A stretch of DNA of 40,818 bases, from positions 1 to 40,818 of the IMG/VR virus record IMGVR_UViG_3300010403_000016. One strand, given 5' to 3'. The position numbers were made by a program, and so were the translations under genes. The notes beneath the pieces were generated by a model. It made no database searches. It saw only the letters and a program-made list of their open reading frames with translations, and was not told the origin of the DNA. Shown here piece by piece: positions 1 to 40,818 of the stretch; position 1 is the first letter of the stretch, and each line of letters opens with the position of its first letter. The DNA comes from a virus.

Positions 1-123
1 GGTTTGGTATTTTTCCATTTTGTCGGCCATGAATTATTTTCTAAAATCCATTTTGGGGGGATATAACCTTTAGACTTCATGTTGTTTTTAGATCTGATGA
101 ATGAGAGCTTTCTTTCTTTTCGA
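1..123. repeat. Terminal direct repeat, left copy
   Basis: Positions 1-123 are identical to 40696-40818. A small leftward gene reads straight across the join when the ends are merged. This points to an assembly overlap of a circular or circularly permuted molecule rather than a physical terminal repeat. The unique circle is then 40,695 bp. Confidence 0.97.
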
Positions 124-128
124 TTCAT
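1..128 (-). CDS. 57-aa basic hypothetical protein, 5' part (continues across the join)
   Basis: This gene starts at ATG 126-128, runs leftward to base 1 and continues at 40695 down to a TAA at 40650-40652. The product has 57 residues, starts MNRKERKLSFIRSKNN and contains IPPKWILENNSWPTKWKN, a basic and Trp-rich stretch. A GGAG lies about 9 nt before the start. It was found by joining the ends of the circle, because neither end alone holds the whole frame. It belongs to the leftward early block. I recognise no family. Confidence 0.6.
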   Translation of the reverse strand, partial: MNRKERKLSFIRSKNNMKSKGYIPPKWILENNSWPTKWKNTK

Positions 129-199
129 GTTTTAATGCTCCATGTCTGATAATTGTGATTAAGTTTAATTATAGACGTAATCGCGCATATACCACGCAA

Positions 200-355
200 T
201 TATTTGTCAAGTGGTAGACTTTCTTTTAAATATCTAGTAACAACACCTTCTTCTCCTTTAGGCAAATCTGCTATTCGAAAAGCAGTCATAAATGATCCAT
301 CAGGTTTTTTTAATGTAATAGGAACATATTCAAAATCTTTCAATTCATTTTCCAT
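200..355 (-). CDS. Small hypothetical protein, 51 aa
   Basis: The frame runs from ATG 353-355 to TAA 200-202. The product starts MENELKDFEYVPITLKKPDG and ends KESLPLDK. A good ribosome-binding site (AAAGGA) lies 7 nt upstream, just inside the end of the upstream 52-aa gene, so the two are probably translationally coupled. The segment with 'KKPDGSFMTAFRI' could form a small beta structure, but no known domain is evident. The function is unknown; its position in the leftward early block suggests a small host-interaction or control protein. Confidence 0.65.
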   Translation of the reverse strand: MENELKDFEYVPITLKKPDGSFMTAFRIADLPKGEEGVVTRYLKESLPLDK

Positions 356-358
356 TGT

Positions 359-517
359 TCACATCCTTTCTATATTTACCTGTAATGTATCCAAAATAAA
401 AAGAATATCACCTGAAGTTGTAACCCCTCTCCATTGCTGGCCCTTCGTTATTAGAAGGGGATAAGATGGATTCCAATACAAGATATCTGTTTCATTTTTG
501 CAATGCTCACATTCCAT
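359..517 (-). CDS. Small CxxC protein, 52 aa
   Basis: The frame runs from ATG 515-517 to TGA 359-361. The product begins MECEHCKNETDILYWNP, with one CxxC at the N-terminus that could supply half of a metal site. It ends FILDTLQVNIERM. The start overlaps the last 11 bp of the upstream 63-aa gene in another frame, and the stop abuts the next gene's ribosome-binding site. This is the packing expected of a translated early-operon gene. It is one of several small Cys-pair proteins in this block. Function unknown. Confidence 0.65.
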   Translation of the reverse strand: MECEHCKNETDILYWNPSYPLLITKGQQWRGVTTSGDILFILDTLQVNIERM

Positions 518-698
518 CACTAGAATCCTTCAATTTCATCAAAGCTTCATCAGCAAGATCTCTCATAAACATTATATCTCCAAATTCATCATCATCTAAA
601 GAATAAATACTAGAAGAACATTCTATGTGAGATAATCTATCCCCAATTCTAGAAATTGTCTGAAGTGCTTCGATTGCTATTTTCAATTTATTTTCCAT
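507..698 (-). CDS. Hypothetical helical protein, 63 aa
   Basis: The product starts MENKLKIAIEALQTISRIGD, with an acidic centre and an all-helical look (EALQTISRI, DLADEALMKLKD). I chose the ATG at 698 over the one at 707 because AAGGA then lies at a normal distance; from 707 it would be too close. The start lies inside the C-terminal end of the upstream gene (688-873), and the 3' end overlaps the 52-aa CxxC gene. No known family. The composition resembles small phage DNA-metabolism accessory or anti-host proteins, but that is only a guess. Confidence 0.65.
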   Translation of the reverse strand: MENKLKIAIEALQTISRIGDRLSHIECSSSIYSLDDDEFGDIMFMRDLADEALMKLKDSSDGM

Positions 699-873
699 CT
701 CTACCATCCTTCACAAACTTCCTAATATCCAAATGCTGCCTAAGAGCTATTCTGGAACATATTTTTTCGGCCATCTCGAAATTGATCTTAAATCTTCTCA
801 TGAGAAAAATAGGGGAGATTCTACGGAAAACAGACAGTAGTTTAAATGCTTCTTCTTCTAGATTTTCGTTCAT
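688..873 (-). CDS. 61-aa protein resembling the FtsK gamma winged helix
   Basis: The central segment RRISPIFLMRRFKINFEMAE follows the pattern of the FtsK/SpoIIIE gamma domain (S-I-S-x-x-Q-R-x-F-R-I-G-Y-N-R-A-A-R), the winged helix that reads KOPS/SRS polarity sequences on the chromosome. Only this domain is present; there is no motor. A free gamma-like domain could bind DNA sequence-specifically, perhaps competing with the host translocase or marking phage DNA. The assignment rests on motif similarity read by eye. The ATG overlaps the previous stop as ATGA. Confidence 0.6.
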   Translation of the reverse strand: MNENLEEEAFKLLSVFRRISPIFLMRRFKINFEMAEKICSRIALRQHLDIRKFVKDGRDGK

Positions 874-1112
874 TTTTTATTACGTTCCATATATGATTTA
901 ACATAAGGCTCAAGATCTTTTTTCATTTTACCATTAATTATTTCTTTAAGTTCATCCAGATCGGACATCTCCATTGAAACCCAAATTTCTTTAGCGAATT
1001 CACAATAGAAATTTTTATCACGACCCATTTCTTTGAAATAGATTGCTGATTTCATCATTGAAATAAAAATAAACTGAAGTTGTGGGGGCCAATTTTCCAA
1101 ATCCAAATCCAT
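870..1112 (-). CDS. Hypothetical protein, 80 aa
   Basis: The product begins MDLDLENWPPQLQFIFISMM and ends in a basic, helical tail (KMKKDLEPYVKSYMERNKK). It is mostly helical, has no signal peptide and shows no recognisable catalytic motif. An AAGGGAT ribosome-binding site sits just before the ATG, and the stop overlaps the start of the gamma-like gene downstream (ATGA). It lies between the exported zinc-ribbon protein and the winged-helix protein in the leftward early block. Function unknown. Confidence 0.65.
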   Translation of the reverse strand: MDLDLENWPPQLQFIFISMMKSAIYFKEMGRDKNFYCEFAKEIWVSMEMSDLDELKEIINGKMKKDLEPYVKSYMERNKK

Positions 1113-1113
1113 A

Positions 1114-1431
1114 CTATCCCTTATATTTCGATGGACAATCAGGATTTTGGCAAGCGGTTCCTAAAGGCCAATACATATAGCAGTAAGGACATTTCCATCT
1201 CTTGAAGTATTCCGAGCTAAGTTTTTTCGATCTCAATATATGTGAGTCAAAAGTATACATGCCGGTTTTATCGCGATGAACTGTTGAAGTCTCAAGCCAT
1301 ACATTATTGCCTTGATGTATGTGAAAAGCATCATGTTTATGATCCAACTGATCGTCGTCAATGTAGATTTTCTCGATTGCTATTAATGGAACAAAACATA
1401 GCATCGTTGTGATGAGAAATTTTTTAATCAT
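1114..1431 (-). CDS. Exported protein with a C-terminal zinc ribbon, 105 aa
   Basis: The N-terminus MIKKFLITTMLCFVPLIAIE is a Sec-type signal peptide. The C-terminus holds CPYCYMYWPLGTACQNPDC (about residues 82-100), two Cys pairs in CxxC and CxxxxC form that resemble a rubredoxin-like or zinc-ribbon knuckle. The middle is His- and Asp-rich (DDQLDHKHDAFHIHQ). An exported phage early protein with a metal site may act in the envelope, for example in superinfection exclusion or host modification; this is inference. The start overlaps the previous stop as ATGA. Confidence 0.7.
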   Translation of the reverse strand: MIKKFLITTMLCFVPLIAIEKIYIDDDQLDHKHDAFHIHQGNNVWLETSTVHRDKTGMYTFDSHILRSKKLSSEYFKRWKCPYCYMYWPLGTACQNPDCPSKYKG

Positions 1432-1634
1432 ATTTGCTCCTTTATAATAAATTCCTTTATAAAACCATCGATCAATTCATCCGAAGAATTCCATTCAACT
1501 TTAGGATCCCACATATATTTCAAAAAATCTTTAAACATTTGTTTAACATGTATTGTAGCATCTTCATAATGCTTTTCAGAATGACAAATACAATCTAAAC
1601 AATGCTCACCGCATGAATCGCATTCTCCACTCAT
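1428..1634 (-). CDS. Small Cys-rich protein, 68 aa
   Basis: The N-terminus MSGECDSCGEHCLDCICHSE holds six Cys and one His within about 18 residues (CxxC...CxxCxC), probably a metal-binding knuckle. It is followed by a helical, acidic tail. The start overlaps the upstream coiled-coil gene's stop (ATGA), and the stop overlaps the exported zinc-ribbon gene's start. No signal peptide, so it is probably cytoplasmic. Function unknown; small zinc-binding phage proteins often bind RNA polymerase or nucleases. Confidence 0.65.
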   Translation of the reverse strand: MSGECDSCGEHCLDCICHSEKHYEDATIHVKQMFKDFLKYMWDPKVEWNSSDELIDGFIKEFIIKEQI

Positions 1635-1834
1635 AAAAACAGATTCCCTTTACATATATGCGCCTTTAAAAATTCAAGTTCACTTCTCAATTCTTTAACT
1701 TCTTTTTGAAGCACGCTATTTTTTGCATGCAAGCTTTTTCTTAATACATCCTGGCTTTCTTTTAGTTGTTGCAACTGCCGTTTATGTTTTTCTTGCCAGG
1801 GTTCTTCAAATAATAGGAGTTGTTGTTCTCTCAT
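1631..1834 (-). CDS. Small coiled-coil protein, 67 aa
   Basis: After a short hydrophobic N-terminus (MREQQLLLFEEPWQ), residues about 15-58 are rich in K, E, Q and L with heptad-like spacing, predicting one long coiled coil (QLQQLKESQDVLRKSLH, LQKEVKELRSELEFLK). It is coupled to the T5orf172-RHH gene upstream through an ATGA overlap. It may be an oligomerisation partner in the early block. No catalytic motif and no family assignment. Confidence 0.6.
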   Translation of the reverse strand: MREQQLLLFEEPWQEKHKRQLQQLKESQDVLRKSLHAKNSVLQKEVKELRSELEFLKAHICKGNLFL

Positions 1835-2289
1835 AAATCATCTCTCTTAAACTTTTCCTGAATAGCTTCCAATATCCATGCAGTACGATTCATACCAATT
1901 CGTTTTGTTACTTCTTCATCTACAATATTAAGAATATCATTTCTTATTCTAAGATTCATATTCATCCATTCTTTTTCATTTTCGTTATACAACTTTTCCT
2001 CTATCTCAATATCCTCTGAAAAAAAATAATTGAGTTTATTTTTTATCTCTTTAAAACTTAGAGAGAACCATTCCCCCTTCAATCTGTATTCTTTAAGAAG
2101 TTTGTGAATGGTTTTTTCATCTCTAAATGCTGTATCAGATTTAAAGAATCCAACTAATTTAAAATCTTTATGGTAAGAACAAGTTATTTGCTTATGACGT
2201 AAGCTTGGAAAAGATTTTGAAAACCCTATTTTACAAATATTTGGTTCATCTTCGATAACATAAATAAAACCTGATTCATCTTTAGACAT
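1831..2289 (-). CDS. T5orf172 (GIY-YIG-like) domain fused to an RHH DNA-binding domain, 152 aa
   Basis: Residues about 7-90 match the T5orf172/MUG113 pattern of the GIY-YIG superfamily: GFIYVI, KIGFS, a following Arg, DEKTIHKLL and KGEWFSL. This family is known from phage and is predicted to be a nuclease. Residues about 105-152 (W-M-N-M-N-L-R-I ... M-N-R-T-A-W-I-L-E-A-I) form an RHH domain closely resembling the adjacent 94-aa RHH protein. The RHH part could target the nuclease-like domain to the partition/operator site. The start overlaps the RHH gene by 8 bp and has AAAGGT upstream. The domain order and the paralogy are seen directly; the activity is inferred. Confidence 0.75.
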   Translation of the reverse strand: MSKDESGFIYVIEDEPNICKIGFSKSFPSLRHKQITCSYHKDFKLVGFFKSDTAFRDEKTIHKLLKEYRLKGEWFSLSFKEIKNKLNYFFSEDIEIEEKLYNENEKEWMNMNLRIRNDILNIVDEEVTKRIGMNRTAWILEAIQEKFKRDDL

Positions 2290-2566
2290 TTCTGTTACCT
2301 TTCAATTTATCTTTAAAACTTTCCATCATCCAAGCTGAGCGATTCATATAAGATGCTTTTGCATCGGCATCCATTTCATTTAGTAATTTCACAGGAATTC
2401 GCATTGAAATCATTGTCCACTCCTCTTCCTCTCTTTTTTTCTTTTCTTGAATTTTCTTTTCTTCCTCAATTACATCTTCTAAAACTGGAGATCCTTCCCG
2501 TAAGAATCTCCTAACCCTTTCATCTTCTAAATTTACTTTATTGTTATTGGGGGGTTTAACTGGCAT
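2282..2566 (-). CDS. Ribbon-helix-helix DNA-binding protein, likely partition partner of ParA, 94 aa
   Basis: The N-terminal half is charged and disordered-looking (residues 1-50: PPNNNKVN, EEEKKIQEKKKREEEE). The C-terminal half is an RHH/CopG-type fold: beta strand W-T-M-I-S-M-R-I-P, then helices (LLNEMDADAK, MNRSAWMMESFKDKL). A small RHH protein directly downstream of a short ParA is the type Ib partition layout (ParF-ParG, delta-omega), where the RHH protein binds the centromere and its flexible N-terminus stimulates ParA. It also commonly autoregulates the operon. The ribosome-binding site is AAGGAGG. Confidence 0.75.
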   Translation of the reverse strand: MPVKPPNNNKVNLEDERVRRFLREGSPVLEDVIEEEKKIQEKKKREEEEWTMISMRIPVKLLNEMDADAKASYMNRSAWMMESFKDKLKGNRNV

Positions 2567-2580
2567 TTTACCTCCTTATT

Positions 2581-2598
2581 GTATTACAACATATATAT
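2581..2598. repeat. AT-rich repeat downstream of parA, left copy
   Basis: GTATTACAACATATATAT here matches GTATTACAATATATATAT at 3245-3262 at 17 of 18 positions, so near-identical elements flank parA. They are candidate RHH-binding iterons (centromere or operator). The segment up to about 2627 is also TA-rich and ends with another CATACAAC. Binding is inferred from the position next to the partition genes. Confidence 0.55.
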
Positions 2599-3233
2599 CA
2601 TTTATATATATATTCATACAACATTGAAAGTTCATGAACTGCTTTTTTATCAGTATTCTTTAATTCTATGACTCCAAGACCATCTGTAGCAGCATTCGAA
2701 AATGATTTTCTTTGTCCTAAAATAACAGGAATGCAAGTTAGATGGGGACAATCAGAAAGAATGTCCATTGCATCTTTATTATCATTTCCAATCGCATCGC
2801 CTCGATTAATTAAAGCATAACTTTTTAGATTTGGATTAATTTCTTTTGCTGAAGCAATGATTGTTTTGACCTGACCAAGCGTCCAAATATCTAAGGACCT
2901 TGGAAGAAATGGAACGACATATATATCTGATACGATAATTGATGATCTTTGAGATCTTGTATTTCTTCCACCAACATCAACAATTATGTCATCGTAACTT
3001 TTCATCATCTTTTGAATTTGAGAGCCTACGTTTTCACCTCCCAATTGGATAGTGACCCACGAGGTCTCAAATCCATTAGCCTCTCTTTGATCGCTCCAAC
3101 TTGTTGCGGATCTCTGTTCATCAGCATCAACAAGCAAAACCTTATAGCCTTGGGAAGCTCGCATAACGGTTAAATTTGTAGCGATTGTAGTTTTACCACT
3201 TCCTCCTTTAACTCCACCTATAACAATTATCAT
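2598..3233 (-). CDS. parA: ParA family partition ATPase (short type)
   Basis: This 211-aa protein has the deviant Walker A motif GGVKGGSGKTT (residues 6-16, with the signature Lys-9), a Walker A' Asp region (LLVDADEQRSATSW) and a Walker B-like strand (DDIIVDVGG). It lacks the N-terminal helix-turn-helix of type Ia ParA, so it is the short type Ib form used by plasmids and phage-plasmids. It would use ATP-dependent nucleoid binding to segregate the replicon together with the downstream RHH protein. The ribosome-binding site is GGAGG, 4 nt from the ATG. In a genome with no integrase, this is the main evidence for plasmid-like maintenance. Confidence 0.9.
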   Translation of the reverse strand: MIIVIGGVKGGSGKTTIATNLTVMRASQGYKVLLVDADEQRSATSWSDQREANGFETSWVTIQLGGENVGSQIQKMMKSYDDIIVDVGGRNTRSQRSSIIVSDIYVVPFLPRSLDIWTLGQVKTIIASAKEINPNLKSYALINRGDAIGNDNKDAMDILSDCPHLTCIPVILGQRKSFSNAATDGLGVIELKNTDKKAVHELSMLYEYIYK

Positions 3234-3244
3234 AAGTCCTCCAT

Positions 3245-3278
3245 GTATTACAATATATATATAAAATATTATATTGTA
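3245..3278. promoter_or_regulatory. AT-rich repeat and inverted repeat upstream of parA (candidate centromere/operator)
   Basis: The first 18 bp repeat the element at 2581-2598. A 9-bp perfect inverted repeat is nested here: TACAATATA at 3249-3257 and TATATTGTA at 3270-3278. It lies directly upstream of parA, between parA and the YqaJ gene, where type Ib systems carry their centromere and promoter. It could be the RHH-binding site; a promoter in this TA-rich stretch is likely but no clear -35/-10 pair can be fixed. Confidence 0.5.
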
Positions 3279-3299
3279 TATAGATGGATAGACTATATA

Positions 3300-3869
3300 T
3301 CAATAACTTTCTACAAATTGAGCTTGCAATCTCTCCCAAAACTCTATTTCTTTCTCAATCATGACATCTATAAAATTTTGATCTCTTTTAACTTCGATGA
3401 TGACACCTTTTTCTCCATCGAATGAATAATAGAACATTTCCCAAAGTCCAGAAACGACAAGCTGGTGTTGAAGCTGTGCTTTGTATTTTTCTGGTATTAT
3501 CCCATTCGTTGCAGCGAAGTGATCTCTTTTCCCAGGACATTTTATCTCACATATAGCGTTGCGACATATTGTGACACCATCGAAAGAAGCGGCCATCCAT
3601 TCAATATTATCATGGACTGCAACGCAAGGAAACATGATCAAACCTGTTTCCTGTTCGAATTTTTCAAGTGCAATGGGTTCAAGATCTATTCCGCGCTGCA
3701 TATAAGGGTTTGCAACCTGCTCAAACCCTTGATTTTTTTCCTTGTATAGTTGATCTATATTTTTGAAAGGACTCATTTGCATGATTACAGGTGCATCCGA
3801 TGCGCATATGTGGGACCTTCTAAAGTCAATCCATTCTTTCGATTTCTGTATCAGAGGACATAGCTTCAT
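3300..3869 (-). CDS. YqaJ-family viral recombinase exonuclease
   Basis: This 189-aa protein carries the lambda-exonuclease/YqaJ motifs in order: W-x-x-x-R near residue 17, E64 (GIDLEPIALEKFE), D97 (SFDGV), E108-x-K110 (CEIKCPG) and the Gln-rich YAQLQHQL-type helix near 132-137 (here KAQLQHQLVV). These residues form the PD-(D/E)xK metal site that chews 5' ends of double-stranded DNA. It follows RecT with an ATGA overlap, so it forms the two-component exonuclease/annealase system. This would serve replication, concatemer formation and recombination. Length is usual for the family. Confidence 0.88.
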   Translation of the reverse strand: MKLCPLIQKSKEWIDFRRSHICASDAPVIMQMSPFKNIDQLYKEKNQGFEQVANPYMQRGIDLEPIALEKFEQETGLIMFPCVAVHDNIEWMAASFDGVTICRNAICEIKCPGKRDHFAATNGIIPEKYKAQLQHQLVVSGLWEMFYYSFDGEKGVIIEVKRDQNFIDVMIEKEIEFWERLQAQFVESY

Positions 3870-4762
3870 GATTTTACCTTGTTCTTTTCATCGAAATATT
3901 TCCTATATGTTGCCATAAATTTTTTCCAGGTCTTTTCTTCCATATTTGAAAGATCTGGAATTTTCAATGTAGAAACAATGTCATCAATATATTTTTGGAA
4001 TTCTTCGTCGCACTTTTCATAATTAAGATTATATTCTACAATTTGAGATTTGCTAATGTATTTCTTTTCTTCAGATTTAGGCTTATTGTCGATCATTTCG
4101 AGAGGTTGCGCGATATGATCGATAGTTGTTTGTTGACTCATATTTGTATCAACTTTAATCTGACTCAAATTTGTTACATCTTCAATTTCTGCCTGCATCA
4201 TCTCTTCTTTTGTATAGAGACCTGATAATTCAGCAGGAAAGGACTTACGCAATGCTAGTGCTTCTGCACATTTAGCTATCATTGCATGACCTAATTGCAT
4301 CCAGAATTTAGTCGGTTTTCCTTCTTTTGTCTTTTGGCAATATTCGTTAAAAAATGCAGTTGCTGCTACTTCATGCCACGTTCCATCAGCAGTTTGTTTT
4401 TTAACATAAGCAGTCGCTGAAACAATGTTTCCATTTTGATCATATTGATAAGTAGGTTCTTTGCCTGGGGAGTATTTACCAGTTCTTTCCGCAATTAAAC
4501 GATATCCATCAATAGCCGTTTGAATAGACATAGATTCACGCCATGTACCATCCTTTTGACGCTCTGGACGCTTTACGGCGTAAATTTGCTTCATGAAAGG
4601 GTCTAGACCAGTCCTTTGACATGCATGTAAGAAAAGCTCGAATTCATCGTCATTAGAGCCTTTGCAGATAGTATTCTTAAGTAAATCTAATTTCTTATTA
4701 TCGAAAAGGGGAGTGAAATTTTGTCCCCCCCCTTTATTTTCGTACAGTGATAATTGATTCAT
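3866..4762 (-). CDS. recT: RecT-family single-strand annealing protein
   Basis: About 298 aa from the chosen ATG at 4762 (MNQLSLYENKGG). The RecT/Bet core is clear: NTICKGSNDDEFELFLHACQ, TGLDPFMKQIYAVKRP, SIQTAIDGYRLIAERTGKYS, then WHEVAATAFFNEYCQ and HAMIAKCAEALALRKSFPAE. It anneals complementary single strands exposed by the partner YqaJ exonuclease. I preferred the ATG at 4762 to the upstream one at 4798 because it overlaps the previous stop as ATGA and the upstream extension is unlike the family. The C-terminal quarter is variable and acidic, as usual. Confidence 0.9.
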   Translation of the reverse strand: MNQLSLYENKGGGQNFTPLFDNKKLDLLKNTICKGSNDDEFELFLHACQRTGLDPFMKQIYAVKRPERQKDGTWRESMSIQTAIDGYRLIAERTGKYSPGKEPTYQYDQNGNIVSATAYVKKQTADGTWHEVAATAFFNEYCQKTKEGKPTKFWMQLGHAMIAKCAEALALRKSFPAELSGLYTKEEMMQAEIEDVTNLSQIKVDTNMSQQTTIDHIAQPLEMIDNKPKSEEKKYISKSQIVEYNLNYEKCDEEFQKYIDDIVSTLKIPDLSNMEEKTWKKFMATYRKYFDEKNKVKS

Positions 4763-4983
4763 TCTACTGTTCCCCCTTCGATATTTATGACCTCGCAATC
4801 ACAAGACTTGTATGCCTCAGTGATGAGATCTTTTAATTCTTTTATTGATAGTTGTTTTTGAGCTGTAAAAGTCATGATTTCTTTTAATGCATAAATATTA
4901 TGACATAAATCTAATTTAGACATAAATTCACCGATTTCTTTTAATAGTTTATTCATATAGTGTATTTCAAATCTGTATTTCAT
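4759..4983 (-). CDS. Hypothetical helical protein, 74 aa
   Basis: The product begins MKYRFEIHYMNKLLKEIGEF and ends CDCEVINIEGGTVE. It is predominantly helical, with no signal peptide or known motif. The start overlaps the upstream stop (ATGA), AGGAAAATT provides the ribosome-binding site, and the stop overlaps the RecT start in the same way. Its position immediately before recT suggests a recombination-linked accessory role, but this is only context. Confidence 0.6.
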   Translation of the reverse strand: MKYRFEIHYMNKLLKEIGEFMSKLDLCHNIYALKEIMTFTAQKQLSIKELKDLITEAYKSCDCEVINIEGGTVE

Positions 4984-5222
4984 AATTTTCCTAATTCTGA
5001 TTCTATTTCATATTTTAAATTTTCAATTCTTTCCATGTATTCACATCTTCCTAAATTACATAGTTCATCTAAACATGATCTAATTTTTGATATATCGCAT
5101 CTTTTCTGTCTTCTCAGAATTTCTGAGCATATACCGGCTAAAGTTAGCGCATCATGAGATTCATTATTATCTAAAACTTTGTATAATTCTATTTGTGTGT
5201 ATTCCTTTAAACTTTTCATCAT
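4980..5222 (-). CDS. Hypothetical protein, 80 aa
   Basis: The product starts MMKSLKEYTQIELYKVLDNN and has five Cys, the last four spread over residues about 42-60 (CDIS, SCLDELCNLGRCEYM), which is unusual for a cytoplasmic phage protein of this size. Helix-rich. Two adjacent ATGs share one AAGGA ribosome-binding site, so the true start may be three bases further in (5219). It couples to the next gene by ATGA. No family recognised. Confidence 0.6.
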   Translation of the reverse strand: MMKSLKEYTQIELYKVLDNNESHDALTLAGICSEILRRQKRCDISKIRSCLDELCNLGRCEYMERIENLKYEIESELGKL

Positions 5223-5228
5223 ATTTCC

Positions 5229-5540
5229 TTAAAAATTCTGTGCCATTTCTTGTTCGTATTGTTTTTCTTGATCTTTTAAATATAATTCCTTGAAACTATC
5301 GTAATCGTCAAGGATTGAAAAAAATTCTAATTTACCTAAATTCAGAGTTTGTGCTAGTTTCATCGCGTCCTCATGCTCTTCACTGTAAGAGTAGGCTAAT
5401 ATTCTCATTAAGACCTCTTTTTCGAAATGCGCGATACGAGATATTGCATCGAGAGCTATATTCTGATGTCGTCGCATTTCGTTTTCAATTTGATCTTTCA
5501 TAACTGAGTCTTTGTATTCTAAATATGTATCAAAGTACAT
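5229..5540 (-). CDS. Hypothetical helical protein, about 103 aa
   Basis: The product begins MYFDTYLEYKDSVMKDQIEN and is strongly helical and acidic throughout, ending in a Gln/Glu-rich stretch (KDQEKQYEQEMAQNF). I prefer the ATG at 5540 over the one at 5546 because of the distance from the TAGG-type ribosome-binding site; either could be used. It is the second gene of the leftward block. No motif or family recognised. Confidence 0.6.
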   Translation of the reverse strand: MYFDTYLEYKDSVMKDQIENEMRRHQNIALDAISRIAHFEKEVLMRILAYSYSEEHEDAMKLAQTLNLGKLEFFSILDDYDSFKELYLKDQEKQYEQEMAQNF

Positions 5541-5563
5541 GTTCATTACCTATTAATTGTATA

Positions 5564-5737
5564 TTATACAAAATTTTTAATTGATTGAAGATCATTCGAT
5601 AAACACATAGCTTCCCATGACATTTTTTCTAAAGTCATACAAATATCCACGCAGAACCTTTTCTCTTCTGATGCTGCCTTCTCGAGATTTTGGCTCAAAA
5701 GTAAGGCTGTTTCGATTAATTTTTGTAAATCTGTCAT
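5564..5737 (-). CDS. First gene of the leftward block, 57 aa
   Basis: The product starts MTDLQKLIETALLLSQNLEK and is helical with three Cys (residues about 28-44). The ATG at 5737 has GAGGAT at 5 nt; a TTG 27 bases upstream would extend the frame but lacks such a site. It is the first leftward gene after the divergent control region. That is where a CI-type repressor would be expected, yet no helix-turn-helix can be seen in it. Function unknown. Confidence 0.55.
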   Translation of the reverse strand: MTDLQKLIETALLLSQNLEKAASEEKRFCVDICMTLEKMSWEAMCLSNDLQSIKNFV

Positions 5738-5803
5738 ATAATCCTCACTTTGTTCACTTGCCAATTTTTAATACTTTACTTAAATCTTAACCGCTACAAC
5801 CTG

Positions 5804-5818
5804 TCCGGTATTTCCGGA
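5804..5818. promoter_or_regulatory. Inverted repeat TCCGG-TATTT-CCGGA
   Basis: A perfect 5-bp inverted repeat with a 5-nt spacer stands out for its G+C in an otherwise AT-rich control region between the two divergent blocks. It lies upstream of the first leftward gene and differs in sequence from the TGCACAA sites nearby. It could bind a second regulator, or form a small hairpin in the leftward leader. Confidence 0.4.
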
Positions 5819-5840
5819 TAACTGGGAGACTGGCTTGATA

Positions 5841-5909
5841 TGCACAATATATTACACTAATGCACAATTTTGTGCAACACAATATTTGTCATTTACATAA
5901 AATTGTGCA
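5841..5909. promoter_or_regulatory. Three related 16-bp operator-like sites
   Basis: The middle site, 5861-5876, is TGCACAATTTTGTGCA: perfect 7-bp arms (TGCACAA/TTGTGCA) around a TT spacer. The left site, 5841-5856, keeps one perfect arm and 4 of 7 in the other. The right site, 5894-5909, keeps the right arm perfectly and 5 of 7 in the left. A triplet of graded sites between divergent operons, just upstream of a Cro-like gene, is the layout of a lambdoid operator. The binder is inferred to be the 65-aa XRE protein. Promoters overlap this region but cannot be fixed by eye. Confidence 0.65.
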
Positions 5910-5938
5910 AATGCTTAAATATAAAAAAAAGAGGTAAT

Positions 5939-6136
5939 ATGGATATGCAACTTAAAGTTTATCTGGTTCAAAACAGACTTACTATAAAAGAATTTAGTGA
6001 AATGATTGGTTATAGTCGCAATCAAATTTCAGGAATAGCTAACGAGAAATTAAAGCCAAGTTTGAGATTAGCAAAATTAATTGAACAAGCAACAAATGGC
6101 CAGGTTACAGTAGAGGAATTATTGAAAGGGGAGTGA
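5939..6136 (+). CDS. Cro-like XRE helix-turn-helix regulator, 65 aa
   Basis: The product MDMQLKVYLVQNRLTIKEFS continues with a clear Cro/CI-type helix-turn-helix (residues about 15-45: TIKEFSEMIGYSRNQISGI, then PSLRLAKLIEQATNGQVTVE). GAGG precedes the ATG at 5939; an ATG two codons later is also possible. An upstream ATG at 5870 extends the frame, but it lies inside the operator array and lacks a ribosome-binding site. It is the first rightward gene, 30 bp after the operator triplet, so it probably controls the divergent switch. There is no oligomerisation or peptidase domain, unlike a CI repressor. Confidence 0.8.
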   Translation: MDMQLKVYLVQNRLTIKEFSEMIGYSRNQISGIANEKLKPSLRLAKLIEQATNGQVTVEELLKGE

Positions 6137-6138
6137 TT

Positions 6139-6339
6139 ATGGAATGGTTTACGAAACATGCAGATACAATAGTTATATTGGGTTCTTTTGCTTTATGTTT
6201 TTGGTCATTAAATGAGAAAATGAATGATAGATTTAATGCTATTGAGAAAGACTTAACGGCTATTAAGACAGTACTTATTATGAAAAACATTATGCCTTCA
6301 GAGCTTTGCAGGAACAACGAAATAAAAAAGGAAAACTGA
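6139..6339 (+). CDS. Small membrane protein with coiled coil, 66 aa
   Basis: One predicted transmembrane helix (DTIVILGSFALCFWSLNEKM, residues about 10-29) is followed by a short coiled coil (DRFNAIEKDLTAIKTVL). The ATG at 6139 has AGGGGAG at about 6 nt, and the preceding stop lies just before it. The plan (one TM helix then 'RF-x-x-I-E-K-x-L') is the same as in the 81-aa protein at 32783-33028. Such proteins appear as XhlA-like or holin-accessory proteins in other phages, but the similarity is to the plan rather than to a specific family. Confidence 0.6.
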   Translation: MEWFTKHADTIVILGSFALCFWSLNEKMNDRFNAIEKDLTAIKTVLIMKNIMPSELCRNNEIKKEN

Positions 6340-6656
6340 AAATCTTAACAAGATCTTAAAATAAAATTTGATAAATATTGCTTCTTAGGAGTAGCTTAGA
6401 CTTTCTCAAATTAAAATTTTAATTTTAATGAAGAAATGTAAAGTCTTTATTTTACTCCACAAAAATGTTGTCGACGCAATATTATCGCGTTTCAGTTGTA
6501 CGATATTTTCGTACACTTGGAATGATCTTGAATATATTGTGAAACGAAAAAACCACGCTTGTAACGTGGTTTTTTGTGTGCTGTATGCACTAAATGAACT
6601 CTGCAAATTCATTTTAGCATTCTGCACAAATTTGATCAAACGTTTTGTGGAGTGCT
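6340..6656. other. 317-bp non-coding stretch with palindromes and a terminator
   Basis: I see no convincing gene here. It contains an 18-bp perfect AT palindrome (AAATTAAAATTTTAATTT, 6408-6425), an inverted repeat TGTACGA-TATTT-TCGTACA at 6497-6515, and the strong terminator at 6547-6575. Together these look like the end of the immunity transcription unit and a control or promoter zone for the replication genes that follow. No -10/-35 pair is convincing. Confidence 0.5.
6547..6575. terminator. Rho-independent terminator, bidirectional form
   Basis: A perfect 11-bp stem (AAAAAACCACG, 6547-6557, with CGTGGTTTTTT, 6565-6575) encloses a 7-nt loop. The A-run on the 5' side and the T-run on the 3' side give a U-tract in both directions. 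It would end transcription of the Cro-like and membrane-protein genes before the replication module. Confidence 0.85.
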
Positions 6657-6971
6657 ATGTCAGAAAAATTTAGTTTTGATGAATCAATATTTCTTGGTTA
6701 TTTTCTTAAACTTCTTGCTTTACAGATAAAATCAGGATCATTTGAATCAAGAGGCATTACTGCCGAAACAAGTCCTGATTGGATTCCTTTAATAATATTT
6801 TCTTTAGAAGAATTTAAAAAAAATTGCATTAACTGGAAGAAAAATAAACTTTTAAAAGTTTTGAAAAATTTAAAAGATAAAGGTCATATTAATTTTATTA
6901 ATAGCAAAGACCAATTCCATTTGATGTATTTAGATCATGGAAGTCTTCTTAAGGAGTTTGGGTATGTCTAA
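6657..6971 (+). CDS. Winged-helix-like replication-module protein, 104 aa
   Basis: The product MSEKFSFDESIFLGYFLKLL continues with a pattern suggestive of a winged helix: SLEEFKKNCINWKKNKLLKV followed by 'LKNLKDKGHINFI', where the last part would be the recognition helix and wing of a MarR/DnaD-like fold. The first segment is hydrophobic and helical. It ends 8 bp inside the initiator-like gene, so the two are coupled. GGAG lies just before the ATG. It is probably a replication or regulatory DNA-binding protein; I cannot name a family. Confidence 0.6.
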   Translation: MSEKFSFDESIFLGYFLKLLALQIKSGSFESRGITAETSPDWIPLIIFSLEEFKKNCINWKKNKLLKVLKNLKDKGHINFINSKDQFHLMYLDHGSLLKEFGYV

Positions 6972-8160
6972 AATTCCTTATTGCTTTGAAACTCCAATTC
7001 CAAAATATTTCAAAGAAAATGGTTGGTTTAAACCCAGATCAGATGGCCATCATCTAAAAGTTTTTGCATTCATAAGTTGGTGTTTTTCGAGATGTAGTAC
7101 AGTAAAAAGAAAAGTATATCATGATCATAAAGAAATTTTTTTAGAAGAATTCGAATTTATCTTTGGTAGAAGAATATGTTCTGATGAAACAGGATTAACG
7201 GAGCAAGAAATTCGAACTCTTATCAACCAACTGTTTTCTACACCAAATGGACCTTTGCTCAAAAAGTCAACCAACTCAGTAACCAACAGATTCACTTGCT
7301 ACAAATGGTCTACAGATGTTTTTTGTGAAAACATCAACCAACTAAACAACCAACCGGTAACCAACCGCCAACCAACCGGTAACCACAATCTAGAAGAAAG
7401 AATTAAGAATAAAGAAGAACAATATATCTCGCGCGAGGCGCTCGAAAAAAAATCTAATTTTTTGATTGAAGATGAATTTTTAACAAATGGCCAAAAAGTC
7501 GTTGGTTGTGATTTTATCTTTGACAATAAAAATTTAGAAAATAGAACTTTAGAACAAGAATTAGACATAACGTATATTATTAGTCCAACTAACTCTGTTG
7601 AAAATGAAACTAAACAAAACAAAACAGAAGAAAAACCCAATAAATCTAAACAAAAAAAATCGAAATCTAAAGTTCACTCAGAAGAATATAAACAAAGTTT
7701 GATCGAAAGACGAAAAAATATTCATACTTCCGAGGAAGAGCATGCGAAACTAGTCCAAAAATTAGGGATTGAACTCACTGAAAAATGCTACGAAGAACTT
7801 TCGGAATGGAAGACCTCCAAAAGTTTGAATAATCCAAAATCTGTCGATGCCCATAGCGATAACTATCGCATACTCAAGTGGGTGATTGAAGCAGTAAAAC
7901 AAAAAGAAATCAATCAGCCCATCCAAGCCAATTCTGTCGAAGATAACAAGAAATTTGCTCAACAAGTAGCAAATTCATTTTTCAATGAAAATTACAAGAT
8001 AGAAATACTTTCAAAAACAATTGAATTTACCCCTCAAAGGGGGCAAGCACCACCGGATATAATAAATTTTTCAGACAAAGGATTTCGCGATCAAATTAAG
8101 AACGTTTTAACAAAAAGACAGTTCAAGGAAAGAAAAAACATTTCAAAGAATGTGGTTTAA
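6964..8160 (+). CDS. Phage replication initiator-like protein, 398 aa
   Basis: The ATG at 6964 has AAGGAG at 7 nt. Residues about 1-110 (SKIPYCFETPIPKYF ... FIFGRRICSDETGLTEQEIR ... NRFTCYKWST) look like the winged-helix DNA-binding region of replisome-organiser proteins (lambda O, DnaD-like, phage RepA-like). Next comes an Asn/Gln/Pro/Thr-rich linker (NQLNNQPVTNRQPTGN) encoded by iteron-like DNA. A long charged, low-complexity middle follows, then a helical C-terminal part. In lambda-like phages the origin lies inside this gene, and the same arrangement is suggested here. No helicase or primase motifs are present, so host machinery would be recruited. Function is inferred from architecture. 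Confidence 0.7.
   Translation: MSKIPYCFETPIPKYFKENGWFKPRSDGHHLKVFAFISWCFSRCSTVKRKVYHDHKEIFLEEFEFIFGRRICSDETGLTEQEIRTLINQLFSTPNGPLLKKSTNSVTNRFTCYKWSTDVFCENINQLNNQPVTNRQPTGNHNLEERIKNKEEQYISREALEKKSNFLIEDEFLTNGQKVVGCDFIFDNKNLENRTLEQELDITYIISPTNSVENETKQNKTEEKPNKSKQKKSKSKVHSEEYKQSLIERRKNIHTSEEEHAKLVQKLGIELTEKCYEELSEWKTSKSLNNPKSVDAHSDNYRILKWVIEAVKQKEINQPIQANSVEDNKKFAQQVANSFFNENYKIEILSKTIEFTPQRGQAPPDIINFSDKGFRDQIKNVLTKRQFKERKNISKNVV
7268..7385. repeat. Iteron-like repeats inside the initiator gene (candidate origin)
   Basis: CAACCAACCGGTAACCA occurs exactly twice, at 7347-7363 and 7369-7385, with a 22-bp period (about two helical turns). A close relative, CAACCAACTCAGTAACCA, is at 7268-7285, and a weaker one starts at 7335. 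The repeats encode the Asn/Gln/Pro/Thr linker of the initiator. Repeats at helical spacing within the initiator gene are a hallmark of lambda-type and lactococcal-phage origins. Binding by the gene's own product is inferred. Confidence 0.6.
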
Positions 8161-8228
8161 ATTGTGTATAAAGACATAAAACATCAACAGCAATACCAAG
8201 GTAGCGCCCCCCTATAAAAAATAGTAAA

Positions 8229-8552
8229 ATGGTCAAAAGAAATAGGTTTCAAGAATTTCAAGAAAGAAATAAGTCTTTAGAAAAGGCTGATGTCATTGCA
8301 AAACGATTTGGAGAAAGCAAGAAAAAGAAGGAAGTTGAAGAAAAATATGAGACATATAACGAATCTCTGAAGGAATATTTGCCTGAATGGCAAAAACCTT
8401 TTGTAAATTCATGGGAATTCATTCATCTTTGCATGGCATTTGAGAAGTTAACGAGAGAATATAGCCAAGAAAATCAACATAATTTGAGTGTTCAAAAGCA
8501 TGCTTTTGAATTTTATTGTAAACAGAAAATAGAGGAAACTAAAAATGATTGA
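8229..8552 (+). CDS. Hypothetical helical protein, 107 aa
   Basis: The product begins MVKRNRFQEFQERNKSLEKA and is highly charged and helical, with a coiled-coil-like middle (KKKKEVEEKYETYNESLKEY) and a more hydrophobic C-terminal part (SWEFIHLCMAFEKLTREYS). No good ribosome-binding site precedes the ATG, so the start is uncertain. It overlaps the SpoVG-like gene by 8 bp and is probably in the same transcript as the initiator. Function unknown; it may help load replication proteins. Confidence 0.55.
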   Translation: MVKRNRFQEFQERNKSLEKADVIAKRFGESKKKKEVEEKYETYNESLKEYLPEWQKPFVNSWEFIHLCMAFEKLTREYSQENQHNLSVQKHAFEFYCKQKIEETKND

Positions 8553-8868
8553 AATATTGAAATTAGAATTAATTAACAAAGGTTCATTAATAGCAAAATT
8601 TAGTATAAAGATTCCGAAATGGGGAGGACTTGTTATTAGAGATTGCACATTGTTCGATTCGAGCGGAAAGCAGTGGATTTCTTTTCCTTCAAAGGAATAT
8701 GAATCTCAGGGAAAGAAAAAATACTTTTCTTATATAGCTTATGAAAATCAAGACATGGATAAGAAATTTAAAGACTCAATTTTGAAAGCTGCAAATGATT
8801 ATGTTGCAAAAATGAAACCAAATTCAAATACACATGAAGATAGTGATCAAGGAGAATTTCCTTTCTAA
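8545..8868 (+). CDS. SpoVG-like / SSB-like single-domain protein, 107 aa
   Basis: Residues about 1-90 follow the SpoVG pattern: K-G-S-L-I-A-K-F-S-I-K-I then W-G-G-L-V-I-R-D-C-T-L, then W-I-S-F-P-S-K-E-Y. SpoVG proteins bind nucleic acid, and phage relatives sit in replication modules. The C-terminus DSDQGEFPF is acidic and ends in an aromatic/Pro tip like the protein-interaction tail of SSB (DDDIPF). It could therefore substitute for SSB in this replication region; the tail similarity is striking but the function is inferred. Confidence 0.65.
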   Translation: MIEILKLELINKGSLIAKFSIKIPKWGGLVIRDCTLFDSSGKQWISFPSKEYESQGKKKYFSYIAYENQDMDKKFKDSILKAANDYVAKMKPNSNTHEDSDQGEFPF

Positions 8869-8876
8869 ATAAAAAA

Positions 8877-8903
8877 GGCCAGCACCCACCATGAATGCTG
8901 ACC
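8877..8903. terminator. Hairpin after the SpoVG-like gene (possible terminator)
   Basis: GGCCAGCA (8877-8884) pairs with TGCTGACC (8896-8903) with one mismatch. An A-run precedes the stem, but there is no T-run after it. It would therefore be a better terminator for leftward than rightward RNA; as a rightward element it may be an RNA-processing or stability hairpin. Confidence 0.4.
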
Positions 8904-9043
8904 TAAAACAAATCCCAAACAAAATAAACAAGGAATATATGCACCAATCTTTATACAATCTTAACGATTAATTTCAAAGATAAACTTGACGTTTTTCTTC
9001 AAAGAAGGCAAAACTGAGGTAGATTTAACCTGATGAATCTTAA

Positions 9044-9418
9044 ATGAAAACAATCTGGCATTGGCACTTGCCCCTTAAGACTGCTAGTGAAGCAAATTGC
9101 TCGGAGCATTGGACGAAGAAGGCTAGAAGGCATCGATTGCAAAAGCAAAAAATAAAAGCGGTCCTTCTAAGCGAAAGACCACCCATAGCAATTCCATGCA
9201 AGGCAACTCTCGTAAGGATAGCACCTCGACTATTAGATGAACACGACAATTTAAGAACAAGCCTAAAATATGTTGTGGACGCGATTTCAGAGTATTTAAT
9301 TCCTGGAAAAGCGATTGGACGTGCTGATGATTGTAAAGATATTCAATGGGAATATAAGCAAGAAAAAGGCAATGTGCGTGAATATGCTATACGAATTGAA
9401 ATAATGATGGAGTCATAA
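9044..9418 (+). CDS. rusA: RusA-family Holliday junction resolvase
   Basis: This 124-aa protein opens IWHWHLPLKTASEANCSEHW (RusA proteins start with a short beta strand and a conserved 'N-H/W' segment). It contains the catalytic Asp region LLDEHDNLRTSLKYVVDAIS (residues 63-82; D65, D68, D79) followed by GRADDCKDIQWEY (residues 92-104; D95, D96). These supply the metal-binding Asp set of RusA, which cuts four-way junctions. It would resolve recombination intermediates before packaging. No strong ribosome-binding site is seen before the ATG; the stop overlaps the next start (ATAATG). Confidence 0.88.
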   Translation: MKTIWHWHLPLKTASEANCSEHWTKKARRHRLQKQKIKAVLLSERPPIAIPCKATLVRIAPRLLDEHDNLRTSLKYVVDAISEYLIPGKAIGRADDCKDIQWEYKQEKGNVREYAIRIEIMMES

Positions 9419-9600
9419 TGATTAGACCAGATTTATTCAAACGATATGAAAAAATAGCTAAGAAATGGAGACTTTACCGTTCGCTTCGTTCCAATTTCCC
9501 GGAAAAATGTGTTGTAGGAACTGAGCATTTTCTTGATTGGAGACAACGCGAAGACATGTTTGAGGATCTTTTACACATCATTGAATATTCAAATGATTAA
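9418..9600 (+). CDS. Hypothetical basic protein, 60 aa
   Basis: The product starts MIRPDLFKRYEKIAKKWRLY and ends with an acidic helix (REDMFEDLLHIIEYSND). The N-terminal half is Arg/Lys/Trp-rich and could bind nucleic acid. The ATG touches the stop of rusA (1-bp overlap), and the stop overlaps the next tiny frame. No known family. Confidence 0.55.
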   Translation: MIRPDLFKRYEKIAKKWRLYRSLRSNFPEKCVVGTEHFLDWRQREDMFEDLLHIIEYSND

Positions 9601-9670
9601 CAAACAAAAAATAATCGAATTCATACGTCGTCTATTAGAAAAATACAACCCACCACCGCCAGCATTTTAA
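9593..9670 (+). CDS. Possible small peptide, 25 aa
   Basis: The frame MINKQKIIEFIRRLLEKYNP ends in PPPPAF, an amphipathic helix followed by a proline run. The start overlaps the previous stop, and the stop is directly followed by AAGGA, the next gene's ribosome-binding site. The tight packing supports translation. The size leaves the assignment uncertain. Confidence 0.4.
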   Translation: MINKQKIIEFIRRLLEKYNPPPPAF

Positions 9671-9677
9671 GGAAATT

Positions 9678-9845
9678 ATGCAACAAACAATAAATATTTC
9701 AGCTAACGATATTATTTTACTAATTAAAGAAAAAAAAATCAAAATTGGAGATTATACTATTAAACCTAACTTTAGTTATCTAACTTTTATAGGATTATTA
9801 AGCGAGGAGTTTAACAATGAATCAAATACAACAAACAAGTCATGA
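9678..9845 (+). CDS. Small hypothetical protein, 55 aa
   Basis: The product begins MQQTINISANDIILLIKEKK, continues IKIGDYTIKPNFSYLTFIGL and ends LSEEFNNESNTTNKS. AAGGA lies 4-5 nt before the ATG. It overlaps the next gene by 29 bp in another frame. It is alternately hydrophobic and polar, with no obvious TM helix. No known family. Confidence 0.5.
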   Translation: MQQTINISANDIILLIKEKKIKIGDYTIKPNFSYLTFIGLLSEEFNNESNTTNKS

Positions 9846-10029
9846 TCGAATTATAGCAAAATTGCAGTATTTCGCGGACTCAATGCAACAACACAAAAAA
9901 GAGAAAGAAGCGTTGTCGATGACTCTAGGAAAATGCGATCTGCAATCATATATTAGAAGCGAAATTTTAATTTACGATGAAATCTTAGAATGCTACTATG
10001 ACACTTTTGAAGAAATTCTTACTAGGTGA
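9817..10029 (+). CDS. Hypothetical helical protein, 70 aa
   Basis: The product begins MNQIQQTSHDRIIAKLQYFA and is helical throughout, with a Tyr/Asp/Glu-rich C-terminus (LIYDEILECYYDTFEEILTR). The ribosome-binding site GAGGAG is well placed. It lies between the resolvase and the two lipoproteins. No known motif. Confidence 0.6.
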   Translation: MNQIQQTSHDRIIAKLQYFADSMQQHKKEKEALSMTLGKCDLQSYIRSEILIYDEILECYYDTFEEILTR

Positions 10030-10032
10030 GTT

Positions 10033-10140
10033 ATGAAAAAATTTAGCATTCTGAGTTTGATATTGCTAACAAGTTGTTGTGCGTTTATGGATCAGGATAA
10101 AGACGAAAAAAAAATACAATCGGAAGATGTGGGGAAATGA
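10033..10140 (+). CDS. Tiny lipoprotein, 35 aa
   Basis: MKKFSILSLILLTSCCAFMD is a textbook lipoprotein signal: basic N-terminus, hydrophobic core and lipobox LLTSC, with cleavage before Cys. The mature peptide is only about 20 residues and highly charged (DQDKDEKKIQSEDVGK). GTGAG precedes the ATG. Tiny outer-membrane lipoproteins are typical outer spanins or lysis accessories in phages, but here the lysis cassette is not otherwise recognisable. It overlaps or abuts the second lipoprotein gene. Confidence 0.6.
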   Translation: MKKFSILSLILLTSCCAFMDQDKDEKKIQSEDVGK

Positions 10141-10147
10141 AAGAAAG

Positions 10148-10330
10148 ATGCATCATCTACAGACATTCATTCTGATTATAATCGCGATTATCTTAGCCTT
10201 TTTCGTATTGAATGGCTGTACATACTCAATAAATCTCGCTCATACTGAGGGACACGCTAACGATCTAATTGACGAGAACCAGCGAGCGAACGCGGACGTT
10301 AAACCTAACTTAACAATACCCGCGTTATGA
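10148..10330 (+). CDS. Small lipoprotein, 60 aa
   Basis: MHHLQTFILIIIAIILAFFV is followed by the lipobox L-N-G-C (residues about 21-24) and a mature domain of about 37 residues: CTYSINLAHTEGHANDLIDE and a tail 'ADVKPNLTIPAL'. I chose the ATG at 10148; an in-frame ATG at 10127 overlaps the first lipoprotein. Two lipoprotein genes in tandem are unusual. The 'CTYSINL-H-T-EG-A-D--DE' layout recurs in many environmental phages (from memory). A spanin or envelope role is possible but unproven. Confidence 0.6.
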   Translation: MHHLQTFILIIIAIILAFFVLNGCTYSINLAHTEGHANDLIDENQRANADVKPNLTIPAL

Positions 10331-10404
10331 AATGCAAAATATGTCAAAACATAATTCCTCAATTCGCAATATTTAAAATAGAGAATAAAAATGTCTCCAT
10401 TTAA
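10327..10404 (+). CDS. Possible CxxC peptide, 25 aa
   Basis: MKCKICQNIIPQFAIFKIEN ends KNVSI. The CxxC could be half a zinc site. The ATG overlaps the lipoprotein stop (ATGA), and the 3' end overlaps the start of the next 43-aa gene. Its size makes it uncertain. Confidence 0.4.
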   Translation: MKCKICQNIIPQFAIFKIENKNVSI

Positions 10405-10522
10405 GTCACAGCAACAAAGAAAATATTTATTCTCACAAAAACCAGAAATCGCTAAAGAATTTGCGGAACATACAAGCAAAGCACAAATGAAGAAATTGCC
10501 GAAGAAGGTTAAGAAGAAATGA
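10391..10522 (+). CDS. Small basic protein of the 'PFKS-x-x-QRRY-x-x' type, 43 aa
   Basis: MSPFKSQQQRKYLFSQKPEI is the hallmark opening of a very common small phage protein (P-F-K-S-x-x-Q-R-R-Y/F-L/M, then KPEIAKEFAEHT). The Lys-rich C-terminus is KKLPKKVKKK. It is probably a nucleic-acid-binding or virion-associated protein; its biochemical role is not known. The stop overlaps the next start as ATGA. The last 20 bases are repeated at 10717-10736. Confidence 0.65.
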   Translation: MSPFKSQQQRKYLFSQKPEIAKEFAEHTSKAQMKKLPKKVKKK

Positions 10523-10728
10523 GAGATTGGGAAAAATTTGAAAATGATGAAATAATGACAATTTGGAGGGGTTACATTGCTCAAGAATTTGGCTGTCATG
10601 ACCCACTTCGTTTGAAATTACATCACGATAAACCTATTAGACTTACTGTTATGGAAATTATAAAATTAGTTGATGAATTAATGAAAAGACTTAATATCAA
10701 AGAAAATGGAACTAATGAAGAAGGTTAA
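10519..10728 (+). CDS. Hypothetical protein, 69 aa, possibly shortened
   Basis: The product starts MRDWEKFENDEIMTIWRGYI and ends LMKRLNIKENGTNEEG. It is helical with a central basic patch. The frame stays open after the TAA at 10726-10728 for 19 more codons to a TAA near 10788 (EEIKNNECEYQLKEYINAI). The gene may therefore have been truncated by a nonsense change at the spot where a 20-bp repeat occurs. Function unknown. Confidence 0.55.
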   Translation: MRDWEKFENDEIMTIWRGYIAQEFGCHDPLRLKLHHDKPIRLTVMEIIKLVDELMKRLNIKENGTNEEG

Positions 10729-10846
10729 GAAGAAATTAAAAATAATGAATGTGAATACCAGTTAAAAGAATATATCAACGCTATTTAATTTCAATTAATT
10801 TCTATTCAAATTAAATTAGATGAAATAAAAAAAATATTCGAAAAAG

Positions 10847-11083
10847 ATGAGTGATAAATACAATCAATTACGTGAACTTATCATATCATGGATGAATGTA
10901 CCAGGCGATTATGATGAAAAAATGTGGCCTGAAGTACAAAAAATATTAGAACAAGGTAGAATAATGGATAAGAAAATTAAATCAGCAAAAAAAGTCATGG
11001 ATAAAAAGATGGACTCATTAGTCAAAGCTGACATTAAGCGAGATAAAGCTTGCGATAGTAAAATGAAGATGAAGAAAAAGTAA
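10847..11083 (+). CDS. Hypothetical Lys-rich protein, 78 aa
   Basis: The product starts MSDKYNQLRELIISWMNVPG. Its C-terminal half is almost entirely Lys, Asp and Met (KKIKSAKKVMDKKMDSLVKA). The N-terminal half has a conserved-looking 'W-M-N-V-P-G-D-Y-D-E-K-M-W' segment. A basic C-terminus suggests contact with DNA or with acidic virion proteins. It is two bases from the next gene. No family recognised. Confidence 0.55.
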   Translation: MSDKYNQLRELIISWMNVPGDYDEKMWPEVQKILEQGRIMDKKIKSAKKVMDKKMDSLVKADIKRDKACDSKMKMKKK

Positions 11084-11085
11084 AG

Positions 11086-11388
11086 ATGAATTTCATTTAT
11101 GATTATTTAAATTCTGAAACATTTAAAAGTGCTCTCGATTTTAGAGAAAGATGCCATCATTGGATAGACTATGAAATTTATGATTCATTAGATGAGGAAT
11201 TAAAACAAAGATATGTAGATCAATTCCCTTTACCTAAATTAAATCTTGTCATGGAAAATGAGTTTTATACTCCTAAAATGATGTGTAAGGCAAATCATTT
11301 AGATTCACCAGAAAAAAACTATTGTGATTGCAGCGATAAATATAAGAAAACTTTAAAAAATTTTAAAAAATGTCTTAAAAAGAAATGA
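11086..11388 (+). CDS. Hypothetical protein with Cys residues and a basic tail, 100 aa
   Basis: The product begins MNFIYDYLNSETFKSALDFR. It has CHHW near residue 23, C-D-C near residue 81 and a basic tail (KKTLKNFKKCLKKK), so a metal site is possible. Central segment LDEELKQRYVDQFPLPKLNL is amphipathic. The stop overlaps the next start. Function unknown. Confidence 0.55.
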   Translation: MNFIYDYLNSETFKSALDFRERCHHWIDYEIYDSLDEELKQRYVDQFPLPKLNLVMENEFYTPKMMCKANHLDSPEKNYCDCSDKYKKTLKNFKKCLKKK

Positions 11389-11576
11389 TTAGATTAGATC
11401 CTCCAATACCTCTCGATTCTCCTAAAGGATCATGCCTGGCATATTTCTTGATTGATTACGGCATTGAGACAGATTTGCATTGGGTAACATTTATCGATGC
11501 AACAGGAGAGTGTTGGACGTGGAGAAATAGAGATATCAGGGCACAGAAAAATATTACGATTGGAAGAATTGTTTAA
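11385..11576 (+). CDS. Small conserved phage protein with 'GECWTWRN', 63 aa
   Basis: Sequence pattern IRLDPPIPLDSPKGSCLAYF, then LHWVTFIDATGECWTWRNRD and AQKNITIGR, which recurs as a small conserved ORF near packaging genes in many podoviruses (from memory). It looks like a compact beta domain. The role is unknown. The start overlaps the previous stop and the stop touches the next ATG, so it is part of a tightly coupled series. Confidence 0.6.
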   Translation: MIRLDPPIPLDSPKGSCLAYFLIDYGIETDLHWVTFIDATGECWTWRNRDIRAQKNITIGRIV

Positions 11577-11767
11577 TGACCTTCTCCGAACTAAAAGTTA
11601 CAATCAAAGACAGTGATAAAACTCTATCGACAAAATATCCGCTCTATGATGAATATATGGTAAGAGAAGATGACCCCATAATCAAGGATTGTATTGAAAG
11701 GACACTCGAGAATTTTGACGGGGAACCAGATAACATAAAAATTAATATTACACTTGAAGTAAGATAG
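11576..11767 (+). CDS. Small conserved protein, 63 aa
   Basis: The product opens MTFSELKVTIKDSDKTLSTK, contains DPIIKDCIERTLENFDGEPD and ends INITLEVR, a beta-alpha-beta layout. Similar proteins occur next to the GECWTWRN protein in other phages (from memory). It starts on the last base of that gene's stop codon. Its function is unknown. Confidence 0.55.
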   Translation: MTFSELKVTIKDSDKTLSTKYPLYDEYMVREDDPIIKDCIERTLENFDGEPDNIKINITLEVR

Positions 11768-11773
11768 CAAATT

Positions 11774-11941
11774 ATGGATGAAAATATAGCTAAACCTACT
11801 AAGCAAGAATTAATTGATATGTTAGAGGAAATGAATAGAAATATTGAAAAATTGCCGGCACATGCTATGATATTGCCTGTGTCTCATTATGATTTATCAG
11901 CATTATTAATATTATTATCTGCAATATTTAAGGCTCAATGA
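11774..11941 (+). CDS. Small hydrophobic-tail protein, 55 aa
   Basis: The product begins MDENIAKPTKQELIDMLEEM and ends in the hydrophobic stretch DLSALLILLSAIFKAQ. The C-terminal 15 residues could be a short membrane helix or an interaction helix. The stop overlaps the terminase small-subunit start (ATGA), which argues that it is translated. No known family. Confidence 0.5.
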   Translation: MDENIAKPTKQELIDMLEEMNRNIEKLPAHAMILPVSHYDLSALLILLSAIFKAQ

Positions 11942-12384
11942 TGGCACCACCAAAAGGTCATGCTCCATATCCTGGGTGCGAAACAGGCGGAAGGCCAATA
12001 AAATATACTGAACCATATGTAAGCGAATTAGCTGATCATCTATATAAATGGGTAAATGATCATAATGACAATATATTTATTGAAGATTGGTGTTTAGAAA
12101 ATGATATTCCGGAAGAGGCTATTACAAAAGAACTAATTTATTTCGATAAGTTTTCCCAAGCTTACAATAAACTTAAGACAAAACAAAAGGTAGCAATATT
12201 CAAAGGTGGTTTAAAACGTAAATTCGCACACCCAATGTGTGCTTTACTATTGAGTCATTCTCATAACATTCACTTAAAAACAGAGCAAAAACTAACTGGA
12301 AGCGCAACTGATCCTCTTGCATTTTGTTTAGAAAACATTGACGGAAACACTAAAGACTTAGTTAATGACACAACAAAGCCTTGA
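11938..12384 (+). CDS. terS: Terminase small subunit
   Basis: This 148-aa protein opens MAPPKGHAPYPGCETGGRPI, the usual 'P-P-K-G-(N)...G-(G/R)-R-P' start of phage small terminases. It is followed by a helical DNA-binding part (EPYVSELADHLYKWVNDHND ... IEDWCLENDIPEEAITKELI) and a predicted oligomerisation region. It recognises the packaging site and loads the large subunit. It overlaps the large-subunit gene by 20 bp. TerS sequences are poorly conserved, so the call relies on size, start motif and position next to TerL. Confidence 0.75.
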   Translation: MMAPPKGHAPYPGCETGGRPIKYTEPYVSELADHLYKWVNDHNDNIFIEDWCLENDIPEEAITKELIYFDKFSQAYNKLKTKQKVAIFKGGLKRKFAHPMCALLLSHSHNIHLKTEQKLTGSATDPLAFCLENIDGNTKDLVNDTTKP

Positions 12385-13849
12385 ATTAGCTTTAGAAAGA
12401 TTATCAAATCCGAAATGGCGTATCAATAATCTATATCACATAGTCGATAAACGTGGTCGCAAGATCAAGTTTAATCTAAACTGGGCTCAAGAAGATCTAT
12501 ATAACAACATGTGGTATTGCAATGTTGTTCTCAAGGCAAGACAGCTTGGTATTAGTACTTTCATTTGTTTATTGTTTCTTGATAGATGCCTATTCAATTC
12601 CAATCAGTCTGCTGGAATTATTGCTCATACTCTCGAAGATGCTCAACAACTCTTTAGACGCGTAAAATTCGCATACGATAACCTCCCCCCTCAACTAATA
12701 GACAAGATCAAAGCAGATAATGACACCAGTCAAATGCTTAAGTTTAGCAATGGGTCATCATTAAGAGTTGGCACAAGCTTACGCTCTAGTACATTTCAGT
12801 ATCTACATATATCAGAATTTGGAAAAATCTGTGCAAAATATCCCGATAAAGCTCAAGAAATCGTTACTGGTTCCCTCAATACTGTCGCCCCTGGCCAATA
12901 TATTTTTATTGAGAGTACTGCTGAAGGCAAAGATGGTTATTTTTATGATATATGCAAGCGGGCTGAAAAGACTAAAGATAATGATTTATCCAAAATTGAC
13001 TTCAAATTCCATTTCTTTCCTTGGCATCGTGAGCCAGGCTACCGCATTGGCTCTAATGTTAGAATAGATGATGACCTATCTAAGTATTTCGATCACTTAA
13101 AGAATGTAAAGATAGATCTTGATGACGAACAGAAAGCTTGGTATGCCTCGCGTTTTGCTGTGCAATCAGAGGATATGTGGCGCGAGTATCCTTCCACACC
13201 TGACGAGTCATGGCAAGTAAGCAATGAAGGATTATACTATAGTAAGCATATGAGTGTTGCCCATGTTGAAGGAAGAATAGGAAGAATACCACACGAAGAA
13301 GCTCTTCCAGTTTACACCGCTTGGGACTTAGGTTATAATGATTCAACGGCGATATGGTTCTTCCAGGTTTACGGCAAGGAAATAAGGCTAATTGACTACA
13401 TTGAAGGCAGTGACTCTCTCCAACATTGGATAACTCTTGTTAAATCTAAACCATATTGTTACGAAAAGCATCTTGCTCCACATGATTGCGAGGTACACGA
13501 ATATTCAACAGGCGTAACACGGCTTTCATTTGCAAGGAAAATGGGCATAAACTTGATCAAGGTTAAGAAATCAGAGATCATAACAGGTATAGATCAAGTC
13601 AAGAACATACTTAATCGTTGTTGGTTTGATGAAAAGAAATGCGCTCAAGGTATAAGATGCTTGGAAAACTATAAGAAAGATTGGGACGATAGAAACGCAT
13701 GTTGGCGGTCTCAACCTCTACACAATTGGGCTTCACATGGAGCTGATGCCTTTAGGACTTTAGCCAATGGACTACACTTTATTGGCAATACTGCGCAAAT
13801 AGATAGCCATAATCCAACGCAATATATGAAAAATAGGTTTGGAACATGA
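12365..13849 (+). CDS. terL: Terminase large subunit (ATPase-nuclease)
   Basis: This 494-aa protein has Walker A VVLKARQLGIST (residues about 54-65), Walker B YLHISEFG (146-153) and motif III ESTAEG (183-188) in the motor domain. The RNase H-like nuclease domain has D321 (AWDLGYNDSTAIW), a second Asp near APHDCEVHE (about 372) and a C-terminal HGADAFRTL (about 465). It packages DNA into the prohead and cuts it. The neighbours (TerS, portal) confirm this. Its relatives among P22-like phages would suggest headful packaging, which fits a circularly permuted genome; the exact family needs a tree. Confidence 0.95.
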   Translation: MTQQSLELALERLSNPKWRINNLYHIVDKRGRKIKFNLNWAQEDLYNNMWYCNVVLKARQLGISTFICLLFLDRCLFNSNQSAGIIAHTLEDAQQLFRRVKFAYDNLPPQLIDKIKADNDTSQMLKFSNGSSLRVGTSLRSSTFQYLHISEFGKICAKYPDKAQEIVTGSLNTVAPGQYIFIESTAEGKDGYFYDICKRAEKTKDNDLSKIDFKFHFFPWHREPGYRIGSNVRIDDDLSKYFDHLKNVKIDLDDEQKAWYASRFAVQSEDMWREYPSTPDESWQVSNEGLYYSKHMSVAHVEGRIGRIPHEEALPVYTAWDLGYNDSTAIWFFQVYGKEIRLIDYIEGSDSLQHWITLVKSKPYCYEKHLAPHDCEVHEYSTGVTRLSFARKMGINLIKVKKSEIITGIDQVKNILNRCWFDEKKCAQGIRCLENYKKDWDDRNACWRSQPLHNWASHGADAFRTLANGLHFIGNTAQIDSHNPTQYMKNRFGT

Positions 13850-14076
13850 AAGAATTTTCTGATGAAGAACGAGAAGAATTACACGAAAAATATACTCAAG
13901 ATCTAATTAATTTAACGTGTTATTTTAAATCAATGGATTATGATTTAGAACGCATTAAAATTGTCATTTCGCTTTTATTGGCTACTTTAGGAGCTGCAGA
14001 TAAAATTGATGAAGAAGATCTTAGAGACATGTTTCGCATCATTTCAAAAGTTAAAGATCGTATTGTATTCAAATAA
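13846..14076 (+). CDS. Small helical protein after TerL, 76 aa
   Basis: The product starts MKEFSDEEREELHEKYTQDL, is acidic and helical, and ends RIISKVKDRIVFK. It overlaps the TerL stop (ATGA). The following 122 bp to 14198 hold no gene I can support. It may be a packaging accessory, but no family is recognised. Confidence 0.55.
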   Translation: MKEFSDEEREELHEKYTQDLINLTCYFKSMDYDLERIKIVISLLLATLGAADKIDEEDLRDMFRIISKVKDRIVFK

Positions 14077-14198
14077 TATTTTTACCACGTATTGCCATAA
14101 TTCCCATCATATCTTAGAATTAGCACTCAAAGACGGAGTTTGCTATTTCTATTACTCAAGCCATTGAAATTATTATAGTTGGAAAAACCACAAAGTCA

Positions 14199-14420
14199 AT
14201 GTGTGGGAAAAAAAGAATCCCATACAAATACACAGATATAGATACAGACAAAGAAGGTTGGATTGATTGTAAAAAATATCTTCCTCGCGAATATGACTTA
14301 TGCTTGATTCAAACTCCTGATAAGACTCTGCGTGGATGGCATACAGGGACTTTATGGGATGGTCTAAGATTAAAAGAGTCTGATACCGTACTTTACTGGA
14401 AACGGATCAAAGACGAATAA
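14199..14420 (+). CDS. DUF551-like small protein, 73 aa
   Basis: The pattern EGWIDCKKYLPREYDLCLIQ followed by GWHTGTLWDGLRL and DTVLYWKRI fits DUF551 (W-I-x-x-x-x-x-L-P ... V-x-x-W), a small phage-linked domain of unknown function. It ends one base before the portal gene, so it is co-transcribed with the head genes. The role in assembly, if any, is unknown. Confidence 0.65.
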   Translation: MCGKKRIPYKYTDIDTDKEGWIDCKKYLPREYDLCLIQTPDKTLRGWHTGTLWDGLRLKESDTVLYWKRIKDE

Positions 14421-16535
14421 ATGTATTATCCTCCTTGGAACAATGCAATAGAACCCAATCAAGGTAATGTAAGACAATGGTTGGATAATCTATATAGCAA
14501 GTTTCAGCCAATAGAACAAAGTCGCTGGAACCAATCAAACATAGATACGTTATTTTATGCAGGTTCTCAAACATTTGTTAATCGCTATTTCAATTTTTCT
14601 CCTTCTTCTTCTTATAACCAGTATTATTTTAATCTCATTCAGCAGCCTATAAACATGGTCACTGGATATGAGAGACAACACCGAAAGAACTTTAACTATG
14701 TTCCAACTGAAGGTGCAGATGCTGAAACAACAGACGAATATACTCAACTAATTACTCACGTTTCTAATTCTGGAGCAATTCACGAGCAGAAATCTAAAGC
14801 AAAAGAGCTTGCAGCAATAGCAGGAATGTGTTTAGTTCAGCCATACTTAGATTTCTCAGGCGATGACCAGGCCCAAGGCACGTTAAAAACAAAGATATGG
14901 GAATACAATGCTTTCCTCGTTGATCCATACTTTAGACAAGCTGATATGTCCGACGCTCAATTTGTCTGGTGTCAAGAGTATATTAGTAAGAAAGAAGCAG
15001 AGGATCGTTTCCCAGATAAAATTCAGGCTATCGCTCCTATGGCTGGAACGCCTCAAAGATACGGGAGCTTTTATTTCTTGCCTGAAAACTACAACATGGC
15101 AAGAAATGACCTTATGGTCTTATCCTATGTATGGTACAAATGGAAACGAAAGAAACAACGTCTTTATAGTCGCTCTCGCAATCAATTCTTTGATTTTGGT
15201 AAAGAAGCTGATTTAGACGCCATTCTTTATAATATCCAAGACATGGAGCTAGTCAATGTTGAAGTTCCTTGTTGGAAATTAGCTACTGTATTAAATGACC
15301 AACTTATGTATCAAGGAGAGAACCCCCTTGGTTTTGATGGTTGTCCCTTTATCCCTTATTATTGGAATTATGAACCCCATATAAACTATTATGATTTACG
15401 TGTTCGTAGCCTTGTCCGCACTATGCGCGATCCTCAATTTTTGTTTAATTATAAAGTTATCACGAATAACGATATTACTGCTGCAACAATTAACGCAGGG
15501 TGGAAAAGAAAAGTCGGTGCCGTTGCCAACGAAGACAACCTCAAAAAGTCGGGTCAAGGATGGGACGTCATAATTAATGAAGGTTATGACATGACAGACG
15601 TTGAGAAGATTCAACCCTCTGGAGTTCCTGAATCAGACATGGCCTTAGCTCAACAAATGGCCGACCTGATCTATAATACTTCAGGCATCAACATGGAAAA
15701 TTGGAGTGGCCAGCAAGATAAGCAAGTTTCTAGTTTAACAGTATTGTTAAAGCAAGCTGCAAATCTTATGGTATTCCAAAAGTATTTTGATCAATGGGAT
15801 TATTCAGACAAACTTCTAGGTGATAAACTACTTCAAATTGTACTTAATAACTGGAATGCAGAGAAAGTTTCTCTCTATCTTGGTAAAGAACCATCTCCTC
15901 ATTTCTACAGCAAAGTTTTTGCTAAGTATCAATGCCTCGTTGAAGAATCAGATCTAACACCTACACAGCAAAACTTGCAAGCTCAACAAATGATGGATAT
16001 GAACCAAGCATTTGGCCGAGAAGTTTTTCCTCCTTCAATGATAATTCCTAAACTTAATATCACTGGAAAAGGGGAAATCATTCCATTCTTGCAACAACAA
16101 GAAGAACAAGCAGCAGCATCCCAATCTGAAGCACAAAATATCCAGCATGCATTTGAAGAAGCTAAACTCAAAGAGCTCATGTCTAAGGCAGCCAATAACA
16201 TTGCAAGTGCTAAAGAAAGATATGGAAGGTTTGAGTCTAATATTGGCCTACTTGAAGAAAGAATGGCTGAAGTTTCTAAGAATAGATCTCTTTCCACTAA
16301 AGCGAAAATGGAAGCTCTTGAAAAGATGGTTGATGTCATTGCTAAGTTCGGTGAGGTTGAAACCATGCTTAAAATGCATGATATTGAAACAATAGATTAT
16401 AAGCAGCAAGCAATGGAAGAAGCAGATAAACAAAGAGCGCATAAAGATGCATTTGCGGATGAGTTTATAGCAAATATTATGGGCAATAAATCACAATTGG
16501 GGCAAAATAGGCCTCAACAACAATTAGCGGGGTAG
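14421..16535 (+). CDS. P22-like portal protein
   Basis: This 704-aa protein matches the P22-type portal by length and by typical segments: PINMVTGYERQHRKNFNYVP, the clip/wing region with VWYKWKRKKQRLYSRSRNQF, SLVRTMRDPQFLFNYKVIT, and a long helical, Gln/Ala-rich C-terminal barrel (PFLQQQEEQAAASQSEAQNI, AFEEAKLKELMSKAANNIAS). The dodecameric ring forms the head vertex through which DNA passes; it sits downstream of terminase as expected. The C-terminal coiled barrel is also a P22 hallmark. The start has only a weak ribosome-binding site and follows the previous stop directly. Confidence 0.9.
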   Translation: MYYPPWNNAIEPNQGNVRQWLDNLYSKFQPIEQSRWNQSNIDTLFYAGSQTFVNRYFNFSPSSSYNQYYFNLIQQPINMVTGYERQHRKNFNYVPTEGADAETTDEYTQLITHVSNSGAIHEQKSKAKELAAIAGMCLVQPYLDFSGDDQAQGTLKTKIWEYNAFLVDPYFRQADMSDAQFVWCQEYISKKEAEDRFPDKIQAIAPMAGTPQRYGSFYFLPENYNMARNDLMVLSYVWYKWKRKKQRLYSRSRNQFFDFGKEADLDAILYNIQDMELVNVEVPCWKLATVLNDQLMYQGENPLGFDGCPFIPYYWNYEPHINYYDLRVRSLVRTMRDPQFLFNYKVITNNDITAATINAGWKRKVGAVANEDNLKKSGQGWDVIINEGYDMTDVEKIQPSGVPESDMALAQQMADLIYNTSGINMENWSGQQDKQVSSLTVLLKQAANLMVFQKYFDQWDYSDKLLGDKLLQIVLNNWNAEKVSLYLGKEPSPHFYSKVFAKYQCLVEESDLTPTQQNLQAQQMMDMNQAFGREVFPPSMIIPKLNITGKGEIIPFLQQQEEQAAASQSEAQNIQHAFEEAKLKELMSKAANNIASAKERYGRFESNIGLLEERMAEVSKNRSLSTKAKMEALEKMVDVIAKFGEVETMLKMHDIETIDYKQQAMEEADKQRAHKDAFADEFIANIMGNKSQLGQNRPQQQLAG

Positions 16536-16537
16536 TT

Positions 16538-16789
16538 ATGGCAGATAGTCAAAAAAAAGGTAAAGCATCTTCAGGCGGTCAACGCATTGATGATCATTCT
16601 TTTTGGGCAGGAAAAGGAGCAAATGGCTCTGTATTCCCAATGGGTGCAAAAGTAAAAAATGAATCTTCAGCGGAAGGTGCAGGAAGTGAAATGGATTACG
16701 AAGATACCACAGAGAAAATTAAAGCTCAGCAAGTAATGGGCGTTGGTAAAGTTAAAGCTCATCCAATGAAGCCTTTGCATAGAAATTAA
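16538..16789 (+). CDS. Small head-region protein, 83 aa
   Basis: The product starts MADSQKKGKASSGGQRIDDH and is Gly/Ser-rich and polar, ending KVKAHPMKPLHRN. GGGG precedes the ATG. It lies 2 bases after the portal gene and is followed by a hairpin. Low-complexity small proteins between portal and scaffold occur in related phages; the function is unknown. Possibly a virion decoration or assembly factor. Confidence 0.55.
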   Translation: MADSQKKGKASSGGQRIDDHSFWAGKGANGSVFPMGAKVKNESSAEGAGSEMDYEDTTEKIKAQQVMGVGKVKAHPMKPLHRN

Positions 16790-16793
16790 CTTT

Positions 16794-16836
16794 TGGAAAG
16801 CGTATTGGACCGGGGATTCCTAGTCGGCGCTTTCCA
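16794..16836. promoter_or_regulatory. Intergenic hairpin in the head operon
   Basis: A perfect 9-bp inverted repeat (TGGAAAGCG, 16794-16802; CGCTTTCCA, 16828-16836) encloses a 25-nt, GC-rich loop with a smaller GAC/GTC pairing. It fills most of the 61-bp gap between two head genes and lacks a U-tract, so it is more likely an RNA-processing, stability or translational-control element than a terminator. Confidence 0.5.
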
Positions 16837-16850
16837 TTTAAGAAGGTATT

Positions 16851-17132
16851 ATGAAAAGAAATAAAGAACAAATTAACGCTAAATCTGGTTTTAAAGACCC
16901 TATTGCAGTCACAGAACAAAGAGAAATAAATAAACCACAAGATGGTAAGAATTCTCCTTGGGATTTCCGTTGCCCACATTATGATCAGCGTTCAAGTAAT
17001 TTTATTAATGCTGGTACTCATTATGGCGTTGGCCGTAATCAACCCGTAGGTCATGAAGGCAATCCTAAAGTTGAAGTTCCAGTATTGCCAAAAGGTCGAG
17101 TCAATACGATGAGAGTTGATGAGGTTGGTTAA
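16851..17132 (+). CDS. Head-region hypothetical protein, 93 aa
   Basis: The product starts MKRNKEQINAKSGFKDPIAV and has a central aromatic segment NSPWDFRCPHYDQRSSNFIN followed by AGTHYGVGRNQPVGHEGNPK. It is polar with little predicted secondary structure. AGAAGG precedes the ATG. It shares 'THYGVG'-like and 'DHYGTG'-like motifs with the next protein. The stop overlaps the next ATG. Unknown function; it may bind head components. Confidence 0.55.
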   Translation: MKRNKEQINAKSGFKDPIAVTEQREINKPQDGKNSPWDFRCPHYDQRSSNFINAGTHYGVGRNQPVGHEGNPKVEVPVLPKGRVNTMRVDEVG

Positions 17133-17344
17133 TGGCAATAGCACAACAAGCTCAACCCTTCAATAGAACTCCTTCTAAGACTAAAAAGCCAAGATTCTCC
17201 CATACAGCCAATACAAAATATGGCATGGGTGATCATTATGGTACAGGAATCAAAGCAAAATTAGGCAGAGTTAGAGACGATACTCCCGGCATGGTAAAAC
17301 TATCTAAGAAGCAGATCGGAACTCCTCCGAAATCTGTTGTTTGA
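17132..17344 (+). CDS. Head-region basic protein, 70 aa
   Basis: MAIAQQAQPFNRTPSKTKKP is followed by SHTANTKYGMGDHYGTGIKA and a basic tail (LSKKQIGTPPKSVV). It is rich in Lys, Gly and Pro and probably unstructured alone. Its 'KYGMGDHYGTG' resembles 'THYGVGRN' in the upstream protein, hinting at a shared binding motif. Its 3' end overlaps the leftward 54-aa gene by 41 bp. Confidence 0.55.
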   Translation: MAIAQQAQPFNRTPSKTKKPRFSHTANTKYGMGDHYGTGIKAKLGRVRDDTPGMVKLSKKQIGTPPKSVV

Positions 17345-17468
17345 TTTTCTCAATCTCTTTTGCCAAGCAATAAATCGCCTTCGGAAAATTTAGAGTTCCT
17401 TCCCCATTTTTCTTAATTTCCTCTAAAACCTCCATCAATTCATCTAATTCATAATAATCGTTCGCCAT
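17304..17468 (-). CDS. Small helical protein, 54 aa
   Basis: The frame starts at ATG 17466-17468 and ends at TAG 17304-17306. The product opens MANDYYELDELMEVLEEIKK, a helical acidic start followed by 'KAIYCLAKEIEKIKQQ', probably a coiled coil. GAGG lies 5 nt before the ATG. It overlaps the 3' end of the 170-aa gene by 20 bp in another frame and the 3' end of the rightward 70-aa gene. Part of a leftward cargo pair; function unknown. Confidence 0.55.
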   Translation of the reverse strand: MANDYYELDELMEVLEEIKKNGEGTLNFPKAIYCLAKEIEKIKQQISEEFRSAS

Positions 17469-17961
17469 AAGTCCTCTTCATTATTCTATCCATTCTTTTA
17501 CTAGCAATCCATTCTTTCATAATCGGCCTTCCTTTCTCGTCTGAAAGGTCATCCGGCTCATCTTTTTGTAATCTATCTCTATTATATAAATATTCATTGA
17601 TAGACCATAAAACGTATTCATTTTCTGTGACATTTCCAGTTTGATATTGTTTCCATATTTCTTCAGGTGGCAATAACCAGCATATTTGTATTAAATCAGT
17701 GTTAGATTGTGCCCTAAATAAGTATGAGTTTGTTTGTGCCGGAGGTTTCCATAATCTAGGTTGCCATAACATACGCTTTGTTACGCCATCATCAGCAGTT
17801 CTTGGATGGGCGAATATATAAACATAAGGTGATCTTGATTGAAAAAATAAAGAATCCTCATTCTTTTTTAGACAATCTTCAGCCCCTTGAAATATATTAG
17901 CTTCCTGATCTTTTTTAAAATGCAATAACCTATCATGTGTTTCAAGTCTATTTAATTTCAT
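17449..17961 (-). CDS. 170-aa leftward protein of a phage-associated family, function unknown
   Basis: The product opens MKLNRLETHDRLLHFKKDQE and contains YVYIFAHPRTADDGVTKRML, WQPRLWKPPAQTNSYLFRAQ and IQICWLLPPEEIWKQYQTGN. This set of segments recurs in proteins found near terminase/head genes in many uncultured phages (from memory), always of unknown function. 'FAHPRTADDGVTKR' looks like a conserved active or binding loop. It stands on the strand opposite to the head genes, between the 70-aa protein and the scaffold. No ribosome-binding site stands out. Confidence 0.7.
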   Translation of the reverse strand: MKLNRLETHDRLLHFKKDQEANIFQGAEDCLKKNEDSLFFQSRSPYVYIFAHPRTADDGVTKRMLWQPRLWKPPAQTNSYLFRAQSNTDLIQICWLLPPEEIWKQYQTGNVTENEYVLWSINEYLYNRDRLQKDEPDDLSDEKGRPIMKEWIASKRMDRIMKRTYGERLL

Positions 17962-18049
17962 TAATTTTCTCCATCTATTGCCTTTTATAATAATTTGATC
18001 TTTAATGATTGAGAATTAACGTATCTCAGCGTCAAGGAGAAATTTTAGT

Positions 18050-18715
18050 ATGACAGAAAATCAAGTTGTGAATCAAGTCCAAGAAAACAAACCATCCGAT
18101 AAAGAAATTAACTTTCGTAGAGTTGAAGAAAAAGCTAGACGAGACAAAGAAGAAATGCAAGCCAGAATTGATGAAATGGAAAGAAAATTACAAGAAGCAA
18201 GAAAGCCATATAAAGACGATGATGAAGATGATAATGATGATGAACCTTATGTTGGACATAAAAGATTAGAGAAAAAGTTATCTTCATTTGAAAGGAAAAT
18301 GGAAGAAAAGATTGATAGGAAAGCTGAAGAAAAAGCAAGGATGATGATTGATAGGAAAGATGAGGAAGATTGGATAAAACAAAATGCAGATTTCGGCGAT
18401 GTCTTGAAAGAAGAAAATCTTGTCAAATTGGTGAATAAAGCTCCAGGTCTTGCAGAATCCATTAAAAGAATGCCTGATGGGATTGAAAAACAGAAACTTG
18501 TCTACAATACCATTAAAACAATGGGTCTTGACAAACCAGAAACAAAACAACCTTCCATTCAAGAGAAAATAGATGCAAACCGCCGTAGTCCTTACTATCA
18601 GCCTTCTGGGGTGGGTGCTGCTCCTTATAATTCTGTAGGGGATTTCTCTGAATCAGGTCAAAAGAATGCTTATTCTAAGATGAAAGATTTGCAAAAAAGA
18701 TTGAGAATTTCATAA
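18050..18715 (+). CDS. Scaffolding protein
   Basis: This 221-aa protein is highly charged and helical: an N-terminal coiled coil (FRRVEEKARRDKEEMQARID), an acidic run (DDDEDDNDDEP) and a long Lys/Glu helix (RLEKKLSSFERKMEEKIDRK). It ends in a basic helix (SKMKDLQKRLRIS), as in P22-type scaffolds, whose C-terminal basic helix-turn-helix binds coat protein. It lies between portal and coat genes, as expected. AAGGAG is well placed. Assignment is by composition, size and position. Confidence 0.8.
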   Translation: MTENQVVNQVQENKPSDKEINFRRVEEKARRDKEEMQARIDEMERKLQEARKPYKDDDEDDNDDEPYVGHKRLEKKLSSFERKMEEKIDRKAEEKARMMIDRKDEEDWIKQNADFGDVLKEENLVKLVNKAPGLAESIKRMPDGIEKQKLVYNTIKTMGLDKPETKQPSIQEKIDANRRSPYYQPSGVGAAPYNSVGDFSESGQKNAYSKMKDLQKRLRIS

Positions 18716-18726
18716 AGAAATATTGA

Positions 18727-19221
18727 TTACGATAAGAAGACGTTATCGTAACCAATCTTGATAGAAATCTTATTCAAGTTTTTTTCAAGCCAATCTCTGA
18801 TTGTATGAGCCATTTTTTGTCTAAGAATAGACTTATCCAATTGAGATGGTGAGAAAAAACAGAGATCACATAGAATAAAATGACCTAGATAAAAAAGATT
18901 GCTTTTTTTGCGATAATTTATCCTTATCAAATAGTCCATTATTGATATTTCAGAATAATATCTAACTGTAGATATGCCAAAAATAGACATTTTAGAATTT
19001 GCAAGATCATAATCAGAAATTTGACCTTGTAATCTCATTAAAATTCTCTTAATCGAATCCAAATTGATAGGTTGACTTAAAAATTTATTGATTTCATCCG
19101 TAAGATCATCTTTTCTTTCCTTTTTCTTTTTCGGTTCAATAGCTTTTCCAATAAATTCGCTTTCGATATCAATCGATTTTTTTACCAATTTTTTTTTATT
19201 TTTGGCTTCAATTTCACCCAT
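18727..19221 (-). CDS. Leftward hypothetical protein, 164 aa
   Basis: The product begins MGEIEAKNKKKLVKKSIDIE; the ATG at 19221 has GGGGGA ahead of it, better than a TTG 12 bases upstream. The N-terminal 50 residues are Lys-rich; the rest is a mixed fold with HFILCDLCFFSPSQLDKSIL and a helical end (AHTIRDWLEKNLNKISIKIG). No known domain. It is leftward in the head region and is followed upstream by the HNH-type gene, so it may be cargo. It ends 11 bp past the scaffold gene. Confidence 0.6.
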   Translation of the reverse strand: MGEIEAKNKKKLVKKSIDIESEFIGKAIEPKKKKERKDDLTDEINKFLSQPINLDSIKRILMRLQGQISDYDLANSKMSIFGISTVRYYSEISIMDYLIRINYRKKSNLFYLGHFILCDLCFFSPSQLDKSILRQKMAHTIRDWLEKNLNKISIKIGYDNVFLS

Positions 19222-19298
19222 TATATCCCCCAAATTCTAAATGATAGATTTATCAATATGTAAACCAGAAAAAATATTGTCATTTGTGTGTAGGTCAT

Positions 19299-19673
19299 TT
19301 ATTTTTCATTTTTTTTAATCAAATTTAAGAAAAAACTAGACTGTTTATCTCTATATTCTTGGAAATATTTAGGATTATATTCTTTATAACATTGCCAATT
19401 CCAATTAAAAAAAATATTTTTAGGTCCATTAATCGTTCCACAATGATATTTAATATGACAACTTGCGCATAGCCAAACAACCCAATCCGGTTTTGTATAA
19501 TCTTCATGATGCATTTGTAATCTTTGTGATTTATGAAATATTTTATCTTCACACCATCCAAATTGACATTTTTCTGGAACAACTAATATTCCTTTTCTTC
19601 GTAAATTGTTTGATTGACCTCGACAATTTCTTTTAATTCTTTCGAAGTCTTGCTGATAAGTTAATGAATTCAT
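19299..19673 (-). CDS. HNH-type zinc-binding endonuclease-like protein, 124 aa
   Basis: Segments CQFGWCEDKIF (first Cys pair), LQMHHEDYTKPDWVVWLCAS and CHIKYH form the 'HHEDY-x-K-P-x-x-V-x-W-L-C-x-x-C-H' pattern seen in phage HNH nucleases and related proteins. The His pair is the catalytic core; the Cys pairs hold a structural zinc. It is encoded on the opposite strand next to the intron-split coat gene, so it could be a free-standing homing endonuclease that targets the head region. This last point is inference. No DNA-binding NUMOD-like domain is obvious. Confidence 0.75.
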   Translation of the reverse strand: MNSLTYQQDFERIKRNCRGQSNNLRRKGILVVPEKCQFGWCEDKIFHKSQRLQMHHEDYTKPDWVVWLCASCHIKYHCGTINGPKNIFFNWNWQCYKEYNPKYFQEYRDKQSSFFLNLIKKNEK

Positions 19674-19739
19674 TTTTTACAAATTTTTCCTATTCATTAA
19701 TAAATTTTTTCTCCTGCTATTTCAAAAAAAAACACAATC

Positions 19740-19885
19740 ATATAGCATAAATTCTTCGCACGCACAAGCGTTATGTGCACTCGCTCCCCAGATCAGCGTC
19801 ACTGGTTAGATATGGTCGACAATCCGCGTAGTTAGGTTCGCATGCCGGTCATCATATCACACTAATCGACAACGTGAGGTTTCTC
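19740..19885 (+). promoter_or_regulatory. GC-rich structured leader of the coat gene
   Basis: The stretch from the HNH-type gene to the coat start has no gene, and from about 19745 it is clearly richer in G+C than the rest of the genome. Short complementary segments can pair, such as GATATGG (19809-19815) with TCATATC (19852-19858). It probably forms the 5' leader of the abundant coat mRNA and may hold its promoter. I could not find a clear -35/-10, tRNA or known riboswitch. Confidence 0.45.
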
Positions 19886-19895
19886 ATGTCGATTA
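19863..19895 (+). promoter_or_regulatory. Hairpin enclosing the coat-protein ribosome-binding site
   Basis: TAATCGACA (19863-19871) pairs perfectly with TGTCGATTA (19887-19895). The 15-nt loop contains the GAGG ribosome-binding site (19876-19879), and two bases of the ATG start codon (19886-19888) lie in the stem. Folding would expose the binding site in the loop but hold the start codon, a plausible translational switch. Coat proteins of other phages bind such operators; whether this one does is unknown. Confidence 0.6.
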
Positions 19896-20116
19896 CGACC
19901 ACTGGAAATTTGGGGCCGATGATTCTCCAGAGCTTAGCTCCTGCTATGCTTTACGTCCCCGTTCCAACCATGAATTATATTATTCCAGCAGACAAAGTAT
20001 CGATGCCAGCTAATGGCGGAACTACTTGTCGTTTTATGCGCCCACGTGCGCTACAGCCACCCACTGTTCAATTGGGAAATTCGGGGATTGATCCTCCAGC
20101 TCAAGTTCCACAGCGT
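19886..20116 (+). CDS. Major capsid protein, exon 1 (77 residues)
   Basis: MSITTTGNLGPMILQSLAPA and GNSGIDPPAQVPQ match the N-terminus of the phage coat family that begins 'M-S-V-T-T-T-G-x-L-P-P' and continues to '(N/D)-I-D-A-Q-M-x-F-Y-G-T'. In this genome the frame departs from the family after PPAQVPQR and runs into a stop at 20174-20176. The missing continuation is found at 20623. The U at 20116 is the predicted 5' splice site. Exon 1 is 77 codons, so it joins exon 2 in frame. The ATG lies in the regulatory hairpin. Confidence 0.85.
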
Positions 20117-20622
20117 AGAAAATATGTTGCGCTGTATAAATCTTCTCTGATTGACTTGGAACTCCTCGCTATTTAAGAATAGAAGGACAACAAGGGGCAA
20201 GCAATGAAAACATATGAAGTTAAACCAGAATTAGGAACAGAAATAATATTTCATTATGATGATAGTTTCCATATAGGTTATGTAGTTTCATTTAATGGCA
20301 GCGATAATCCAAGAAAATGGACATGGTTTTCAGAAATTAATAACTTTGAAATTATTGAAGAATTTATTGAAAATTGGTTTGAACTTCCTATATTGCAGCC
20401 TGAACGTAGCAAGCGAGAAGACTTAATGGAAATGACTGTATGTCCTGAAGCAAATGAATTAACAAAAATGCGTCTTGAACAAGACGTAGAATTTAATAAA
20501 CATTGTTCAGGAATTAATTCAGATCTATTAGGATGCGGTGCTCTGAACACTATGGAAACATAGTGAGGCCAGCTGAGAAGATTTGGCCCGCCTGAGAAAT
20601 CAGGTCAATAAGTAACAGATAG
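20117..20622 (+). ncRNA. Group I self-splicing intron in the capsid gene, 506 nt
   Basis: P1: exon bases ACAGCGT (20110-20116) pair with intron GCGCTGT (20129-20135), six Watson-Crick pairs and the diagnostic U-G at the splice site. P10: exon 2 GACATA (20623-20628) pairs with TATGTT (20123-20128), directly next to P1. The last intron base is G (20622). Candidate P7 is TGTTCAG (20504-20510) with CTGAACA (20543-20549). It is followed by CTATG-GAAA-CATAG (20550-20563), a P9-like GNRA hairpin, and by CCTGA-GAAA-TCAGG (20591-20604). A P3 helix can be drawn between the TCTGATT near 20144 and AATTCAGA near 20515. Splicing restores a continuous coat frame. P4-P6 and P8 were not fixed by hand. Confidence 0.85.
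20204..20563 (+). CDS. Intron-encoded 119-aa protein, not a known homing endonuclease
   Basis: The product starts MKTYEVKPELGTEIIFHYDD, includes GYVVSFNGSDNPRKWTWFSE and has a helical C-terminal half. I see no LAGLIDADG, GIY-YIG, HNH or His-Cys motif. AGGGG lies about 10 nt before the ATG. Its 3' end overlaps the candidate P7 and P9 elements, so its last residues (CGALNTMET) are constrained by RNA structure. It may be a maturase-like helper, a degenerate endonuclease or an unrelated gene that lodged in a peripheral loop. Translation is plausible, the function open. Confidence 0.6.
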   Translation: MKTYEVKPELGTEIIFHYDDSFHIGYVVSFNGSDNPRKWTWFSEINNFEIIEEFIENWFELPILQPERSKREDLMEMTVCPEANELTKMRLEQDVEFNKHCSGINSDLLGCGALNTMET

Positions 20623-21381
20623 GACATAATTGATGCACAAATGGCCTTTTTTGGGACAGGGTGTATCATAAATGAACAAGTTATTTTGCAAGACCAAGAG
20701 GGGGTCCTCGCTTGGGTGTCAGAGCGTTTAGCTGTGGCAATGCGTCAAGCAGAGGATTTGATCCTTCGCGATTACATCATTTCAGCCGCTTCCCAGATCA
20801 ATGCTGGCGGTGGATCTAATGGATTTAACCCAACTAATTTGGGATTGACTGACTTTAGTTTAGTTGCTACTACGCTCGATACTAACAATGCCTACAAGTT
20901 TATGTCAGGTATTGAGGGTATGGATCGTTTTGGAACAGGTCCTGTCCGCTCTGCATATTTTATGCTTAGCTCAACAGAACTCCAATCCGATTTTGATGCA
21001 TTAGGAAGCAATGGTTCAATTTCATTTTTGAGCCAATGGCAATATCCTACCAATGCGTCAGCGTTACCCTCTGAGTATGGTTCAGTCGCTAACATTCGTA
21101 TTTTGACAAGTTCTGAAGCACCAGTTGCTAGAAATGCTGCAATAAATAACGTTGGTACATTAAACGATGTTTATTACAACACCGTATTAGGTAAGCAAGC
21201 AATCACGCATATTAATCAGGATGGATATTCCATGAACCTGATTTATCGTGATCCTTATTATTCAGGGATGCTTGCTCAGAATGCTACCTTAGCAGTGAAG
21301 TTTGCTCAAGCTCAGGCGATCACTCAAGACACAGCTATTCGTAATTTAGTCTCTACACGCAACTCAAGTTTGGGGGTGTAA
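20623..21381 (+). CDS. Major capsid protein, exon 2 (252 residues)
   Basis: The spliced frame enters at GAC (20623) giving DIIDAQMAFFGTGCIINEQV, which restores the family motif 'I-D-A-Q-M-x-F-x-G-T'. It continues VLAWVSERLAVAMRQAEDLI, LRDYIISAASQINAGGGSNG, FMSGIEGMDRFGTGPVRSAY and a C-terminal HINQDGYSMNLIYRDPYYSG. Exon 2 has 252 sense codons, so the spliced protein has 329 residues, the size expected for this coat family. Without splicing, only a fragment starting at the internal ATG 20641 could be made. This is the shell-forming protein of the virion. Confidence 0.88.
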   Translation, partial: DIIDAQMAFFGTGCIINEQVILQDQEGVLAWVSERLAVAMRQAEDLILRDYIISAASQINAGGGSNGFNPTNLGLTDFSLVATTLDTNNAYKFMSGIEGMDRFGTGPVRSAYFMLSSTELQSDFDALGSNGSISFLSQWQYPTNASALPSEYGSVANIRILTSSEAPVARNAAINNVGTLNDVYYNTVLGKQAITHINQDGYSMNLIYRDPYYSGMLAQNATLAVKFAQAQAITQDTAIRNLVSTRNSSLGV

Positions 21382-21382
21382 T

Positions 21383-22513
21383 ATGGCTGAATATTCAAAA
21401 ATAGCTAGAGGTAGTTTTACATCTACAGGTGCTGCGCAAATTATCAATTTGCCATTTAAACCACAGTATGTACAGTTTACTAATTATACTAATGCTTTCA
21501 CAGCACCAGCAGCTAGTCAAGTTGTCAGTGCTGAATGGTATTCAAGCATGGGTCAAGGCTTTGCCGTACAAAATGTGTACGATGCAACACCAGACCTTGT
21601 TATGGATGCAGTTATTACAAATGGTATTAGTACTTTTGAAGCAGGTCAACTTCTTCAATTTGGTCCTACTTTAACAGTAAACGTAATTACAAAGGCAAGT
21701 CCTGCCGTTGTAACGACAAGCACTAACCATAATTTGAAATCTGGTGATGTTGTTATTTTCGAAGGTTTATTCGAGACAACAACAACTGGTATGCCGCAAA
21801 TCAATGGAATTCCTTTTACAGTAACTGTAACAGGTGCAACAACTTTTACAATTCCTTGGAATACCAACCAAAGTAATTATACCGCTATTAGTGCGGGATC
21901 TACTGGAACTCCAAGAGTTAAGAAAGTTTTGTATCCATATTTGTATTTCCCTGGTACTACATTTATTAGTGCGATCACATTAGGAACTACTACTACAATT
22001 GATACAACAGATGCTCACAACTTTGTTGTAGGTCAAGAAGTAGCATTCCGTATTCCTTCTCAGTGGGGAACAACACAGTTAAATTCTTTGCCTAATATTA
22101 CAACGCCTGGATCTCCGATCTATGCGTATGTAATTGCGGTAACGGATTACAATACTGTTGTTGTTAACTTTGACTCATCAGCTTACACAGCATTCAATAG
22201 CAATCAAACTGTGGCGAGTGTCCCAGGACTCTCATATCCTCAGATTGTGGCTGTTGGTGATGTGAATACTGGTGGTGTTCAAGTTTCAGCCGGATCAGCG
22301 TTGTATCCTCCTCCTTATTTTATACCTATTGGTACAACTAGAGTTAATACTATCAATGGTCCTGCAATCCAAGGTGCGTTTGTAAATAATACAAGCCAAG
22401 GATTCATTATTGGTGCCGGAGCCGGTGTCAATGTGACTGGATCAGTTTTAGTAGGTGATGCGGAAGATGTAATTCACTGGTTAGCGATATATCCTGATAT
22501 GTCAATACCTTAA
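21383..22513 (+). CDS. Virion protein with FCCH-like beta domain and a repeated beta domain, 376 aa
   Basis: It starts one base after the coat stop. Residues about 95-175 (ASPAVVTTSTNHNLKSGDVV ... INGIPFTVTVTGATTFTIPW) match the E1-FCCH-like module common in phage structural proteins ('H-x-L-x-x-G-D-x-V ... L-N-G-x-x-F-T-V ... T-F-T-I'). Residues about 185-290 (FISAITLGTTTTIDTTDAHN ... YPQIVAVGDVNTG) form a second beta domain that recurs in the next protein. It is probably a head decoration or head-tail protein. Ser/Thr/Gly-rich, as usual for virion beta proteins. Confidence 0.7.
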   Translation: MAEYSKIARGSFTSTGAAQIINLPFKPQYVQFTNYTNAFTAPAASQVVSAEWYSSMGQGFAVQNVYDATPDLVMDAVITNGISTFEAGQLLQFGPTLTVNVITKASPAVVTTSTNHNLKSGDVVIFEGLFETTTTGMPQINGIPFTVTVTGATTFTIPWNTNQSNYTAISAGSTGTPRVKKVLYPYLYFPGTTFISAITLGTTTTIDTTDAHNFVVGQEVAFRIPSQWGTTQLNSLPNITTPGSPIYAYVIAVTDYNTVVVNFDSSAYTAFNSNQTVASVPGLSYPQIVAVGDVNTGGVQVSAGSALYPPPYFIPIGTTRVNTINGPAIQGAFVNNTSQGFIIGAGAGVNVTGSVLVGDAEDVIHWLAIYPDMSIP

Positions 22514-22567
22514 TAATTAATAAATAGGGTGGTCACATTTTGTCGCCATCCTATTACTTAGGTAAAA

Positions 22568-22993
22568 ATGGTTTTTCCTTATCCCTATGTGGGACCAATA
22601 GCATTGTATAACAATTTGCCGATAGAACCTGAATTCTATCAGCCTAGCAGATTCGTTATCTCTGCGATTTCCTTGGGACAAACAACAACTATTACTACAA
22701 CAGTGGATCACAATTATGTTGTAGGGCAAGAAGTTAGATTAATCATTCCTCCAAGTTTTGGTTCATATCAACTGAACGAAACGAAAGGATTTGTTCTCTC
22801 AATTCCTTCCTCTACTCAATTCGTATTAAACATCAATTCATCAATGAATGTGGATGCCTTTATTTCTTCTTCAGCGACTACAAAATCTCAATGTCTAGCT
22901 ATAGGAGATATAAATTCAGGCCAAGTAAATACAGGACGTACAAACAACCTTACGTACATTCCTGGAAGCTTTATTAACATATCACCCCAGTAG
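22568..22993 (+). CDS. Paralogous beta-domain protein, 141 aa
   Basis: Nearly the whole protein (residues about 3-141) parallels the C-terminal half of the previous 376-aa protein: YPYVGPIALY, FVISAISLGQTTTITTTVDH, NYVVGQEVRLIIPPSFGSYQ, CLAIGDINSGQV and LTYIPGSFINIS. It therefore arose by duplication of that domain and is probably a virion component at the same site or a decoration. No FCCH-like part is present. It has a weak ribosome-binding site (TAGGTAAAA). Confidence 0.65.
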   Translation: MVFPYPYVGPIALYNNLPIEPEFYQPSRFVISAISLGQTTTITTTVDHNYVVGQEVRLIIPPSFGSYQLNETKGFVLSIPSSTQFVLNINSSMNVDAFISSSATTKSQCLAIGDINSGQVNTGRTNNLTYIPGSFINISPQ

Positions 22994-23000
22994 GTAAAAA

Positions 23001-23600
23001 ATGACAGAAGAAGACAAAAGAAGCCCTGGAAGACCAAAAATTAATAGCGCATCAGAAAAAGAACTAGATAAGTGTGAAAAGCAATTTGAAAAGTTTGATT
23101 CAGAAATCAAATCAATGACCTTAGATCGAATGAACACAGCTCCAAAAGAAGAAGTTGAGCCGCAAACTAAGCTGGCTTCAAGTGAAATCGCTAAATCAAA
23201 AGATATCTACATCAAACCTAAAAGAACCGTTTCCTCTAAAGAAAAGTTTAACGAAGATTATCGCAAAGACTACAACTTCTCTAAAGAATACGTCAATTTT
23301 ATCGCAGAAAACAAAGAAATTATCGGTGAAACCTTGGAATTTTGGACTAAGCCCTTTGCAGGAATGCCGGCTGAAGAATGGAATATCCCGGTGAATAAAC
23401 CAATATGGGCGCCTAGATATGTCGCTGAAAGAATCAAAGGGTGTAAACACCATCGTTTAATCATGCAAGATAGACCAACTAATGCGGATGGAATGGGTCA
23501 ATATTATGGTTCAATGGCCGTAGATACAACAATTCAGCGTTTAGATGCCTATCCCGTATCAACAAGAAAATCAATATTTATGGGAACGGAGTCATTCTAA
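23001..23600 (+). CDS. Head/tail-region protein, 199 aa
   Basis: The N-terminal half is charged and disordered-looking (SPGRPKINSASEKELDKCEK), followed by a conserved-looking C-terminal part: EFWTKPFAGMPAEEWNIPVN, KPIWAPRYVAERIKGCKHHR and MGQYYGSMAVDTTIQRLDAY. These last segments recur in other P22-like uncultured phages near the adaptor (from memory). The stop overlaps the next ATG. The role is probably in the head-tail connector, but no named family can be given. Confidence 0.6.
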   Translation: MTEEDKRSPGRPKINSASEKELDKCEKQFEKFDSEIKSMTLDRMNTAPKEEVEPQTKLASSEIAKSKDIYIKPKRTVSSKEKFNEDYRKDYNFSKEYVNFIAENKEIIGETLEFWTKPFAGMPAEEWNIPVNKPIWAPRYVAERIKGCKHHRLIMQDRPTNADGMGQYYGSMAVDTTIQRLDAYPVSTRKSIFMGTESF

Positions 23601-23788
23601 TGCCAGAAAAAAAGAATTTTATCAAAGATGCCATCAAGAAACCAGGTGCATTACATAAAGCTCTTCATGTGAAGGAGGGCAAAAAGATACCTGAATCGAA
23701 GTTAAAAAAAGCTGAGCATTCTAAGAATCCACTCATGAAAAAACGTGCAGTTTTAGCAGAAACACTTAAGAAGATACATAAAAAATGA
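23600..23788 (+). CDS. Small basic virion-region protein, 62 aa
   Basis: MPEKKNFIKDAIKKPGALHK is followed by KEGKKIPESKLKKAEHSKNP and ends LKKIHKK. This 'FIKDAIKKPGALHK-L' pattern is a recurring small Lys-rich protein of phage head-tail regions (from memory). It is very basic and probably contacts DNA or acidic virion proteins. It starts at the stop of the previous gene and overlaps the adaptor start (ATGA). Confidence 0.65.
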   Translation: MPEKKNFIKDAIKKPGALHKALHVKEGKKIPESKLKKAEHSKNPLMKKRAVLAETLKKIHKK

Positions 23789-25008
23789 ACATGCTTCAAG
23801 ATATTTTAATTTATATTCGAAGGATCATAAAAAGTCCTTCGAATGCTGTCATTTCAGATAATCTCTTGATTGATTATGTAAATAGATTCTGGTTGATGGA
23901 TGTTGATGCTCGAATACAAGTGTTTGATTTGAAAACTAAGTATCAATTTCAAACAACTCCAGGTGTCGATCAATACAATATGCCTTTATACAGTATCCAG
24001 GTTGAACCGGGTAATCAAGTTATAGGCATGTTTCCTGTTTATCAAGGATTTCTTGGTCCAGCTTATATTAATGGCGTACAAGTTCCTCTTCATACTCAAA
24101 AGAACTTGTTTTTTGATGGATATCCAAATGTAGTCCAAAATCTTCAAAATGTTGAAACAGGAAATGGAGGGAGTACTTATAATTTTAATGTTCCTCTACT
24201 AAACAATGTAACAACTCCCGTTAATCCACCTGTAACAGCACTTTTAAGAGGACATGTTGACTTAACTGGGATTATTTCCACAGGGAACAACGTAGATCCT
24301 CCTTTAATAAGCAATGCCAGAATTTTGAATATTGCAAATGATCCATTCATTCAAAACATACCAGTTACAAGTGTTTTTCCTGCTATTTACATCACATCAA
24401 TAGCAGCGGATGGAACAAATGTTATCGTATCAGATAGTGGCCAGTTTCTTGAAACAAATGTGAATTATGGACTTCTAATGGAACCTGGACCAGCTCCTTA
24501 TGGAAATTCTCCATTAGGTGGTGCTGCTCCTGTTTATAGCATCACTTCCAATACAGTGAATTACTTAACAGGTGAGATCAATGTTACATTCCCTGTAGCA
24601 ATTCCTTCCGGAGCAAATATCAGTGTCCAATGCTACTACTTTCAAAGTGGATTACCAAGATCGATTCTCTATTATAACAATACTTTAACACTAAGAAGCC
24701 CACCTGATAAGCAATATTTAGTCGAATTAGATGCTTACCTAACTCCTGCTGCATTTTTGCAAACAAGTGCCACGATACCTTTCGGTTATATGGCTGAATA
24801 TATCGCAAGGGGAGCGGCGAGAAAGATTCTTTCAGATACTGGAGATATCGAACAATTTAACTTCTATGAACCTTTATTCAAAGAACAAGAAACATTGGTT
24901 TGGAAAAGAAGTCAAAGACAATGGACTAATAATAGAACAGAGACAATTTATAGCAATGGCTATGCACAAGGATTAGGAAATAATAATTTTGGAGGAGGAA
25001 CATTATGA
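23785..25008 (+). CDS. Head-to-tail adaptor-like protein (P22 gp4-like position), 407 aa
   Basis: The helical N-terminus (MNMLQDILIYIRRIIKSPSN ... NLLIDYVNRFWLMDVDARIQ) and the C-terminal helical segment (MAEYIARGAARKILSDTGDI, FKEQETLVWKRSQRQWTN) resemble tail-accessory adaptors that dock under the portal. Between them, residues about 60-320 are a large beta-rich insertion (Asn/Pro/Thr-rich). The longer length than P22 gp4 (166 aa) is due to this insertion. Position between head and hub genes agrees. A perfect hairpin lies in its first codons. Confidence 0.65.
   Translation: MNMLQDILIYIRRIIKSPSNAVISDNLLIDYVNRFWLMDVDARIQVFDLKTKYQFQTTPGVDQYNMPLYSIQVEPGNQVIGMFPVYQGFLGPAYINGVQVPLHTQKNLFFDGYPNVVQNLQNVETGNGGSTYNFNVPLLNNVTTPVNPPVTALLRGHVDLTGIISTGNNVDPPLISNARILNIANDPFIQNIPVTSVFPAIYITSIAADGTNVIVSDSGQFLETNVNYGLLMEPGPAPYGNSPLGGAAPVYSITSNTVNYLTGEINVTFPVAIPSGANISVQCYYFQSGLPRSILYYNNTLTLRSPPDKQYLVELDAYLTPAAFLQTSATIPFGYMAEYIARGAARKILSDTGDIEQFNFYEPLFKEQETLVWKRSQRQWTNNRTETIYSNGYAQGLGNNNFGGGTL
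23815..23844. repeat. 10-bp perfect inverted repeat at the start of the adaptor gene
   Basis: ATTCGAAGGA (23815-23824) and TCCTTCGAAT (23835-23844) are perfect complements around a 10-nt loop. It lies inside codons about 11-20 of the 407-aa gene. In RNA it would be a stable hairpin just after the start codon, which could slow translation or mark a processing site. Confidence 0.45.
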
Positions 25009-25637
25009 ATTTAAATTATACCACAGGGATTCCCGATACTCCAAATAATCCATCGAATGATCAGCCTCCAATGAAGATAAACACTAATTCGATTAGTTCC
25101 ATAATTCAGATCGACCATCATGGTTTTAAAGATAACTTAGGTGGTTATCACACGATTATTCATCAAGATGCACAAGTAACTGATCCTGCAAATATACCAG
25201 GCCCTCCTCAGATTAATCAAGTTTACGTAAAATCTTATACTCCTGATACAACAGGAGGGGTTGCAGATACACAGTTGTATACTCGTACAGCATTAGGAGC
25301 TATTTCTCAAATGACTGGATTCAGTCTTGGGGATTTAGAGGATGGTTGGCAATGGATTGGAGGGGTTTTATTACAATGGGGACGTTTAGGATTAAATGCT
25401 TCACCTGATTCGGGAACTGTTACTTTTAAAAATAGAGTTGCTGGAGCTATACCTTTTCCTAACAATTGTTTCATTGTATTAACTGTTCCCCAGTCAGGAG
25501 TAACTGTTCCATTAGCTGCGGGCACAGTATCAGTGAATAGACAAACTTTGAGTAAAACTTCTTTCGAATACAGATTTGTATCAACATTAGCTTCAACCTT
25601 TTATCCAGGTTTTTATTGGATAGCGATAGGTAACTAA
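25005..25637 (+). CDS. Tail fibre-type protein with a gp53-like C-terminal domain, 210 aa
   Basis: Residues about 110-210 (DGWQWIGGVLLQWGRLGLNA, DSGTVTFKNRVAGAIPFPNN, FEYRFVSTLASTFYPGFYWI) match the tail-fibre C-terminal domain of the gp53 type ('W-x-x-x-G-G-L-L-x-Q-W-G ... T-V-T-F-P-x-x-F ... F-x-W-I-A-I-G'), a small beta-sandwich for receptor contact or trimer capping. The N-terminal half is Pro/Asn/Thr-rich. It overlaps the adaptor stop (ATGA) and leads into the hub gene, so it is likely a short fibre or a tail-tip part. Confidence 0.7.
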   Translation: MNLNYTTGIPDTPNNPSNDQPPMKINTNSISSIIQIDHHGFKDNLGGYHTIIHQDAQVTDPANIPGPPQINQVYVKSYTPDTTGGVADTQLYTRTALGAISQMTGFSLGDLEDGWQWIGGVLLQWGRLGLNASPDSGTVTFKNRVAGAIPFPNNCFIVLTVPQSGVTVPLAAGTVSVNRQTLSKTSFEYRFVSTLASTFYPGFYWIAIGN

Positions 25638-25638
25638 C

Positions 25639-28600
25639 ATGGGAGAAAAAATCGTTGTCGGTCCGCTTAATAAAGGTCTAAGAAATGATGTCACACCATT
25701 CGTAATTGATAACGAATCTTTTCCTACGCTTATTAATGCTTATCAATGGAGAGGAAGGGTTAAGAGGAAACGTGGAACTTCGCTTCTTGGAAGATTGAGA
25801 AGGACAATTACAGCAACTGCTTTAAATCCCATTCTAAATTTTGGTTTTGGATGGACAAATCTATTAGCTTATATCGGATTATCTCCTGCATCAATTTTTA
25901 TCACAAACATTACTACAGCTGCGCAAGCAGTTGTAACTTATACATTTGTAGGTGGTTTAGATTATTCTATAGGAGAAAAAGTATTTATTACTGCTGTAAT
26001 AGGAATGAGTGAAATAAACGATAATGTATATACAATAACAAATAAGGTTGGAAATCAATTAACTTTAAATGTTGATTCAACATTATTTACACCTTATGGC
26101 GGAGGTGGAATAATAGTTTTATCTGGATTACCTTCAATTGTATTGGGATCGATAAATTTTACAGATGGAGTTAATACATATACTGATCCATCGCCTCAAA
26201 CCGGAAAATTATCTATAAATGGGGTTCCAAATGTAAATACATACATTAATTATAATAATGGACTTGTGAATCTAAACTTTATTGGAGCACCTGCTTCTGT
26301 AACAGGAACTTTTTCTTATTATCCTGATTTACCTGTTATGGGTCTTGAAGAATTAGCTCTTACATCTACTCAATTTCCTGGAACTTTAGCTTTTGATACC
26401 ACTTATTCTTACAATATTAAGACAACCTTTCCATATGACATTTATGATGTCAGTTACTACAAAAATCCTCCTGTTGATGCAACAAATTTACCTGGTTATG
26501 TTCCAAAAACAACTGTAACTGCTACTACATGGAATGGAGAAGACTATCAACAATTTTGGACTGTAAATTATGAAGGTGCATTATGGGCTACGAATGGAAT
26601 AAATGTTCCTTTCTCTATTTCAGATATAGGAATGCAATATAAATTCATTACTGGTGTTACAATTGTTGATGCTGGTAATGGAATTTATGGTGTAGGAAAT
26701 ATACCCGCTGTTGCTACTTTAACAATTGTAGATCATGGTTTAGTACAAGGAGATTTTCTTTTCATTAATGAAGTTAAAGGAATTACTGGAATAAATTATG
26801 AAACTGGTTATGTCACAAGTGCAGATCCTCAAGCAGCAAATACAGTAACAGTAACTTTTCCTTTTGCTATATTAGGAGGAGTTTATACAGTAAACACTGG
26901 TATTGCTCAATATCTAACAAATCGATCCGATCCAACGATTGATAGTTTGCGTTGGTATGATGGTGATCCTACTAATGGAGTTTCACCTTATACAACTCTT
27001 GATTCAGGTAAAGGATGGGTAAACTTTGCACCCCCTTTGAATAATATAGTTTTATTTCCAAATTTCTCTATAGCCGATCTTCCACCTGCACAATATTACC
27101 TTGTAGGGGCAAGAATGATCGTTCCATTCAAGGATAGACTTCTTTTCTTAGGTCCAGTCATTCAAACATCAACAGCAGGGAGTCAAGTTTATCTTCAAGA
27201 TACAATCATTTATAGCCAAAATGGAACACCTTATTATACAGCTTCATTTACAGGGGATCCAAGCCTTGCAACTACTGTTTTCCATCCTATATTAGTACCT
27301 GACAATAAAACGGCATCACCAGTTGCCTATTGGGAAGATCTTACAGGATTTGGTGGATTCATTTCAGCGGGCATTTCTGAACCTATTATTACTTCTTCTT
27401 CCAATGAAGATGTTTTGATTGTAGGTTTCAGTGCTACTCAAACAAGAGTCGTCTATAGTGGAAATGATATTGTTCCATTCCAATTCTACTTGATCAATTC
27501 CGAGTTAGGATCTGGAAGTACATTCTCAGTCATTAATATGGATCAAGGTGTCTTAACCAGGGGTCAAAGAGGATACATCAGCACAAGTCAAACTTCTTGT
27601 CAAAGAATCGACTTAGAAATTCCCGATGAAGTCTTTCAAATCTCCTTAACTCAAAATGGAAATGAAAGATTTACAGCTCAAAGAGATTTTATAAATGAAT
27701 GGGTTTACTTCACTTTTCCTGAAAATATTAATCAAGATAAGTACAAATTCCCAAATCAAACTCTTCAATTCAATTACCGAGATAATAGCTGGGCTATTTT
27801 TAATGAAGCTTATACCACTTATGGATCTTTTAGAAAATCTACAGGATTTACATGGGGAACCATAGGAACAGTTTATCCCACTTGGGGAGCATGGAATGCA
27901 CCTTGGAATGCCGGTTCATCAAATCTTGAACAACCTGAAGTGATTGGAGGTAATCAGCAAGGATTTATTTTATTTCGAGATGATGGTACGGATGAAGGAA
28001 ATTCACTTTATATTCAAAATATTTCAGGAAGTGTAGTCACATCTCTCGATCATACTTTGAATGAAGGAGATTATATAATTATTAGTGGAGCCATTGGAAC
28101 AGTTGGAACTCAAGTTAATGGTAAGATCTTTTCGGTTGCTCCTGCAATTACTTCTAATACATTTGAATTAAATCCAACCATATCAGCAGGAACTTATTTA
28201 GGTGGTGGTGTAATTAAAAGAATGTATGTTCCGTTAATCCAAACAAGACAATTTCCTGTTTCTTGGGGTATGGCTAGAAAAACAAGAATTGGCGTCCAAC
28301 AATATCTATTAACAACAACTGCTAACTCTCAGATTCAACTACTCATATTCTTAAGTCAGAATGATGAATTCTCTTACAGCGATGGTCCGATTGTTCCATC
28401 TATTAATGTTTTAAACGATTCACTAATATATAGCTCAGTCCTTTACACATGTCCAGAAAGTACAAATCTTGGATTACTTCCTGCTAATATTAATCTACAG
28501 ATGGTAACAGCAAAATCTCAGATTCAGACATGGCATAGAATAAATACATCGCTTATAGGAGATACGGTTCAAATTGGATTTACGATGTCAGATGAACAGA

Positions 28601-28926
28601 TGAGATCATTGACAGTTAATGGAAGTCCTATTGCAATAACAGGTATTACTAAATCTAATCCCGCTGTCTTAACATCGACTGCAAATTATCCTGTAGGAAC
28701 GTTAATTCAAATTGATGATGTAGTAGGAATGACTCAATTGAATCAAAACCGTTATGTTGTTTTATCATCAACAGCAACGACAACAACAATTGATGTGGAT
28801 TCAACAAGTTTTACTACTTACATTTCAGGTGGAACTTCAACTGCAGTTGCACCAAAAAATCAATTTGCAGAAATCGAATTGCATGGATTTATTATTGATT
28901 GTTCACCGTCAATGCTATTGGCTTAA
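25639..28926 (+). CDS. Large tail hub / stabilisation protein (P22 gp10-like) with FCCH-like insertions, 1095 aa
   Basis: The start (MGEKIVVGPLNKGLRNDVTP, INAYQWRGRVKRKRGTSLLG) is typical of P22 gp10-like and podoviral tail-tubular B proteins, which form the hub below the adaptor. At least four FCCH-like modules occur at about residues 86-155, 355-410, 794-850 and 1000-1064, each with a hydrophobic start, an 'H-x-L-x-x-G-D/T' or 'Y-x-x-G' turn and a 'T-F-x-L/T-I-D-V' strand. The modules lengthen the protein far beyond P22 gp10 (472 aa). They probably decorate the tail surface. It lies between the adaptor and ejection-protein genes. Confidence 0.72.
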   Translation: MGEKIVVGPLNKGLRNDVTPFVIDNESFPTLINAYQWRGRVKRKRGTSLLGRLRRTITATALNPILNFGFGWTNLLAYIGLSPASIFITNITTAAQAVVTYTFVGGLDYSIGEKVFITAVIGMSEINDNVYTITNKVGNQLTLNVDSTLFTPYGGGGIIVLSGLPSIVLGSINFTDGVNTYTDPSPQTGKLSINGVPNVNTYINYNNGLVNLNFIGAPASVTGTFSYYPDLPVMGLEELALTSTQFPGTLAFDTTYSYNIKTTFPYDIYDVSYYKNPPVDATNLPGYVPKTTVTATTWNGEDYQQFWTVNYEGALWATNGINVPFSISDIGMQYKFITGVTIVDAGNGIYGVGNIPAVATLTIVDHGLVQGDFLFINEVKGITGINYETGYVTSADPQAANTVTVTFPFAILGGVYTVNTGIAQYLTNRSDPTIDSLRWYDGDPTNGVSPYTTLDSGKGWVNFAPPLNNIVLFPNFSIADLPPAQYYLVGARMIVPFKDRLLFLGPVIQTSTAGSQVYLQDTIIYSQNGTPYYTASFTGDPSLATTVFHPILVPDNKTASPVAYWEDLTGFGGFISAGISEPIITSSSNEDVLIVGFSATQTRVVYSGNDIVPFQFYLINSELGSGSTFSVINMDQGVLTRGQRGYISTSQTSCQRIDLEIPDEVFQISLTQNGNERFTAQRDFINEWVYFTFPENINQDKYKFPNQTLQFNYRDNSWAIFNEAYTTYGSFRKSTGFTWGTIGTVYPTWGAWNAPWNAGSSNLEQPEVIGGNQQGFILFRDDGTDEGNSLYIQNISGSVVTSLDHTLNEGDYIIISGAIGTVGTQVNGKIFSVAPAITSNTFELNPTISAGTYLGGGVIKRMYVPLIQTRQFPVSWGMARKTRIGVQQYLLTTTANSQIQLLIFLSQNDEFSYSDGPIVPSINVLNDSLIYSSVLYTCPESTNLGLLPANINLQMVTAKSQIQTWHRINTSLIGDTVQIGFTMSDEQMRSLTVNGSPIAITGITKSNPAVLTSTANYPVGTLIQIDDVVGMTQLNQNRYVVLSSTATTTTIDVDSTSFTTYISGGTSTAVAPKNQFAEIELHGFIIDCSPSMLLA

Positions 28927-28932
28927 GGTATT

Positions 28933-29403
28933 ATGTCATCAAACGTAGTAAATCAGATTCCATATCTTAGAACTTCAAGGAATTTTCCTGAGGAGATATC
29001 GGAGCTTACTGTTCAAGTTAACAAAAGCTATGTGGACATTGCAACGGCTGTAAACTATAGGACTATAGGAATATTTCCAACTAATCGACCTGCAATTACT
29101 GGTGAATCATGGTTTATAAATGCAAATCCTAGACAGCAAACTTTGAGACAAGTTTATACATTCACTTCAACTGCATCAATTAATCATGGAATATTAGTTG
29201 TAGATCCTGATCAATTTACTAATTGTTTTGGAAGTTACACTAACGGAACGCGATCTTATGGATTATTTTGGAGTAACGATGTTGTAATACCAGGTCAAAT
29301 CACATTTTATTTAACAAGTACACAAATTGTTTTTCTTGTAGGAGCTGGGGCTACAGCATTGACAAAAGGCAAGATTACATTACAATGGCTTAGTCCGGCA
29401 TAA
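28933..29403 (+). CDS. Tail-region beta protein, 156 aa
   Basis: The product begins MSSNVVNQIPYLRTSRNFPE and continues SELTVQVNKSYVDIATAVNY, RTIGIFPTNRPAITGESWFI and a C-terminal beta part ending GKITLQWLSPA. The opening, 'N-Q-I-P-Y-L-R-T-S-R-x-F-P', is a recurring tail-protein start in podoviruses (from memory). It is probably a tail-tip protein; no family can be named. It overlaps no gene and has a GGTATT context as a weak ribosome-binding site. Confidence 0.6.
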   Translation: MSSNVVNQIPYLRTSRNFPEEISELTVQVNKSYVDIATAVNYRTIGIFPTNRPAITGESWFINANPRQQTLRQVYTFTSTASINHGILVVDPDQFTNCFGSYTNGTRSYGLFWSNDVVIPGQITFYLTSTQIVFLVGAGATALTKGKITLQWLSPA

Positions 29404-29415
29404 AAAGAGGTATTT

Positions 29416-30090
29416 ATGAATAGCGATATATTAAGTTCAATAGGTTTTTCTCCTACTGCTTCAACTATGAGAAGAGAATCTAACAGTAAATTGCCATTTG
29501 GCGGTGGAAGTAGGGGAGGAGGGAAAAAAGATATCATCCCTAAGGGATATCGTGGAGGAGTTTTAGAACAATTCACACCTGAACAGCTTGAAATGTTTCA
29601 AAACTTATTTTCACAACTTAGTCCTGATAGCGATATATTTAAAATGGCAAGTGGGGATCAATCTTTTTTTGATGAAATGGAAAGACCTGCTCTAAGAGAT
29701 TTCGGAGGAATACAAGGAAATATCGCAGGAAGATTTAGTCAGGGTGGAGGAGGTCAAGGTGCAATGAGTTCTAGAAGAAGCAGTGGTTTTCAAAATACAA
29801 TGAATCAAGCAGGTTCTGATTTTGCACAAAGATTGGCTTCAAATCGACAAAATCTAAGTAGACAAGCTCTCAAAGATCTCATGGAAATGAGCCATATGTT
29901 GATGGGAGAAAGACCATCTGAAAGAATCCTAGCACCTAAAGAACAGAAAGAACCTGGTTTCTGGAAAACATTAGGCTCATCATTTGCACAATCAGCAGGA
30001 AAAGCAGCTGGAGAAAAAATATTCAGTGGATTTGGTGGCGGTGGTGGAATTCAAAGCGGTGGCCTAAGCAGTGGCGGAAGCATGTATTAA
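29416..30090 (+). CDS. Gly-rich ejection/virion protein, 224 aa
   Basis: Residues 20-50 and the C-terminal 30 residues are Gly/Ser runs (GGGSRGGGKK; FGGGGGIQSGGLSSGGSMY). Between them is a helical domain (LEQFTPEQLEMFQNLFSQLS, FFDEMERPALRDFGGIQGNI, GRFSQGGGGQGAMSSRRSSG, LASNRQNLSRQALKDLMEMS). This resembles the small ejection proteins of P22-like phages, which leave the virion with the DNA and build a channel. AAGAGG precedes the ATG. Assignment is by composition and position next to two more long helical proteins. Confidence 0.6.
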   Translation: MNSDILSSIGFSPTASTMRRESNSKLPFGGGSRGGGKKDIIPKGYRGGVLEQFTPEQLEMFQNLFSQLSPDSDIFKMASGDQSFFDEMERPALRDFGGIQGNIAGRFSQGGGGQGAMSSRRSSGFQNTMNQAGSDFAQRLASNRQNLSRQALKDLMEMSHMLMGERPSERILAPKEQKEPGFWKTLGSSFAQSAGKAAGEKIFSGFGGGGGIQSGGLSSGGSMY

Positions 30091-30105
30091 TAATAGAGGT
30101 TTATT

Positions 30106-31296
30106 ATGGTTATCGTATTAAGTGGAAATCCGATTAAAAGAAGCGCATGGGGTTCAATCGGAGCAGGTCTTGGAAAAGGACTTGGGGAAGGGATGGAGAT
30201 TGGGGAAGAGAGAAGAGAAGCTGAAAAACAAAAAAAAGAAGCCGAGCAAATCAGAAGACAAGAAAATGAATTTGCTAAAAGAGAATTAGGTATTGATCTT
30301 TCAGGTGTTAAGGATCCTAAAATTCGTCAGGAATTAGCTAGAGAAGCATATAAAGCTAAACTAGCTCCTAAGATGTATAAAGATAAATATGATGCAAGAT
30401 TAAATGCTTTAAAAGAATCTCCTCTTGGAAAATACTTCTCCAATGGACAACAGAAAGAACATAGTGGCCCACGACAAGACATCATGAATGATCAAGGGGA
30501 AATTGAAGTTGGAAATATCAGTGTTCCTACCATGGCTCCTGAAAGTGATATTTTTAATGCTGAATTATTGGGAGAACATGGATTGGCCCAACAACTGAGA
30601 GAAAAAAATAAACAAATCTTAGAAAAAGATAAAAACAAGGCAAAAGAAGTAACTGAAAGCTATAAAGAAAATAAAGATTACATTAATAAAACATATGATC
30701 AATATGAAGATTCTAATCGAAGAGAAGCAATTTTAGATAAAATGGAACAATTAGAAAATGATGAAAATTTATCAGATTCAGGAATGATAAATTTATTGGA
30801 AACTATGGGATTAAATCCTGAATGGTTAAAAAACCCTGCTAATGAAGAATATACAAAATTAGCTCTCGATCTTCTTGGTGGTGGTTCTCTTCAGGCGGAT
30901 TATGGCAGCCGAGTTTTGCAATCTGAATTTAAAGTTTCACTTCAAAGAATTCCAACACTTCTTCAAACACCTGAAGGTAGAAGACAGATAAGAGAAAATA
31001 TTAAAGCAATGCTTTTGCCTTCAAGACTTAAACAAGAAAGACTTCAATATTACACTGACAAACAAGAAAGAACTGGAGAACCTCTACCACATAATTTAAG
31101 AGGTAAAGTATTAAAAGATATAAAGCCACAATTAGAAGAAGCTTATGATAAATTTAAGCAAAGAAATGGAAGATATAAAGTGAAAGAAGGAACATTTCCA
31201 GATGATAATATCTTAGAGAAATATTTCTTTATTGCAGGATCAAATGAAGAAAAAGCATTAAAAATGATGAAAGAAGATGGCTATGATATCGAATGA
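30106..31296 (+). CDS. Ejection-type helical protein, 396 aa
   Basis: After a short beta-like start (MVIVLSGNPIKRSAWGSIGA), a Gly-rich turn (GAGLGKGLGEG) leads to long coiled-coil helices (EERREAEKQKKEAEQIRRQE) and a central helix-rich domain (NKDYINKTYDQYEDSNRREA, LETMGLNPEWLKNPANEEY). Composition and size resemble internal/ejection proteins. Its neighbours on both sides are likewise helical. AGAGG precedes the ATG. The stop overlaps the next gene. Confidence 0.6.
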   Translation: MVIVLSGNPIKRSAWGSIGAGLGKGLGEGMEIGEERREAEKQKKEAEQIRRQENEFAKRELGIDLSGVKDPKIRQELAREAYKAKLAPKMYKDKYDARLNALKESPLGKYFSNGQQKEHSGPRQDIMNDQGEIEVGNISVPTMAPESDIFNAELLGEHGLAQQLREKNKQILEKDKNKAKEVTESYKENKDYINKTYDQYEDSNRREAILDKMEQLENDENLSDSGMINLLETMGLNPEWLKNPANEEYTKLALDLLGGGSLQADYGSRVLQSEFKVSLQRIPTLLQTPEGRRQIRENIKAMLLPSRLKQERLQYYTDKQERTGEPLPHNLRGKVLKDIKPQLEEAYDKFKQRNGRYKVKEGTFPDDNILEKYFFIAGSNEEKALKMMKEDGYDIE

Positions 31297-32689
31297 CACA
31301 AATAAAATATCAGATGAAGAAATTAATTCTATCGGTTCGAATATAAGAGAACGTTTAAAAATCGTTGCAGAAAAAAATAAACCTGAAAAAAGCCAAGAAT
31401 CATTTTTTAGAAAAACAGGTCAATATGCTTCTAGAGCAGGAGAAATCCTTGTAGGAGCATCAGGAAATTTGAAAAAAGCATATCAGCAAACAAAAGATTA
31501 TCTTCAATCATTTCTTCCAGAAAAACTAAAAACCCATGAAGAAAATCTTCCACAACCAGAGGAAAGTTCATTTGAACATATGTTCATGAATCCTTTGACT
31601 TCTTCTGAATTAAGAGAAACTGCAACTAAAGATATCGCTGAAAAGTTAGGTGGAAGTAGAGAATATTTTGAACCCAGGGGAAAAAAAGAAGAATTCATTG
31701 GAGATTTAACGCAAGATATTACATCGGCATTTAGCCCTGGTTCTGGCCCATTTAGATTCATGACAAAATTAGGTGCTCCTATTCTTGGAAATCTTGTTAA
31801 ACAAGGTTTAGATTATGTAGGAGCAGATAAATCAACTGCGGAAAAGGCTAAATTAGGAACTATGCTAGTAACTTCTATAGCAGGTCAATCAAATCCAGGA
31901 CAATTTGCAAGTGAAAGAATTGCACAGGGTAAAAATTTGGTTCCTCAAAATGCTACTTTAGATGTAACACGTTTAGCTAATCGATTTCTACCTCTTTATG
32001 ATAGATTAAGAATGGGGTTAAGAACACCTTCGAAATCAAGAGCAATGGAAGGTATGAGGGATTTAGCTCAGCAAGTTCAGAATAATCGCATGTCTGTACA
32101 TTCTTTAATGCAAGCAAGAGATGATATCAATGAATGGATTGCAGAAGCTGGAGGATGGGATATACCTGTAGCAATAAGAAATCCAACCTTGAGAAATTTA
32201 AATGAATTTAAAACTTCAGTTATTCGAACAATTGATGAAAATTTAGCTGCAAGATTTCCACAAGCAGCAGAATTATATAGAACTGGATATGAAGCTTCGG
32301 CAGTCAATCGCCAAAGCAATGCAATTTCAAATTTCATTGAAAGAAACTTTGGTCGAAAAGCAGCTAGTATTGGAGCGAAAATGTTATTTCCTGCTATAGG
32401 CGGAAGTGCAGCATTTCTTCCAAAAACAGCAGTCGCAGGAGCTGGATTATATCCCTTATATAAATCAGGTCAGATTCTTTATAGAGTTTCAAATAGTCCT
32501 ACATTAGGAAGATATTATAGAGATGTGATAAGTAATTCATTAAGAGGAAATGCAACTGCAATGGTTCATAGCATGTCCAAGCTAGATAAAGAACTTGCAA
32601 AACAAGAAGAAAAGGAACGAAAAAAACGAGGTCCTTCCGTTGATGAATTTAAGAGTAAATTTAAAAATAGATCTAGGAAAAAGGATTAG
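31283..32689 (+). CDS. Ejection-type internal virion protein, about 468 aa
   Basis: The product starts MISNDTNKISDEEINSIGSN (from the ATG at 31283; one at 31277 adds two residues and has a less well-placed site). It has amphipathic helices in the first half (GEILVGASGNLKKAYQQTKD), a hydrophobic stretch 'KLGAPILGNLVKQGLDYVGA', a helical centre (VIRTIDENLAARFPQAAELY) and a Lys/Arg-rich C-terminal tail. The plan matches P22-type ejection proteins or internal virion proteins that cross the envelope. No transglycosylase motif is evident. Confidence 0.6.
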   Translation: MISNDTNKISDEEINSIGSNIRERLKIVAEKNKPEKSQESFFRKTGQYASRAGEILVGASGNLKKAYQQTKDYLQSFLPEKLKTHEENLPQPEESSFEHMFMNPLTSSELRETATKDIAEKLGGSREYFEPRGKKEEFIGDLTQDITSAFSPGSGPFRFMTKLGAPILGNLVKQGLDYVGADKSTAEKAKLGTMLVTSIAGQSNPGQFASERIAQGKNLVPQNATLDVTRLANRFLPLYDRLRMGLRTPSKSRAMEGMRDLAQQVQNNRMSVHSLMQARDDINEWIAEAGGWDIPVAIRNPTLRNLNEFKTSVIRTIDENLAARFPQAAELYRTGYEASAVNRQSNAISNFIERNFGRKAASIGAKMLFPAIGGSAAFLPKTAVAGAGLYPLYKSGQILYRVSNSPTLGRYYRDVISNSLRGNATAMVHSMSKLDKELAKQEEKERKKRGPSVDEFKSKFKNRSRKKD

Positions 32690-32771
32690 TCAATTTATCA
32701 TCTTCTGAGTCTCTAAAAAAAATAATAGAAATCAAAGATAAAACAATAAATATAATTATTGATAATTCCAT
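32673..32771 (-). CDS. Tiny membrane protein, 32 aa
   Basis: The product MELSIIIFIVLSLISIIFFR is one transmembrane helix followed by a charged tail (DSEDDKLTNPFS). The ATG (32769-32771) has GGGGGA at 7 nt. It overlaps the end of the rightward ejection gene by 17 bp. With the two upstream TM proteins it completes a leftward membrane-protein set that might serve lysis, but no lysis family is recognised. Confidence 0.55.
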   Translation of the reverse strand: MELSIIIFIVLSLISIIFFRDSEDDKLTNPFS

Positions 32772-32782
32772 ATTATTTCCCC

Positions 32783-33028
32783 CTATTCCTCTCTAACTTC
32801 TTTCTGAGGTAAAGTCTGATGATGCCACATCAAATGCGTGACATTTGTGCTGATATCAGATTGTTTACTTTCAATGACCGCAACTCGTGTATTTAATTGA
32901 GATAATTCTTTCTCAATTTTTTCAAAACGATTGTCAATCTTATCAAATCTTTTATCCAATCTTGAATAAATCCATGCTGATAAACTACCTAAAGGTAATA
33001 CAATCAATAATATATCTTGCCAGTTCAT
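32783..33028 (-). CDS. Membrane-anchored coiled-coil protein, 81 aa
   Basis: An N-terminal transmembrane helix (WQDILLIVLPLGSLSAWIY, residues about 3-21) is followed by a coiled coil (RFDKIDNRFEKIEKELSQLN, TRVAVIESKQSD) and a polar tail. The TM-plus-'RF-x-x-I-E-K' coiled coil is the same plan as the 66-aa protein at 6139-6339. XhlA-like holin-associated proteins share this plan. It overlaps the previous gene by 4 bp and precedes the 32-aa membrane protein. Confidence 0.6.
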   Translation of the reverse strand: MNWQDILLIVLPLGSLSAWIYSRLDKRFDKIDNRFEKIEKELSQLNTRVAVIESKQSDISTNVTHLMWHHQTLPQKEVREE

Positions 33029-33174
33029 TTAATTTCCTTTTTTCTTTCCTCAATAAATTTATCTATGCGATCTTTGAAAGATTCAATCTTAGAATGAATT
33101 CTATAGAATCCCACGATAAGTGTTAAAAACATAATCAACCATTCTAAGTGAGAAATCCATTCATATTTTCGCAT
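33025..33174 (-). CDS. Small membrane protein, 49 aa
   Basis: The product MRKYEWISHLEWLIMFLTLI continues VGFYRIHSKIESFKDRIDKF and ends EERKKEIK, one TM helix then a charged helix. The start at 33174 overlaps the HTH gene by 14 bp; an upstream in-frame ATG would add 11 residues but is less likely. It belongs to the leftward four-gene unit. No family recognised. Confidence 0.55.
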   Translation of the reverse strand: MRKYEWISHLEWLIMFLTLIVGFYRIHSKIESFKDRIDKFIEERKKEIK

Positions 33175-33412
33175 GATTATTAGTTCTTTTCTCGATAATT
33201 CTCTCAATCATCTCTTCCAAATCAAAAATCGCTATTCGGTTTATCTCAGCTCTGGCTATTCTGTAAATCGCTTTCTTTCCATACCCGACTTTAAAAGCGT
33301 TAATTCTTCCGCTCTTAACAGCCCTTCTAATAGTGTTAGAATGAACATTTAACAAAATCGCAAATTCCTTGATCGAAAGGAATTCATTTCCAACCTCATC
33401 ATCATTACCCAT
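33161..33412 (-). CDS. Excisionase/MerR-type helix-turn-helix protein, 83 aa
   Basis: Residues about 10-60 (EFLSIKEFAILLNVHSNTIR, RAVKSGRINAFKVGYGKKAI, YRIARAEINRIA) match the HTH_17/excisionase fold: 'S-x-x-E-x-A-x-x-L-x-V-x-x-x-T-I-R-R-x-x-x-x-G-x-I-x-A', then a wing 'Y-R-I'. In a genome with no integrase it is more likely a transcription regulator. It lies just upstream of the three membrane proteins and next to an inverted/direct repeat array, so it probably controls this unit. Confidence 0.75.
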   Translation of the reverse strand: MGNDDEVGNEFLSIKEFAILLNVHSNTIRRAVKSGRINAFKVGYGKKAIYRIARAEINRIAIFDLEEMIERIIEKRTNNHAKI

Positions 33413-33426
33413 GTTTTACCATATTT

Positions 33427-33459
33427 GGTTAATTGTAGTCAATAGTGGTTAATATTAAC
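33427..33459. promoter_or_regulatory. Repeat array upstream of the excisionase-like gene
   Basis: GGTTAAT occurs at 33427-33433 and 33447-33453 (20-bp period, about two turns), and the second copy forms part of the perfect palindrome GTTAATATTAAC (33448-33459). The array lies between the leftward HTH gene and the rightward fibre gene at 33554. It is the likely operator for the HTH protein and could also influence late fibre expression. Confidence 0.55.
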
Positions 33460-33553
33460 TAAAGGTGATTATAGTTTAAATTTTAATTTATATACACAAC
33501 AAAACATATAAATTATTCTAAAAATAAAAATTTTTTTAAGTTTAGGAGTTTTT

Positions 33554-35860
33554 ATGCCTCTCGCATACGGAATCGGTGGATTATTAAGCGTACCAGGAAG
33601 CCCAATTAGTGGAAATGGTCCTCCACCAGCTTCATTTAAACCACAGCTAGGTCAGCAATTTTATGATAATTCTACAACTCCTCCAACTGAATATGTTTTC
33701 AATGGTCAGACTTGGACGACAGCCGGAGCTAATCCTGCAACAACGACAACATTCGGAACCGTAGAATTAGCGACATTATCTCAATTACAGAATGGAAATG
33801 CTCCTGCGGGTGCAATTGTTCCATTATCTAATGATGTGGCAACAGTAATCGCAGGTGTAGTTGCTGGAGCTGTTCCTCCTGCTAATACTACACAAGCCGG
33901 TATTGTGTTTCTTGAAACTGATGCTAATGCTGTTTTGGGAACAGCTCCTAATCCAAATACAGCTTTACAACCTAGCAACTTAGCTGCTGTTTTTGCTGCG
34001 CCACCTGCTGGAGGATTTGGTAGCACGACTCCAAGACCAGTTGCTGCAACAACTATTACTGCATCTTCAACTTTAGGCGTTACCGGATTGAGTACTCTTG
34101 GTGCATTAACACAAGTTGGTACTGCTAGTTTAAATGCATCCGGAGCCGGTGTAACAACTATAAATACTGGTGGAACAGGAGCTTTATTACTCGGTAATGC
34201 AACTGGTAACACTGCTTTGACTGGAGCATTAACAATTAGTACTACTTTAGGGGTTACAGGTGCAACAACACTTGCAGCATTAACTCAAGTAGGAACAGCA
34301 AATATTAATGCATCAGGGGCAGGTGTAACTACTATTGGTACTGGTGGAACAGGAGCAGTTCTAATTGGAAATGCAACAGGAAATATAGCAGCCACAGGAA
34401 CATTTGCTTTAACTGGAGCAGCAACAGTAAGTTTAACTCTTGGTGTCACAGGATTAACTACTTTATCAACCCTTGCTATTACTTCAACATCTACTTTCAC
34501 AGGATTAGCCACATTTAACGGTGGTGCAACTATAGCAAGCGGTACTCTCACAGTAGCTGGATTAACAGTTGTAGGAACAACTTTAATCAATAATTCAGGC
34601 GGTGCAGCTACAACCATCGGAGGTGCTAGTGCTGGCGCTATTGGAATAGTTGTGGGATCGGCAGGTAACTTTACCTTATCTACAGCGACAGCCGGAGCCA
34701 CAATGGCTATCGGTTCTGCAACACAGACAGGTCTTATCACTTTAGGGGCTTCAACAGCTGGACAAACAGTAAGTATATCTAGTGCAGCAACAATTGCAGG
34801 CGCTAACGTTGTTAACGTATTAGCCGGTGCAACTCCTGGAGCTAGTCAAACATTTAACTTGATGACAGGTGTTGGAACTGCCGGAACTTATGCAGTAAAT
34901 GTTTTAACTGGAAATTCTACTGGAACGACTCAGACTGTTTCAATTGGAACTGGTTCTGCACGAACAGATATTACGTTGGGAGGTACCGGTGCCAACGTTA
35001 TAAAAATTAACGATACTACAACCACAGGTACTGTTTCTATCGGTGCTTTAATGACTTCCGGCACAATCACACTTGGTGGTGCTGCGATGACTGGCGCTTC
35101 TGCGATCATTATCGGAAATAGTACTGCCGCCGGCGGTATTACCCTTCAAATCGGTAATGCTATTAATACAGGCGCACAAGTAATTAACATCGCAAATGCT
35201 GCATCTGGAGCTGCTTCAACTGTTAGCATCCTTTCCGGAAATGCCTCCGCAGGAGTCCAGACATTAAATCTAGGAGCAGGAACTGGTGGTAAAACCATCC
35301 ATATTGGAGATAGTGCAACAGGTGCAAATACTCTTTTAATTGCAGGTGATGCTTCTTCTACTACAATTCTTGGTATTGTAAACATTGCTACATCAGGTGC
35401 TAGAACGGTTACAATTGGAACTGGAGGAACAGGAGCAGTATTAATAGGTAATGCTACTGGAAATACTGCGGTTACTGGTTCATTAACAGCTAGCACTTCA
35501 TTGACTGCTACTGCAGGAGCAATCACCGCAACAAATGGTAATTTAGTTCTTGGAACAGCTGGAAATAAAATAGTGAGTTCTTCAGTTGCTTCAACTACTA
35601 CAGCCGGTGCGAACTCATTTGGTACAGTAACTCTAGTAGGTGGAACAGCTACAGTTTCAACAACTGCAATTACATCAAGTTCTATTGTGTTCTTAACAAG
35701 ACAAACTGTAGGAGCAACAGGAGCAAACCCAATGGGTATGTTAACGCGCGGAACAATCGTTAATGGAACATCATTTGTAATTAATTCTTGGTTGACAGCA
35801 GATGCAACTACACTTTGTGCAACTGATGTTTCAAACGTTGGTTGGATGATTGTAAATTAA
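33554..35860 (+). CDS. Large repetitive fibre/adhesin protein, 768 aa
   Basis: After a short N-terminal domain (MPLAYGIGGLLSVPGSPISG; residues about 30-60 QFYDNSTTPPTEYVFNGQTW), the protein is almost entirely Gly/Ala/Thr/Ser repeats. A unit built on ALTQVGTASLNASGAGVTT and TGGTGALLLGNATGN occurs at about residues 177-236 and 236-302 and partly again at about 615-656. The strand-turn composition suggests a beta-helix or beta-prism fibre. The N-terminal part may attach to the tail. Unique among the genome's proteins in length of repetition. The AGGAG ribosome-binding site is strong. Confidence 0.75.
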   Translation: MPLAYGIGGLLSVPGSPISGNGPPPASFKPQLGQQFYDNSTTPPTEYVFNGQTWTTAGANPATTTTFGTVELATLSQLQNGNAPAGAIVPLSNDVATVIAGVVAGAVPPANTTQAGIVFLETDANAVLGTAPNPNTALQPSNLAAVFAAPPAGGFGSTTPRPVAATTITASSTLGVTGLSTLGALTQVGTASLNASGAGVTTINTGGTGALLLGNATGNTALTGALTISTTLGVTGATTLAALTQVGTANINASGAGVTTIGTGGTGAVLIGNATGNIAATGTFALTGAATVSLTLGVTGLTTLSTLAITSTSTFTGLATFNGGATIASGTLTVAGLTVVGTTLINNSGGAATTIGGASAGAIGIVVGSAGNFTLSTATAGATMAIGSATQTGLITLGASTAGQTVSISSAATIAGANVVNVLAGATPGASQTFNLMTGVGTAGTYAVNVLTGNSTGTTQTVSIGTGSARTDITLGGTGANVIKINDTTTTGTVSIGALMTSGTITLGGAAMTGASAIIIGNSTAAGGITLQIGNAINTGAQVINIANAASGAASTVSILSGNASAGVQTLNLGAGTGGKTIHIGDSATGANTLLIAGDASSTTILGIVNIATSGARTVTIGTGGTGAVLIGNATGNTAVTGSLTASTSLTATAGAITATNGNLVLGTAGNKIVSSSVASTTTAGANSFGTVTLVGGTATVSTTAITSSSIVFLTRQTVGATGANPMGMLTRGTIVNGTSFVINSWLTADATTLCATDVSNVGWMIVN

Positions 35861-35884
35861 TCTAAATACTGAATTGGAGAAAAT

Positions 35885-36103
35885 ATGCTGAAAAATATAA
35901 CTGGTCTAGAATGCAATATTGAAAATAAAATTTATCATTTTACTTGTGATTGTGATGCTCCTTTGAATCATATCAAAGAAGCTCTTTTCCAATTTATGAA
36001 ATATATCGGGAGAGTTGAAGATGCTGCTAAAGCAAAGCAAGAAGAAGAGAAATCAAGTAAAATTGAAGTAATAAAAGAAGAAAAATCCGAACAGGCAATT
36101 TAA
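35885..36103 (+). CDS. Small protein after the fibre gene, 72 aa
   Basis: The product starts MLKNITGLECNIENKIYHFT, has two near-N-terminal Cys pairs (C10, C22, C24), 'LNHIKEALFQFMKYIGRVED' and a Lys/Glu-rich tail. It may be a fibre chaperone or attachment protein. It overlaps the next gene's ATG by one base. GGAG lies ahead of the ATG. Function unknown. Confidence 0.6.
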   Translation: MLKNITGLECNIENKIYHFTCDCDAPLNHIKEALFQFMKYIGRVEDAAKAKQEEEKSSKIEVIKEEKSEQAI

Positions 36104-36423
36104 TGGCAATCAATCTTAGTCAAAGAGCAAAACCTGCCACTGAGCTTATTCAAGCAATGACAGGTGCTAATGTTCTTATTGGAACATTAACGGAAAGCCC
36201 TGTCATTATTATCTTTGATAATCAAAGCACCTCATCTGTTGTCATTTCAATAGATTCTGTCAGTTGGAAAACTTTCACGGCAGGGGAAGCGCTTGTATTG
36301 GATATGAGAGGAAACCACGGCATTGCTAGCAATTTTACTTTTGATGCCGGAACATCATTTTTTGGTAATGGTGCAGCAACAGGAAGTTTTTCAATCGCTT
36401 ATGTTTATGCACAAAATACTTAG
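36103..36423 (+). CDS. Small beta-rich virion protein, 106 aa
   Basis: MAINLSQRAKPATELIQAMT precedes a beta-sandwich-like region (VIIIFDNQSTSSVVISIDSV, WKTFTAGEALVLDMRGNHG) and TGSFSIAYVYAQNT at the end. The size and layout resemble small fibre-tip or receptor-binding domains. It overlaps the previous gene by one base and lies in the adhesin group. No family can be named. Confidence 0.6.
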   Translation: MAINLSQRAKPATELIQAMTGANVLIGTLTESPVIIIFDNQSTSSVVISIDSVSWKTFTAGEALVLDMRGNHGIASNFTFDAGTSFFGNGAATGSFSIAYVYAQNT

Positions 36424-36432
36424 AGGTATATT

Positions 36433-36978
36433 TTGAGCCAAGTATATAAATCATTAATAAGTGGACCTGTACCTCCAACAGTCGCAACTTCTTATGTTAC
36501 GGATATCAATTCGCCAGCTATACCAGCAGCTAATATTCTTAATGTTCCAGGTGGTTCTGTTTCGACGAATAATAATAATGGAATTCAGACTGATGGAAGC
36601 TCTGGAAGCAATACTCTAACAGTTCAATTAACCAATAGAATATCTGGTACTTTAACCACTAATAATGCTACTCCTTCGACAATAGTATCTTTTTCTTTAG
36701 GTACTACACCAGCTGTTTTTACATTTGATATTCAAATTGCATGTTTTAATGTAACGGATGTTAATGGTGATGGTTATTTTATCTCTGGATCAGCTCGAAC
36801 AGATGGAATTACTGCAACCTTATGTGGAACTCCTGACAAGATAGTTAATGAAGAAATTGCCGATACTGCTGATGCTAATATGGTAGTCAGTGGTAATTCT
36901 GTAATAATTCAAGCAACTGGAATTGCATTAAAAACTCACCGCTGGAGAGCTTTAGCAACATATATTGAGGTGATCTAA
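36433..36978 (+). CDS. Adhesin-module protein, 181 aa, TTG start
   Basis: The first codon is TTG at 36433 (MSQVYKSLISGPVPPTVATS in the product), with AGAGGT ahead of it; no ATG fits better. A Ser/Asn/Thr-rich N-terminus leads to beta-rich segments (TNRISGTLTTNNATPSTIVS, FTFDIQIACFNVTDVNGDGY, VVSGNSVIIQATGIALKTHR). Probably a virion surface protein like its neighbours. It overlaps the next ATG. Confidence 0.6.
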   Translation: MSQVYKSLISGPVPPTVATSYVTDINSPAIPAANILNVPGGSVSTNNNNGIQTDGSSGSNTLTVQLTNRISGTLTTNNATPSTIVSFSLGTTPAVFTFDIQIACFNVTDVNGDGYFISGSARTDGITATLCGTPDKIVNEEIADTADANMVVSGNSVIIQATGIALKTHRWRALATYIEVI

Positions 36979-37916
36979 TGGCTGGTTTTGCAAATGATAT
37001 TGTTTATGCTAATAATGCAGATTTTAGTATTTCTGGATCATCTAAAGGTCAGTTGGCTAATGGAATATTAACAGATGGTCAATTATGGATTGGACGAACT
37101 AGTGTAAATGCAGGTGGAACACATATTGATGTCAATACACTTACAGCTGGTGCTGGTGTTACTATAACGAATGGTCCTGGTACAATTACTATAGGTCTAA
37201 CAGGCGGATCAGCAGCGATTGAAAGAGTAGCTCTTCAAACGGGTACAACACCTATTGTTCCATCTGGTGGAACTATTACTTTCAACGGAGCTGTTGTCGC
37301 AGCAGGGACAAATCCAGTTCGAACTAATGGAACTGGAGCAAATACAATGGCTCTTCAAGTTCAAACTAGCCAAGCATTAGCAGCAGCTGACGCAACAAAG
37401 ATCGGTTTGTCTAATTTTAGTTCTACAGATTTTGCAGTGGCTGCAACTGGATTTGTTACTTTAAGTACTACAGGAGCTGCAAAAACTATAACCGGTGATA
37501 GTGGTGGAGCATTAAGCCCAACTGCTAATAACTGGAATATCCTTGGTTTATCTGGAAGTAAAACCTCTGGCTCAGGTTCTACTCTTACAGTAAAAAGCCC
37601 GCCCTTTTCTCAAGTCGGATCAAGTGCAACTTCATCTTTGAATACAGGAGAATTTGTCACAGCCGCAGTAACTCGAACATTGCCCGCATCTGCTGGATTA
37701 GCAGATGGTGATTTATTTATTTATTCTTGTACAACAGCCGGAGCACTTGTTATTCAGGCTGTAGGAGCACAAAAAATACGTATCGGCACATTATTATCTT
37801 CCGCAGCAGGAACCGCTACTAGCACAGCGATAGGAGATTCAGTAACTCTTCGCTTTGATGCTACTCAAGGTTTTTTTATGGCGGTTTCCGTGATCGGTAC
37901 ATGGTTAATAGCTTGA
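36978..37916 (+). CDS. Gly/Thr-rich adhesin or fibre protein, 312 aa
   Basis: The opening MAGFANDIVYANNADFSISG is followed by QLANGILTDGQLWIGRTSVN, GAGVTITNGPGTITIGLTGG and a C-terminal part (LADGDLFIYSCTTAGALVIQ, AQKIRIGTLLSSAAGTATST). The last part resembles the fibre-tip domains of other phages that end '...V-x-x-I-G-T-W-x-I/V-A'. It shares composition but no clear repeat unit with the 768-aa fibre. Likely a tail-surface or receptor-binding protein. Confidence 0.65.
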   Translation: MAGFANDIVYANNADFSISGSSKGQLANGILTDGQLWIGRTSVNAGGTHIDVNTLTAGAGVTITNGPGTITIGLTGGSAAIERVALQTGTTPIVPSGGTITFNGAVVAAGTNPVRTNGTGANTMALQVQTSQALAAADATKIGLSNFSSTDFAVAATGFVTLSTTGAAKTITGDSGGALSPTANNWNILGLSGSKTSGSGSTLTVKSPPFSQVGSSATSSLNTGEFVTAAVTRTLPASAGLADGDLFIYSCTTAGALVIQAVGAQKIRIGTLLSSAAGTATSTAIGDSVTLRFDATQGFFMAVSVIGTWLIA

Positions 37917-37953
37917 TTTTACCATGGTCCTTAAATTTTAAAAGGAGGTTATC

Positions 37954-38658
37954 ATGTGTAAAGACGATATGAAATATGATCATTATGATCATAAAAAATG
38001 TTGTGATTGCAAAGAAGGCCCACAAGGCGTTCCAGGTTTACAAGGCCCGCAAGGGATTCAAGGGGTTCCAGGACCTCAAGGTAATATGGGTTTAACAGGA
38101 CTCCAAGGTCCTCAAGGTCTACAAGGACCTGCAGGAAAAGACTGCGAACCACGTCCTCCATCTGAAAAATGTTGCTGTGATAGATGGGCAAATTTATTTG
38201 CTTCTCCTCCACAAACTATTGCTGCATTTGGAACAGGAGCTGATGCTGTATTGTTCCAAGGTCAAAATGCTGTTACTGCAGTTGATTTTGATTTGTCCAT
38301 GATGGGAGTTGATGGTTCAGTTAAATTTCTTAAATCAGGTGTTTACGTAATTAACTGGGGTGCTGAAGCTAGAGTTCAACCTCCAATTCCTCAACCTACA
38401 CCTTCATTTTCTTTCGGTCTGTGGGTTAATAATGTTGTAGTTCCAGGAAGCGTAATATCCGGTTATACACAAGCACCTAACGATGACACATTGCATATTG
38501 ACAACGAAGTGATTATTTCTGTGCAAGCTGGTGATGTTTTGAAACTCAGAAATGCATCTGCATTTATTTTGGAAATGGCACCGAATACAATCGGTATTCA
38601 GTTTCCTGTTGTTGTTGCATCTTTGAATATTCATTGCCTTAAAGATCTTTCAGTTTAA
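37954..38658 (+). CDS. Collagen-like protein with a C1q/TNF-like head, 234 aa
   Basis: Residues about 22-61 are 13 G-x-y triplets (start GPQGVPGLQGPQGIQGVPGP), flanked by Cys-rich segments (KKCCDCKEG and EKCCCDR) that may cross-link trimers. The C-terminal part (FGTGADAVLFQGQNAVTAVD, VKFLKSGVYVINWGAEARVQ, FSFGLWVNNVVVPGSVISGY, LRNASAFILEMAPNTIGIQF) has the strand layout of a C1q/BclA-like trimeric beta-sandwich. It is probably a surface fibre. AAGGAGG is an excellent ribosome-binding site. A perfect hairpin follows the stop. Confidence 0.8.
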   Translation: MCKDDMKYDHYDHKKCCDCKEGPQGVPGLQGPQGIQGVPGPQGNMGLTGLQGPQGLQGPAGKDCEPRPPSEKCCCDRWANLFASPPQTIAAFGTGADAVLFQGQNAVTAVDFDLSMMGVDGSVKFLKSGVYVINWGAEARVQPPIPQPTPSFSFGLWVNNVVVPGSVISGYTQAPNDDTLHIDNEVIISVQAGDVLKLRNASAFILEMAPNTIGIQFPVVVASLNIHCLKDLSV

Positions 38659-38667
38659 TAATTTAGG

Positions 38668-38695
38668 TTTGTTCGTTCCTCTAAAAACGAACAAA
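38668..38695. promoter_or_regulatory. Hairpin between the collagen-like and beta-helix genes
   Basis: TTTGTTCGTT (38668-38677) pairs perfectly over 10 bp with AACGAACAAA (38686-38695), 8-nt loop. No U-run follows, so it is a weak terminator at most. It may protect the 3' end of the collagen-like message or regulate the next gene. Confidence 0.55.
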
Positions 38696-38709
38696 AATAA
38701 AGGAATTTT

Positions 38710-40020
38710 ATGGCACTGACACATGCTCTAGCAACAAATAATTATGGTGAATCTCATCTGATCGTTGCAACATCATCGGCCAACGGAACCCATACCACTT
38801 TGGCCTCTGCAATGGCCGATGCCGTTTCTGGAGATACTATATTCCTTAGAGATAGTGTAACGGAGAATGTGACTCTAACAGCCGGAGTAAACATCACTGC
38901 ATGGACAGGAGGATCATTAAATGTACCATCAATAACTGGTACGTTGACGATGACAACCGCAGGGACATGCAACATAAGTGGAATCAGACTAGTTACTAAC
39001 TCAGCAGCTCTATTGGCTGTAACAGGCAGTGCAGCCTCTATTGTTAACCTAAATAATTGTTATTTGAATTGCAGTAACAACACAGGAATTACTTTCTCCT
39101 CAAGCTCATCTTCATCAAATATTAATATAAAAGAATGTTCTGGTGATATTGGTACGACAGGAATATCCCTTTTTAGCGATAGTTCAGCAGGTAATCTTAG
39201 AATTCTTTATTCAATGATAAATAACTCTGGTAATTCTACAACTGTAAGTACTAAATCAGCTGGACTTATTGCGATTGAATTTTCAGATATATCTTTTCCT
39301 ATTACTTATTCCTCTTCTGGGACTACAAGTGGAATTATCAATTCTCAATTAAATTGTGCTGCAATTAATGCCACAGCATTAACCACGAGTGGTACTGGAA
39401 CAATTTCAATCAATAATTCGGGTATTTTTTCTGGAACAGCTGCTTGCATATCAATTGGATCAGGTACAACAGTTCCTGTTTTGGGATGTATTATTAATAG
39501 TACAAATGCAACTGCCGTATTAACTGGAGCCGGAACAATACAATATTCGAATCTTTCTCTTTCAGGAACAGGAACAATCATTAATGTCACTACACAAACT
39601 GCTTCAGGAACTATTCAGGGATCAAGAACAACATCTCCAAGTGCAGGATTTTTAGGTGAAAGAATTGCAGCAACAGGAACTAACGTAAATTTACCATCTG
39701 CTACAGGTACGAATATAACAAGCATAAGCGTGACAGCTGGAATATGGGATATTTCTTGTAATACTTATTTTGCTTATACTGGTACTTCTTCTTTGGCTCA
39801 AACTTCTATAAGTGCAACATCAGCAACAATTGCCGGTACTATTGCCGATCAATATACATCACAAAATTACGTTGCAACAGCTGGATCAACTGCTTTGACA
39901 GTAGCAGGATTTAGAGTGGCATTAACAGCCACTACTACCTACTATTTAGTAGGATTAGCAACTTTTAGTACAGGTGCTGCTGCTGGTTATGGAAGAATTT
40001 CAGCTGTCAGAGTGGCATGA
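38710..40020 (+). CDS. Right-handed beta-helix tailspike-like protein, 436 aa
   Basis: MALTHALATNNYGESHLIVA leads to TLASAMADAVSGDTIFLRDS, the typical cap before a right-handed beta-helix ('A-x-A-x-A-x-x-G-D-T-I-x-x'). Repeating Asn/Ser/Thr/Gly strands then follow (VNLNNCYLNCSNNTGITFSS, GIINSQLNCAAINATALTTS), ending in a C-terminal trimeric domain (WDISCNTYFAYTGTSSLAQT, TYYLVGLATFSTGAAAGYGR). It would bind or cut host surface glycans. No catalytic residues can be assigned. Its 3' end overlaps a leftward gene by 34 bp. Confidence 0.75.
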   Translation: MALTHALATNNYGESHLIVATSSANGTHTTLASAMADAVSGDTIFLRDSVTENVTLTAGVNITAWTGGSLNVPSITGTLTMTTAGTCNISGIRLVTNSAALLAVTGSAASIVNLNNCYLNCSNNTGITFSSSSSSSNINIKECSGDIGTTGISLFSDSSAGNLRILYSMINNSGNSTTVSTKSAGLIAIEFSDISFPITYSSSGTTSGIINSQLNCAAINATALTTSGTGTISINNSGIFSGTAACISIGSGTTVPVLGCIINSTNATAVLTGAGTIQYSNLSLSGTGTIINVTTQTASGTIQGSRTTSPSAGFLGERIAATGTNVNLPSATGTNITSISVTAGIWDISCNTYFAYTGTSSLAQTSISATSATIAGTIADQYTSQNYVATAGSTALTVAGFRVALTATTTYYLVGLATFSTGAAAGYGRISAVRVA

Positions 40021-40250
40021 TTATTTAATTTAATAATTTCTAAAATATGCGAGTAAGCAACATATTTTCCATATAAATAGCCCACGTGAAAATTAAAGTC
40101 ATGTTCGCATTTAAACCCTTTTTTATCATATTCTGTCAATAATTCATCGATTGGTTCCATTGATCTTTTGATTTGATCAGACAGATTATATTCTTGACAA
40201 TTTGCGAAGGGTATATACATCAATGTTATAAGCAATAAAATCTTTTTCAT
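39987..40250 (-). CDS. Exported small protein, 87 aa; last gene of the leftward block
   Basis: MKKILLLITLMYIPFANCQE is a signal peptide (cleavage likely near N-C-Q). The mature part has helix-rich segments (LSDQIKRSMEPIDELLTEYD, VGYLYGKYVAYSHILEIIKL). The 3' end overlaps the convergent tailspike gene by 34 bp, which marks the meeting point of the two transcription blocks. With the upstream gene it forms a pair of exported proteins; an envelope role such as exclusion is possible. Confidence 0.65.
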   Translation of the reverse strand: MKKILLLITLMYIPFANCQEYNLSDQIKRSMEPIDELLTEYDKKGFKCEHDFNFHVGYLYGKYVAYSHILEIIKLNNHATLTAEILP

Positions 40251-40264
40251 TTCACTCTATATTT

Positions 40265-40513
40265 TCAATTATCTTCTACTTTACTCAAAAGACGTGTATA
40301 AAAAGTAAGCCTTCCTTTCAAATAATATTTTTTATCTAAATTATCGGGAATTTCTTGATCTTCATTTTCTAAGGCGATTTTCTTTTCTTGAAGAAAGGCT
40401 ACAGTCTCATTTTTCGATTCTGTTTTTCCGAGTACGTAAGAGATGTCTTGAATGGAGATTGAAGCAAAAGACAACGCAGGACATAAGCAAAGAATAAACA
40501 TTAAATTATTCAT
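40265..40513 (-). CDS. Exported small protein, 82 aa
   Basis: MNNLMFILCLCPALSFASIS is a signal peptide with a likely cleavage at S-F-A-S. The mature part is helical and Lys/Glu-rich (KTESKNETVAFLQEKKIALE, KKYYLKGRLTFYTRLLSKVE). AAGGAGT precedes the ATG but lies inside a hairpin. Located 14 bp before the other exported-protein gene. Function unknown. Confidence 0.65.
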   Translation of the reverse strand: MNNLMFILCLCPALSFASISIQDISYVLGKTESKNETVAFLQEKKIALENEDQEIPDNLDKKYYLKGRLTFYTRLLSKVEDN

Positions 40514-40518
40514 GGTTG

Positions 40519-40537
40519 ACTCCTTTTTTTAAGGAGT
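40519..40537. promoter_or_regulatory. Hairpin covering a ribosome-binding site
   Basis: ACTCCTT (40519-40525) and AAGGAGT (40531-40537) pair perfectly around a 5-nt loop. On the leftward message the AAGGAGT for the 82-aa exported protein is one arm, so the site can be hidden when the hairpin forms. No U-tract follows. Confidence 0.5.
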
Positions 40538-40557
40538 ATGAATCATTCAGGAATTTA

Positions 40558-40608
40558 TTAAAAGATTTTAGGAGGCCAGTCTGATTTAACTTCGCATTCA
40601 GAGCACAT
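40558..40608 (-). CDS. Possible CxxC micro-peptide, 16 aa
   Basis: MCSECEVKSDWPPKIF is preceded by AAAGGAT, 4-5 nt before the ATG, an unusually good ribosome-binding site for such a short frame. The same frame is open upstream without an ATG, so this could also be the tail of a longer, frame-broken zinc-ribbon protein. Reported because of the site and the CxxC. Confidence 0.3.
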   Translation of the reverse strand: MCSECEVKSDWPPKIF

Positions 40609-40649
40609 GTTATCCTTTGGATTTTCAAAGGTTGAAAATCTTTTTTTTA

Positions 40650-40818
40650 TTATCTTTTCACCATATCTATAATCCAACTTTCTTCAAATAAACTAGGTTT
40701 GGTATTTTTCCATTTTGTCGGCCATGAATTATTTTCTAAAATCCATTTTGGGGGGATATAACCTTTAGACTTCATGTTGTTTTTAGATCTGATGAATGAG
40801 AGCTTTCTTTCTTTTCGA
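40650..40818 (-). CDS. 57-aa basic hypothetical protein, 3' part (right-end copy)
   Basis: This is the end of the gene that begins at 128 in circular coordinates; the bases 40696-40818 repeat 1-123. It reads through the join without interruption to TAA at 40650-40652 and ends WIIDMVKR. The continuity is the best evidence that the molecule is circular or circularly permuted. Confidence 0.6.
   Translation of the reverse strand, partial: RKERKLSFIRSKNNMKSKGYIPPKWILENNSWPTKWKNTKPSLFEESWIIDMVKR
40696..40818. repeat. Terminal direct repeat, right copy
   Basis: Identical over 123 bp to the start of the window. See the left copy: a gene spans the junction, so one copy should be removed when the circle is closed. 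Confidence 0.97.

Follow-up and report, generated by a model that had tools for sequence, protein, structure and literature searches.

The window, a stretch of 40,818 nucleotides (positions 1 to 40,818 of IMG/VR virus record IMGVR_UViG_3300010403_000016), belongs to a podovirus-like phage whose portal protein matches phrog_156. Its major capsid (coat) gene is interrupted by an insertion, and a free-standing endonuclease-like gene lies between this gene and the gene at 18050-18715. The features of the locus, together with the predicted helices of the insertion, are collected in Table 1. A tblastn search with the window capsid found no match in cultured phages. Elsewhere in the window, a structural-region protein (37954-38658) carries collagen-like Gly-X-Y repeats, and a ParA-like partition protein on the minus strand (2598-3233; phrog_164, E 5e-35) hints that the phage may have a temperate or plasmid-like state.

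Table 1. Features of the interrupted capsid locus, with window coordinates and the basis of each assignment
Feature	Position	Strand	Basis or remark
Free-standing endonuclease-like gene beside the capsid gene	19299-19673	-	phrog_2340 endonuclease, E 5e-11; HNH-like motifs by eye
Capsid exon 1	19886-20116	+	77 codons; tblastn and comparison with intronless coats
Predicted group I intron, 506 nt	20117-20622	+	Exon continuity in relatives; covariance models R1 and R2; P1/P10
Capsid exon 2	20623-21381	+	252 codons plus stop
P1	20110-20135	+	Internal guide 20129-20135 paired to exon bases 20110-20116; 5' splice-site pair U20116.G20129
P10 partner of exon 2 bases 20623-20628	20123-20128	+	Sequence
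P3, 5' strand TCTTCTC	20141-20147	+	Pairs with GAGAAGA 20415-20421; P3 covaries in the family
P4, 5' strand	20155-20158	+	Pairs with 20191-20194
P5 and P5a	20163-20187	+	20163-20165 with 20185-20187; P5a 20169-20182, its loop holding the coat-frame stop TAA 20174-20176
ACAAGGGGCAAG, P4' and P6 5' strand	20190-20201	+	Includes a Shine-Dalgarno-like AAGGGG (20192-20197), 6 nt upstream of the ORF ATG
P6 stem	20195-20401	+	20195-20198 pairs with 20398-20401, enclosing a coding insertion
P7, 5' strand ACGUAGCA, bulged	20404-20411	+	Pairs with UGCUCU 20539-20544; by comparison with the family P7
P8	20422-20532	+	20422-20427 with 20527-20532; loop with a coding insertion of about 100 nt
J8/7, P7', P9, P9.1 (20567-20588), P9.2 and 3' segment	20532-20618	+	R2, 85.2 bits; P9/P9.1 covariation
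Putative intron ORF, 119 aa	20204-20563	+	Read through P6, P7, P3', P8, P7' and P9

As originally predicted from the sequence, the coat reading frame breaks after ...PPAQVPQR and restarts at 20623 with DIIDAQM. The 506 nt of the insertion are not a multiple of 3 and the two exons lie in different frames, so that the capsid protein can be restored only if the insertion is removed from the RNA. When compared with its relatives, the spliced coat of 329 aa found a one-piece match, with no gap, in 72 of 80 IMG/VR coat loci, and the intronless relatives read QVPQRDIIDAQM unbroken over the junction. Eight of the 80 capsid relatives have insertions of roughly 216-250 nt elsewhere in the same gene. Coding genes can also be broken by inteins, transposons and assembly errors. 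However, an intein is incompatible with the shift of frame and with the stops within the 506 nt and is ruled out by them, and the same RNA architecture recurs in GenBank records as well as in numerous independent contigs, which argues against a transposon or an assembly error; the chance that any of the three accounts for the insertion is negligible.

A motif common to the insertions of the relatives retrieved over 120 stretches, and a second motif, taken from P7/P3', found 102 stretches. We aligned the core (P3-P4-P5-P6-P7-P8, with P7 as a pseudoknot) of 52 compact relatives and found that 97.4% of the pair cells were standard pairs, compared with 81.6% with shuffled partners and about 40-47% when the partners were slid, and that both sides had changed in 259 cells versus 71 with shuffled partners. 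This covariation supports a P3/P7 pseudoknot with P4-P6 and P3-P8 domains, which the helices of the window match by sequence. A P7 with a bulged nucleotide and a G-C guanosine-site pair is present, as is J8/7, and the P7 pairs are kept in all 52 relatives. Inspection of the alignment by eye (A1, columns 25, 59 and 149) also revealed that the identity of a J8/7 base follows that of a P4 pair, G accompanying U-A and A accompanying C-G, an apparent co-change that resembles a base triple.

A covariance model made from the core alignment (R1) scored the compact relatives at 69-121 bits and the window intron, which was not in the model, at 27.2 bits, matching its 5' half only because the window P6 is enlarged by 196 nt. 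For the 3' part, a P7'-P9-P9.1 model built without the window (R2) matched with an E value of 4.6e-20, and the P9/P9.1 helices covary (98.6% standard pairs versus 72.0% in the control). The check suggested with the original prediction, a search with Rfam covariance models, had a split outcome in that the Rfam group I model RF00028 gave no match in the window or its relatives at gathering or relaxed thresholds, whereas these purpose-built models were positive. In a T4 control region (136500-147500), RF00028 missed the td intron even at E 10 and scored the nrdB intron at 35.7 bits, below its threshold of 50. RF00028 is therefore a poor arbiter and, given the T4 outcome, Rfam-negative phage introns should not be dismissed.

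The splice-site pairings point the same way. An automated P1 search, which required at least five Watson-Crick pairs besides the U.G pair, succeeded in 151 of 202 family introns but in only 9 of 190 shuffled ones, an excess that excludes chance, and in the window it returned the same P1 that had been predicted, with six Watson-Crick pairs (20110-20115 with 20130-20135) plus U20116.G20129. The U that ends exon 1 (20116) and the G that ends the intron (20622) are both in the sequence, P10 is there with five Watson-Crick pairs and one G.U, and the two GAAA hairpins noticed near the 3' end turned out to be P9 (20548-20565) and P9.2 (20591-20604). The window P7 supported by comparison (20404-20411 with 20539-20544) consists of 5-6 pairs with bulges, this version having a second bulge at U20407; the 7-bp candidate P7 of the original prediction had been listed with no positions. 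Comparison of the intron DNA with phages gave only chance-level matches. Core covariation, R1, R2 and P1 together lend strong comparative support to the prediction that a group I intron interrupts the major capsid gene; positions 20117-20622 are almost certainly such an intron, and we infer that it is spliced.

The family to which it belongs is large. We collected 205 introns, 120 of which are flanked by capsid homologues; these introns were collected by intron motifs and not by capsid sequence, the second motif characterizes one particular P7 subtype, so that the capsid share is not an unbiased estimate, and the introns are mutually related, such that the counts do not represent independent events. 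Splice sites fixed by P1 placed 66 introns on 34 positions, from codon 22 to codon 314 of the capsid gene, and we refer to these as about 30 sites, as some of the 34 positions lie approximately one codon apart and may be alignment noise. The maximum is five introns in one capsid gene (L232), followed by four in each of two others (L138 and L251). In a further locus (L253, 2883-2921), a capsid exon of about 39 nt is located between two insertions. Of the 27 whole records of the phage group, 18 had model matches and 9 had none, and when a whole record had several intron matches, they were always within about 3 kb.

Given the negative Rfam result, it might be supposed that these introns splice no more and that the capsid is assembled from two separate polypeptides or its gene is no longer functional. 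Such a loss of splicing appears very improbable, as the core pairs and a P1 that matches the exon are kept across many sites and the flanking exons are intact, including the one of about 39 nt.

The original prediction was right about the intron but missed both the introns at other sites in the relatives and the ORF within the window intron. An insert of more than 40 nt enlarges P6 in 91 introns. In 84 of them, an ATG follows GGGGCAAG at a distance of no more than 12 nt, nearly always 0-5 nt, and these 84 ATGs all open one frame into P7, in which the P7 core encodes PERSKRED or PERLSE; another frame was opened in 1 of the 91 and the third in none. The P6 inserts are open in the ORF frame in 87 of the 91 introns, compared with 1.5 expected by shuffling, and P8 inserts of over 50 nt are open in frame in 35 of 41, compared with 2.3 expected (6 and 1 in the other frames). 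After the P8 insert, the reading frame of P7' is not fixed across introns. Furthermore, the codon positions of the ORFs differ in composition (G at 26.5/16.9/12.1% in the family; GC at 38/26/15% in the P6 part of the window ORF), and among seven ORF pairs dN/dS was about 0.16-0.56 in five and >1 in one, with one pair not computable.

The sequence ACAAGGGGCAAG precedes the ATG in 85 of 85 ORF-bearing introns but is found in only 44 of 113 compact introns, and the difference holds within both of the P7 subtypes that carry ORFs (p 1.6e-10 and 4e-5). The same nucleotides form P4' and half of P6 and contain the Shine-Dalgarno-like AAGGGG, ending 4-9 nt before the ATG, with 7 nt the commonest distance. 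Comparison across the family shows that in the ORF-bearing class, the window intron included, a predicted coding ORF starts after the P4'/P6 strand and passes in one frame through the catalytic core.

The ORFs are short and mostly unrelated, falling into 66 clusters, most of them single. Pfam recognized DUF551 in 6 of 54 ORFs (best 1.7e-8), phrog_924 was matched by seven, several ORFs have CxxC pairs, and there are zinc-ribbon-like matches among them. None of the homing endonuclease families in Pfam (LAGLIDADG, GIY-YIG, HNH and others) was found in the 54 ORFs or in the window ORF. The window ORF matched nothing in Pfam or PHROGs, its P6-encoded part had no homologue in IMG/VR, and a single-sequence AlphaFold prediction, with a pLDDT of 41, was uninformative. 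One ORF cluster (L204, L245, L263, L269 and L273) occurs at clearly different insertion sites and, conversely, sites 104, 144 and 181 each hold different ORFs. The ORF family is thus not tied to the insertion site and behaves as exchangeable cargo rather than as a site-specific homing enzyme.

As group I ORFs often overlap the intron core (PMC3073962), it could be argued that this is an ordinary mobile group I intron in which the ORF is an unrecognized or degraded homing endonuclease and the core frame reflects passive "core creep." The I-TevI ORF overlaps the core by 20 nt, and a LAGLIDADG ORF of Synechococcus lividus does so by 81 nt, through P6/P7/P3/P8/P9 (PMC3073962); an endonuclease-like gene, moreover, adjoins the window capsid gene. 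However, what the 54 ORFs match is DUF551 and zinc-ribbon-like domains instead of a homing endonuclease family, they are short and largely unrelated to one another, their families are unlinked to insertion site, and creep alone fails to predict either the fixed ACAAGGGGCAAG or the spacing between stop and start described below. We consider this explanation rather unlikely, and some of the ORFs may conceivably have a homing function with an unrecognized fold. The 19299-19673 gene is, from its sequence, a possible homing partner of the intron; we rejected it as an obligatory partner because its homologues are few and are located elsewhere in other loci. The preferred reading is that the small protein is probably an exchangeable accessory cassette and not a homing endonuclease.

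The upstream exon was mapped for 52 ORF-bearing capsid introns, and in these the capsid frame of the unspliced RNA runs into a stop, which is TAA in 43 cases. In 47 of the 52, the distance from this stop to the ORF ATG is 18-31 nt. In the window, the distance from the TAA in the P5a loop to the ATG at 20204 is 27 nt. P5 has a median length of 30 nt in ORF-bearing introns versus 18 nt in compact ones, and in the latter the position of the coat-frame stop is scattered. The spacing suggests that the ORF is translated by termination-reinitiation (translational coupling) on unspliced RNA; the stop in P5 could also merely keep ribosomes out of P6-P9.

The following sequence of events would account for this arrangement. 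RNA that has folded before the arrival of a ribosome would splice and so provide the mRNA for the capsid protein. Where splicing has not yet taken place, a ribosome coming from the capsid exon would cross P1-P5 and halt at the TAA in the P5 loop, where the adjacent AAGGGG would permit initiation of the ORF some 20-30 nt downstream of the TAA. Translation of the ORF would then unfold P6, P7, P3' and P8, such that this molecule would yield the small protein instead of being spliced. As the ORF crosses the core, its translation is expected to compete against splicing, an effect already known from I-TevI (PMC3073962).

We regard it as reasonably probable, from comparative sequence evidence, that the window contains a group I capsid intron of this family with a core-threaded ORF, a choice between splicing and translation, the steps of which are inferred, and an accessory cassette. 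More tentatively, at a little under an even chance, the intron may act as a translational switch as well as a cassette, its core doubling as ribosome-binding site and coding sequence, such that unspliced capsid mRNA would give the small protein by termination-reinitiation and spliced mRNA the capsid, with several such introns stacked in one late gene. In-frame stops soon after the 5' splice site are common in group I introns (PMC3073962), and the spacing alone falls short of proving reinitiation. The spacing would also fit a group I intron that expresses its cargo ORF but has no switch, the P5 stop only shielding the core and the ORF having a translation route of its own, such as a late transcript of the intron or the excised intron itself. 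A stop near the ORF start is, however, a feature mainly of the ORF-bearing introns and not of the compact ones, and we think an arrangement with no switch distinctly unlikely.

By sequence, the window intron family is one of phage introns with a T4-like 3' core. It resembles the T4 td and nrdB introns in having a AACGACUA / AUAGUCU P7 with a P9 hairpin directly after it, and differs from both in that it lacks P7.1/P7.2 between P7 and P3' (by eye) and has a conserved CUGAUUGACUUGGAA; R1 found no match in the T4 nrdB/td region. As in td, with I-TevI in P6, the ORF is inserted in P6 and extends into the core, and interference of ORF translation with td splicing is reported in PMC3073962 with reference to Gibb and Edgell (2010). 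Unlike in td, however, the ORFs of this family encode no recognizable homing endonuclease and run through P7-P3'-P8, and the core strand is Shine-Dalgarno-like.

The original prediction called an intron in the capsid gene unusual, which holds only in part, as the Cluster J mycobacteriophage LittleE also has an intron in its major capsid gene that is of group I, or likely so, and the splicing of which was proven by RT-PCR and protein sequencing (PMC3706429). The LittleE gene has one intron, whose LAGLIDADG-like ORF is antisense (PMC3706429), whereas the family described here occupies about 30 sites and has small ORFs on the sense strand. A capsid gene intron in the lactococcal phage Tuc2009 is mentioned in the same paper (PMC3706429). 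The genomes of Jug and crAss-like phages each contain numerous group I introns of short length (about 206 nt), with metatranscriptome support for the splicing of 37 of 76 (PMC12363816); compared by description, those introns are in terL, nrdD and DNA polymerase genes, whereas ours are clustered and mostly in the capsid gene. Like our family, the group I introns of Bastillevirinae phages are incompletely captured by existing models, but their loop ORFs mostly encode homing endonucleases, and the word "capsid" is absent from the text of that paper (PMC11878797). In the open-access literature searched, we encountered neither a capsid gene described as having this many intron sites nor small nonnuclease ORFs in one fixed core frame with a core strand as ribosome-binding site. 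Phage capsid introns (PMC3706429), dense short introns (PMC12363816) and core-overlapping ORFs (PMC3073962) are each already known separately; the combination looks new.

The family constitutes a large set of phage introns invisible to Rfam, mostly in a gene whose expression is expected to rank with the highest; a single capsid gene of about 330 codons can contain as many as five of them. The architecture of the ORFs makes it possible to test how coding sequence and ribozyme share nucleotides and whether ribosomes choose between splicing and translation. The capsid genes of such phages, and the small proteins enclosed in them, are likely to be misannotated.

The 5' core motif is also matched by 119 bacterial and archaeal stretches (L296 onward), many of which may be chance matches. 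Two GenBank records contain introns of the family. The isolate of Roseobacter phage CRP-118 (L415; OR420741.1, about 35070-35189) has an unannotated one (111.4 bits), located between two ribonucleotide reductase CDS fragments. In a spring metagenome record (MW202674.1; L416, 2497-2620), such an intron splits a P22-like coat gene (117.6 bits); the coat is annotated there as two CDS, and the intron core bears the annotation of a "hypothetical protein" of 120 nt.
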